Assembly: GCA_903945175.1 (NCBI GenBank)
Contig: CAJAUM010000013.1
Coordinates: forward strand, 1 to 42,604
Source: an uncultured Bacteroidales bacterium
GTDB taxonomy: Bacteria > Bacteroidota > Bacteroidia > Bacteroidales > FEN-979
Length of the DNA stretch: 42,604 nucleotides
Direction of reading: 5' to 3'
In this document: positions 1-42,604 of the stretch, piece by piece
How the letters are laid out: each line of letters begins with the position of its first letter
Position numbering within the stretch: the stretch's first letter is position 1
Position numbers and translations under genes: made by a program
The notes under the pieces: model-generated
The model's database searches: none
What the model was told of the DNA's origin: nothing
Seen by the model: the letters and a program-made list of their open reading frames with translations, nothing else

Positions 1-366
1 CCAGTATTCGTGGTTGCCGGGGGTGAAATAGATGGGTATCGTTCGGGCCGAATCGATAAAATAGTCGCCAATGCCCGGGTTGGTGAGGGTGGGTGGAAAC
101 AGGTACCTGGTTATGGTAGGATACATGCCGTCGGGGGGCTCATTGCCCACATTGGAAACATCGCCGCTCACCACGACAAAGGCGGGTTTGGGGCTCAGGC
201 TTGCAAACTCCCTGATGGCGCTGCGGAAGTATTGCGCGTTGGTGTCGCTGTTCTGGAAAGGGATGTTCGAAATGTGCAGATCAGACATGTCTACAAAGGT
301 GAACTGGGCGAAGGAGGTCAAAGTGGCAACACATCCTGCTGCAAAAAGTAACATTTGTTTTTTCAT
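1..366 (-). CDS. Secreted metallophosphoesterase (calcineurin-like), 3' end outside the window
   Basis: The frame opens with ATG at 366 and runs off the left edge, giving the first 122 residues. A signal peptide (MKKQMLLFAAGCV, then SFAQ) is followed by the three N-terminal metal-binding blocks of the calcineurin-like phosphoesterase fold: D-x-H in MSDLHIS, GD in VVSGDVSN, and GNHE near the cut end. The family hydrolyses phosphomonoesters or diesters at a two-metal centre; the substrate cannot be inferred. Export by Sec is seen; a T9SS sorting domain could lie in the missing part. The start is 10 nt after the preceding small gene, so it is probably the last gene of the run that starts with the PAS kinase. 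Confidence 0.85.
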   Translation of the reverse strand, partial: MKKQMLLFAAGCVATLTSFAQFTFVDMSDLHISNIPFQNSDTNAQYFRSAIREFASLSPKPAFVVVSGDVSNVGNEPPDGMYPTITRYLFPPTLTNPGIGDYFIDSARTIPIYFTPGNHEYW

Positions 367-376
367 ATGCTGGAAG

Positions 377-667
377 TTAGGGCGAGGGTTTGTCAAGCGT
401 ACATTTTATACCGGCTTTATGGCATACCGTAACAATGGCTTCGACGGCCATGTCAGTTGGCTGTTTCGGAGCGTTGGCAGAATGAACTGCAGAAACGGCC
501 TTGTAAACGCGAAATGTTTTGGCCTCCAGGATGACTGAAGCGACATCCGCCTGACTGGTTCGCATACTCTTAATTTTCCTTGCAATCGTAACAAATTGAG
601 CATGAACAGGTATGGCGATAAGAAAGCCAAATCCGATCATGAGCAAAGTATATCTATTTTGGTTCAT
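377..667 (-). CDS. Small exported protein of unknown function (96 aa)
   Basis: The product has a hydrophobic N-terminus resembling a signal peptide (residues about 8-23, ending VHAQ) and a short mature part with two cysteines near the C-terminus (CHKAGIKC). I do not recognise a family. Its start codon overlaps the stop of the preceding gene as ATGA (664-667), which supports a real, translationally coupled gene, and the secreted phosphoesterase starts 10 nt downstream. A second reading frame across the same DNA (406-630) lacks this coupling and is less likely. Confidence 0.6.
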   Translation of the reverse strand: MNQNRYTLLMIGFGFLIAIPVHAQFVTIARKIKSMRTSQADVASVILEAKTFRVYKAVSAVHSANAPKQPTDMAVEAIVTVCHKAGIKCTLDKPSP

Positions 668-1113
668 ACCTGTGAATTAATTTCCTTGCGTTTCATAACA
701 TAAAAAAAGATCAGGTAAAAGATGAAGATGGAGAAGAGGTTCAGCAGCAGTATGGTCAGGAATCCATTCCCATAAATGAAAAGGATAGAAAAAATAAGCA
801 ATCCGGCATTGGCCAGCAGTGCGTTTAAAAATGCTCTGGAGCGGATCTGATCCAGGATTTCACATTCGGTTTTCTCTTTTGAAAAGACCAGGAGGAGGAA
901 CCCGGCAAGGAGGGATAACATGATCAGCTCATCTGCAATATTGGTCCGGAAGGTCGTGAACATCCTGGTTTCAAGAAAGGAGGCGTAAACAGCAAATACC
1001 GGAAGGATCAGCCTGAAGTCAAACCACAGATAGAAAATCAACCCTGTTATGCCAAGAATAACCAGTCCCATCCCGATCCATTTATATTTATAAGGCAGGA
1101 GAAAATTAGTCAT
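664..1113 (-). CDS. Multi-pass membrane protein of unknown function (149 aa)
   Basis: Four to five hydrophobic helices fill most of the protein (for example around residues 13-32, 62-77, 94-115 and 118-140), with a charged loop KEKTECEILDQIRSR between helices. There is no signal peptide cleavage motif and no motif I can assign to a family. It lies 20 nt after the PAS histidine kinase and overlaps the next small gene by 4 nt (ATGA), so the kinase, this protein, the 96-residue protein and the phosphoesterase look co-transcribed. It could be a membrane partner of the otherwise soluble kinase, but that is only inferred from position. Confidence 0.6.
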   Translation of the reverse strand: MTNFLLPYKYKWIGMGLVILGITGLIFYLWFDFRLILPVFAVYASFLETRMFTTFRTNIADELIMLSLLAGFLLLVFSKEKTECEILDQIRSRAFLNALLANAGLLIFSILFIYGNGFLTILLLNLFSIFIFYLIFFYVMKRKEINSQV

Positions 1114-1133
1114 AAATTTCCTTTCTTGAGATT

Positions 1134-2366
1134 TTATTTACTGTTGGTTGCGCTGCCTGGCAACGTGAAATGAAAGGTACTTCCTTTATTTACTTCGCTT
1201 TCTACCCATATTCTGCCGCCATGTTTTTCGATAAAGTCTTTGCAGAGAAGCAGTCCAAGTCCGCTGCTTGATTCTCCCTCCGTGCCTTTGCGGCTTGCAT
1301 TCTCATCGATACGGAACAGCTTCTGAAGAATTTGCCGGCTCATCCCGATCCCCGTGTCTGTTACTGTGACCATAACCGATTGATTGTCCGCAAGCCACGC
1401 CTTAACAGTCACCCGGCCTCCCTTTGGGGTGAATTTAATGGCGTTTGACACCAGGTTGCGCATGGTTGATTCCAGCATCATTTCATCGGCATGAATTTTA
1501 AGATCCTCCGGGATATCAACATGGATGGTGATCTGTTTTGCATGGGCTAAGTCAATCAGCGCATGAATGGATTTCTCAATTTTTACTTTCAGCTCCATGG
1601 CTGAAGGTTCGAAATTGATCAATCCTCTTTGCATGCGCGACCATTCAAGCAGGTTCTCGAGCAAGTCGAACAGCTTTATGGCAGATTTGCTCATGGTTGT
1701 TGCGATAATTTGAATCTCACTCTGGCTCATATCCTCCAACTCTTCCGACATCATTTTCGATAGGTTAAGGAACGAATTAAACGGACTCCTCAGGTCATGG
1801 GCAATGATGGAGAAAAATTTATCTTTTTCGGCATTCAGCTTAGTAAGATCTTCGTTTTTTTGAATGATCTCCTCCTGCGCGCGCCTGAGGTCGGTGATAT
1901 CTTCCTTAACAGCAAGATAATGTGTGATGTTCCCCAATGAATCCCTGATCGGGCCAATGGTTGCGGATTCCCAGTACAGCTCCCCATTTTTCCTTTTATT
2001 GTGGAATAACCCTTTCCATTGTTGCCCGGAGGTTATCGCTGACCAGAGCAATGCATATTCGTTGGCAATGGTCTCTCCTGATTTCAGGACCCTGGGATTT
2101 TGACCAACCAGCTCTTCAAGGGCGTATCCGGTCGTTTCACATGCTTTTGGATTGGCGTATTCAATGTTTCCTTCAAGGTTGGTAACTACAATGCTGACCG
2201 GGCTTTGTTCGACAGCCTGTGAAAGCTTCCTGAGCTCATCTTCTGTCCGTTTGCGATCAAAGGTGTCCATTTCCGGTGAAGAGACATCGGGAGTCAGATC
2301 TGACTGACTCTTCTTTCCTTCACTGGAAACAGGCATAAATGGATCGGCTGGGGTTTCATTCGGCAT
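1134..2366 (-). CDS. Soluble PAS-domain sensor histidine kinase (410 aa)
   Basis: Domains in order: a polar N-terminal region, one PAS domain with PAC tail (about residues 45-160, SPVSIVVTNLEGNIEYANP to LAVKEDITDL), a short coiled linker (160-183), the HisKA dimerisation helix with phospho-acceptor His190 in IIAHDLRSP, and a HATPase_c domain with N box (NLVSNAIKFTP), G1 box (DTGIGM) and G2 box (SSGLGLLL). No transmembrane segment or receiver domain is present, so it senses an intracellular or membrane-presented signal and needs an unlinked response regulator; none is encoded beside it. It follows the smaller L,D-transpeptidase by 28 nt and precedes a membrane protein by 20 nt, so it may respond to envelope state. 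The signal is unknown. Confidence 0.9.
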   Translation of the reverse strand: MPNETPADPFMPVSSEGKKSQSDLTPDVSSPEMDTFDRKRTEDELRKLSQAVEQSPVSIVVTNLEGNIEYANPKACETTGYALEELVGQNPRVLKSGETIANEYALLWSAITSGQQWKGLFHNKRKNGELYWESATIGPIRDSLGNITHYLAVKEDITDLRRAQEEIIQKNEDLTKLNAEKDKFFSIIAHDLRSPFNSFLNLSKMMSEELEDMSQSEIQIIATTMSKSAIKLFDLLENLLEWSRMQRGLINFEPSAMELKVKIEKSIHALIDLAHAKQITIHVDIPEDLKIHADEMMLESTMRNLVSNAIKFTPKGGRVTVKAWLADNQSVMVTVTDTGIGMSRQILQKLFRIDENASRKGTEGESSSGLGLLLCKDFIEKHGGRIWVESEVNKGSTFHFTLPGSATNSK

Positions 2367-2394
2367 ATCCGTGTAGTTTTATCATGTTGGAAAT

Positions 2395-3081
2395 TTAATT
2401 GGTATTCAGAAGATCCGAGTGGCTTATGTAATAGGCATCCTGCTGATAGATAAATAAACAGGTGCCCTCCTTGATGATATCAACAACAGGTTTAATCAGA
2501 TCAGGAGGCAGGGAGGGGCAGCCGAAGCTTCTGCCGAGCCGGCCGGTTTTCCTGATGAAATTTTCGGTGGCATAGTCCGCTCCATGCATGATGATCTCCC
2601 GTTTCAATGCATTGTCATTGTATCCCCGTTCAACGCCATCCAGTACCAGCGATAATCCTACGCTGGAACCCAATATCTCCTCTTTGGTGATATAAAAACC
2701 AAGACTGCTTTTATTGGAGCCTGAAACATTGGAGAAATGGGTGGCATATTCATCGCCGGTATTTCTTCCGTGGGCTACATAGGTGTTGAATAAAATGGCT
2801 TTGTTTAGCAGGTCGATCACATAAAGCCGCTTGTTTTTACTTGACTGTGAAAAATCGACAATGGTGAGGATTCCGGAATTCCGGAGTTTCCCATCCGTCT
2901 CAAGTTTCCTTTGGCCCTTCAGGGCGAGTTGAAACACATCACTGGAAAGCCCCTTCTCCGATAAGTTCAGCATCGTGTAAAGGTCACGCTGCTCTTCCCT
3001 GGCCGGAACCGGGTTGTCGGATCCCGCCTTGTTCATGAATGGAACAAAAAGAAGCATGAAAAACAAATAAAACTTCACCAT
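2395..3081 (-). CDS. Exported YkuD_2-type L,D-transpeptidase catalytic-domain protein (228 aa)
   Basis: The protein carries the second-type L,D-transpeptidase fold (murein L,D-transpeptidase catalytic domain, YkuD_2): HGRNTGDEYATHFSN, SSLGFYIT, IIMHGADYA and the catalytic segment SFGCPSLP with the active-site cysteine. Such enzymes form or exchange L,D-crosslinks in peptidoglycan; members of this subfamily are mostly uncharacterised. The start at 3081 is preferred over an in-frame ATG at 3114: it begins directly with a signal peptide (MVKFYLFFMLLFVPF), and a TAGATTTG promoter-like box (3097-3104) lies between the two candidates. It sits between a second L,D-transpeptidase and the PAS kinase, all on the same strand. 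Confidence 0.85.
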   Translation of the reverse strand: MVKFYLFFMLLFVPFMNKAGSDNPVPAREEQRDLYTMLNLSEKGLSSDVFQLALKGQRKLETDGKLRNSGILTIVDFSQSSKNKRLYVIDLLNKAILFNTYVAHGRNTGDEYATHFSNVSGSNKSSLGFYITKEEILGSSVGLSLVLDGVERGYNDNALKREIIMHGADYATENFIRKTGRLGRSFGCPSLPPDLIKPVVDIIKEGTCLFIYQQDAYYISHSDLLNTN

Positions 3082-3096
3082 AATTGCAAAGATAAG

Positions 3097-3104
3097 CAAA
3101 TCTA
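3097..3104 (-). promoter_or_regulatory. Possible -7 box (TAGATTTG) for the YkuD_2 gene
   Basis: TAGATTTG matches the Bacteroidota TAnnTTTG -7 element 16 nt ahead of the start at 3081. The same 10-mer TATAGATTTG occurs ahead of the lipoprotein gene. No TTG is found at the expected -33 distance, so this is a half-match. Confidence 0.35.
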
Positions 3105-3139
3105 TAAAAAACAAAAGTCTTTGCCTGCTACCTGATCAT

Positions 3140-4735
3140 TTAGTCCCCGATGAGCAGCCGGGCAAGCCGTTCATCATTTTCATAGATATCATCGTAAAAG
3201 TTGATCTCGCCCTGCTGATTCACCCAGGCGGTTAAGTAACCAATATAGACCGGTATTTTATTCTTTAAAACATAGGTGTTTTCCTTCCCGGCATGCATGG
3301 CTGCATCTATTTTTTGCGGGGTCCAGTTGGGGTCGTCCTCCAGGAGGGCGATGGCCAGGTCACGCGGCTTCCCGACCCGGATACAGCCATGGCTGAAGGC
3401 CCTGCTTTCCCTTGCAAACAGGCTTTTTACAGGCGTATCGTGCATATAGATGTCATTGGAGTTCGGAAAAATGAATTTGACGAGTCCCAGGGAGTTGTTC
3501 TTGCCCGGTTTCTGGCGCACCTGGCCATTGTTCCATTCCATGTTGTGCGCTTCGAGATAATTCTTATTCTTTGCCATCCCCGGTTTCACCTCTTTGTTGA
3601 TGATACTCTGCGGCAAATTCCAATAGGGGCTGAATACAATATAGCTCAGCATCCCACTGAAAATAACCGTCTTGGTCACATACTTTCCTACAATCACAGG
3701 GGATTCGAGCTCGCTTTTCCCGTTGCGGATCAGGTTCAGTTTAAAGGAGGGAATGTTGACTACGATATAGGCTTTCGCCCTGGCAAATTCGGGTGAAATC
3801 CACCGGCACCGTTCCATGTTTACCACGATTTTTTTGATGAGGTCCCCAATGGGGGCATTCATCTCCTGAATATGGAGCTGCAATATTTTTTCACCCTGGT
3901 TTTTACCGTTACGCCGCTGATACTTTTTTACTGCTTCAACCAGCTCCGGGTCGTAGGCGTTGCTTTTGTTGTTCTCTTTCAGATCGCCGGTAAGGAACAG
4001 GCGTTCTCTGATCTGCCGTATTGCTTTAGCCGTATCACCAGGCTTATAAGCCTTAACCTTCGGGTCGATGTCAATGATGTTCCAGCCACCCTTTTGCTCA
4101 ATTTCCCTGTAACGCTTCAAAACATCCCGCAGTTTGTAATATTGAACGAACAATGCACTGTCGTCGCGGGTGAGCAAATCAGGATCTGACATAAGCGAAT
4201 CCAGCAGGGTGCTGTAGGAGATCTGCTTGCGGGGCAGCAGCCAGCCCATGGTTGTGGTGGTGGTATCGGCGAGACCTTTATAAACTTTTTCAGTATAGAA
4301 CAGATAAAGATTGGTCAGCATCAACTCGGTTTCCGTCGGGGTGAGGGTATTTTCCCTGTAATTTTCGAAAACACCATCCATCTTTTCCTGGTAAGGGAAC
4401 TTCGAAGAGATGCCCTCCGTTATCATCTCTTTTGACTTGCTGAAAAGGGTATGACCGAATTCCACCACCCCGTGGGCATCAAACCAGATATGGGTGTACT
4501 TGTGCTGGCGGTAAACCTCCAAAACCTCCCCCTGGTAGGTATTCAGTTCCGGAAATGACCGGTAAAATGAATAGACCAGGTTGCTATCGAACGGCATATT
4601 GCTCTGCTGGTTAAAAGCGCCGCGCAGATCGTCAGGGATTTTGACGGGGTGCTTGTTTCCCTTAAACTTGCATGATCCATTGGCCAGAGAGAACGCTATT
4701 ATTATGGCTAAAAAAGGTATATATAATTTTGTCAT
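3140..4735 (-). CDS. L,D-transpeptidase family protein (YcbB/LdtD-like), probable lipoprotein (531 aa)
   Basis: The C-terminal half holds a YkuD catalytic domain with the paired motifs YMHDTP and SHGCIRVGKP, the latter around residue 450 with the active-site cysteine. The middle holds a peptidoglycan-binding-like segment (LVEAVKKYQRRNG). This order and length fit the large YcbB/LdtD-type enzymes, which make 3-3 (L,D) crosslinks in murein or link proteins to it. The N-terminus (LANGSC at about residue 23) is a plausible relaxed Bacteroidota lipobox, placing it in the periplasm as a lipoprotein. It lies 14 nt after the small lipoprotein and 58 nt before the YkuD_2 gene. Two L,D-transpeptidase subfamilies side by side suggest a local wall-remodelling set. 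Confidence 0.9.
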   Translation of the reverse strand: MTKLYIPFLAIIIAFSLANGSCKFKGNKHPVKIPDDLRGAFNQQSNMPFDSNLVYSFYRSFPELNTYQGEVLEVYRQHKYTHIWFDAHGVVEFGHTLFSKSKEMITEGISSKFPYQEKMDGVFENYRENTLTPTETELMLTNLYLFYTEKVYKGLADTTTTTMGWLLPRKQISYSTLLDSLMSDPDLLTRDDSALFVQYYKLRDVLKRYREIEQKGGWNIIDIDPKVKAYKPGDTAKAIRQIRERLFLTGDLKENNKSNAYDPELVEAVKKYQRRNGKNQGEKILQLHIQEMNAPIGDLIKKIVVNMERCRWISPEFARAKAYIVVNIPSFKLNLIRNGKSELESPVIVGKYVTKTVIFSGMLSYIVFSPYWNLPQSIINKEVKPGMAKNKNYLEAHNMEWNNGQVRQKPGKNNSLGLVKFIFPNSNDIYMHDTPVKSLFARESRAFSHGCIRVGKPRDLAIALLEDDPNWTPQKIDAAMHAGKENTYVLKNKIPVYIGYLTAWVNQQGEINFYDDIYENDERLARLLIGD

Positions 4736-4749
4736 CCGGCCTGATCCCC

Positions 4750-5130
4750 TTAATTGGTCTGCTGCTCACAAAAATCACTCCCACGAATGGTTGCGCTGCC
4801 GGTGCTGCCATCATAGGTGATTTTGAGGCTGCCGTTCTTTACATTGCCGCTGGCCGAAATGGCTACCTTGGTGGTGGTAAGCACAGGTACAGTGACGGAC
4901 CACGGCAGGGTGGGATTCTGCACAGTCACCGTTCCTGAAATGGTTACATAACTCAATGAGGAGATGGTGCCATCCCCTGTTTGCGATGCCGTATAGAGGA
5001 TGTCCATCTCTACCGGGGGCTGGGTGGAAGAAGCGCTGAGATTGCAGGTGATTTCGTTGGTTTTTTTACAGTTGACCAGACCGAAAAGCAGCAAGGAGAT
5101 TGACAGCGTGAACATAAGTTTTCTTTTCAT
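4750..5130 (-). CDS. Small lipoprotein of unknown function (126 aa)
   Basis: Starting at ATG 5130 the product is MKRKLMFTLSISLLLFGLVNC, a clear signal peptide with a lipobox cysteine, followed by a Thr/Ser/Val-rich mature chain with a predicted all-beta character. Two further cysteines are present (ITCNLS, SDFCEQ). An in-frame ATG at 5169 would add 13 residues before the signal peptide and would overlap a promoter-like TAGATTTG box, so the later start is chosen. The family is not recognised. It heads a minus-strand run that continues through both L,D-transpeptidases. Confidence 0.75.
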   Translation of the reverse strand: MKRKLMFTLSISLLLFGLVNCKKTNEITCNLSASSTQPPVEMDILYTASQTGDGTISSLSYVTISGTVTVQNPTLPWSVTVPVLTTTKVAISASGNVKNGSLKITYDGSTGSATIRGSDFCEQQTN

Positions 5131-5166
5131 GGTATGGATTTTAAGTTGAATGGGGTTCATGTATGG

Positions 5167-5174
5167 CAAATCTA
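5167..5174 (-). promoter_or_regulatory. Possible -7 box (TAGATTTG) for the lipoprotein/L,D-transpeptidase run
   Basis: TAGATTTG fits TAnnTTTG, about 36 nt ahead of the ATG at 5130. It sits in the divergent region shared with the gnd promoter. No good -33 TTG is seen, so confidence is limited. Confidence 0.4.
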
Positions 5175-5243
5175 TAGAAAATAAAGATCAGGATGGCCGT
5201 TTTTTCTTTAATTTTCTTTGCCCGGGAAACATTTGAAAAAGTC

Positions 5244-5251
5244 TAACTTTG
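5244..5251 (+). promoter_or_regulatory. Bacteroidota-type promoter of the gnd-zwf-pgl-pgi operon
   Basis: TAACTTTG fits TAnnTTTG, with a TTTG 23 nt upstream (5217-5220 region), a slightly long but possible -33 spacing. A start about 7 nt downstream would leave a leader of roughly 22 nt before the gnd ATG at 5280. Confidence 0.5.
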
Positions 5252-5279
5252 TATCTCTGTAAATCAAAAGAGATCTCAA

Positions 5280-6182
5280 ATGAAAATAGGCTTCATCGGA
5301 CTTGGAAAAATGGGCTTCAATATGGTCCAGCGACTGCTAAATGATGGTCATGAAATGGTGGTGTGGAACAGGACGGCTGCCACGGTAGCGGAGATCGCCA
5401 AAAAGGGAGCCATCGCATCGGCTTCGGTAAAGGAGTTGACCGAAAAACTTCCGGGGCGCAAGGTGGTGTGGCTCATGGTGCCGGCCGGCAAACCGGTGGA
5501 TGACAACCTTGACCTGCTTTTAACGCTGTTGAATAAAGAGGATATCATCATCGATGGAGGGAACTCCTACTGGAGGGATACGCAGGTGCGTGCCCAAAGG
5601 GCAGAATCGCATGGCGTTCATTACCTCGATTGTGGCACCAGCGGCGGTGTGTGGGGGCTCCAGAACGGCTATTGCCTCATGTATGGCGGCAACAGGGAGG
5701 CTGCGGAATATGCTGCGCCGCTGTTCAAATCTCTGGCGCCCGAACATGGATCGGTCTATTGCGGAGCTTCTGGGACCGGCCACATGGTGAAGATGGTTCA
5801 CAATGGAATTGAATATGGCATGATGCAGGCCTATGCCGAAGGTTTCGAAATCCTTGAGAAGGCGCCTTATGACCTCGACCTGGCCAAAATTGCCGATGCC
5901 TGGCAATACGGCAGCGTGGTTCGTTCATGGCTGCTGGAGCTGGCTGTTGCTGCCCTGAAGAAGGATCCGAAGCTTGAACAGTTGAAGGGTTATGTGCAGG
6001 ATAGCGGCGAAGGACGCTGGACCGTGCAAACGGCCATCGATTTTGATGTGCCTGCCCATGTCATTACGGCCTCTCTTTTCACGCGATTCCAGTCACGACA
6101 GGAGGAGTCGTATGCCATGAAAATGCTGGCGGCGTTGCGGAATCAGTTTGGAGGACATGCGATAAAGACCAATGACCAATGA
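5280..6182 (+). CDS. gnd: 6-phosphogluconate dehydrogenase, decarboxylating, short (about 300 aa) type
   Basis: Oxidises 6-phosphogluconate to ribulose 5-phosphate and CO2 in the cytosol. Residues 4-15 form the Rossmann motif IGFIGLGKMGFN. NRT at 30-32, following the second strand, is the signature of NADP-using enzymes, whereas many short-form enzymes prefer NAD; cofactor use is therefore open. The substrate-binding block DCGTSGGVWG and the catalytic-lysine helix HMVKMVHNGIEYG are intact. At 300 residues it belongs to the short class lacking the long C-terminal tail of the 470-residue enzymes. The reading frame ends inside a 7-bp tandem repeat (AATGACC) that forms the junction with zwf; the two genes are 10 nt apart. 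Confidence 0.93.
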   Translation: MKIGFIGLGKMGFNMVQRLLNDGHEMVVWNRTAATVAEIAKKGAIASASVKELTEKLPGRKVVWLMVPAGKPVDDNLDLLLTLLNKEDIIIDGGNSYWRDTQVRAQRAESHGVHYLDCGTSGGVWGLQNGYCLMYGGNREAAEYAAPLFKSLAPEHGSVYCGASGTGHMVKMVHNGIEYGMMQAYAEGFEILEKAPYDLDLAKIADAWQYGSVVRSWLLELAVAALKKDPKLEQLKGYVQDSGEGRWTVQTAIDFDVPAHVITASLFTRFQSRQEESYAMKMLAALRNQFGGHAIKTNDQ

Positions 6183-6203
6183 CCAATGACCAATGACCAA
6201 TGA
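6167..6203 (+). repeat. 7-bp tandem repeat (AATGACC), four full units plus partial ends, at the gnd/zwf junction
   Basis: Four complete AATGACC units at 6171-6198 are flanked by partial units. Because 7 is not a multiple of 3, the TGA in the unit falls in every frame; gnd terminates at one of them. Each unit also supplies an ATG, but only the one at 6193 opens a long frame (zwf); those at 6172, 6179 and 6186 close after five codons. The same heptamer recurs, reverse-complemented, in the blaI leader near 34450. Confidence 0.95.
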
Positions 6204-7701
6204 AGAGGGTATTATTTATGTAATTTTTGGGGCGTCCGGCGACCTGACCAAGCGGAAGCTGGTTCCGGCGTTGTATTCCCTCTTTGTTCAGAAGCTGTTG
6301 CCCCCAAATTTTGCCCTGCTGGGGGTATCCCGATCGGCCATTTCAACTGAAGGGTTTAGGGAGGCGATGAAATCGGCCATCCTTGAATTTAAAGAAATCG
6401 ATGATGCTTCCGAAATTGATGCATTCATCCAACGGCTCTATTATACACCGATTCAGTTTGATGATGTTTCGACCTATGTTGCCCTTAAGCAAGCCATTGA
6501 TCAGTTGCAGATTGGCGGGAACATGGTTTTTTACCTTTCGACGCCACCGAGCCTCTATGGCATAATTCCCCGTCACCTGGCGGCAGTTGGCCTCCATAAG
6601 CAGGAAAATGGCTGGAAGAGGCTGATCATTGAAAAACCATTCGGGTACGATCTGGAATCGGCGTTAACGCTCAAGAACACCCTGCTTACCGACTGGCATG
6701 AGGAGCAGCTCTTCAGAATTGATCACTATATCGGGAAAGAGACCGTTCAGAATCTTCTGGTGACAAGGTTTTCAAACGGAATGTTCGAACCCCTGTGGAA
6801 CCGGAATTATATCCATCATATCGAAATAACCTCGGCCGAGAGTCTCGGCGTGGAGAAGCGCGGGGGTTACTACGACAGTTCGGGGGCGCTGCGCGACATG
6901 CTGCAGAACCATCTGTTACAGGTGGCGGCGCTCACAGCCATGGAACCACCCTCCTCATTGGAGCCTGCGGCCATTCGAAACGAAATCCTGAAGGTATTGC
7001 AGTCGCTCCGGCCCATCAACAGGGAAGAGGTTGCACAGGTCGCCATCCGCGGGCAATACGTGTCATCATCCATCAAAGGAAAAGCGATTCCGGGTTACCG
7101 CGAGGAGGAGGGGGTTGGAGCCGGCTCCCTGACCGAAACGTTTGCCGCCCTTAAGTTTTACATTGACAACTGGCGCTGGGGCGGGGTGCCATTTTATATT
7201 CGTACAGGGAAAAGGCTGCCTACCCGTGTTACAGAGGTGGTGATCCATTTCAAACCGACCCCCCATTTTCTCTTCTCGGGAAACAGGCTCCATCAGGCAG
7301 GAAATCAACTGGTCATACGAATTCAGCCTGATGAGGGGATTTTATTAAAATTCGGAATGAAGACCCCGGGAGCAGGGTTTGAGGTGCAGAATGTAAACAT
7401 GGATTTTCATTACAGCGATTTGTCAAATCAGCGCATCCCATCGGCTTACGAACGGCTCATCTATGATTCGATCAAAGGAGATGCAACCCTTTTTCCCCGA
7501 ACCGAAGAGGTGCTTGTGGCCTGGAAGTTTCTGACGCCTGTGATTGAGGCCTGGAAAAACGAACATGAGGTGCCCCTCCATGGGTATCCTGCAGGGTCAT
7601 GGGGACCGCGTGAAGCCGATGACCTGATTCAAGATAAAGAGATTACCTGGCGTTATCCGTGTAAAAACCTGTCTGACGACGGAATATATTGTGAATTGTG
7701 A
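6193..7701 (+). CDS. zwf: Glucose-6-phosphate 1-dehydrogenase
   Basis: Catalyses the first, NADP-linked step of the oxidative pentose phosphate pathway, giving 6-phosphogluconolactone. The nucleotide-binding motif FGASGDLTKRK lies at residues 12-22 and the active-site signature RIDHYIGKE at 175-183, with EKPFGYD upstream; all key residues are present, and the length of 502 aa is normal. The start at 6193 is the only ATG in the junction repeat that leads into a long frame. The stop overlaps the GTG start of pgl by 4 nt (GTGA), so the two are translationally coupled. Confidence 0.95.
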   Translation: MTNEEGIIYVIFGASGDLTKRKLVPALYSLFVQKLLPPNFALLGVSRSAISTEGFREAMKSAILEFKEIDDASEIDAFIQRLYYTPIQFDDVSTYVALKQAIDQLQIGGNMVFYLSTPPSLYGIIPRHLAAVGLHKQENGWKRLIIEKPFGYDLESALTLKNTLLTDWHEEQLFRIDHYIGKETVQNLLVTRFSNGMFEPLWNRNYIHHIEITSAESLGVEKRGGYYDSSGALRDMLQNHLLQVAALTAMEPPSSLEPAAIRNEILKVLQSLRPINREEVAQVAIRGQYVSSSIKGKAIPGYREEEGVGAGSLTETFAALKFYIDNWRWGGVPFYIRTGKRLPTRVTEVVIHFKPTPHFLFSGNRLHQAGNQLVIRIQPDEGILLKFGMKTPGAGFEVQNVNMDFHYSDLSNQRIPSAYERLIYDSIKGDATLFPRTEEVLVAWKFLTPVIEAWKNEHEVPLHGYPAGSWGPREADDLIQDKEITWRYPCKNLSDDGIYCEL

Positions 7702-8420
7702 ACAGGAAGCGTGTAATTAAATTATTGGATTCAGTTGATGACCTGGCGGAATATTTCGCCTCGCTGTTGGTGTTTAATATCTTAGGAACACCGGAAAACA
7801 GGTCTTTTATATGGATGTTGTCCGGCGGGAACACCCCAAAGCTGGTTTTCAGGAAAATTGCAGCGAACTTCAGGGATGTGATAGACTGGGACAGGGTGAA
7901 GATTTTCTGGGGTGATGAGCGATGTGTGGGACCCGATGACGATGAGAGCAACTATAAAATGGCCCGCGAGAACCTGCTCGATCATATTCCGATACCCTCC
8001 TTCAATATATTCAGGATCAGGGGAGAGGCCAACCCGGTGGAAGAGGCTGTACGATACAGCCAGTTGTTCAAGCGGCATGTTCATCCGAACCAGGGTTTTC
8101 CACAGGCTGACCTGGTGATGCTTGGCATGGGCGAAGATGGTCATACGGCCTCTATTTTTCCTGCCAATATCGATTTATTCAAGAGCGATGCATTGTTTGA
8201 ACCATCGGAACATCCGGAGACCCGGCAAAAAAGAATTACGGCCACCGGGATGATCATCAACCACGCGAAGGTGGTCGTCATGGTTGCCCCGGGTGAAGCC
8301 AAGGCTCCCAGGGTAGCCCAGATCATCAATCGTTTGGAAGGATGGGACCGGCTGCCGGCCGCCCGCGTGAAACCCGAAAACGGCGAAATGATCTGGTTGC
8401 TTGACAGGGAGCGGCCATGA
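7698..8420 (+). CDS. pgl: 6-phosphogluconolactonase (DevB/SOL type)
   Basis: Hydrolyses 6-phosphogluconolactone, the product of the upstream enzyme. Typical motifs are LSGGNTPK near residue 38, FWGDERCV, and LGMGEDGHTASIFP, all intact; 240 residues is the usual length. Translation starts with GTG at 7698, overlapping the zwf stop as GTGA; no better ATG lies nearby. The short run ATTGTGAATTGTGA at this junction is a two-unit heptamer resembling the other junction repeats of this window. pgi follows after 64 nt, so gnd, zwf, pgl and pgi make one pathway operon. Confidence 0.92.
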   Translation: MNRKRVIKLLDSVDDLAEYFASLLVFNILGTPENRSFIWMLSGGNTPKLVFRKIAANFRDVIDWDRVKIFWGDERCVGPDDDESNYKMARENLLDHIPIPSFNIFRIRGEANPVEEAVRYSQLFKRHVHPNQGFPQADLVMLGMGEDGHTASIFPANIDLFKSDALFEPSEHPETRQKRITATGMIINHAKVVVMVAPGEAKAPRVAQIINRLEGWDRLPAARVKPENGEMIWLLDRERP

Positions 8421-8484
8421 AGAAATGACTAAATATATGTTAACCCCTTGCCCCATGCAGGGCGTATGGTAAAAAAACACACCT

Positions 8485-10098
8485 ATGACAACCGAATTAA
8501 CCAAGAGCAGTGGCTGGAAATCGCTGGAGAGCCATTTTCAGGAAATCAAAAACACGCCGATCCGCTCATTGTTCAATGAGGATAAAACCAGGGGAACGCG
8601 GCTGCGCGTGGAGGATCTGGGGATCTATTTTGACTATTCGAAACACCGGATCAATGATAAAACCTTGGAACTGTTGTTCCAGCTTGCGCGGGAACGCGGA
8701 CTGGCCGATAAGATCGCCTCGATGTTTTCAGGTGAAAAGATCAACACGACCGAGAACAGGGCTGTACTCCACACTGCGTTACGGGCCCCCAGGGGATCGG
8801 TTGTCCTGGTCGACGGCGTGAACGTGGTTCCCGAAGTGCATGCGGTGCTTGAGCGCATGGCCTCGTTTGCAGGGAATATCCGCAGTGGAGAATGGAAGGG
8901 ATATACCGGCAAGCCCATCAGGAACATTGTGAACATTGGCATTGGCGGATCCGACCTGGGCCCGGTGATGGCCTATGAGGCGCTTAAGTTTTATGCCCGG
9001 CGGAACCTCACCTTCCGGTTTGTATCCAACATCGATGGCAGTGATTTCGCGGAGGCGGTTCGTGATTTGTCGCCCGAGGAGACCCTGTTCATCGTTTCCT
9101 CCAAGACCTTCACCACCATCGAAACCATGACCAATGCCCGCACAGCGCGGAAATGGCTGCTGGACAAGCTGGTGAATCCCAAAGCGGTGGCCAGCCATTT
9201 TGTGGCTGTTTCGACCAATGCAAAAGAGGTTGGTAACTTCGGTATCGATACCCACAACATGTTTGGTTTCTGGGATTGGGTAGGAGGAAGGTATTCCATG
9301 GATTCGGCCATCGGGTTGTCGACCATGATTGCCATCGGTCCCGGCCATTTTTATGAAATGCTCGACGGATTTCACCAGATGGATGAACATTTCCGGAATG
9401 CGCCATTTGAAAGGAACATCCCGGTGATCATGGGGCTGCTGGGGATCTGGTACATCGATTTCTTCGGGGCGCAAACCCAGGCGGTACTGCCGTATGATAA
9501 TTATCTCAAACGTTTCCCGGCCTACCTGCAACAGCTCACCATGGAAAGCAACGGCAAGCATGTCACCCTCGATGGGGAGTTGGTCGGGTACGCCACCGGA
9601 GCCGTTTACTGGGGAGAGCCCGGAACCAACGGGCAACATTCGTTTTACCAGCTGATCCACCAGGGCACCTCCCTCATCCCCTGTGATTTCATTGGGTTTA
9701 AAACCTCGCTGAACCCGCTTCCGCTTCACCAGGATTACCTGATGGCCAACATGATTGCGCAGGGAGAGGCCCTGGCCTTCGGAAAAACAGCCGAAGAGGT
9801 GAAGGCCGAAGGGGTTCCTGATAACCTTGCTCCGCATAAGGTTTTCGAAGGGAACCGCCCGTCGACCACCCTCTTCATGGAAAAACTGACCCCCGGAAAC
9901 CTGGGTAAGCTGATCGCACTGTACGAACAGATGGTATATACCCAGGGCGTGATATGGGGCGTCAATCCATTCGATCAGATGGGGGTGGAGCTGGGAAAGG
10001 TATTGGCCATGAAGATCATTCCTGAATTGCTGGAGAAGGAAAAACTGTTGCGCCACGACAGCTCAACCAACAACCTGATCGGGTATTACCGGGAGTAG
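8485..10098 (+). CDS. pgi: Glucose-6-phosphate isomerase
   Basis: Interconverts glucose 6-phosphate and fructose 6-phosphate, linking glycolysis with the pentose phosphate operon it ends. Recognised by [13 protein letters not shown] (phosphate-binding loop), the isomerase signature [16 protein letters not shown], and [14 protein letters not shown] with the catalytic histidine. The length of 537 residues suits the long bacterial/eukaryotic-like class. A 64-nt gap to pgl shows no obvious promoter box, so it is probably co-transcribed. It converges on the AAA ATPase gene. Confidence 0.95.
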
Positions 10099-10101
10099 AA
10101 C

Positions 10102-10122
10102 AGCGTGACTGCATTCCACGCT
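10102..10122. terminator. Possible weak terminator between pgi and the ATPase gene
   Basis: AGCGTG (10102-10107) and CACGCT (10117-10122) form a 6-bp stem with a 9-nt loop between two convergent stops. A T-rich stretch (GGTTTTAATTT) follows on the plus side after an 11-nt gap. The stem is short, so this is tentative. Confidence 0.3.
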
Positions 10123-10139
10123 TGCGGCGAGGTTTTAAT

Positions 10140-11270
10140 TTACAAAATAAAATCCAGGTAATTTTCCCTGTTGATAATTTGATAATTTGAACCATATCCT
10201 TCACTCCAACTGACAGGAATTCTTTTTTTCGACCTGCCTGATTTGATTTCATAGGCAAAAAAATCGGTCATTCGCTCCTCCACATAATCAATTTCGGTTC
10301 CGGCATAGGTTCGCCAAAAATAGCCATTGGCATTTTTTTGATTGTAAAGTAAATATTTACGTCGTTCAGCAATGATGAAATTTTCCCATAAAGCGCCGGT
10401 GTCGTTTCGTTCGCTAAGGGGTTTCATGTTGCCGATCAAGATATTGCGGATACCCGTATCGTAAAAATAGTACTTCTGCGACTTGCTGATCTCTTTGCGC
10501 GGGTTATGACTAAACGCAGGTAGTTTGAATATCACAAACGATTGCTCAAGCAGAAAAAGATATCGCTCTACCGTGTCACGATTCAACCCCAGTTTGTTGC
10601 CAAGTTCATGAATGGAAACCTGCGATCCTGTCTGATATGCCAGTAATCTTAACAGATCCCTGATCTTCAGCGGGTATTTAATCATCTCCAGTTCCAGAAT
10701 ATCTTTAAAAATAAATGAAGACGATATGTCGTGAAGATATTCTTCCCTGGCAGAAGAGTTCACGATATTGATAACTTCGGGATAGGATCCGAAGATTAAC
10801 CGATCTTCAAGCTGATCATTCAGTTCAAAAGCATTGTTGATTCCTCCAAGTTCCTGCATGGACACAGGCAACAGGGTATAAATTTTTTTCCGCCCGGCCA
10901 GCGATTCCGACACCCGGCCCGAAAGCAGGAAGGAAGAGGAACCTGTTACCAGGATTTTTAATTCGGGCAATTCATCATGAAGAATTTTCAGGTTGATGCC
11001 TATTTCAGGAATTCGCTGCCCCTCATCAATAAACAACAATTCATAACCTGCCACCAGTGAGCGGAGCTTGCCCAGATCGCGGCTTGATAAAACTTCGAGA
11101 TATTTTGACTGATCCGCATTGACCATCAGCGTTTTGAGGTCCATCTCCTGAATAACCTGCTTTGACAATGTTGTTTTCCCTGCCTGCCGTGGTCCGTAGA
11201 GCATAACAACTTTTCCAAGGTTACTCAAATCAGCAATCAATTGGGTTTTAATCAAACGATTGATTTCCAT
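10140..11270 (-). CDS. AAA ATPase with C-terminal DUF4143 domain (376 aa)
   Basis: The N-terminal ATPase has Walker A GPRQAGKT (26-33), Walker B LLFIDEGQ, and the sensor-like segment LVTGSSSFLLSGRVSESLAGR; the C-terminal half (FSHNPRKEISKSQKYYFYDTGIRN to YFWRTYAGTEIDYVEE) is the nuclease-like DUF4143 domain. These proteins are common as orphan, patchily distributed genes in Bacteroidota; their function is not settled. The start at 11270 (MEINRLIKTQ) is chosen over an in-frame ATG at 11321 because a strong promoter lies between them. Three 32-bp repeats sit directly upstream, next to a deletion scar, which suggests an accessory, mobile locus. Confidence 0.88.
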   Translation of the reverse strand: MEINRLIKTQLIADLSNLGKVVMLYGPRQAGKTTLSKQVIQEMDLKTLMVNADQSKYLEVLSSRDLGKLRSLVAGYELLFIDEGQRIPEIGINLKILHDELPELKILVTGSSSFLLSGRVSESLAGRKKIYTLLPVSMQELGGINNAFELNDQLEDRLIFGSYPEVINIVNSSAREEYLHDISSSFIFKDILELEMIKYPLKIRDLLRLLAYQTGSQVSIHELGNKLGLNRDTVERYLFLLEQSFVIFKLPAFSHNPRKEISKSQKYYFYDTGIRNILIGNMKPLSERNDTGALWENFIIAERRKYLLYNQKNANGYFWRTYAGTEIDYVEERMTDFFAYEIKSGRSKKRIPVSWSEGYGSNYQIINRENYLDFIL

Positions 11271-11290
11271 GATGGGTGGTATAAGCGGCA

Positions 11291-11322
11291 CAAAAGTACA
11301 AATATTTATGGTCAACCACAAA
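11291..11322 (-). promoter_or_regulatory. Promoter of the ATPase gene (TTTG-N20-TACTTTTG)
   Basis: On the minus strand TTTG (11322-11319) is followed by exactly 20 nt and TACTTTTG (11298-11291), a full match to the Bacteroidota -33/-7 consensus. The predicted leader is about 15 nt. The -33 element lies within the first 32-bp repeat copy, so a protein binding the repeats would interfere with transcription. Confidence 0.6.
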
Positions 11323-11390
11323 TATTAAGGTGAATATTGCTGGTCAACCGCAAATATTAAGGTGAATTTTGGTGGTCAATCGTACATATT
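11310..11390. repeat. Three 32-bp direct repeats upstream of the ATPase
   Basis: Copies begin at 11310, 11342 and 11374, each opening with GGTCAA and containing AATATTAAGG in the first two. The third is truncated and diverged (GGTCAATCGTACATATT). The exact 32-bp period (about three helical turns) would place bound proteins on one DNA face. The third copy contains the stop codon of the gene tail that follows. Confidence 0.85.
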
Positions 11391-11471
11391 GATCAGCCTG
11401 GTGGCGAGGTCCATGGGCTTGGCGGAGGTGGAATTGTAAAGGATTACGATGGTCACATTTTTCGACGGAAA
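11376..11471 (-). pseudogene. 3' tail of a lost minus-strand gene (possibly a serine hydrolase)
   Basis: A 31-codon open stretch ends in TGA at 11376-11378 and reads KNVTIVILYNSTSAKP, followed by a helix-like LATRLINMY. The hydrophobic strand plus terminal amphipathic helix resembles the C-terminus of beta-lactamase-family serine hydrolases, but the piece is too short for certainty. The frame is closed by TGA at 11472-11474, so nothing upstream remains. It abuts a plus-strand tail, as if the 5' halves of two divergent genes had been deleted together. Confidence 0.4.
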
Positions 11472-11671
11472 TCACATCCCATGATCTGCAAACATTTGAT
11501 ATGCAGATATTCAACAAGATCGGACAGATGATCTATGAAAAGAGGAAAATCAGGGTGCAGGGCCAATTTAAACAACAGATTGACCTGCGGCCCATCCCGG
11601 TAGGAATCTATACGGTAGTATTGCGCAGTGCGGAGGGCGTGATGTTAAGAAAAGTACTGATTTCACAATAA
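11462..11671 (+). pseudogene. Remnant T9SS C-terminal sorting domain
   Basis: From about 11462 the plus strand reads STEITSHDLQTFDMQIFN, then IGQMIYEKRKIRVQGQFKQQ and IDLRPIPVGIYTVVLR, stopping with TAA at 11669-11671. This is the last two strands' worth of a type A T9SS sorting domain, closely similar to the intact one at 42138-42300 (IFNTLGQLIFERKDVRVSG, QQIDLRPTPPGVYTVL). The N-terminal part, including the YPNP block and the whole cargo protein, is missing; the sequence upstream of 11462 in this frame is not protein-like. Its terminator hairpin survives. Confidence 0.8.
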
Positions 11672-11685
11672 TCAGTACTTTTCTT
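11647..11685. terminator. Bidirectional intrinsic terminator (15-bp stem)
   Basis: The arms 11647-11661 (AAGAAAAGTACTGAT) and 11671-11685 pair perfectly over 15 bp with a 9-nt loop; the ends supply a T-run on both strands. It lies between the convergent stops of the T9SS remnant and the archaemetzincin. Confidence 0.8.
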
Positions 11686-12216
11686 TTACAGTTCCAGGTT
11701 GGCCCGGCAATTGGAGCAAAGATGCTGATCTTTTTGATCGATATCCTCCACGTAGGTGCTTGACCGCATGACGCAGGTGGGGGTATGGCAGTGAATTAAT
11801 CCAAGGGTGTGACCCAGCTCATGGATCACCTCTTTCCTTGAACGATCCAATAAAAACCGGTCATCGCTGATCATGCCATAATGTTCATTGCTGAACCGGT
11901 GAAGCGAGGCAATGGCAGTCTGCCCGCCTAAAAAGGCCTGTCCGAAGATAAAGGTAAGAATCGGTATGAAAAGATCCACATTGAATAACCCCAGGGTCTT
12001 TGCGGAACCCGGAAAGGATAACGAGTCAACCTGCTTCAGCAAGGTGTTCCCGTTGTATTGTCGCCGGGCGGGATCATAAAAGTCGCTCAGATCGATATGG
12101 CCCTCTTTGATTGAAACCGGGCAGCGAAATTCGTTTTTCACTGCCTCGGCGATCTTCTCAAGAAAATCTTTCTCGAAGTATCCAAAGGAGACCAGGGTGA
12201 TGTTTTGCAGATTCAT
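11686..12216 (-). CDS. Archaemetzincin family zinc metallopeptidase (176 aa)
   Basis: Peptidase family M54. The extended zinc motif HELGHTLGLIHC has His132, His136 and His142 as ligands with Glu133 as base. Cys143, Cys148, Cys167 and Cys170 form the second, four-cysteine zinc site typical of the family, and the Met-turn is VMRSS. No signal peptide, so cytosolic. Archaemetzincins are frequent in archaea and scattered in bacteria; substrates are unknown. It starts 9 nt after the sigma54-type response regulator and is the last gene of the sensor-regulator unit, which hints at a role in processing or turnover of a regulated protein; that link is inferred. Confidence 0.9.
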   Translation of the reverse strand: MNLQNITLVSFGYFEKDFLEKIAEAVKNEFRCPVSIKEGHIDLSDFYDPARRQYNGNTLLKQVDSLSFPGSAKTLGLFNVDLFIPILTFIFGQAFLGGQTAIASLHRFSNEHYGMISDDRFLLDRSRKEVIHELGHTLGLIHCHTPTCVMRSSTYVEDIDQKDQHLCSNCRANLEL

Positions 12217-12225
12217 CAGGCATTC

Positions 12226-13569
12226 TTATTGATCTGCAGGTTTTAAATCGTATTTTTTGATCTTGTGATACAGCGTTACCCTGTCAACCTTCAAGGCCTT
12301 GGCTGCCCGGGAGATGTTCCAGCCGTACTTATCCAGGATTTGCTGAATGAAGGATTTTTCAAAATCATCGAGACTTTCGGCTGCAGGGTTCACCATGGTT
12401 TTTTCGAGGGGAAGGTCTTTCAGTCCTATTTTTTTGCCATTCCCGACAACAATGGCGCGTTCAATCATGTTTTCCAGTTCACGGATGTTCCCCGGAAAGT
12501 TGAACTCCTGCAGTCGCTTCAACGCAGATTGATCAATGGCCACAGGAGCTCTGTTCATCGAGGTGCAATATTTATTGATAAAATAATCGACCAGCAGGGG
12601 AATATCCTCGATGCGCTCCCTCAATGGAGGAATGTGAATGTTCACTACATTCAGCCTGTAAAAGAGATCCTCCCTGAAGGTTCCCTTTTCGACCATGCTT
12701 TTCAAATCCTTGTTTGTAGCGCAGATCACCCTGAAGTCGGAACTGATCTCTTTGTTCCCGCCTACCCGGATAAAGGTTTTCGATTCCAGCACCCGCAGCA
12801 GCTCCACCTGCATTTTAGTCGAAATGGTGGCAATTTCATCCAGGAAGATCGACCCGCTGTCGGCCATTTCAAAGCGGCCTTTGCGATTGTACATGGCTCC
12901 CGTAAAGGCTCCTTTTTCGTGGCCGAACAATTCACTTTCAAGCAGGCTCTCAGTCAATGCGCCGCAATGGACGCTGACGAACGGAAAAAATTTACGCGGA
13001 GAGTTGGAATGAATGGCCCTTGCAACAAGCTCTTTGCCGGTGCCGCTCTCGCCTGTTATAATCACAGAGGAGTTGGTTTGTGCGACGCTCTCAACCTCCC
13101 TGAGCACATTTTTCATCGCCTCACTGTTCCCGATCAGGTCCTCTACGTTCTCCAGTGAGATCACCTTTTTCTTCAATGATTCATTTTCATCTGCCAAAGA
13201 AATTTGCTTCGTGGCATTCCTGATCAAATGGGTTAAATCGTCGGGATCAAAGGGTTTGGTGACATAATCAAACGCACCGTCCTTCAAGGCTTTCACTGCA
13301 GTATCCACCGTAGCAAAGGCGGTCATCATGATTACAATTGAATCTCTTTTGAGTGATTTTATCCGTTTAAGCATTTCCAATCCATCCATTCCCGGCATTT
13401 TGATATCGGCAAGGATGATGTCGAACTGGTCCGATTCAAGCATGGTCAGCGCTTTCTTTGCGTTTTCGGCGCACTCCACGCGAAATCCGTCTTCAATGAA
13501 CCAGTTTAACAGCGAATCCCTGACAGATTCTTCATCGTCAACAATCAGTATCGAGATCTTCTTCGCCAT
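12226..13569 (-). CDS. Sigma54-dependent response regulator, NtrC family (447 aa)
   Basis: Receiver domain (1-120) with acidic pocket D11/D12, phospho-acceptor Asp55 in LADIKMPG, and conserved Lys105. AAA+ activator domain with Walker A GESGTGKE (173-180), the sigma54-contacting loop GAFTGA (220-225) and Walker B IFLDEIA. The C-terminal Fis-type helix-turn-helix is NISRAAKALKVDRVTLYHKI. All motifs needed to open a sigma54 promoter are intact. It lies 12 nt after the heme-motif histidine kinase, its obvious partner. The best target in the window is the redox operon upstream, where a sigma54-like promoter and paired TGTTG-N7-CAACA palindromes occur. Confidence 0.95.
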   Translation of the reverse strand: MAKKISILIVDDEESVRDSLLNWFIEDGFRVECAENAKKALTMLESDQFDIILADIKMPGMDGLEMLKRIKSLKRDSIVIMMTAFATVDTAVKALKDGAFDYVTKPFDPDDLTHLIRNATKQISLADENESLKKKVISLENVEDLIGNSEAMKNVLREVESVAQTNSSVIITGESGTGKELVARAIHSNSPRKFFPFVSVHCGALTESLLESELFGHEKGAFTGAMYNRKGRFEMADSGSIFLDEIATISTKMQVELLRVLESKTFIRVGGNKEISSDFRVICATNKDLKSMVEKGTFREDLFYRLNVVNIHIPPLRERIEDIPLLVDYFINKYCTSMNRAPVAIDQSALKRLQEFNFPGNIRELENMIERAIVVGNGKKIGLKDLPLEKTMVNPAAESLDDFEKSFIQQILDKYGWNISRAAKALKVDRVTLYHKIKKYDLKPADQ

Positions 13570-13581
13570 AGCTATGCTCTT

Positions 13582-15246
13582 TTAATTTTTTACCAATGGA
13601 ATGGTTACAGATAAAATGGTTCCATGTCCCAGTTCAGATTTTACCTGTATTTTCCCTTTGTGGTTTTGCACAATCCCGTGTACAATGGCCAATCCCAGTC
13701 CAATGCCGCTGGCATCCTGTTTTGTGGAAAAGAAGGGCTCAAAAATATGGGGGATATCTTCAGGGGCAATTCCCAATCCGTTATCTGTAATTTCAAAGTT
13801 GACGGTATCCTCATTGGGATTTTTGGTCCTGATCGTAATCTCTCCGTTTTCAGTCGCCGCTTCGGATGCATTTACCAGCATGGCGACACAAGCCTGTTTA
13901 ATCTGGTTCGGACTGCAATAAATTAAATCGGAATGGGCATTCAAATCGATGAGAAAATTAATATTGGCAATTTTAATGGGATGGGTCATTAAATCATACG
14001 TTTCCTGCAAAATTTCATGCAGATGTTTTGGCTCAAAATCATCCTGATCCTTCCTTGAAAAATCGAGCAGCCCCTTTACAATATCACCGCACCGTTTTGT
14101 TTCATTTTCAATCAGTTTCAGATGTTTGAGCATCGAATCCCGTTTGGATGTATACAATTCGGGGTTGCTCATCTGCTTATGCAAAAGCTTGGTGTAGATG
14201 AGAATGCCCGATAAGGGGTTGTTAATCTCATGTGCAACGGAGGAGGATAATTTTCCAAGTGACGCCAAACGCTCTACATGCATCAGTTCATTCTGGGCCG
14301 CTCCAAGTTCTTCCGATTTTTTCTGGACCTTGTACTCAAGCTGCTGCGACCAGTTTTCCAGCTCATTGGTGGCAGTCTGCAAATTATCAAGCATGGCATT
14401 GAAGGCCTCGGAAACCATCCGCATGTCATCCAATTGATTGGGTTTTATTTCAACCCGGGTACTTTTATCCCCGTTGGCAACCGCAATACTCACTTTTACC
14501 AAAGCGTTCAAGGGATCCTTAATCTTTCGGCGGGTGAAAAATATTAAAACCCCCGCGAGAAGTAAGGTAGAAAAAATAGCAAGGAGGAAAAACTCGGTTG
14601 ACGATTTTGTCACTGCGGCATCCAGATTTTCCAGGGGAATCTTAATCACAAGCGATCCCAGCAGGATGTCGGTTGCCTTGTGGGCATGACATGAGCTGGT
14701 GTAACATGATTTTTCATTCAGAATGGGGGATTTGATCAGCAGATGCCTGCTGCGGTTATCGTTCTGGTTCATCTCACAATCACTGTTTACATCGATGATT
14801 TTGTAAGATTTGCCATTGGCAGGAAACATTGATTTGATGTTGGTGTGGCATTTGAGACAGTTGGGGTCGCTGTGGCTGTTCGTATCAATTGAAATGGTCG
14901 AATAAACGAGGTTGTCCTCGCTGTCGTACATGTTCACTTCATCGATACCAGGCAAGGTATTGATGACATCAAGGGTGTATTGCAGTGATTTTTTGTCGTT
15001 TTCGAGCATCGAATAATATAAAGCGCCCTCAACGATTGAACCGACATTGGTTCCGCTCTGGCGAATCATGGTGTTCAGGTAATCCTCATTGACTGATCTG
15101 AAAATGATGCTGAATGACACAAAAAGAAAAACAGACAATACAGTGATTATAAAAACAACCCTTCCGTAAATGGAGGAGCGGAATTTGACATACTTTTTAA
15201 AAATCCTGTTTCCTGTATTGTTTGTGTGTTTGGTAAAGAAAAACAT
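13582..15246 (-). CDS. Membrane sensor histidine kinase with c-type heme motifs in the periplasmic domain (554 aa)
   Basis: TM1 (about 30-50) and TM2 (about 219-238) enclose a periplasmic sensor domain. Inside it are CLKCH at 130-134, a canonical heme c attachment motif, and CYTSSCH at 181-187, a CX4CH motif also able to bind heme c in some proteins. HAMP follows (239-292), then a coiled coil, HisKA with His339 in SSVAHEINNPLSG, and HATPase_c (DNGLGIAP, GIGLGLAIV). It probably reads periplasmic redox state or a small ligand through heme and phosphorylates the NtrC-type regulator 12 nt downstream. A terminator separates it from the redox operon ahead of it, so it likely has its own transcript. 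Confidence 0.92.
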   Translation of the reverse strand: MFFFTKHTNNTGNRIFKKYVKFRSSIYGRVVFIITVLSVFLFVSFSIIFRSVNEDYLNTMIRQSGTNVGSIVEGALYYSMLENDKKSLQYTLDVINTLPGIDEVNMYDSEDNLVYSTISIDTNSHSDPNCLKCHTNIKSMFPANGKSYKIIDVNSDCEMNQNDNRSRHLLIKSPILNEKSCYTSSCHAHKATDILLGSLVIKIPLENLDAAVTKSSTEFFLLAIFSTLLLAGVLIFFTRRKIKDPLNALVKVSIAVANGDKSTRVEIKPNQLDDMRMVSEAFNAMLDNLQTATNELENWSQQLEYKVQKKSEELGAAQNELMHVERLASLGKLSSSVAHEINNPLSGILIYTKLLHKQMSNPELYTSKRDSMLKHLKLIENETKRCGDIVKGLLDFSRKDQDDFEPKHLHEILQETYDLMTHPIKIANINFLIDLNAHSDLIYCSPNQIKQACVAMLVNASEAATENGEITIRTKNPNEDTVNFEITDNGLGIAPEDIPHIFEPFFSTKQDASGIGLGLAIVHGIVQNHKGKIQVKSELGHGTILSVTIPLVKN

Positions 15247-15310
15247 AACACAAAGTTTGGAATATTGTTTTACTCTTTCATAACCAACAGGTTATTATTC
15301 ATGGCAAAGT

Positions 15311-15343
15311 ACAAAAAAAAACTGGTGTGCTGACACCAGTTTT
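15311..15343 (-). terminator. Intrinsic terminator at the end of the redox operon
   Basis: An 11-bp perfect stem (AAAACTGGTGT, 15318-15328, with 15333-15343) and GCTG/CAGC tetraloop is followed on the minus strand by an unbroken T-run, about 50 nt after the GcvH-like stop. It separates the four redox genes from the sensor kinase, in the 147-nt gap 15247-15393. I see no good promoter box for the kinase in that gap. Confidence 0.8.
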
Positions 15344-15393
15344 AAAATAATCTTTGGCAAAAACCCAATCATGACTTTCATCAAGTTTCGTCA

Positions 15394-16131
15394 TCATCTG
15401 TCGGGTGTTGGCAACCGGTAAAGGTTCAAAAATTCTTTCTGAAAGTCCTTCCAGGTCTCATCCGGCAAGGCTGAAAGCGAATGATCACATAATTCGCCTC
15501 CATCCTGCAGTATCACCATGGAAGCTTCAGGGGAGTTGTTTTTCATGGTCACGGCCAGGAAATCTTTGAACCGCAGCAGCTCCCTTTCCGACCAGATGGT
15601 TGCCTCTTCAGCCAGATAGCAGGATTTTGCCTCCGCAATCCAGTTTGAGGGTTTAATTTTATAAATCCACCCTTTGCCATAGGGGTCCTCGTTCAGGGTG
15701 CCGGGATGTTCATGAAGAATCGGGTTAGTCTCAACGATTTTTCCCGAAACAGGCGAAAAGATGGCGAGTAGTTTCCCGTTCTGATCGATTTCGGTCAGTA
15801 AATCTCCCTTATTGATCATATCACCCGGGTTTTTCAGGTGGCTGAACTTCACCTCACCGGTGATATGCAGCAGCAGATCATCGAGCCCCACCTTGGCGGC
15901 TCCCGATTTTTCCAGGTGCATCCAGGTGTGATTTTTTGAATAGAACAGTCCCTGAGGTATTCTTAAAATGTTTGCAGATAGAATACCCAGTGCGTTTTTA
16001 AGCTGCCTGGTCATCTTTACCTGTTTGTTCAACATGATCCAGAAGGGGATCAGCAAAACCAGAAAAGCAATGATGATCAGGTACTCCAACCCTTTGGTTG
16101 CGAAAATATCAGAATAGCTAAATCCGTCCAT
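15394..16131 (-). CDS. Membrane-anchored GcvH-like protein (245 aa)
   Basis: One N-terminal helix (about 17-34) followed by a positive stretch (KQVKMTRQLK) anchors the protein with its bulk in the cytoplasm. Residues 60-160 form a glycine-cleavage H-protein fold (FYSKNHTWMHLE, SPVSGKIVETN, LNEDPYGKGWIYKIKPSNW). In true GcvH the lipoyl lysine is eight residues before the P of PVSG; here that position is Gly119 and a lysine (Lys120) follows, in the motif QNGK. The last 75 residues (RFKDFLAV, VILQDGGEL, WKDFQKEF) match the C-terminus of the PstS-GcvH fusion of the same operon, so they are paralogues. It is unlikely to serve glycine cleavage, as no gcvT/P is near; a role with the HybAB-type subunits is inferred. 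Confidence 0.8.
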   Translation of the reverse strand: MDGFSYSDIFATKGLEYLIIIAFLVLLIPFWIMLNKQVKMTRQLKNALGILSANILRIPQGLFYSKNHTWMHLEKSGAAKVGLDDLLLHITGEVKFSHLKNPGDMINKGDLLTEIDQNGKLLAIFSPVSGKIVETNPILHEHPGTLNEDPYGKGWIYKIKPSNWIAEAKSCYLAEEATIWSERELLRFKDFLAVTMKNNSPEASMVILQDGGELCDHSLSALPDETWKDFQKEFLNLYRLPTPDR

Positions 16132-16178
16132 TTTTTTTGTTTTTATGCAAACACCTTTCCCGGTGCGTGCTGGTTAAT

Positions 16179-17405
16179 TTATTTATTATCATGTGCCCAG
16201 GATGGGGAGTCGCGTAAAACAGGCATACGGGTTATGACCCACCTGAATATCCATATCTCTGTAAATATAACGGCCAGGGTAACCACCAGCTCCATCCAGG
16301 TAGGAACATACCGTATGGCCATATCCCACCGGAAACCGATGACAGTCACATTCAGCCTGTTCAGAATAATCCCAAGCATGGTGATGACGGAAGCAACTTT
16401 GATCATCGTGATGTTTTGGCTCCGGTAACTGTAAAAGAAGAGGATCATCGGCAAAAGTACAAACCCCAGCATCTCGAGGAGCCACCAGTAGCCCATCGGG
16501 GTGTTGAGCAGATCCCAGTTTTGTCCGTGAATAAAAACCAGCATCTGAAGAAAAAAGTAAGCAAACATGGCCCCGGCACAAATTTTTGATAATCCGATGA
16601 CGATGTTTTTTTGTGAATGGTGATTTTTTTCACTGATCTGGCTGGAGAATACTTTGTGGCTGATGGATCCTTCAAAGATGACCATGGAAAGTCCGGCGAA
16701 GATACTCGACACAAAAAACATGATCGGAATAAATTCGGAATACCACAAAGGGTGTATTTTGTCCTTGGCCATGAGGTAAAGTGCACCCAGCCCCGACTGG
16801 TGGAGGGTAGAGAGGGTAATACCGAATATTACGGCGGCGATGGTCATGCTTGAAAGGATTTTCCGGGCTCTTTTTGCGCCCAGCCACTCTGCCACAGCCG
16901 GCGAAAATTCAATCAGTTCGGCGATCATATAGAGCAGGAAATGCCACGCCACAAGGAACAGAACGGAACTGGTTCCAAAACTATTTCCGATGATCGGATT
17001 GATGACATTCCATGGCCTTCCCAGGTCCAAAAGCAATGCCCCTGCATAAAACACATAGGCGAGGAAGCCGTTTAATACGGTTACCCTGACGATGGAATGA
17101 TACTTTCGCTGGTTCAAAATATAGACCATAAAGGTGAGGACATAGGCGCCCCCTGCAAAGGCGACGCCGGTCACCACATCAAAACCGATCCATAAACCCC
17201 AGGGAATGTCCTGCGTCAGGTTTGTGATGGAGCCGAGTCCTTTCCAAAAGCGGATCACGATCAATATCAGCCCCAAAAGCATAATCGGGATGGAAATAAT
17301 GTTAAAAGGGGTAAGGAATTTACCTTTTGGTTTCAACTCGCTTACCAGGAAACGCCAGATGGTCTTGCCATCACGATCCAGAGTTATTTGGTTGTTATTG
17401 CTCAT
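16179..17405 (-). CDS. HybB/NrfD-family integral membrane subunit (408 aa)
   Basis: Polytopic protein with about ten helices and the hallmark WGLWIGFDVVTGVAFAGGAY of the HybB branch of the NrfD/PsrC superfamily, followed by YHSIVRVTVLNGFLAYV and LLDLGRPW. Such subunits exchange electrons and protons between the quinone pool and a partner ferredoxin, without heme. The start at 17405 (MSNNNQITLD) overlaps the end of the HybA-like gene by 11 nt (shared ATGAGCAATAA), which fixes both genes in one coupled unit; an in-frame ATG at 17498 would overlap by over 100 nt and gives a non-membrane, Arg/Thr-rich leader. The direction of electron flow is not determined. Confidence 0.9.
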   Translation of the reverse strand: MSNNNQITLDRDGKTIWRFLVSELKPKGKFLTPFNIISIPIMLLGLILIVIRFWKGLGSITNLTQDIPWGLWIGFDVVTGVAFAGGAYVLTFMVYILNQRKYHSIVRVTVLNGFLAYVFYAGALLLDLGRPWNVINPIIGNSFGTSSVLFLVAWHFLLYMIAELIEFSPAVAEWLGAKRARKILSSMTIAAVIFGITLSTLHQSGLGALYLMAKDKIHPLWYSEFIPIMFFVSSIFAGLSMVIFEGSISHKVFSSQISEKNHHSQKNIVIGLSKICAGAMFAYFFLQMLVFIHGQNWDLLNTPMGYWWLLEMLGFVLLPMILFFYSYRSQNITMIKVASVITMLGIILNRLNVTVIGFRWDMAIRYVPTWMELVVTLAVIFTEIWIFRWVITRMPVLRDSPSWAHDNK

Positions 17406-18267
17406 CTTTGTTCTCCTCGTTAAGGTGGTTGTTTTTTGTGGACTGGTAAATTCCCAGCAGGAACGCCGGCACAAGAACAAATATGGAGGGCACGGCATAG
17501 AGGAATCCCGTTGTGAGGGCGGGATAGGATGCCTGTTGCAGGTTGTTGTTCATCCCCAGCTCTTCAAAGGGAACAGGAGAGAGGTAGAGCCATCCGGTTC
17601 CGCCGGCGGCATGTTCACCATAGATTTGATCGATGTACAAATCAGGCTTTTCAGAAATTCTCCGGTGGGCTTCATTGAGAAGATCCCTGCGTTTCCCGTA
17701 CAGCAGGGCTTCATTGGGGCAGTTATAGGCACAGGCAGGAGGCTCACCGGTTTTAAGCCGTTCAAAACACATGTCGCATTTTTGAATTTTCGGATTTACG
17801 CTGTGATATTCAAACTTCGGACTGTCGAACGGGCATGAGACCATGCAATAACGGCATCCCATGCATTTATTGCCATCCCAGGTCACTGGTCCCATCGTGG
17901 TCTTGTGCATGGCCTGCGTAAGGCATGCCGCCACACAGGCGGGTTCATTGCAATGCATGCATTGCCGTTTGCTAAAAACTTCCCCTTTAGAAGTTTTGTA
18001 GGAATTTATCACGGTGTTGCAGGTGTCGCTGGTCTTGCGATTTGCCTGAATTTCTTTTGTGGGTAACGGTTCCGGCAACCCATGCGCGTCGGCACAGTCA
18101 AATTCGCAGCCCCTGCAGCCCTTGCAGCGGGCCGCATCATACAAGATCCCATAAAATTCCACATCGTTGTTTTTGCCCCTGGGTGCGGCAACAGCATCCT
18201 TTCCGACGGCAAGTGTTATTCCTGTAACACCCAGCAGCTTGAAAAAGCCTCTTCGGTTTAAGCCCAT
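17395..18267 (-). CDS. HybA-like Tat-exported ferredoxin with C-terminal membrane anchor (290 aa)
   Basis: The start at 18267 gives MGLNRRGFFKLLG, a twin-arginine signal, so the folded Fe-S protein faces the periplasm. Sixteen cysteines form four [4Fe-4S] sites: C48/51/54/58, C103/106/111/115, C135/138/141/145 and C164/167/179/183. A helix near the C-terminus (about 252-273) anchors it, as in HybA of hydrogenase-2. It passes electrons between the HybB-like subunit, with which it overlaps, and an unidentified periplasmic partner. An alternative upstream ATG (18330) would put 21 residues ahead of the Tat motif and overlap the previous gene. No hydrogenase or molybdopterin subunit accompanies it. 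Confidence 0.92.
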   Translation of the reverse strand: MGLNRRGFFKLLGVTGITLAVGKDAVAAPRGKNNDVEFYGILYDAARCKGCRGCEFDCADAHGLPEPLPTKEIQANRKTSDTCNTVINSYKTSKGEVFSKRQCMHCNEPACVAACLTQAMHKTTMGPVTWDGNKCMGCRYCMVSCPFDSPKFEYHSVNPKIQKCDMCFERLKTGEPPACAYNCPNEALLYGKRRDLLNEAHRRISEKPDLYIDQIYGEHAAGGTGWLYLSPVPFEELGMNNNLQQASYPALTTGFLYAVPSIFVLVPAFLLGIYQSTKNNHLNEENKDEQ

Positions 18268-18313
18268 AACGGAATAATTTAGTGTGTTATAACTTTGAGA
18301 GTTGAACGCATGA

Positions 18314-20005
18314 TTATCTTGCGGTATCAATGAATTTTGTTTGAAAATCCTCCCATACTTCAGGTCCGAGATCAGTCAGGATACTATCCTTCAGCGCACC
18401 GCCATCCTGAAGTGCAATGTGTGCATATTGCGGTGTTTGTATCATAATGACCGTCGCAAAAAAATCTTTCAACCGCGTGAATTCATCCTTCAACCACGCT
18501 CTATATTGTTCGGCCATGGATAAAAACTGGATCTCCCTGATCCAGTTTGCAGGTTCAATCAAATAAATCCAACCATCGGCGTAAGGAGAAGAATTGATGG
18601 CGGATGAATTTGATATCAGGGTCTGGTTGGATGCGGTGATGGTGCCCGAAACCGGGGAATAGAGCGTCAGATGTTTTCCATTCTGGATTATCGTGAGCAA
18701 AGGATCACCTTTTTTTATCTTCACGCCGGCAGGTTTTAAACCCACGCGTGACAGCGGACCTGTGATATGCTGCATGAAATCATCGATTCCAACCTTCACG
18801 GCGCCATCTTTTTCCATGAAGGCCCAGATATGTGTTTTGTCAAAATAGAGTCCCTTGGGAACAACTACGGAATTTTCATCAAAGGCTGAGGAGAGGGCGG
18901 CCTGGGTATTGGAAACAGCCACTCTTTTATTTCTGATGTTACGTGCCACGGCGCTTACAATGATGCCAACCACAGCCAGAGCAAGAAAAATCAGAAGGAC
19001 CATCTTCGCAATGGCAAAGGAGTCAGTTTTCGGTTCGATAATAACTGCAGAATTGGTCAGCTTATCCAATTGTGTTTGTCTTTCATTGTATACGAGATCG
19101 CTGAACCCGTATTGGCCGAGGAACTGCTGCCCATCGGTGAGCGCCCATCTCAGAAAGGCCACCTCCTGTTCATTGGATGGCCTGGCAGAAGAAACAGCGT
19201 AGATATGTCCGGATAAAGTATGGGGATATTTCCCGATCCATACTCCACGGGAGAAAGATTCCAGATCAGCATAAATATTTTCCATGTAATCAATTTTCCC
19301 GTTCCCGTTTCTATCGATGGGCACCAGTTTGATATGCTCGGCCAGACGTAGGTTTTTGGGATCGATTATGTCAACCAATTTGCAAAAGCCCAGGGCATTC
19401 GGGTCTTTTTGAATTGCAGCAACCATCTCTGCACCACCCGCTTCCTGAATTCCCGCCGTCTTAAGCTGACTGATGTTCAGAAAAGCGGAGACCCCTGCTT
19501 GAACTGATGCATCATTTAGCATATATGCATGAACAGGACTTGTTTGTGCGTTGCCAAGGATCATGCCCCAGTTTTGATTTTCGGGTTTTCCGAAGATCCT
19601 GGCCAACCCTTCGGCCGTAATACCTTTCCGGCCTATTTCATCGGCCAGCGGATTTTCGGCATTCATAACCGGCACGATCACATCGCGGCCAATCACCATG
19701 TTCCAGTTCACCTGTTTGTCAGAGGCCGCAAACGATCCATCAGAGATAAAGCCGATCCCTGCATCACTGCCCAGCAAACCCGGCAAATCCTTATCCTCAG
19801 ATTGAATGACCTGAATGTTCATTGCTGGATTTAACTTCCCGTATTCGATGGCCCACTTCGTCGTCAGATTAAATAAATCCGGCGTGGTGTACACCTGTAT
19901 CGACCCATCCTGTGAGGGGTTAGTTCCGGTTACTGCTTCGTTACTGCTTGCGATACTGACACTTAACAGTAAAATTCCGATAAGTAAAAAGATCCTGGTT
20001 TTCAT
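18314..20005 (-). CDS. PstS-like periplasmic domain - TM helix - GcvH-like domain fusion (563 aa)
   Basis: Signal peptide (1-20); a phosphate-binding-protein-like (PBP/PstS superfamily) domain, about 35-315, with motifs such as GIGFISDGSF, VIGRDVIVPVMNAENPL, ITAEGLARIFG and YPHTLSGHIYAV; a perfect EF-hand-type calcium loop DRNGNGKIDYME at 231-242; one TM helix (332-352) followed by positives (RNIRNKR); then a cytoplasmic GcvH-like domain (384-487) with KGLYFDKTHIWAFME and YSPVSGTITASN. As in the shorter paralogue, the lysine (Lys444, motif QNGK) is shifted one residue from the lipoyl position. The last 70 residues (RLKDFFATV, ALQDGGALKDS, WEDFQTKF) match that paralogue. It is the first gene of the redox operon and could carry a periplasmic ligand signal to the cytoplasmic side. 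I know no characterised protein with this order. Confidence 0.82.
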   Translation of the reverse strand: MKTRIFLLIGILLLSVSIASSNEAVTGTNPSQDGSIQVYTTPDLFNLTTKWAIEYGKLNPAMNIQVIQSEDKDLPGLLGSDAGIGFISDGSFAASDKQVNWNMVIGRDVIVPVMNAENPLADEIGRKGITAEGLARIFGKPENQNWGMILGNAQTSPVHAYMLNDASVQAGVSAFLNISQLKTAGIQEAGGAEMVAAIQKDPNALGFCKLVDIIDPKNLRLAEHIKLVPIDRNGNGKIDYMENIYADLESFSRGVWIGKYPHTLSGHIYAVSSARPSNEQEVAFLRWALTDGQQFLGQYGFSDLVYNERQTQLDKLTNSAVIIEPKTDSFAIAKMVLLIFLALAVVGIIVSAVARNIRNKRVAVSNTQAALSSAFDENSVVVPKGLYFDKTHIWAFMEKDGAVKVGIDDFMQHITGPLSRVGLKPAGVKIKKGDPLLTIIQNGKHLTLYSPVSGTITASNQTLISNSSAINSSPYADGWIYLIEPANWIREIQFLSMAEQYRAWLKDEFTRLKDFFATVIMIQTPQYAHIALQDGGALKDSILTDLGPEVWEDFQTKFIDTAR

Positions 20006-20041
20006 GATTTCCTGCTTTTATTTTAATAACAAAACATGATA

Positions 20042-20057
20042 CTCAACAATAATGCCA
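20042..20057 (-). promoter_or_regulatory. Candidate sigma54 (-24/-12) promoter of the redox operon
   Basis: The minus strand reads TGGCATTATTGTTGAG: a good -24 half (TGGCA) and TTG at the right distance for -12, but GA instead of the usual GC. It is the only GG in the first 120 nt upstream of the gene. The predicted start lies about 26 nt ahead of the ATG. The nearby NtrC-type regulator makes it plausible. Confidence 0.45.
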
Positions 20058-20109
20058 AACAACAATTATGAATGTAATACACAGAAAATCAGTTTAATAA
20101 ACGATAAGG

Positions 20110-20151
20110 TGTTGAGGAAATATACATTCGGGGGTGTTGAATAATACAACA
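20110..20151. promoter_or_regulatory. Palindrome TGTTG-N7-CAACA plus adjacent half-site (candidate enhancer, proximal)
   Basis: TGTTGAATAATACAACA at 20135-20151 is a perfect 5-bp-arm palindrome. A half-site with the same left arm (TGTTGAGGAAATATACA) lies at 20110-20126, 25 bp away centre to centre. They sit about 85 and 110 bp upstream of the inferred sigma54 start, the usual range for NtrC-type activator sites. Confidence 0.5.
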
Positions 20152-20202
20152 TGTTTAAATTACAACGCATTCACCGCGCTGTTTCACAGTGATTTAAGTA
20201 GA

Positions 20203-20221
20203 GTGTATATAAAATATACAC
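20203..20221. promoter_or_regulatory. Perfect palindrome GTGTATAT-AAA-ATATACAC
   Basis: Two 8-bp arms separated by AAA lie in the 446-nt divergent region between the redox operon and the T9SS gene. It is AT-rich with no T-run, so more like an operator than a terminator. No binding protein is known. Confidence 0.5.
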
Positions 20222-20222
20222 A

Positions 20223-20239
20223 TGTTGAAAATATCAACA
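20223..20239. promoter_or_regulatory. Second TGTTG-N7-CAACA palindrome (candidate enhancer, distal)
   Basis: TGTTGAAAATATCAACA repeats the arms and 7-nt spacer of the site at 20135-20151, 88 bp further from the operon. Two copies with identical arms and spacing in one intergenic region argue for a shared binding protein, most simply the Fis-type HTH of the NtrC-family regulator. Confidence 0.5.
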
Positions 20240-20369
20240 CAAACAGCTGTTTTCTCACTGTTCATGACCATAATTGGTTGTAATTTATCTCTGTGGGCAT
20301 CTTGAATAATTTAGTTAAATTTTCTAGTGTTTAAAGGGGTAATTCAGTATAAAGCATTAAACAATTTGT

Positions 20370-20377
20370 TAGCTTTG
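20370..20377 (+). promoter_or_regulatory. Possible -7 box (TAGCTTTG) for the T9SS pair
   Basis: TAGCTTTG fits TAnnTTTG and lies about 75 nt ahead of the ATG at 20452. No TTG at the proper -33 distance is visible, so only the -7 half is supported. Confidence 0.4.
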
Positions 20378-20451
20378 TTGTCCAATGCCTTCTTGTACAG
20401 CAAGGGAGAAAATTACTTTCTTGTAATAACCAAATAATAACAGACCACATC

Positions 20452-22713
20452 ATGAAAACAATGTTACCAAAACAAGTGAGCCCGGTCATTTCCAGGGTTT
20501 TTTCAACAGTCGTCATCTTCTTTGTTCTCAGCTTTTTACCTGGAACAATCCATGCCCAATGGAACCCCAACACCGCTGTTAACATCCAGATTTCCAGTCT
20601 TACTGTTGCAGATATGCAGCAGGCCGCCACAACCGATGGCAAAACCTGGATTGCTTTTTATGCCCAGGTTGGAAGTAATTATAACATGATGGCCCAGCTG
20701 ATCGATGCCGATGGCTATAAACTCCTTGGAAACGATGGAGTGCTTGTCAACAGTCATACTTCAGGTTCAGCCACCTATGTATTCAACATATGTTTAGACG
20801 CCTCAAACAACCTGATCATTGGGATGCAGGATGAAAGGGAGGCAGGAAACATGCAGGCGGTAACCTATAAGGTCTCACAGACCGGCGCCATGCTGTGGGG
20901 GGCCGATGGCCTCGTCCTGGGCGGTGGCCTTGCGCCCTATCCGGCCAGTTTAAGCACCGGGGAATGTATTATTGCCTGGAATGAGACCAACAGCAACACC
21001 CTTAAGCTTCAGAAGATCACCACCGGCGGAACGCTGGCATGGACAACCCCGATTTCGGTCCTGGTTGGTTCAACAAGGACCACCCGCGGGCAGCTCATCG
21101 GAATTTCAGGTGGAAAATTCTCCATAGTTTTCCAGAAATCAGCATCCGGGGTATACACATCCCTTTATGCCCAGGCGTTCGATAATTCAGGAACCGCGCT
21201 GTATGCACCCGTGCAGATCTGTAACGAGACCACCGCTGCCTACAGGTATTATTCCCTTGCAGCGGAGGGCGACACCACATACTATGGCTATTACAGCTCC
21301 ACCGGCAACCGATTTAACTCCTACCTGCAGAGGATCAACCCCGACGGAACCATACCCTGGGGGATGAATGGTTCGAATTTCAATACCTCCACCGGTACAA
21401 ACAACAGTTACCAGATGACCACAAACATCAATATTACACCTGGTTCAAACTATGTTTGGTCGGTATGTACCTTCAGTGACCCGAATCAGACCGTATACGG
21501 GATCTACATTCAGAAATTCCTGAAAACAACGGGCGCCAGGCAGTTTACCAACACAGCCAAAGTGGTTTATCCGATCGGAAGCAACATGTACACACAGGCC
21601 GGGGCTCTTGCCCTTGTCAATGACGCACCCATGTTCATGTATTATACCTCCAATTATAAAATTTATGCCACCAGGCTTGATGAAACCGGGAATTTCGTGT
21701 GGCCGGGCAACCAGGTAGAGATAAGTTCAACCACAGCGACGGGCGGAAACGGTAAAATGCGTTACGGATTTACCCCGGTGGGTCCGAACAAGTGTGCCGG
21801 TACATGGACCGAGAAAAGAGGGAGTAATTACAATGGATATGCGCAGGGGATTTCAATAGGCGGGCTCACGGGCGTGGCCGTAGCCACCCAGGGAGGTGTC
21901 CCTGCCCAGATAACCACAGACCAGGGGACACTGCAGCTTGTTGCCACAGTATACCCTTCAACGGCCAATCAGGCCGTTACATGGAGCATCGTCCAGGGAA
22001 CAGGGGGCGCAAGTATTGACGCCAACGGGCTTGTGACCGGAATTTCAAATGGTACTGTTTATGGGGTTGCCACATCCGTGCAGGACACCACGGTTTCGGG
22101 TTCCATTCTCATCACACTCACCAACCAGAGTGGTGTGGCGCCTACCGTAGTGACGCTACCTGCATCAGATTTCACCTCCAGTACGGCCGTCATCAATGGC
22201 ACGGTCAATGCAAATAACTTTTCCGCTGATGTGATCTTTGATTATGGCACCTCTGTTTTCTATGGTCAAACAGTGCCCGGGAATCCTCCCACGGTTACAG
22301 GGACTTCAACTACATCGGTTTCTGCAGATCTCTCAGGCCTCACGCCCAACACCTTGTATCATTACCGGATCAGGGCAACAAGTGCAGCAGGAACATCAAA
22401 CGGAGCCGGTCTCACATTTTTAACCGGAGGGGTGGGAGTGAACGATAAAAATCCCCCAACCTTTGATATCTATCCTGTTCCAAACGACGGACTTTTCAAC
22501 ATCTCATTCAGCAGTGATCAGGAGTTATCCTGCAAACTTGAAATATATAACAGTCTGGGTGTGAGAGTTTACGGTGCAAAAACAATGGCCCTAAGCAGAA
22601 ACAGGGTTGAGCAGGTCGATCTGCGCACGCTCCCAAGCGGTGTCTATACAATCATTTTGCGTACTGCCGACAGCAATGTGGTGAGAAACGTGATGGTAAA
22701 CAGATACAGATAA
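20452..22713 (+). CDS. T9SS-secreted protein with Ig-like (Big2) and FnIII-like domains (753 aa)
   Basis: Signal peptide ending GTIHAQ; a large N-terminal beta-rich region (about 30-470) with repeated W-rich strands and DGT/DNSG turns that resembles cell-surface beta-propeller or exported repeat proteins but which I cannot assign; a Big2-like Ig domain (about 482-560, LQLVATVYPSTANQAVTWSI); an FnIII-like domain (562-655, LSGLTPNTLYHYRIRATSA); and a type A T9SS sorting domain (about 672-753, FDIYPVPNDGLFNISF to LPSGVYTIILRT). Export is by Sec then T9SS, giving surface display or release. No catalytic motif is apparent. The next gene, also T9SS cargo, starts 41 nt later. Confidence 0.88.
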   Translation: MKTMLPKQVSPVISRVFSTVVIFFVLSFLPGTIHAQWNPNTAVNIQISSLTVADMQQAATTDGKTWIAFYAQVGSNYNMMAQLIDADGYKLLGNDGVLVNSHTSGSATYVFNICLDASNNLIIGMQDEREAGNMQAVTYKVSQTGAMLWGADGLVLGGGLAPYPASLSTGECIIAWNETNSNTLKLQKITTGGTLAWTTPISVLVGSTRTTRGQLIGISGGKFSIVFQKSASGVYTSLYAQAFDNSGTALYAPVQICNETTAAYRYYSLAAEGDTTYYGYYSSTGNRFNSYLQRINPDGTIPWGMNGSNFNTSTGTNNSYQMTTNINITPGSNYVWSVCTFSDPNQTVYGIYIQKFLKTTGARQFTNTAKVVYPIGSNMYTQAGALALVNDAPMFMYYTSNYKIYATRLDETGNFVWPGNQVEISSTTATGGNGKMRYGFTPVGPNKCAGTWTEKRGSNYNGYAQGISIGGLTGVAVATQGGVPAQITTDQGTLQLVATVYPSTANQAVTWSIVQGTGGASIDANGLVTGISNGTVYGVATSVQDTTVSGSILITLTNQSGVAPTVVTLPASDFTSSTAVINGTVNANNFSADVIFDYGTSVFYGQTVPGNPPTVTGTSTTSVSADLSGLTPNTLYHYRIRATSAAGTSNGAGLTFLTGGVGVNDKNPPTFDIYPVPNDGLFNISFSSDQELSCKLEIYNSLGVRVYGAKTMALSRNRVEQVDLRTLPSGVYTIILRTADSNVVRNVMVNRYR

Positions 22714-22754
22714 ATGTAATATCCGTGTGGCCATGAATAATAAATTATTAGCAC

Positions 22755-25700
22755 ATGAACGTTTCTGGAGAATTTAAAGTAATCGACTTGCTGAAGCTTT
22801 TGGTTTTGGCATGTTCAATCTGTGTACTGCCATTTACGGCATTCACCCAATCCTCATCCACCCCCGTTATTTGTTATGGATCGCCCATCCAGCTCAGTTG
22901 TGATGGAGGAACAGTGACCGGCTGTGGTACGGCAGTAAGTTACGCATGGACGGGCCCATTTGGATTTACCTCAAATCTGCAAAACCCTGTCATAACTGTT
23001 GGAAATACAGGATATCCTGCAAATCCTGCCACCATGCAGACCAATACCTATAACCTTACCATTGTTGTTGGAGGAATTCCGCAAGTGGGTTCAACCACCG
23101 TTACGGTCAAACCTGCACCCGCACCATCCATAACCGGGACAGAAGCAATATGCCCGGCCAGCAGTGGAATAATCTATTTCACTGAATCAGGGATGGCAGA
23201 TTATGTATGGACGATTACCTCCGGCGGGATCATTACCGGAGGCCTTGGAACAAATGTCATTACGGTAAACTGGTTGTCGTCAGGTACACAAATCGTCACG
23301 GTGAATTATACCAATGCTTCTGGATGCCGGGCCAACATTGCCACATCAAAAACAATTACTGTCTGGCCGACACCGACCCCTGTGATAAATGGGCCTGTCA
23401 GTGTTTGTAATGGGGCCACGACGACCTATTCTACCGAGCCAGGCATGACCAACTACCAATGGACGCTTTCTTCCGGAGGGACGGTTATTTCGGGGATCAA
23501 TACCAACACCATTGTAGTAAACTGGAATACCATTGGTTTTCATACCATCACCGTAAGTTATATCAATGCCTCCGGCTGTCCGACATTGACTCCAACCATT
23601 AAGAACGTGGCGGTAAATATCTCGCCGACACCCACGATTTCGGGGTCCAATTCAACATGTTTGGGTGGTACAATCACCTTTACAACCGAAGCAGGGCAGG
23701 CACTTTATCAGTGGACAGTCAGCGCCGGGGGGATCATCACCTCCGGGGAGTTCACCAACACTATTTCCGTCAAGTGGAACGTGGCAGGTTCCGGGACAGT
23801 TTCGGTTAACTATACCAATACGAATAACTGTTCTGCACCTCAACCGGCAACAAAGACCATCACGGTTTATCCACTCCCTGTTCCTGTGATTTCAGGGCCC
23901 CTAACTTCCTGTTCCGGCACGACAGGAGTCGAATATTCAACTGCCTCCGGGATGACCAATTATATCTGGAATGTCTCCTCAGGTGGTACGATTACTGCAG
24001 GCAGCGGAACCAATACGATCATAGTGACATGGAATTTGGCTGGCAACCAAACGGTATCTGTTAATTATACGAATGCCATCGGATGTGCCGCCGCAACGCC
24101 TACATCACAAGCCGTGGTGGTATCTCCGACTCCGGTTCCAAGTATCATCGGTAACGGAAGCTCGTGCGTGGGTACGACAGGGCTTGTTTATTCGACGGAA
24201 GGGAGTATGTCAGGTTATCTTTGGACCATCTCCTCCGGCGGTACAATTACATCAGGGCAGGGGAGCTATAGCATCCATGTAACGTGGATCGAGCAGGGGG
24301 CACAAACCCTGACAGTTAATTATACGACTCCGAGCGGGTGTACTGCGGGAACCCCAACATCTAAAAGCATTACGGTTAATCCTTTACCGGTGCCGACCAT
24401 CAGCGGAAGTGAGTTTGCATGCATCACCGAAAATACAACCCACGTGACGGAAGGTGGCATGACAGGCTATCAATGGACAATTTCATCCGGAGGAACCATA
24501 CTTTCGGGAGGAGCCACCAACAGTATAGTGGTTCAATGGACAACACCAGGACAAAAAACGGTATCAGTAAATTATACGTCACCCACAGGATGTACCGCGG
24601 CGGCGGCTACTGAGAAAAACGTGATGATATCAGCGCTGCCTGTTCCGGTCATTACAGGAAATACATCGGTATGCCAGGGCTCAACCGGAGTTACCTACAC
24701 GACTGAAGATGGTATGACAAACTATTCCTGGACGATAAGTCCCGGAGGTACGATCACTTCCGGCTCAGCCACCAATGTCATTACGGTTACCTGGAATGCA
24801 CTCGGACTTCAGCAGGTTTCGGTTAATTACACCAATGTGTATGGTTGTTCTGCAGTCAATTCTACCGTCTTACCAGTTACCGTGAATCCACTCGCCATTG
24901 CCACCATTACGGGATCTAATTTTGTTTGTGCGAATTCCGGAAATTACACCTACAGCACCGAGCAGGGAATGCAGAATTATTTATGGACTGTGACTTCCGG
25001 AGGAATTATCGTCGGGGGTCATGGTACAAACTCCGTACAAATTAACTGGTCTGCTGCCGGAAACCAGTCTGTTGGCGTGGCTTACACCAGCCCGGCCGGG
25101 TGTACTACCGTGCCTGCCACCATGAATGTTACAGTCAAAGCGCTGCCCGATCCCCATGGGCCCATATCGGGTGATACGATTGTATGTAAACCACAAACAG
25201 GCGTAATCTATTCAGTGGCACCGATCCCCAATGCAGAAGGATATGTTTGGAACGTTCCGGTATTTGCCAATATAACCAGTGGAGCCAATACCAACATCAT
25301 TACAGTGGATTTCGGGACTACCGTTCAGTCGGGGAACGTTTCAGTATTTGGCATCAATTCGTGTGGGAATGGCCCCAATACACCCTTATTGCCTGTGATG
25401 GTAAATCCGGTTCCGGAAACGCCCCATGTAACCGTGAATGCACCTGACACCTTATTGTCAAGCGCGCTCACAGGCAATCAGTGGTACCATGAATACGTTC
25501 CAATTCCAGGGGCAACAGAGCCGGTTTACCTTGTTACCGCGATCGGAAGGTATTATGTGATAACCACGCAAAATGGTTGTGTTTCTGCTCCTTCTAATGT
25601 AGTCTATATTTTTCCTGTTGGGATGGAAGAGGGAGTCGATTATAGTTTGAAACTCTACCCCAACCCGGCCGACGATGAAGTTACCGTTAGCCTTACCCTT

Positions 25701-25898
25701 ACGGGGCTTGACGAAATCTTATCCATCAAGTTGGTAAACAACCTCGGGCAGGAGTCCCGTATTCTGCCTGAAACTATCGTTAAGGGGGAGATCACAAGAA
25801 TCCTCCATCTCGGGAATCCGCCCGATGGAATTTATCATCTGGTCCTGCAATTTGGGAATCACAAGGTCATCAGGAAGCTGATCATCATCAACGAGTAA
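22755..25898 (+). CDS. T9SS-secreted multi-PKD-like repeat protein (1047 aa)
   Basis: A signal peptide (LLKLLVLACSICVLPFTAFTQ, residues about 9-29) is followed by an Ig-like segment and then about nine PKD-like modules of 84 residues (252 bp). Each has the pattern P-x-I-x-G-x3-C, TExGMTNYxWTxSSGGTI, TNxIxVxW and VSVNYTNxxGC. Modules 2-9 are very similar, module 10 is diverged, and a final Ig-like domain precedes a T9SS type A sorting domain (about 962-1047, YSLKLYPNPADDEVTV). Paired cysteines in each module suggest disulfides. This architecture fits a large, stalk-like surface or adhesive protein; no enzymatic domain is present. Confidence 0.9.
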   Translation: MNVSGEFKVIDLLKLLVLACSICVLPFTAFTQSSSTPVICYGSPIQLSCDGGTVTGCGTAVSYAWTGPFGFTSNLQNPVITVGNTGYPANPATMQTNTYNLTIVVGGIPQVGSTTVTVKPAPAPSITGTEAICPASSGIIYFTESGMADYVWTITSGGIITGGLGTNVITVNWLSSGTQIVTVNYTNASGCRANIATSKTITVWPTPTPVINGPVSVCNGATTTYSTEPGMTNYQWTLSSGGTVISGINTNTIVVNWNTIGFHTITVSYINASGCPTLTPTIKNVAVNISPTPTISGSNSTCLGGTITFTTEAGQALYQWTVSAGGIITSGEFTNTISVKWNVAGSGTVSVNYTNTNNCSAPQPATKTITVYPLPVPVISGPLTSCSGTTGVEYSTASGMTNYIWNVSSGGTITAGSGTNTIIVTWNLAGNQTVSVNYTNAIGCAAATPTSQAVVVSPTPVPSIIGNGSSCVGTTGLVYSTEGSMSGYLWTISSGGTITSGQGSYSIHVTWIEQGAQTLTVNYTTPSGCTAGTPTSKSITVNPLPVPTISGSEFACITENTTHVTEGGMTGYQWTISSGGTILSGGATNSIVVQWTTPGQKTVSVNYTSPTGCTAAAATEKNVMISALPVPVITGNTSVCQGSTGVTYTTEDGMTNYSWTISPGGTITSGSATNVITVTWNALGLQQVSVNYTNVYGCSAVNSTVLPVTVNPLAIATITGSNFVCANSGNYTYSTEQGMQNYLWTVTSGGIIVGGHGTNSVQINWSAAGNQSVGVAYTSPAGCTTVPATMNVTVKALPDPHGPISGDTIVCKPQTGVIYSVAPIPNAEGYVWNVPVFANITSGANTNIITVDFGTTVQSGNVSVFGINSCGNGPNTPLLPVMVNPVPETPHVTVNAPDTLLSSALTGNQWYHEYVPIPGATEPVYLVTAIGRYYVITTQNGCVSAPSNVVYIFPVGMEEGVDYSLKLYPNPADDEVTVSLTLTGLDEILSIKLVNNLGQESRILPETIVKGEITRILHLGNPPDGIYHLVLQFGNHKVIRKLIIINE
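23125..25150 (+). repeat. Eight tandem coding modules of about 252 bp
   Basis: Module starts fall near 23125, 23380, 23632, 23882, 24134, 24388, 24643 and 24895, each opening with a Pro-x-Ile-x-Gly codon block. They encode the PKD-like array of the 1047-residue protein. DNA identity is moderate because synonymous positions differ, so recent slippage is not obvious. Confidence 0.8.
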
Positions 25899-25906
25899 AG
25901 AAATGG

Positions 25907-25926
25907 TGCAGGGGGAACCTTCTGCA
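25907..25926 (+). terminator. Hairpin after the PKD-repeat gene
   Basis: TGCAGGGGGAACCTTCTGCA folds on the plus strand into an 8-bp stem with two G-U pairs; on the minus strand those pairs are lost, so it favours plus-strand termination. The following T-run is poor (AGTTACATTTT). It fills the 30-nt gap between convergent genes. Confidence 0.4.
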
Positions 25927-25928
25927 AG

Positions 25929-27539
25929 TTACATTTTGCCTAACATTTTTTCGTTGAAAGCCTCTTCCCCGATATGTTCTATACCAGCAATCATCTTGTT
26001 GGTGACGGAAACGATGTACTCTTTCTGTTTCTGGAAGTGGATAAACATGGCAGCCAGATTAATGGCCGGTTCAATGCCTTTGGGATTACGGAAGATGACC
26101 ATAAAGAACATCTTCCAGTAATAATAGGCGGTGGCTTTTGAAAATCCAGCCTTTTTACAGACCCTCAGGAAAGAACGCATATAAATGAGCCAGGTTTTGA
26201 AATCGGGCTTGTGTTTATAGGCTGTGTTTGCCTTCAAACCCGTGTATATTACCCGCTGATAGTAGTTCGATGGCTTAAAAATAGCTTCAATGATCTTTAC
26301 ATATTTCTTCAGGATTTCAATGCGGGAAGTGACGGTCAAAAAGTTTAATCCACTGGTCATCTGATCAATGTCGTCATCCGTCACCGATTTGGAATGATAG
26401 TGAAATAAACGGTCTTCCGCTGCAAGGCGCCTTGTGAGCTGCGTGTTGGGCAGTGCATAGAGCAATCCGATCATGGCCATGCAGATGCCTGATTCCTGAA
26501 TGGAGTTGATCATCTGATCGGCAATTTGCGGCCGGTCGCTGTCAAAACCCAGAATATATCCACCATTGCTGACCATTCCATAGGAGAGAAGTTTCTTTAC
26601 GGCATCTTCAATGGATTTATCAACATTCTGATTTTTTTTGTTCAGGGCCAGTGTATCGTTGTCGGGTGTTTCGATACCCAGGAAAACATACCGGAAGTCA
26701 GCCTCCCTCATCAGTTGAAGCAACTCGTCGTCATCTGCAAGATTAACGGAGGCTTCAGTGGTAAAGAAGAAGGGATATTTTCTTGCTTTTGTCCATGTGA
26801 TGATCTCTTTTAACAGATCCTTTACCTTTTTTTTATTTCCGATAAAGTTATCATCCACCATGTCGATATGTCCGCGATAGCCTAAATCGTAAAGCGCCTG
26901 TAATTCAAGTATTACCTGTTCATTGGTCTTGTATCGCGGAATCCGTCCGTACAGCTCGATAACATCACAAAATTCACAATTGAAGGGGCATCCCCTTATA
27001 AATTGCAAGCCAATCATGATATAATCGGTGAAGCGGATGAGGTCGTAGCGAGGAACCACGGCCTCCAGCATGTTTGCCCTGTCGGGAGAAACATATTTCC
27101 CGGATCTGATCCCTTTTTGAAGGTCATTGAGGAACATGGGGATCGTGATCTCTCCTTCACCGAGCACAAGGAAATCGGCATCTTTATAGAGGTCAGGTTG
27201 TGAAGTGGGATCCGGCCCGCCAACGACTACCGTGCAACCCAGGTTGTGTGCCCGTGTAATAAGATCAAGCATGCTGTTCTGCTGGGGCAGCATGCCGCCA
27301 ATACATACCAGGTCGGCATTTTGGAGGTGCTCATCCAACAAGGGTTCCACATTTTCGTCGATCAGCTTGAAATTCCAATGCTGCGGCAACAGGGCCGCTA
27401 CGGTAAGCAGTCCGAGCGGAGCAGCCGGGTATTTCTTCCCAACCATTTCACAAACTTCACGATAATTCCAGAAACTGTAAGCCGAAAATTTTGTCTGTAC
27501 CAGCAAACAATTCGTTACTCCACCATGCAAATCCTTCAT
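25929..27539 (-). CDS. B12-binding-domain radical SAM protein with DUF4070 C-terminus (536 aa)
   Basis: An N-terminal cobalamin-binding-like Rossmann domain (about 35-145, PLGLLTVAALLP, VVVGGPDPT, LVLGEGE) precedes a radical SAM core with CPFNCEFC (Cys184, Cys188, Cys191) binding the [4Fe-4S] cluster, then the GYRGHIDMVDDNFIGNKK strand and a C-terminal DUF4070-type helical domain (from about 370). Enzymes of this class carry out methylations, ring closures or lipid modifications; the substrate here cannot be read from sequence. A canonical cobalamin DxHxxG motif is not obvious, so B12 may not be bound. It stands alone, with its own -7 box. Confidence 0.88.
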   Translation of the reverse strand: MKDLHGGVTNCLLVQTKFSAYSFWNYREVCEMVGKKYPAAPLGLLTVAALLPQHWNFKLIDENVEPLLDEHLQNADLVCIGGMLPQQNSMLDLITRAHNLGCTVVVGGPDPTSQPDLYKDADFLVLGEGEITIPMFLNDLQKGIRSGKYVSPDRANMLEAVVPRYDLIRFTDYIMIGLQFIRGCPFNCEFCDVIELYGRIPRYKTNEQVILELQALYDLGYRGHIDMVDDNFIGNKKKVKDLLKEIITWTKARKYPFFFTTEASVNLADDDELLQLMREADFRYVFLGIETPDNDTLALNKKNQNVDKSIEDAVKKLLSYGMVSNGGYILGFDSDRPQIADQMINSIQESGICMAMIGLLYALPNTQLTRRLAAEDRLFHYHSKSVTDDDIDQMTSGLNFLTVTSRIEILKKYVKIIEAIFKPSNYYQRVIYTGLKANTAYKHKPDFKTWLIYMRSFLRVCKKAGFSKATAYYYWKMFFMVIFRNPKGIEPAINLAAMFIHFQKQKEYIVSVTNKMIAGIEHIGEEAFNEKMLGKM

Positions 27540-27564
27540 AAATACCTCTGCATCAAAATTTCTG

Positions 27565-27572
27565 CAAAGGTA
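27565..27572 (-). promoter_or_regulatory. Possible -7 box (TACCTTTG) for the radical SAM gene
   Basis: TACCTTTG on the minus strand fits TAnnTTTG, 25 nt ahead of the ATG and just after the stop of the HdeD-family gene. No clear -33 TTG is found. Confidence 0.4.
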
Positions 27573-27587
27573 GTGAAAAAACGGATA

Positions 27588-28151
27588 TTATTTGTTTGAA
27601 ACGACCGTTGGCGCTTCACTTTTCAGCGACCGGAGTATGAGCGCAAAATAGAGCAGAAGAACGCCAAACAAGAGGGCCAAAATGCCGATGAGGATGCCCA
27701 TGAAAACAGCCCAGCCGAAGGGATTGAACAACAAAAGAATTCCCAGTCCGATGGTTAGCAGGGCATTGAAAAGATGTATGTTTTTATTTGAGATGTTCCC
27801 TTTGATGTTTACAATGATCACGAGTTGGATGATCCCAATGATGATGGCCCAGATTCCGATCAGGAGTAAAAAGAGGGCCAGGGTCGCCTGGGGGAAAAGG
27901 ATAAGTGCCAATCCAATCGCACCGCTGGCGATGGCTTCCATGAGGATCATGGCTGCATCTTTGTCTTTCCTGATGTTATTGATCCCGAATATCAAAAGAA
28001 TTACCCCCCCGGCCAGAAGCAAAATACCGAAATATTTAACCAATGTAAGAATGGTTTCCTGGGTGAAAAACATCAGCAACAGACCAAAAAGGACGAAAAT
28101 CAGCCCGTTGATCGCCAGGAACCACCAGTTTTTAAAACGTTTTGTTTCCAT
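27588..28151 (-). CDS. HdeD family membrane protein, DUF308 (187 aa)
   Basis: Six hydrophobic helices arranged as three pairs (ILLLAGGVILLIFGI, LLIGIWAIIIGIIQLVII, IGILALLFGVLLLYFAL), the pattern of DUF308/HdeD proteins linked in E. coli to acid stress; function elsewhere is unknown. The start at 28151 (METKRFKNWW) is preferred over an in-frame ATG at 28211 whose 20 extra residues are encoded next to the tandem repeat. The gap to the M16 gene upstream consists largely of that repeat. Confidence 0.85.
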   Translation of the reverse strand: METKRFKNWWFLAINGLIFVLFGLLLMFFTQETILTLVKYFGILLLAGGVILLIFGINNIRKDKDAAMILMEAIASGAIGLALILFPQATLALFLLLIGIWAIIIGIIQLVIIVNIKGNISNKNIHLFNALLTIGLGILLLFNPFGWAVFMGILIGILALLFGVLLLYFALILRSLKSEAPTVVSNK

Positions 28152-28199
28152 ATGAATTTTATTTAAAGAGATTATAAAAGAATTACCCCTGCAATTTAT

Positions 28200-28241
28200 G
28201 TCACGTGTCACGCGTCACGTTTTTTGCGTCACGCGTCACGG
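28200..28241. repeat. GTGACGC-type tandem repeat at the M16/hdeD junction
   Basis: On the minus strand, variants of the 7-bp unit GTGACGC (also GTGACAC) are repeated about five times, interrupted by a run of six A. The TGA stop of the M16 gene is the first unit. As at gnd/zwf, the unit length puts TGA in several frames. Confidence 0.85.
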
Positions 28242-31052
28242 TATTGGTCTCATGATCACCTTCACCTCATTTTTCCCGGAGAGAATCTTTCGGGCATAGT
28301 CGTGAACCGACTTCACATTCAGGGTCTTAACCTTGTTTTCAAACCCGCTCAAATAATCCATTCCAGTGAAATAGTAATCAAACAGGAGGCTGCTCCAGAA
28401 GGTGTTTTCCTTCAAATCCTCCGGACGTTGTTTCAGGAAATATTCCTGTGCCTTTTGCAGGTCGGTTTCCAAAGGTCCGTTGTCAATCAGGTTCGTGACT
28501 TCCCGTTGAACGATCCCAACCAGCTTGTCAGCTTTAAGCGGATCGGTATCGAAACTTACGTTGAGAAAAAACCCTGATTCAGGATAGTTATTCAGGGAGT
28601 AGGAGGTTCTCACACTATAGGCGCCCCCTTCATCTTCACGTATCGATTGCACATAGCGAAGTTCGAGCATATGCCGGATGGCGGCCCCCATCAATTTATC
28701 ATCGGCTGTGTAATTGCATGTGCCGTTGAGATTGTAGAATATCGAAGTGCGGGGTGTTTTATTCTCACGTTTGAAATCATTTACTACCTTTCCTTTGGGA
28801 GGCCTGACGCCATCATCTTTGAACGTTTCAGTGCGGTTAACGGTTGGCAGTGAAGCCAGATATTTCTCAAACAGTGGCTGAGTCTGTTCAGGGTTGATTT
28901 TACCGACAAAGAGGAGGGTAAAATTCCCGGGATCGGCAAAGCGTTCATGGTAGATGGTCTGAATCTTCTCCAGGCTCACTTCATCCAGTACTTTATACGA
29001 TAAAGGCACTGCCCGCGGGTTATGGTTGCTCATCATCACCGCGATGGTATCGTTCATGGCTGTTCTTGGCTCGGAAGCCGCGTTGATATAATTTGATTTC
29101 ACCTTTTCCATCCAGGTTTTATAATCCGTGGCATCCCACCGTGGATTGGTAAAGGACAGATGGATAAGCTGAAGCGCTGTTTCCAGGTCTTTGGGAGAGG
29201 TGCGGGCAGATATTAAATCCTGGTCATCGGTTAATCCAAGGGATACAGAAGCCCGTTTTCCAGCCATCATTTTATTCAGGTCGGTCCTTGAAAAACCTGC
29301 GATACCCATCTGTGCAACTGCATCGCTAAACAGATCTGCGGAATGAATCAGATCCTCTTTCAGCAGCGAGGTTCCTCCGGAAGAATAGCCGCGCATCATC
29401 AGCTCGTCTTCTTTGAATTCGGTAGGTTTAAAAATTATGCGCATCCCGTTCGACAAGACCCATTCCGTGGTTCCGAAGGTTGTATTGGCCGATATTTTTA
29501 CCACTTTTCCTGGTTTAGGATCCTGTTCCATCAGATTTTTCCCCGCCAGGGCATCAACATAAGGTTCGATCTTCGCGCTTTTATATGTATCCAGTACAGT
29601 TTTAATTTCAGCTGCGGAAGGCAGGGTAATCCCGGGTTTATCCGGTCCGGTGATGGTAACCACCTGGTTGTCGTTTCTGACATACTTCCTGGTTTCAATA
29701 TTTACTTCATCGAGGGATAAACCCGGCAGCATTGATTGGGCGAAGGCATATTCAAATTCGATTCCGGGATTTGGATTGTTGGTAAGAAAATAGGAGACAT
29801 TGGCTGAAACCAGCTCCCGGTTCTTCCTTTTGTCGCGTTCCATGTAGCGGGATTCATAGTTGCGCATCATATCGGCCTTGGCCCGTTCAAATTCAGGAGG
29901 TGTGAACCCGTAACGGTTCATCCGCTCCATCTCTGTGAGCAGGGCGGTAAGCGCTTTGATCGACTCATTGTTGGCCGCTTGGGCCATGCCAATAAATGCA
30001 TCTTTGGTACGGGTATATTGTCCGTAATAACAGCGGGCAAAGAGGAAGGGCGGATTTTCCTTGTTCGCCCGTTCGCTCATGCGCTGTCCGAACATGCTGT
30101 TGATAAGGCCACGGATGAGCTGCCGGCGCATATATCCCAGGTTCTTATCACTGTCCTTGGTGGCGTCGTGTTTATAGTACACACTGACCACCGTGGAGGT
30201 TGCCTCTTTGTCGGTAGCAGTTCCAATCAGCGGCTCAGCGTTATCCGGCAATTCGTATTCTTCCTTGGGCGTGGGATTTTGCACCTTTGGAATTTCGCCG
30301 AACACTTTTTTAATCCTGGCCTCCATCATAGTTTCATCAAAATCGCCGACCACGACGATGGCCTGTAAATCGGGCCGATACCATTTTTTATAAAAGTTTT
30401 TAATGGTCTCATATTTAAAATGGTTAATCACCGCAGTATCGCCGATTACATTCCGGAGGGCATACTTTGAACCCTTGTAAATCACGGGGGCCAGTTCGTT
30501 GCCCATGCGTTCGCCTGCCGATCCATACATACGCCACTCCTCACGTATAACGCCTCGTTCCAGGTCAATCTCTCCGGGTAAAAAGGATATATATCCCGAC
30601 CAGTCGTGGAGGATCATCAAAGCGGTATCAACGATTCCTTCGCGGAGAAAGGGTACATTCGAAAGATTATACACCGTACGCTCAAGTCCGGTAGAGGCAT
30701 TGACATTGGTGCCAAATTTCACGCCGATCGTAGCAAGATAATCGAGAATCCCTTTCTTTGGAAAATTATCGGTTCCGTTAAACGCCATATGTTCCGTGAA
30801 ATGCGCCAGTCCGTTCTGATTGTCATCCTCAAGGATCGCTCCTACATTATGGGCGATGTAGAATTCCCCGCGTTTTTCGGGCATTTTATTCACACGGATG
30901 AAATAATGCATCCCGTTTTCAAGTACGCCGGTCTTCACGTTCGGATCAAGGGGCGGCATTTTACGGAGATCATATTCTTGTCCAATGATCCATGAAGAGA
31001 TGCTGAACATCATAATCAGCGTCAATGTATAACGCAGCAAGGTCTTTTTCAT
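28236..31052 (-). CDS. M16 family zinc metallopeptidase, two-domain secreted form (938 aa)
   Basis: Signal peptide (1-24, SSWIIGQ) and the inverted zinc motif HFTEH with His84, Glu87 and His88; the third ligand lies in the RGVIREEW block downstream. A second, catalytically inactive M16 half follows (from about residue 500), giving the full clamshell of pitrilysin-type peptidases. Located in the periplasm, it probably degrades peptides, for instance signal or sorting-domain fragments; the substrate is not known. The gene starts 26 nt after the acyl-CoA ligase stop, so the two may be co-transcribed. Its stop codon lies in a GTGACGC repeat. Confidence 0.93.
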   Translation of the reverse strand: MKKTLLRYTLTLIMMFSISSWIIGQEYDLRKMPPLDPNVKTGVLENGMHYFIRVNKMPEKRGEFYIAHNVGAILEDDNQNGLAHFTEHMAFNGTDNFPKKGILDYLATIGVKFGTNVNASTGLERTVYNLSNVPFLREGIVDTALMILHDWSGYISFLPGEIDLERGVIREEWRMYGSAGERMGNELAPVIYKGSKYALRNVIGDTAVINHFKYETIKNFYKKWYRPDLQAIVVVGDFDETMMEARIKKVFGEIPKVQNPTPKEEYELPDNAEPLIGTATDKEATSTVVSVYYKHDATKDSDKNLGYMRRQLIRGLINSMFGQRMSERANKENPPFLFARCYYGQYTRTKDAFIGMAQAANNESIKALTALLTEMERMNRYGFTPPEFERAKADMMRNYESRYMERDKRKNRELVSANVSYFLTNNPNPGIEFEYAFAQSMLPGLSLDEVNIETRKYVRNDNQVVTITGPDKPGITLPSAAEIKTVLDTYKSAKIEPYVDALAGKNLMEQDPKPGKVVKISANTTFGTTEWVLSNGMRIIFKPTEFKEDELMMRGYSSGGTSLLKEDLIHSADLFSDAVAQMGIAGFSRTDLNKMMAGKRASVSLGLTDDQDLISARTSPKDLETALQLIHLSFTNPRWDATDYKTWMEKVKSNYINAASEPRTAMNDTIAVMMSNHNPRAVPLSYKVLDEVSLEKIQTIYHERFADPGNFTLLFVGKINPEQTQPLFEKYLASLPTVNRTETFKDDGVRPPKGKVVNDFKRENKTPRTSIFYNLNGTCNYTADDKLMGAAIRHMLELRYVQSIREDEGGAYSVRTSYSLNNYPESGFFLNVSFDTDPLKADKLVGIVQREVTNLIDNGPLETDLQKAQEYFLKQRPEDLKENTFWSSLLFDYYFTGMDYLSGFENKVKTLNVKSVHDYARKILSGKNEVKVIMRPIP

Positions 31053-31078
31053 GCGGAGTTGGTATTAAAGTAATTAAT

Positions 31079-32716
31079 TTACTGATATAGAAAGCGTTTT
31101 ATGCTTCTTTTGGGTGTTTTTTCAAATTCCGCCGGAGCAATCTCAAAATCGGCAATGCGCATATATTTTGGCATGTGGTGATTCAGGTCATGGATATATC
31201 CCTTGAATATTCCTGGTATCTGTTCGCGGGTGGCTCCTGCTTTTTCAAGGGCATCAAAATCGGGATAGATCAGGGCCACGAGTTTGTGATCCCGATCAAT
31301 GACCAGTGATTCCATTACCATAAAACGGTTGTTCAGCACGGCTTCGATCTCCTCGGGATAGATGTTCTTCCCGGAGGGACCAAGAATCATGCTTTTGCTC
31401 CGTCCTTTGATATAAATATTTCCGTGGCGGTCCATGACGCCGAGATCACCGGAATGAAGCCAGCCCGATGCGTCTAATACCGCCTTTGTGGCCTCTTCAT
31501 TCTTGTAATACCCCAGCATCACATGGTTCCCACGCATCAGGATTTCACCCGACACATGGGATGGATTATCAGAGTCGATGCGGACTTCAAGTTCATCAAC
31601 CGCCCGGCCTGAGGCACCCAGCTGGGTCGTGTTCCACGATGCATAGGATATCAGTGGACCACATTCAGTCATGCCATACCCTACCGTAAACGGGAAGTTC
31701 ATTTTTTTGAAGAAATGTTCCGCTTGCGCATTGAATGGGGCACCCCCGATCACCAATTCACGGAAATTCCCACCAAAAACAGCAACCATTTTATCTTTTA
31801 TCTTCTTGTAAATCAGTTTATTGATAACAGGAATGTTGATCAGTATTTTGATGGCCGGCTTGCGCAGCGCAGGGATGATCTGTGATTTAAAAATCTTTTC
31901 AATCACCAGGGGAACCGAGAGAATCAGGGCAGGGCGGATCTCCTGGAAGGCCTGCATGATGATCTTGGGCGAAGGGGTTTTGGTGAGAAATGTAATGTCA
32001 CACCCCAGGCTGAATGGAAAGAGAAACTCAAATGCACATCCGTAGGTATGGGCCAATGGCAGAAAGGAGAGTATTTTATCCCTTGGATTTAAGGGCATGT
32101 TCCGATGGGCATAAAGAATGTTGCCAAGGAGGCTCTTGTGTTGCAGCACCACTCCTTTGGAATATCCTGTTGTTCCTGAAGTATAACTGATTACAGCAAT
32201 GTCATCAGCCTGGGATGAGGGAAAGCTGAGCATGTCAGGAGTAATCCCTGATGCAGGAAGCTGGATGCCCACAAATTTAGACGGGGTTGGATTGCGGGAA
32301 AAGAGGATGGAATCATCCTGGATCTTCACGATATGGCTAACCTGCAACATGGCTTCCGGATCGAGATCTTTAAAAATCGTATCTTCTACGAACAGGATGA
32401 CCGAGTCGGAATGGGTGACAATGTAATGGACATCGGCCGCTTTAAAATCGGGAAGAATGGGAACGATCACCGCCCCATACGTTACGGTAGCCAGATAAAT
32501 CATGCACCAATGGGCTGAATTTTTGCCTAAAAGCGCGATATGATCCCCTTTTTGAATACCGGCTGCCTTGAAAAGCGAATGAACGTTTACGATTCGTGCG
32601 CCAATTTCTTTGTAAGTAAAAGACTCTCCGCCGTAGTCAGATAAAGCGGTAAGGTCCCAGTTGTCGCGTATGGCCGCCTCGAAAAGCGCAATCAGATTTG
32701 TAGATTTGGAAATCAT
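31079..32716 (-). CDS. AMP-binding acyl-CoA ligase (long-chain fatty acid-CoA ligase type, 545 aa)
   Basis: ANL superfamily enzyme: P-loop-like motif ISYTSGTTGYSKG (around 177-190), adenylation motif VGYGMTECGP, hinge and A8 region WLHSGDLGVMDRHGNIYIKGRSK, followed by GKNIYPEEIE. A C-terminal lysine lies in KRSIKRFLYQ, in place of the usual PKT(A/R)TGK motif. It activates a carboxylic acid as acyl-AMP and transfers it to CoA or another acceptor in the cytosol; chain length is not predictable. It heads the minus-strand pair with the M16 peptidase and is divergent from the next gene. Confidence 0.9.
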   Translation of the reverse strand: MISKSTNLIALFEAAIRDNWDLTALSDYGGESFTYKEIGARIVNVHSLFKAAGIQKGDHIALLGKNSAHWCMIYLATVTYGAVIVPILPDFKAADVHYIVTHSDSVILFVEDTIFKDLDPEAMLQVSHIVKIQDDSILFSRNPTPSKFVGIQLPASGITPDMLSFPSSQADDIAVISYTSGTTGYSKGVVLQHKSLLGNILYAHRNMPLNPRDKILSFLPLAHTYGCAFEFLFPFSLGCDITFLTKTPSPKIIMQAFQEIRPALILSVPLVIEKIFKSQIIPALRKPAIKILINIPVINKLIYKKIKDKMVAVFGGNFRELVIGGAPFNAQAEHFFKKMNFPFTVGYGMTECGPLISYASWNTTQLGASGRAVDELEVRIDSDNPSHVSGEILMRGNHVMLGYYKNEEATKAVLDASGWLHSGDLGVMDRHGNIYIKGRSKSMILGPSGKNIYPEEIEAVLNNRFMVMESLVIDRDHKLVALIYPDFDALEKAGATREQIPGIFKGYIHDLNHHMPKYMRIADFEIAPAEFEKTPKRSIKRFLYQ

Positions 32717-32806
32717 AGGGATATGGTTTGAAGAGTACGAAGTTCGAAAAAATTCCTGTCAATCAGCCATTTTTATGAAAAAATGTTAGGGAAAGATCCC
32801 AACCCC

Positions 32807-32836
32807 TTGATATTTTCCAAAGTTCTGTTAAGTTTG
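32807..32836 (+). promoter_or_regulatory. Promoter TTG-N19-TAAGTTTG
   Basis: TTG at 32807-32809 and TAAGTTTG at 32829-32836 are separated by 19 nt, a full Bacteroidota -33/-7 match, about 24 nt ahead of the ATG at 32860. It would drive the small membrane-anchored protein and the Ldh-family gene. Confidence 0.6.
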
Positions 32837-32859
32837 CAGGATCATTTAAACTGCAAGCC

Positions 32860-33225
32860 ATGAAGAAGTTTTTATATTGGACCGTTGCCCTGCTGGTTGT
32901 TGTTCTGACTGTTTTTATCTATTGGAAATACGTTTATACCTATGGAGAGGGTTACCGTGCCGGGATGTTACAGAAATTCTCTTATAAGGGTACCATCTTC
33001 AAAACCTACGAAGGTGAATTGATCCTGAGCAGTATCAAGAGCAATCAGGATGTGTCGCTGGCATCGGAAAAATTCTTTTTTTCGGTTGAAGACAAAGCAG
33101 TGGCGCAACAGATTCTTCAATTGGAAGGATTTATGGTGGTTTTGCACTACAAAGAAAAAAACGGAAGACTGCCCTGGCAAGGTGATACAAGATACCTGGT
33201 CGACAGTGTGAAGGTCCAAAAATGA
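32860..33225 (+). CDS. Small membrane-anchored protein of unknown function (121 aa)
   Basis: One N-terminal helix (about 5-22, LYWTVALLVVVLTVFIYW) followed by a compact soluble domain starting YTYGEGYRAGMLQKFSYKG, with FKTYEGELILSS downstream. The pattern is conserved in Bacteroidota, where relatives have, to my recollection, sometimes been labelled 6-phosphogluconate dehydrogenase; nothing in this sequence supports that activity (no Rossmann motif, 121 residues). The stop is 10 nt before the Ldh-family gene, so both share the promoter upstream. Confidence 0.75.
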   Translation: MKKFLYWTVALLVVVLTVFIYWKYVYTYGEGYRAGMLQKFSYKGTIFKTYEGELILSSIKSNQDVSLASEKFFFSVEDKAVAQQILQLEGFMVVLHYKEKNGRLPWQGDTRYLVDSVKVQK

Positions 33226-33235
33226 TACATAAACC

Positions 33236-34327
33236 ATGGAAACCATTTTGAGATTTAGACACGAAGACCTGATGGACTTCGTGGTACGATATATGAGTAA
33301 ACTGGGTGTATCTGCAGAGGATGCTAAGATTGTCGGGGATGTCCTTATTTGCGCCGACATCCGCGGAGTAGAATCACACGGGTTGCACCGCCTCGGTTCC
33401 TATTACGGGAACCGTATCAGCAAGGGCTGGATAGATCCCCTCACTCCGTTTAAGATTATCAGTGAAACGCCATCCACGGCACTTATTGATGGGGGCAACG
33501 GGTGCGGGCAGGTGGTTTCGCACAAGGCGATGAAGTTGACCATTGAAAAGGCAAAAAACTCAGCCATTGCTGCCATAACAGTGCGCAACAGCAACCATTA
33601 CGGCATTGCAGGGTATTATGCCATGATGGCTTTGAAAGAGGATATGATCGGTATTTCACTGACCAATTCCCAGCCCCTGGTTGCGCCTACCTTTGGCAGG
33701 ACAGCCGTTCTCGGAACCAATCCGATTGCCATGGCGGCACCCTCCGATAAGGTATACCCCTACCTGCTCGATATGGCCACCAGTGCAGTGGCCTATGGCA
33801 AGATCCAGGTTTATGAGAAAAAACATGAACACATCCCGATCGGATGGGGGATCGATGAGCAGGGATTGCCCACCAATGATCCCTCGCTCATAAAACCTGG
33901 CGGACACGGCGCGCTGCTGCCTCTTGGGGGAATGGATATCACCGCAGGATATAAAGGATATGGATTGGCGGTTTTGGTTGAAATTCTGTGCTCTGTATTG
34001 TCAGGAGGCAATTATCTGACCCAGGTTGGAGGACCAGGAAAGCCTGAGCCTACAGGGGTCTCACATTTCTTTATGGCCATCAATATCGCAGCCTTCCGAC
34101 CCATCATTGATTTCAAAAAGAACATGGACGACATGATTTCCCTGCTGAAACAATCACCACTTGCCGTGGGACGCGACGAAATCCATGTTGCCGGTGAAAA
34201 AGAGTTCGAATATGCCGCATTCAACGAAATTCATGGTGTTCCCCTGATAAAACCCATCGTTGATGACCTCATCAAAGAGGGTGAAAAGATCGGGGTGCCG
34301 TTTGATTGCCCGCATGTGAACGAGTGA
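33236..34327 (+). CDS. Malate/lactate dehydrogenase family oxidoreductase (Ldh_2 type, 363 aa)
   Basis: NAD(P)-dependent dehydrogenase of the Ldh_2/MdhA superfamily, structurally unrelated to classical LDH/MDH. Characteristic blocks: DIRGVESHGLHRLGSYY, NSNHYGIAGYYAMMA, TNSQPLVAPTFG, GTNPIAMAAP and LDMATSAVAYGKI; the conserved His in the SHG block acts in catalysis. Members oxidise malate, sulfolactate, ureidoglycolate or related 2-hydroxyacids, so the exact substrate stays open. Length is normal and the reading frame complete. It follows the small membrane protein by 10 nt. Confidence 0.9.
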   Translation: METILRFRHEDLMDFVVRYMSKLGVSAEDAKIVGDVLICADIRGVESHGLHRLGSYYGNRISKGWIDPLTPFKIISETPSTALIDGGNGCGQVVSHKAMKLTIEKAKNSAIAAITVRNSNHYGIAGYYAMMALKEDMIGISLTNSQPLVAPTFGRTAVLGTNPIAMAAPSDKVYPYLLDMATSAVAYGKIQVYEKKHEHIPIGWGIDEQGLPTNDPSLIKPGGHGALLPLGGMDITAGYKGYGLAVLVEILCSVLSGGNYLTQVGGPGKPEPTGVSHFFMAINIAAFRPIIDFKKNMDDMISLLKQSPLAVGRDEIHVAGEKEFEYAAFNEIHGVPLIKPIVDDLIKEGEKIGVPFDCPHVNE

Positions 34328-34390
34328 TTTCGATGAAATCCCGATTTTATCCGGTATAATACCCATAATCATCTTTATAAAATTAAAGAT

Positions 34391-34425
34391 TTAGTTGACA
34401 AACTAAGAAATTAGTTGTATATTTG
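34391..34425 (+). promoter_or_regulatory. blaI-type operator overlapping promoter TTG-N20-TATATTTG
   Basis: TTG (34395-34397) and TATATTTG (34418-34425) are 20 nt apart, a full -33/-7 match. Overlapping the -33 is the perfect palindrome TTAGTTGACAAACTAA (34391-34406; 6-bp arms, 4-bp spacer), and a third TTAGTT half-site lies at 34411-34416 just before the -7 box. Binding by the BlaI-type repressor encoded downstream would block both elements, giving autoregulation. Confidence 0.6.
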
Positions 34426-34449
34426 TCTTCTGGATCTTTTATTGGTATT

Positions 34450-34472
34450 TGGTCATTGGTCATTGGTCATTC
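34450..34472 (-). repeat. AATGACC heptamer repeat in the blaI leader
   Basis: Three units of the same heptamer found at the gnd/zwf junction (here GGTCATT on the plus strand) with a partial unit TTTGGTATT before them. It lies between the promoter and the start codon, thus in the 5' leader of the repressor mRNA. The two sites are 28 kb apart. Confidence 0.85.
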
Positions 34473-34492
34473 ATAATATAACACACTTTCAC

Positions 34493-34903
34493 ATGTCAAC
34501 CAGTAACAACATTAAACCCCCATTCACACTCACCCGTGCCGAGGAGGAGGTGATGCAGATCCTGTGGAATATTGAAAAGGGGATGGTCCACGACGTGCTT
34601 ACCAGGTTTCCCGATCCAAAGCCGGCCTATAACACGGTATCGACCATCGTACGTATCCTGGAGCAGAAGGGATTTGTAAGCCACAAGGCCTATGGCCGCA
34701 CGCATGAGTACTTCCCTTTGATCAGCAAAAAGGATTATGCAAAATCCTCCTTCAGGGGATTTATGACCAATTATTTTGGCAATTCGTACAAATCGCTGGC
34801 ATCGTTTTTCGCCACAGAGGAGAAGCTTACCGTCAGGGAACTTGAAGAGATACAACGGACCATTCATGAAGAGATCAGAAAACAGAAGGAGGATGGGCTA
34901 TGA
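34493..34903 (+). CDS. BlaI/MecI/CopY-family transcriptional repressor (136 aa)
   Basis: Winged-helix domain (about 10-85: LTRAEEEVMQILWNIEKG, YNTVSTIVRILEQKGFVSH, GRTHEYFPLISK) and C-terminal dimerisation region, the standard BlaI layout. In the paradigm, a membrane M56 protease triggers cleavage of the repressor; the partner gene overlaps this one by 4 nt (ATGA). The start at 34493 (MSTSNN) is chosen because the frame extending upstream to 34415 crosses the promoter and heptamer repeat and would encode a spurious leader. No beta-lactamase gene is adjacent, so the target set is probably this operon and distant genes. Confidence 0.92.
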   Translation: MSTSNNIKPPFTLTRAEEEVMQILWNIEKGMVHDVLTRFPDPKPAYNTVSTIVRILEQKGFVSHKAYGRTHEYFPLISKKDYAKSSFRGFMTNYFGNSYKSLASFFATEEKLTVRELEEIQRTIHEEIRKQKEDGL

Positions 34904-36240
34904 ATACATTGTTATTATACCTGCTGAAGTCGACGTGCTGCATTACGGTATTGTACCTCATCTATTGGTTTTTCCTGAAGAGGGATACTTTTTTTCAGAT
35001 GAATCGCTTTTACCTGCTGGCCATGGTGATTTTTTCGCTGCTGATTCCTTTACTGCCTCTGCACTGGGCCCCATCGGATCCATCCGCTTCACTGGTGGTC
35101 TTTTTGGAACCTGTGCTGATCACCCCTGAGAAAGTTGAACAAACAGCGCTTGCACATCTTCAGTGGATCGAATTGGCTTTTGTGGTTTATCTGACAGGTG
35201 CCGCCATCTTTCTTCTCCGACTGGGTTTGCAGCTGTTCCAGCTTCACCGGATCACGCGGCGTTTCGGGGTAAAAGTACTCCACCAACAGCGGCTGGTGGT
35301 TGTCGATCGGGGCTATTCCCCCTTCTCCTTTTTTAACCTGATCTACATCAATGAGGCCGCGATACCCGCCGGCAGCCTGGAGACCATCCTGGAACATGAG
35401 CAGGTGCATATACGGCAACACCACACCGCTGATTTATTGCTGATCGAACTGGCCACCATCCTTCAATGGTTTAATCCATTGATATGGATGACCAGCCGTG
35501 AAATGAAGAGCATCCATGAATACCTGGCTGATGAGGGCGTTCTGCAGAACGGGATCAGTCGTTCCATATACCAGCAAATGATCCTGAATGAGACCATGGG
35601 CATTCAGGTGAATGACCTGACCAACAATTTTAATGTTTCATTACTTAAAAAACGTATAGCCATGATGACTAAATCGAAATCAAAAACATGGGCAAGAAGC
35701 AAAGTGCTTTTCGCCCTTCCCGTGCTCCTGATCCTATTTTTCATACTGACCGCCAGTCCATTCAGTAATTCGATGGATATAACTGTTCCCGAAAGTCCTG
35801 CAATTACTCCGACATTTGTTTTGGACAACCCGGTGATCCAGGACAAGCCCAAAAAGGAATCACAGATCAAATTCGTTGCTCCGGTTGTAGCCGGGAAAGA
35901 TGTGTATACAGTGGTAGAGAAACAACCCTCCTATCCGGGGGGTCAGGATGGTTATCGGAAGTTTCTGATTGAAAACATCAAATACCCTGCAGAAGCTTTA
36001 AAGAAAGGTGTGACTGGTACCGTATATGTAACTTTTGTGATCGAGAATGACGGTGCAGTAACAAATGTAAAAGTCCTTCGTGGCATTGGCTCCGGCTGTG
36101 ATGAAGAGGCAATAAGGGTTGTTAAAATGATGCCGAAATGGAATCCCGGAGAAGAAAAAGGAAAACCAGTTGCCGTTCAGTTCAATCTGCCGATCAAATT
36201 TGCCCTGGACTCGCATAAAAAGGAGGAAACCAAAAAATAA
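34900..36240 (+). CDS. M56 (BlaR1/MecR1-like) membrane metallopeptidase fused to a TonB C-terminal domain (446 aa)
   Basis: Three N-terminal helices, then the M56 zinc motif HEQVH at 166-170 and FNPLIWMTSREM with LADEGVL, all intact; a further helix (about 270-290, VLFALPVLLILFFILTA); and a periplasmic TonB_C domain (about 345-438: YPGGQDGYRKFLIENIKYP, GTVYVTFVIENDGAVTNVKV). The penicillin-binding sensor of BlaR1 is absent and replaced by TonB_C, an arrangement recurring in Bacteroidota. It presumably senses an envelope signal, possibly through an outer-membrane partner, and inactivates the BlaI-type repressor. It overlaps blaI by 4 nt and precedes the TPR gene by 6 nt. Confidence 0.9.
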   Translation: MNTLLLYLLKSTCCITVLYLIYWFFLKRDTFFQMNRFYLLAMVIFSLLIPLLPLHWAPSDPSASLVVFLEPVLITPEKVEQTALAHLQWIELAFVVYLTGAAIFLLRLGLQLFQLHRITRRFGVKVLHQQRLVVVDRGYSPFSFFNLIYINEAAIPAGSLETILEHEQVHIRQHHTADLLLIELATILQWFNPLIWMTSREMKSIHEYLADEGVLQNGISRSIYQQMILNETMGIQVNDLTNNFNVSLLKKRIAMMTKSKSKTWARSKVLFALPVLLILFFILTASPFSNSMDITVPESPAITPTFVLDNPVIQDKPKKESQIKFVAPVVAGKDVYTVVEKQPSYPGGQDGYRKFLIENIKYPAEALKKGVTGTVYVTFVIENDGAVTNVKVLRGIGSGCDEEAIRVVKMMPKWNPGEEKGKPVAVQFNLPIKFALDSHKKEETKK

Positions 36241-36246
36241 CGCCAA

Positions 36247-37443
36247 ATGGGCCTTCGTCTGCTGATCCTTATCAACCTGATTCTTTTTCTCGCTGGGTAT
36301 TCCGGGGCACAAGAACAGGATGCTGCTGAAAAAGTAAAATCGTTAATGGAAGCATGCCAGTTCAGCCAGGCCGTCAACCTGGCTGAACAATTTTTAAAAC
36401 AGGATAGTACAAATATAAAGGTGCTGAATGAATTGATGCATGTTTACCGGCAATTGGGGAATCCTGACAAGGCCATAGCCATCTGCCGTAAAATTTCCAG
36501 CCTGGTTCCCGATAATCGTTACTTCAGTCTTCAACTGGCCAACCTTTATTATTCGGAAGAGGATTACCGGCAGGCATTGAAGGCACTTGTACCCCTTTAT
36601 TTGTCCGACTCCTCCTCATTCTTCGTGGCCAGGCAAATGGGCAATTGCTACAACGAGCTGAAGCGGTCAGACTCGGCAATCAGGTTTTACAGGCGCGCCT
36701 TGCGAATCACCCCATACGATCCTTATGTGACGGGTAAACTCGTCAATGTTTACATCCGGGAAGATGAACTGGCCATGGCGCTTTACGTTACCCAAGTATT
36801 CCTGCAGCAGGATTCTGCCAATATCTCTATATTGAAACAAAGCGGTTATTGTAATTACCTGCTGATCGATTTCAAGTCATCGGCAAAACAATTGCGGAAA
36901 TGCACGAGTCTTGGCGACTCCTCAAAATTCACCATGAAGTATTTGGGATTGTCCTATTATAAACAAGAAAAGTACGATTCAGCCTCCCCCTGTTTCAGGC
37001 TTGCTTTCCTCAGGGATACCAGCGATGCAGAGGTCTGCTTCTACTATGGAGTTTCGGCGTACCGGTCGCTGGCCGTTGACACGGGCCTTGTTTATCTTAA
37101 CCGGACATTGAAATTGTTGTTGCCACCCGCAAAATTCCTCTCATCGCTCTATTTGGAGCTTGCCGATGCAAATACTTCCAATGGCCATCCTGATACTTCC
37201 ATTGTGTTGCTTCAGAAAGCACTGGAAGCCGATCCGGAGAACAATACGCTGCGCTTTAAGATTGCCTATCAGTTTGATTATCACCTTCGCAAGCCTTATG
37301 AAGGATTGCCATGGTACAGGGAATTCCTGAAAAATGCGCCGCAGCAGACGGAATCAAAACCTCTCCTTCCGCAATTGGTATCCTACCGCGATTATGCTAA
37401 AAACAGGATCAGGGAAATTGCAGGAACCAGAAGGAAGCAGTGA
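36247..37443 (+). CDS. Exported tetratricopeptide-repeat protein (398 aa)
   Basis: A signal peptide (MGLRLLILINLILFLAGYSGAQ) precedes about eight TPR-like helix pairs over the whole length (e.g. FSQAVNLAEQFLKQDS, LGNPDKAIAICRKIS, SDSAIRFYRRALRITP, YYKQEKYDSASPCF). It acts as a periplasmic protein-interaction scaffold; no enzymatic domain. It starts 6 nt after the M56-TonB_C gene and is the last member of that operon, so it may assemble with the sensor or its client complex. Confidence 0.85.
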   Translation: MGLRLLILINLILFLAGYSGAQEQDAAEKVKSLMEACQFSQAVNLAEQFLKQDSTNIKVLNELMHVYRQLGNPDKAIAICRKISSLVPDNRYFSLQLANLYYSEEDYRQALKALVPLYLSDSSSFFVARQMGNCYNELKRSDSAIRFYRRALRITPYDPYVTGKLVNVYIREDELAMALYVTQVFLQQDSANISILKQSGYCNYLLIDFKSSAKQLRKCTSLGDSSKFTMKYLGLSYYKQEKYDSASPCFRLAFLRDTSDAEVCFYYGVSAYRSLAVDTGLVYLNRTLKLLLPPAKFLSSLYLELADANTSNGHPDTSIVLLQKALEADPENNTLRFKIAYQFDYHLRKPYEGLPWYREFLKNAPQQTESKPLLPQLVSYRDYAKNRIREIAGTRRKQ

Positions 37444-37497
37444 CATTTACGTATCGGGGGCATTTCAAGAAAAGTTGAACTCCGGCAGTATCGCGAT

Positions 37498-38442
37498 TCA
37501 CGGGTTGTTTTTGTTCAGAAAATCGATAAGCATGGCATTGACAATCGCCGGATGGGTCTCCATGGGCATATGCCGGGCGTCGGGGATCACTTGAAGGTCA
37601 ATGGATGGAACCGCTCTTTTGAGCTTTTTACCGTTACGAAGCCGGATTGTCCGGTCTTTTTTTCCCCAGATGACGAGCACAGGGAGCTGGGCTAAGCCGG
37701 CAGCATCAAGATCCTGAATCTCATGAGAATTGGCCAGCAGGTTGACGATGGTTTCAGCAGTACCTGGTATCTGCAAGGGTTCATAATAACCCATGGTCGT
37801 AGTTGTATCGGGGAGAAATCCGTAGGTGCTCTTCAGCTCACGTCTGAAATTGTTGAATGAGAGGTATTGGTTCTTGGTATAGGAGATAAGTATTTTTTTG
37901 TAGACCGGATGGTTCGCCAACCCTACAATGCGCATGTTCACATTGTTATTCTTGAGAAATATCATCCCATTCAGGATGGTCAGACTTTTTGTCCGCCCGG
38001 GATTCATCAGCGCCAGGGCTTCTGCAGTTCCGCCGCCCATCGAATGACCAACGATATTCCACTTTGCGGTATCCTCTCCGTCGATTTTTGTCAGAAGTTC
38101 CCAGATCAGCCTTCCCCGGTTGCTTTGCGACTGGTTCAGTTTTGCATCGCGTTCACTGTAGCCAAAACCGGGGAGATCAATGGCAATCACTTTGTACTTT
38201 GAAGCTGTCAGGGAATCAATGTTGTACCGCCAGCAGAATGTTGATCCGCAAAAACCATGGATCAGGATCACCTTCCCTTTGGGATGAGGTAAATCTTCAT
38301 TCCATATACGGTAATGTAATTTTACGGAATCAACCACATCGAAATGGCTGTTTTTAAAGGGTGTTTCAGGGATCTGTGAGCATAGGTCCCCGGTGCAGTT
38401 AAAGAGCAGGAGAAGGAGCATCAGTGATCGGATGAGCGGCAT
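37498..38442 (-). CDS. Exported alpha/beta hydrolase (314 aa)
   Basis: Signal peptide from ATG 38442 (MPLIRSLMLLLLLF, possible lipobox FNC or cleavage at LCSQ), oxyanion-hole motif LIHGFCGS, nucleophile elbow VGHSMGGG, a central Asp near VIWGKKDRT, and catalytic His in PDARHMPMETHP. This is a complete Ser-Asp-His triad fold. The substrate is unknown; esterase, lipase or C-C hydrolase are all possible. An in-frame ATG at 38499 would overlap the divergent protease start and add 19 non-signal residues, so it was not used. Convergent with the TPR gene. Confidence 0.87.
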   Translation of the reverse strand: MPLIRSLMLLLLLFNCTGDLCSQIPETPFKNSHFDVVDSVKLHYRIWNEDLPHPKGKVILIHGFCGSTFCWRYNIDSLTASKYKVIAIDLPGFGYSERDAKLNQSQSNRGRLIWELLTKIDGEDTAKWNIVGHSMGGGTAEALALMNPGRTKSLTILNGMIFLKNNNVNMRIVGLANHPVYKKILISYTKNQYLSFNNFRRELKSTYGFLPDTTTTMGYYEPLQIPGTAETIVNLLANSHEIQDLDAAGLAQLPVLVIWGKKDRTIRLRNGKKLKRAVPSIDLQVIPDARHMPMETHPAIVNAMLIDFLNKNNP

Positions 38443-38470
38443 AATGGAGCTATTTGACCACAAAAATACA

Positions 38471-38478
38471 TATATTTG
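38471..38478 (+). promoter_or_regulatory. -7 box TATATTTG only 4 nt from the S41 protease ATG
   Basis: TATATTTG is an exact TAnnTTTG match. The ATG at 38483 lies where transcription would be expected to begin, implying a leaderless or near-leaderless mRNA. A TTTG at 38453-38456 is 14 nt upstream, shorter than the usual 19-21 spacing. Confidence 0.45.
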
Positions 38479-38482
38479 CGTC

Positions 38483-40075
38483 ATGGAAAAAAAGTTCAAC
38501 CCCTATCTGCCAATCTGGTTTGCCCTGATCCTTGTTGGTGGAATTCTCCTTGGCCTGTTCCTTGAAAACCGTACCGGAGCATTGCGCCTTTTTCAATCAA
38601 AAGGTGATAAGCTTAAGGAGGTAATCAATTATGTTGAAAGAAATTACGTAGATACACTCAGTCAAAAAGTGATCGAGGAGAAGGCCATTACCGGCATGCT
38701 TGAAAAACTTGACCCGCATTCGACCTATATCTCTGCAGAGGAGTTCCATGAGGCCAACGATCCGTTACTTGGAAGTTTTGAAGGGATTGGGGTTCAGTTT
38801 CGCATGGAAAATGATACGGTCACCGTCATTAATCCCGTTTCGGGAGGGCCATCTGAAAAGTTGGGCATCCGTGCAGGAGACCGCATTGTGAAGGTGGATG
38901 GGAAAAATATCGCCGGCATCAAGATCAGTACCAACGATGTTATGCGCAAACTCAAAGGTCCGAAAGGAACCGAAGTAGCGGTGACCATCTTCAGAAGAAG
39001 CGTGACAGGGTTGCTCGATTTCACCATCACCCGGGATGTGATTCCTACCTATAGCATGGACATCGCCTATATGCCGGAACCGGAAATTGGATACATCCGG
39101 CTGAGTAGTTTTTCGACCAGTACCCATAATGAGGTACACCAGGCCCTTGAAACATTGCTGAAAGATGGCATGACCAAACTGATCCTCGACCTTCGCGGAA
39201 ATGGCGGAGGTGTGATGAAAACAGCCATTGAAGTTGCGGATGAATTCATTGGCGACGGGGAGCTGATCGTGTATACGGAGGGGATGCATCATGAGCGGGA
39301 GGTGGCAAATGCATCGGGAGATGGTTTGTTTGAGAAGGGCGATCTCCTCATCCTGATCGATGAAGGATCGGCCTCTGCCTCTGAAATTGTGGCGGGTGCA
39401 ATTCAGGATCATGACCGTGGCACCATTATGGGAAGGCGATCCTTTGGCAAAGGGTTGGTTCAGGAACAGCTCGATTTCAAGGATGGCAGTGCCCTCCGCC
39501 TCACTGTGGCGAGGTATTATACCCCGACTGGAAGATGCATCCAGAAATCGTACAAAGATGGGTTGGATGTGTACAACGGCGACTATTACCACCGGTATAT
39601 GACCGGCGAGCTTGAACATCCCGATTCCATTAAGTTTCCCGATTCACTCAAATACAAAACGCCCAAAGGCAAGATCGTTTATGGCGGGGGTGGCATCATG
39701 CCCGATATCTATGTTCCTCTAGAAAAAGATTCATCCCTGCAGTATTATAATCAATGCATCAACAAAGGATTGGTATATCAGTTTGCTTTTGATTATACTG
39801 ACAGGAACCGGAACCAGTTGATGCGGTTCAAAGATGTGGACAAGTTTGACGCTGGTTTTAACATATCAGAAACCCTCTACAATGAATTTATCCGGGAGGC
39901 CGGTAACAAGGGGGTGAAACGGCAGGGGAGGGATCTGTCAAAATCAGACAGATACATCAAAACCATGCTGAAGGCATACATCGGTCGCAACCTGTTGGAT
40001 AACGACGGCTTTTATCCGATACTAAATACCATTGACCCCGGATTTTTAAAAGCAGTTGAGATGATGAAAAGATAA
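38483..40075 (+). CDS. S41 family carboxy-terminal processing peptidase (530 aa)
   Basis: N-terminal membrane anchor (about 10-27), PDZ domain (about 85-165, SGGPSEKLGIRAGDRIVKVDG) and S41 protease domain with the Ser region GSASASE (296-301) and Lys323 in RRSFGKGLVQ, the Ser/Lys dyad of CtpA-type enzymes. A C-terminal extension of about 150 residues is typical of Bacteroidota members. It cleaves periplasmic proteins at their C-termini. The start at 38483 (MEKKFNPYLP) is preferred: upstream in-frame codons from 38393 run antisense through the hydrolase signal peptide and the promoter box. The stop is immediately followed by an 8-bp tandem repeat. Confidence 0.93.
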   Translation: MEKKFNPYLPIWFALILVGGILLGLFLENRTGALRLFQSKGDKLKEVINYVERNYVDTLSQKVIEEKAITGMLEKLDPHSTYISAEEFHEANDPLLGSFEGIGVQFRMENDTVTVINPVSGGPSEKLGIRAGDRIVKVDGKNIAGIKISTNDVMRKLKGPKGTEVAVTIFRRSVTGLLDFTITRDVIPTYSMDIAYMPEPEIGYIRLSSFSTSTHNEVHQALETLLKDGMTKLILDLRGNGGGVMKTAIEVADEFIGDGELIVYTEGMHHEREVANASGDGLFEKGDLLILIDEGSASASEIVAGAIQDHDRGTIMGRRSFGKGLVQEQLDFKDGSALRLTVARYYTPTGRCIQKSYKDGLDVYNGDYYHRYMTGELEHPDSIKFPDSLKYKTPKGKIVYGGGGIMPDIYVPLEKDSSLQYYNQCINKGLVYQFAFDYTDRNRNQLMRFKDVDKFDAGFNISETLYNEFIREAGNKGVKRQGRDLSKSDRYIKTMLKAYIGRNLLDNDGFYPILNTIDPGFLKAVEMMKR

Positions 40076-40133
40076 TTTGAGGATTTGAGGATGTGAAGAT
40101 GTGAAGATGTGAAAATTTGAAGATTTGAGAATG
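40074..40133 (+). repeat. 8-bp tandem repeat (ATKTGARG) after the S41 gene
   Basis: Seven variants of ATTTGAGG/ATGTGAAG follow the stop directly. Every unit contains TGA, and because 8 is not a multiple of 3, successive units supply stops in all three frames. No gene is encoded in it; superoxide dismutase begins 30 nt later. Confidence 0.9.
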
Positions 40134-40163
40134 TATTGAGTATTAACCTTAAAAATTACTTTT

Positions 40164-40739
40164 ATGACACACGAATTGCCCAAATTGCCTTATGGCCAGG
40201 ATGCACTGGAACCCTATATTTCGAAACGGACCATTGAATTTCATTATGGGAAGCATCACCAGGCCTATGTAAATAATCTGAATAAGCTGATCGTCGGCAC
40301 CGAATTTGAGCATGTTTCGCTCGACGAAATCGTACGCAAGGCCGGAGGTGGTATTTTCAACAACGGCGCCCAGGTTTGGAATCACACCTTTTACTGGAAT
40401 TGCCTGAAACCCCAGGGAGGCGGTGAGCCTACCGGCCCGTTGGCTGATGCCCTGGTGAAATCCTTTGGATCCTTTGGAGAGTTCAAGGAAAAATTTTCCG
40501 CGGCAGCAGCAACGCTGTTTGGCTCCGGCTGGGCCTGGCTCATTAAAAAGGAGGATGGAGGTCTTGCAATCGTTCAGGAAAGCAATGCCGGAAACCCGCT
40601 GAAAAATGGCGCCACACCCCTGCTCACCTGCGATGTATGGGAACATGCCTACTACCTGGATAAACAAAACGTCCGCCCCGATTACATTGCCGATTTCTGG
40701 AAACTCATTGACTGGAATGCGGTGGCAGGAAGGTTGTAA
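40164..40739 (+). CDS. Superoxide dismutase, Fe/Mn family (191 aa)
   Basis: Dismutates superoxide to oxygen and hydrogen peroxide in the cytosol. Metal ligands His27 (EFHYGKHH), His74 (WNHTFYW), Asp157 and His161 (CDVWEHAYY) are all present. FNNGAQVWNHTF and ATLFGSGWAWL resemble the iron or cambialistic subtype, but metal use cannot be settled by sequence. No signal peptide. Its likely transcript is separate from the protease because of the intervening repeat and 88-nt gap. Confidence 0.95.
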   Translation: MTHELPKLPYGQDALEPYISKRTIEFHYGKHHQAYVNNLNKLIVGTEFEHVSLDEIVRKAGGGIFNNGAQVWNHTFYWNCLKPQGGGEPTGPLADALVKSFGSFGEFKEKFSAAAATLFGSGWAWLIKKEDGGLAIVQESNAGNPLKNGATPLLTCDVWEHAYYLDKQNVRPDYIADFWKLIDWNAVAGRL

Positions 40740-40760
40740 CCAAGAGACCAACAGGGTGTT

Positions 40761-40895
40761 TTAATTCTTCTGGAAAAACCCGTCGAACCAGGGTTTGGTA
40801 TGAATCAGGGCATAGACATAAGCCACAGGATGGTCGGCTTTGGGGCCGGCATTATTTGATGAAGGATTGGCAAATGTGTGCAAATTGAAAATCAT
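40761..40895 (-). pseudogene. Possible 3' tail of a lost gene (44 codons)
   Basis: A minus-strand frame with ATG at 40895 and TAA at 40761-40763 reads MIFNLHTFANPSSNNAG, then HPVAYVYALIHTKPWF and FDGFFQKN. The composition (hydrophobic strand, aromatic end) looks like a folded protein's C-terminus rather than random sequence. No homologue is recognised, and its 5' part would run into the Uma2 gene. Could instead be a real small ORF or chance. Confidence 0.3.
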
Positions 40896-41484
40896 GAATA
40901 CCTTGAATCTGGACCTTGACAAACGTTATACTTACGCCGACTATCTTACCTGGATGGATGATGTGAGGCGTGAATTATTCGACGGATTCATTAAATTGAT
41001 GAAACCGGCGCCATCGAGAAGGCATCAGGAATTATCGGTTAATTTGACCGTATTATTAGGCGCTTTTTTAATTCATAAAAAATGTAAACTTTACCATGCA
41101 CCTTCGGATGTACGTTTTCCAAAAAACAAATCTTCAAAAAGCGATAAGCAGATTTTTACCGTTCTGCAACCCGATTTATACATTGTTTGCGACCTTTCCA
41201 AATTAGATGACCGGGGTTGTTTGGGAGTGCCGGACCTGATTATCGAGATTATTTCGCCAAAAAACTCCAAGCGTGATTTAAAAGATAAATTTGAAATTTA
41301 TCAGCAACATGGCGTTCGCGAATACTGGATTGTGGGACCCAACGATGAAACTGTAAACGTGTTTGTTTTAGATGAAAACGGGAAATTTCAATTTAAAGGC
41401 CTCTATGCCAATGATGATACAATCCCGGTAAATATCTTCAATGGTGATCTGAAAGTTGATCTTACCGAGGTTTTCCTGCCGTAA
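40894..41484 (+). CDS. Uma2 family (DUF820) restriction-endonuclease-fold protein (196 aa)
   Basis: The PD-(D/E)XK-like core is visible: RYTYADYLTWMDD start helix, ELFDGFIKLM, HQELSVNLTVLLGAF, and VLQPDLYIVCD followed by GVPDLIIEIISPKNSKRDLKDKFEIYQQHGVREYWIV, in which Asp, Glu and Lys form the putative active site. Uma2 proteins are abundant in cyanobacteria and patchy in Bacteroidota; their function is unknown. The start at 40894 (MNTLNLDLD) is preferred over 40840. Codon usage is more AT-rich than in neighbouring genes, and the gene lies between two gene remnants, which suggests horizontal gain. Confidence 0.85.
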   Translation: MNTLNLDLDKRYTYADYLTWMDDVRRELFDGFIKLMKPAPSRRHQELSVNLTVLLGAFLIHKKCKLYHAPSDVRFPKNKSSKSDKQIFTVLQPDLYIVCDLSKLDDRGCLGVPDLIIEIISPKNSKRDLKDKFEIYQQHGVREYWIVGPNDETVNVFVLDENGKFQFKGLYANDDTIPVNIFNGDLKVDLTEVFLP

Positions 41485-41505
41485 AGTAAAAAAACAGTAG
41501 GACAT

Positions 41506-41936
41506 CTAACTCAATTTCTGAATTTCTTCGTTGGAAAGCCCTGTTGATTTGATGATAACATCAATGTCAACCCCGGCATGAAGGAGATTTTTAGCTATTT
41601 CCATTTTGCCTTCAGCTTTGCCTTTTATCTCACCTTTCTTAAAAAAATAAATCCACTCATCCAATGTGTCTTTGGCTACATCATTGAACTGGTTGACCTT
41701 TATAACGTAATATTCAGGATGAATTTTCGAGATGTTTTCGGTGTGGTATAAACTTTCCTGGTCTTTGGATAGTTTTAAAATATCGTGTTTATGAATGCCT
41801 TTAAACTCGGTTGTGCCGTGGTAAATAAAATCCGCAACAAATAGTCGGCCTTTTTTTAACGGATTCTGAAATCTAAAACCGGGAACGTTTTATTGTTAAA
41901 GGTGCATTCCGCCATCGTTTCATCACTCCACCCGCT
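41506..41936 (-). pseudogene. Rpn/PD-(D/E)XK nuclease family transposase remnant, frameshifted and 5'-truncated
   Basis: The downstream frame reads FQNPLKKGRLFVADFIYHGT, then KGIHKHDILKLSKDQESLYH, ENISKIHPEYYVIKVNQFND and KAEGKMEIAKNLL, ending NEEIQKLS at TAG 41506-41508; this is the C-terminal part of the Rpn recombination-promoting nuclease/putative transposase family. The upstream piece WSDETMAECTFNNKTFPVLD continues it in another frame and stops at CGT TAA. The join at about 41860-41875 (AGATTTCAGAAT) is explained by loss of one copy of a 7-nt AGATTTC duplication. An in-frame TAA at 41937-41939 and absence of the catalytic N-terminus confirm that the gene is dead. Confidence 0.75.
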
Positions 41937-42064
41937 TTATTGATTCTGTTTTATAGCGAAGAAATTATTTATCAGCCAGTTTCTTCCAGGGGGGCTTCGC
42001 GTTTCTCGTTACAGACCTGATACAGCCGTGTACACTCTGGGACAGGGACTCTTTGTCATAAAAA

Positions 42065-42102
42065 CCCAGACATTCGCGGCCAACAATGACCGGAATGTCT
42101 GG
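42065..42102 (-). terminator. Intrinsic terminator of the right-edge T9SS gene
   Basis: CCAGACATTC (42066-42075) and GAATGTCTGG (42093-42102) form a 10-bp perfect stem with a 17-nt loop, followed on the minus strand by GTTTTTATG. It lies 36 nt after the stop at 42138. Confidence 0.65.
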
Positions 42103-42137
42103 AATGAATATGAGAAATTGATTTTTCCGCTTTTGTT

Positions 42138-42604
42138 TTACTCTTTAATGATGATCCTTCGGACGATCTTTTGCCCGTTGGTGGTGATGAGCACGGTGTA
42201 GACTCCCGGAGGAGTAGGCCTGAGGTCGATCTGCTGTTCCGATCGTCCAGATACCCTGACATCCTTTCTTTCGAAGATCAACTGTCCGAGCGTGTTAAAG
42301 ATATATTCATCGAATGTGTTCGGAACAGGGGAGGTGATGGAGAGGGTGAAGCGGCCCTCGTTCGGCACGGGATAGAGGTTAAACTGAGCTCCGCCGATCT
42401 CTTCCATGCCGGTGATGAGCACGTAGAGATGGTTGGAAGTATCGGAACCGCAGCTGTTGAGGGTAACCTGCGACCAGTACCAGCCTGTGAGGGTGGCAAG
42501 GTAGATGGTATCGGTGGCTCCCGGGATTGCGCTGCCGCTTCCGCCCTGTGTGGGGGAGTAGTACCACTGGTTGCCCTGTTGTGCAGTTGAACTGAGCGTG
42601 TCGC
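42138..42604 (-). CDS. C-terminal part of a T9SS-secreted protein (5' end outside the window)
   Basis: The frame is open to the right edge. It begins with the end of an Ig-like/immunoglobulin-type module (GNQWYYSP, IPGATDTIYLATLTGWYWS, LNSCGSD) and ends with a type A T9SS sorting domain: NLYPVPNEGRFTLSITS, FNTLGQLIFERKDVRVSG and QQIDLRPTPPGVYTVL. The sorting domain directs outer-membrane translocation and C-terminal processing. It is the closest relative in the window of the orphan tail at 11462-11671. The cargo domain is not visible. Confidence 0.88.
   Translation of the reverse strand, partial: DTLSSTAQQGNQWYYSPTQGGSGSAIPGATDTIYLATLTGWYWSQVTLNSCGSDTSNHLYVLITGMEEIGGAQFNLYPVPNEGRFTLSITSPVPNTFDEYIFNTLGQLIFERKDVRVSGRSEQQIDLRPTPPGVYTVLITTNGQKIVRRIIIKE

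What the first reader, a model, noticed from the sequence alone, without database searches (positions are those of the whole stretch)
15394..20005. HybA/HybB-type redox operon with two GcvH-like proteins and no catalytic subunit
A Tat-exported four-cluster ferredoxin and a HybB/NrfD membrane subunit overlap by 11 nt and are bracketed by two GcvH-like membrane proteins. HybAB-type modules normally serve a hydrogenase, reductase or dehydrogenase, but the operon is closed by a terminator on one side and a promoter region on the other, with no such enzyme. H-protein-like carriers are known in the sHdr sulfur pathway (lipoate-binding proteins) and glycine cleavage, neither of which is here. The set could be a quinone-linked redox complex of unknown purpose, with a periplasmic ligand-binding arm (PstS-like) and cytoplasmic carrier domains on one membrane platform.
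Basis: partly seen in the sequence, partly recalled or inferred. Interest (0 to 1): 0.9.

Follow-up and report, generated by a model that had tools for sequence, protein, structure and literature searches.

The report
Self-regulated redox module without an enzyme
A conserved bacterial gene set joins a membrane electron-transfer pair to two repurposed H-protein-like membrane proteins and a heme-bearing sensor system that probably switches the set on; it looks like a real module whose exact job is unproven.

Summary
The four genes are real: a PstS-like/GcvH-like fusion, a Tat-type four-cluster ferredoxin, an NrfD subunit (11-nt overlap) and a second GcvH-like protein, followed by a terminator-like hairpin. 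No catalytic subunit is present. This seven-gene order appears in 22 of 31 Bacteroidales-type loci; 8 of the other 9 are cut by contig ends. None of the 31 has a multiheme gene inside the cluster; some relatives elsewhere do (4-, 5- or 13-heme). A sigma-54 promoter and palindromes TGTTGA-N5-TCAACA lie upstream, so the regulator probably activates this operon. Ferredoxin and NrfD keep many, not all, functional residues of HybB/Qrc. The GcvH-like domains lack a lysine in the lipoyl register and the PstS-like domain lacks conserved PstS motifs, so 'carrier' and 'phosphate arm' are unlikely. Carrier genomes are enriched in multiheme cytochromes (14/18 versus 1/21). Best reading: an inducible cytochrome:menaquinone electron-transfer module, Hmc/Qrc-like in action, with GcvH-like domains as docking parts. 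Five of 18 carrier genomes lack NrfD yet keep signalling genes, so a sensory role is a serious rival.

The parts
18314..20005 (-). PBP-GH: signal peptide, PstS-like periplasmic domain, one TM, GcvH-like domain with C-terminal extension, taken to be cytoplasmic (563 aa)
17395..18267 (-). four-cluster ferredoxin with twin-arginine signal and C-terminal TM (HybA/HmcB-like), 290 aa; ORF opens at TTG 18330
16179..17405 (-). NrfD/HybB/HmcC-like quinone-type membrane subunit, overlaps the ferredoxin by 11 nt
15394..16131 (-). GH2: one TM plus GcvH-like domain with the same C-terminal extension
15318..15343 (-). terminator-like hairpin (11 pairs) with T tail between GH2 and the kinase
13582..15246 (-). 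sensor histidine kinase whose periplasmic domain carries CXXCH and CX4CHXH
12226..13569 (-). NtrC/AtoC-type sigma-54-dependent response regulator
11686..12216 (-). archaemetzincin (peptidase family M54)
20044..20057 (-). sigma-54-type promoter TGGCAT-N5-TTG, 38 nt upstream of the PBP-GH start
20135..20151 (-). upstream palindrome 1 (TGTTGTATTATTCAACA)
20223..20239 (-). upstream palindrome 2 (TGTTGATATTTTCAACA), 88 nt from palindrome 1

Best explanation
The locus is an inducible redox module with its own sensor. SHOWN from sequence: seven genes that recur together; a sigma-54-type promoter with repeated upstream palindromes before the first gene; ferredoxin and NrfD that keep many functional residues; GcvH-like domains without a lysine in the lipoyl register; a PstS-like domain without the conserved PstS motifs; a kinase with two heme-attachment motifs. 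INFERRED: the exported ferredoxin and NrfD pass electrons between a periplasmic (probably multiheme) cytochrome and menaquinone, with protons exchanged on the cytoplasmic side, as Qrc does. The heme kinase reads the redox state of the periplasm, phosphorylates the regulator, and the regulator with sigma-54 switches on the redox genes. The GcvH-like domains serve as cytoplasmic docking or regulatory parts, not lipoyl carriers; the PstS-like domain would be a periplasmic scaffold or an altered ligand domain. The role of the archaemetzincin is unknown.
For: Gene order in 22 of 31 Bacteroidales-type named loci (21 by my ORF caller, two of them, L092 and L101, without a PBP domain; plus L105, whose ferredoxin it hid); 8 more are cut by contig ends and L108 lacks kinase, regulator and M54 beside it. 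In 49 Bacteroidales-type upstream regions: palindrome with at most 1 mismatch in 29 (0.10 expected), promoter in 34 (0.41), palindrome upstream of promoter in 23 (0.00 over 100 first-order simulations). Named and unnamed loci are not duplicates at 95% identity. In the own genome 6 exact palindromes; the 2 of this operon are intergenic, the other 4 lie inside ORFs. NrfD keeps HybB D58, D109, S129, R89, Y99, E148, H184 and R329; mutation of HybB D58, R89, Y99, E148 and H184 impaired function (PMC8076601, PMC13059093, passages). GCRYC, whose Tyr I equate with QrcC Y113, is in the window and in 86 of 102 ferredoxins. Multiheme PF09699: 14 of 18 carriers versus 1 of 21 chosen non-carriers, p=5e-6; by genus 11 of 14 versus 1 of 21, p=9e-6; full-length NrfA is equal, 11/18 versus 13/21.
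Against: Five of 18 carrier genomes have no NrfD match at E<=1e-10 in the whole genome (G334, G397, G428, G300, G419), while congeners G418 and G302 do. The first four keep PBP-GH or GH, kinase, regulator and M54, so the redox triple is dispensable to the signalling part. HybB T63, S95, S105, E133, S187, S190, R265 and E268 are not kept in the window. S129 mutation had little effect in HybB. Palindromes with at most 1 mismatch number 112 in the own genome against 26 for the reversed control; most were not examined, so other targets are possible. Carriers are also richer in molybdoenzymes (18/18 versus 11/21), so the cytochrome link may reflect general respiratory capacity. The own genome has one weak PF09699 match, though 5- to 8-heme ORFs lie on its contigs C134/C135. 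Direction of electron flow and protein binding to DNA are not shown.
Confidence: 0.48

Rival explanations
1. The ferredoxin-NrfD pair with its GcvH-like partners is mainly a sensory device: it reports quinone-pool or periplasmic redox state to the kinase rather than carrying respiratory flux, and the GcvH-like domains pass the signal on.
For: Five of 18 carriers lack NrfD genome-wide; four of them keep PBP-GH or GH, kinase, regulator and M54, and the three checked singly keep promoter or palindrome traces. Receiver-GcvH fusions were seen in 9 loci, in 6 of them beside a heme-type kinase (L048, L059, L061, L062, L063, L123).
Against: NrfD keeps N-side proton-path residues and the gate arginine, more than a passive sensor would seem to need; some loci show ferredoxin-NrfD-GcvH with no kinase beside them (L042, L043, L049, L050, L108).
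Confidence: 0.27
2. One reading: lipoyl-type carrier domains plus a PstS-like ligand-binding arm on a redox platform.
For: The GcvH-like part of the model matches H-protein with target TM-score 0.92, and the rest matches PstS. A Lys one residue after the lipoyl position is kept in 40 of 42 PBP-GcvH proteins, the other 2 gapped, so lipoylation is not strictly excluded.
Against: The lipoyl position itself is Gly in those 40 and rarely Lys elsewhere (4 of 120, 1 of 15); conserved PstS motifs are absent. That a lysine shifted by one is not lipoylated in lipoyl domains is recalled, not looked up.
Confidence: 0.1
3. A remnant of a hydrogenase-, molybdoenzyme- or cytochrome-linked operon that lost its catalytic gene.
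For: The nearest characterised relatives (Hyb, Hmc) have such subunits (recalled for Hmc); some relatives in other phyla carry multiheme genes in the cluster.
Against: The enzyme-free order is shared by 22 of 31 named Bacteroidales-type loci and carries conserved regulatory DNA.
Confidence: 0.04

Closest known systems
Hmc transmembrane complex of sulfate reducers
   Same: HmcB- and HmcC-like pair are the best family matches; some FeS-NrfD relatives sit beside 16-heme genes (L129, L134, L155, L157, L161, L162)
   Different: No multiheme gene in the window's locus; GcvH-like proteins and a heme kinase instead; scores below curated cut-offs. The subunit list of Hmc is recalled
HybA/HybB of [NiFe]-hydrogenase 2
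   Same: Tat-type ferredoxin plus NrfD, 11-nt gene overlap, shared quinone/proton residues
   Different: No hydrogenase subunits; NrfD 28% identical to HybB
QrcABCD menaquinone reductase
   Same: FeS + NrfD layout and, by my equation, the Tyr between cluster cysteines
   Different: Weaker family match (QrcD 1.8e-18, QrcC 8.2e-13); no cytochrome subunit here
Glycine-cleavage H protein and LbpA of the sHdr pathway
   Same: H-protein fold
   Different: Membrane-anchored, extra C-terminal segment with DGG motif, no lipoyl-register lysine; the LbpA paper (PMC6067878) was seen only in a search listing
c-heme periplasmic sensors GSU0935/GSU0582
   Same: Sensor profile matches 3b42 (E 3e-5) and the model finds it (E 3.2e-5)
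   Different: The structural match is loose (rmsd 14 A); WalK's extracellular domain fits better (4.7 A). Here a histidine kinase with two heme-type motifs

Membership tests
Hmc complex | HmcB and HmcC equivalog scores over cut-off | tested here: not met
   316.9 of 420 and 411.9 of 550 bits
Hmc complex | multiheme HmcA in the operon | tested here: not met
   none in the window's locus; no ORF with 3 or more CXXCH inside any of 31 Bacteroidales-type clusters
Group 2 hydrogenase HybOABC | hydrogenase subunits in the operon | tested here: not met
   none among the eight proteins scanned; NiFe query hits only L118 and L132 of other groups
NrfD/PsrC family | NrfD domain | tested here: met
   PF03916 6.7e-15, over cut-off
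NrfD/PsrC family | quinone-site and proton-path residues of HybB | tested here: inconclusive
   D58, D109, S129, R89, Y99, E148, H184, R329 kept; T63, S95, S105, E133, S187, S190, R265, E268 not
GcvH / LbpA lipoyl carriers | lysine at the lipoyl hairpin position | tested here: not met
   Gly at that column in both window domains and in 40 of 42 PBP-GcvH proteins (2 gapped); Lys one residue later
PstS phosphate-binding proteins | stretches conserved in PstS, taken as the anion site | tested here: not met
   AGGAGKG and RSDA-GAAE absent against 8 PstS, EF-hand-like loop kept (by eye); fold kept
c-heme sensor kinases | periplasmic heme-attachment motifs | tested here: met
   Cys and His of both motifs invariant in 37 aligned sensors; in 73 kinases CXXCH in 73, second motif CX4CHXH in 66, CX5 in 3, CX3 in 1, not found in 3
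c-heme sensor kinases | heme bound and redox-responsive | not testable with these tools
   needs protein

The most novel reading that the evidence does not exclude
GcvH-fold domains that gave up lipoate have become a family of cytoplasmic docking/regulatory domains for NrfD-type respiratory complexes: membrane-anchored copies link the redox pair to a heme sensor kinase, and receiver-GcvH fusions in sister clusters would let phosphorylation control a respiratory complex directly, beside transcription.
Probability: 0.25. Interest if true: 0.85.

Novelty: new variant of a known kind. Interest (0 to 1): 0.62.

Why it matters
It describes a conserved, apparently self-regulated electron-transfer unit of Bacteroidales, with relatives in other phyla, that has no enzyme subunit; it gives a promoter and operator that can be tested; and it points to an unexpected use of the H-protein fold in redox signalling. 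I found no description of the gene set in eight full-text searches of open papers; subscription papers were not covered.

Tried and rejected
The first sigma-54 scan used a wrong index for the -12 element and is discarded; replace it. My Tat pattern in that call was too strict; the N-termini it printed show a twin-arginine motif in most ferredoxins of L085 onwards (not in L139 or L141).

Other targets of the regulator: palindrome plus promoter occurs 4 times in the own genome, 0 for the control. One is this operon, two lie inside ORFs (L197, L208), one (C145) was not examined. Of 112 palindromes with at most 1 mismatch I looked at 4 exact and 3 one-mismatch sites beside the operon's own two; one of them (L178) is intergenic.

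A paper on sigma-54 regulons (PMC12316311) gave no occurrence of 'NrfD' or 'glycine cleavage' in its main text (find). Structure models are single chains. A PHROGs scan of GH2 gave one weak match. The charge pattern of NrfD loops was similar in loci with and without a Tat signal.

The greedy ORF caller sometimes picked a shadow ORF, so absences can be false (L105 ferredoxin, G394 GH2). The 21 non-carrier genomes were picked by me from the 149 for size and completeness. In the phylum set, L051-L058 (PstS loci) were left out of the counts.

Corrected: receiver-GcvH fusions are beside a heme kinase in 6 loci, not 9. One search was a report whose layout did not fit the form; its content is unchanged here.
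Full report
WHAT IS THERE. On the minus strand the locus reads: PBP-GH (18314-20005), ferredoxin (17395-18267), NrfD (16179-17405), GH2 (15394-16131), a terminator-like hairpin (15318-15343), then a sensor kinase (13582-15246), a sigma-54 regulator (12226-13569) and an archaemetzincin (11686-12216). The three downstream genes were missed.

CONSERVATION. I treat 31 of the 80 as Bacteroidales-type (L085-L112, L137, L140, L145; L092 is titled only 'uncultured bacterium' and L101 'Chlorobiota'). Of the 31, 22 show the seven-gene order (L092 and L101 without a PBP domain; L105 with its ferredoxin hidden by a shadow ORF). Eight are cut by a contig end; seven of these fit the order as far as they go, while L104, cut on the left, shows no M54 after its regulator. 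L108 (Tangfeifania) lacks kinase, regulator and M54 beside the four genes. None of the 31 has an ORF with 3 or more CXXCH inside the cluster; 2 have one within six ORFs (L101, L104).

THE SHORT FORM. In the window's order, 18 of 149 genomes have a GcvH-like match at E<1e-50, plus one broken copy (G312); 13 of the 18 have two such matches. Four (G334, G397, G428, G300) have only PBP-GH or GH, kinase, regulator and M54; in G419 the ferredoxin start runs in frame into the kinase end. A whole-genome search finds no NrfD of this kind in any of the five at E<=1e-10, but finds it in G418 and G302, which share genera with G300 and G419. So the redox part appears to have been lost more than once while the signalling part stayed; with draft genomes an assembly gap cannot be excluded for each case.

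OUTSIDE THE ORDER. In 296 genomes of the phylum searched with the whole PBP-GH protein, 200 had a match, many of them to ordinary GcvH or PstS. I fetched 34 stretches (one from the own genome). Of the 26 GH-centred ones, 11 show GH-ferredoxin-NrfD-GH-kinase-regulator-M54, one of them (L045) with a 4-heme gene in between; no PBP domain is fused there. In 18 of 18 such loci with GH before a ferredoxin, no Tat signal was seen, given my start-site choice. Multiheme genes lie inside the cluster in L045, L116, L127 (4-heme), L123, L125 (5-heme), L061, L141 (13-heme), and a sister cluster has ferredoxin, NrfD, a 13-heme protein, a heme kinase and receiver-GcvH fusions (L048, L059, L061; Pfam checked for L059).

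REGULATION. Upstream of the first gene is TGGCAT-N5-TTG, and further up the palindrome TGTTGA-N5-TCAACA in two copies 88 nt apart, the nearer 77 nt from the promoter. Across 49 Bacteroidales-type upstream regions (window, 30 named, 18 of the order) the palindrome with at most 1 mismatch is in 29, the promoter in 34 and the two in that order in 23, against 0.10, 0.41 and 0.00 in first-order simulated sequence. L097, L102 and L104 enter with the region before GH2, so these are lower bounds. In the L031-L064 group the counts are 3, 4 and 2 of 21, in other phyla 5, 3 and 1 of 10: the arrangement is weaker there. In the own genome the exact palindrome occurs 6 times and only the two of this operon are intergenic, but 112 places match with at most 1 mismatch against 26 for the reversed control, mostly unexamined. 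The regulator most likely acts on this operon; binding, and exclusivity, are not shown. A hairpin between GH2 (or GH) and the kinase was found in 14 of 58 loci, so kinase and regulator may be a separate unit in some.

RESIDUES. Aligned with E. coli HybB, the NrfD keeps D58, D109, S129, R89, Y99, Y141, E148, E155, H184, K198, H200, E291 and R329; it lacks T63, S95, S105, E133, S187, S190, R265 and E268. Mutation of D58, R89, Y99, E148 or H184 impaired HybB, while S129 had little effect there although its Qrc equivalent is essential (PMC8076601 and PMC13059093, passages). The window ferredoxin has four cysteine clusters and GCRYC, which I equate with the Tyr shown to matter in QrcC. This argues for a working electron-transfer pair. 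The GcvH-like domain models as H-protein but has Gly at the lipoyl position with Lys one later. The PstS-like domain keeps the fold and an EF-hand-like loop but not the conserved PstS stretches. In 37 aligned kinase sensors the Cys and His of CXXCH and of a second C-X(3-5)-CHXH motif, and Met80, are invariant. The sensor profile matches the c-heme sensor GSU0935 at 3e-5; the structural match is loose.

CO-OCCURRENCE. In 18 carrier and 21 chosen non-carrier genomes of the order: multiheme PF09699 14 versus 1 (by genus 11 of 14 versus 1 of 21); molybdopterin PF00384 18 versus 11; full-length NrfA 11 versus 13; NiFe hydrogenase over cut-off 9 versus 4, many of these partial. The cytochrome link is strong, but respiratory versatility in general could explain part of it.

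CONCLUSION. The set is a real, conserved, probably self-regulated redox module without an enzyme subunit. The most likely job is periplasmic-cytochrome:menaquinone electron transfer under redox control, with the H-protein-like domains as docking or regulatory parts. A sensory role for the redox pair is the main rival, because several genomes kept only the signalling part.

Noticed in passing
L048:10297-17548; L059:9936-17156; L061:8743-15937: Sister cluster: ferredoxin, NrfD, 13-heme protein, heme kinase and two receiver-GcvH fusion proteins, beside or in place of the main cluster.
   Followed up: partly
L213, L218, L219, L226: Short form of the locus: PBP-GH or GH, kinase, regulator and M54 without ferredoxin, NrfD and GH2; promoter or palindrome traces were seen in the three checked singly (L213, L218, L219), and NrfD is absent genome-wide.
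   Followed up: yes
ferredoxins of L031-L035, L037, L041-L050, L059, L060: These ferredoxins show no Tat signal although their NrfD has the same charge pattern and the C-terminal TM of many has a positive tail; whether they reach the periplasm is unexplained.
   Followed up: partly
L215:10404-11549: In G419 the ferredoxin start runs in frame into the kinase end, as if NrfD, GH2 and the kinase start were deleted; could be an assembly error, though no NrfD is found elsewhere in that genome.
   Followed up: partly
L221, L222, L224, L225; own genome C134/C135 (L220, L216): Four carrier genomes show a roughly 930-aa 19-heme protein, with 4- to 7-heme genes near it, on contigs other than the cluster's; the own genome has 5- to 8-heme ORFs on C134/C135. 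Possible electron partners.
   Followed up: partly
window 20452-25898: Two large genes next door look like secreted, repeat-bearing proteins with C-terminal sorting-type ends (judged by eye).
   Followed up: no
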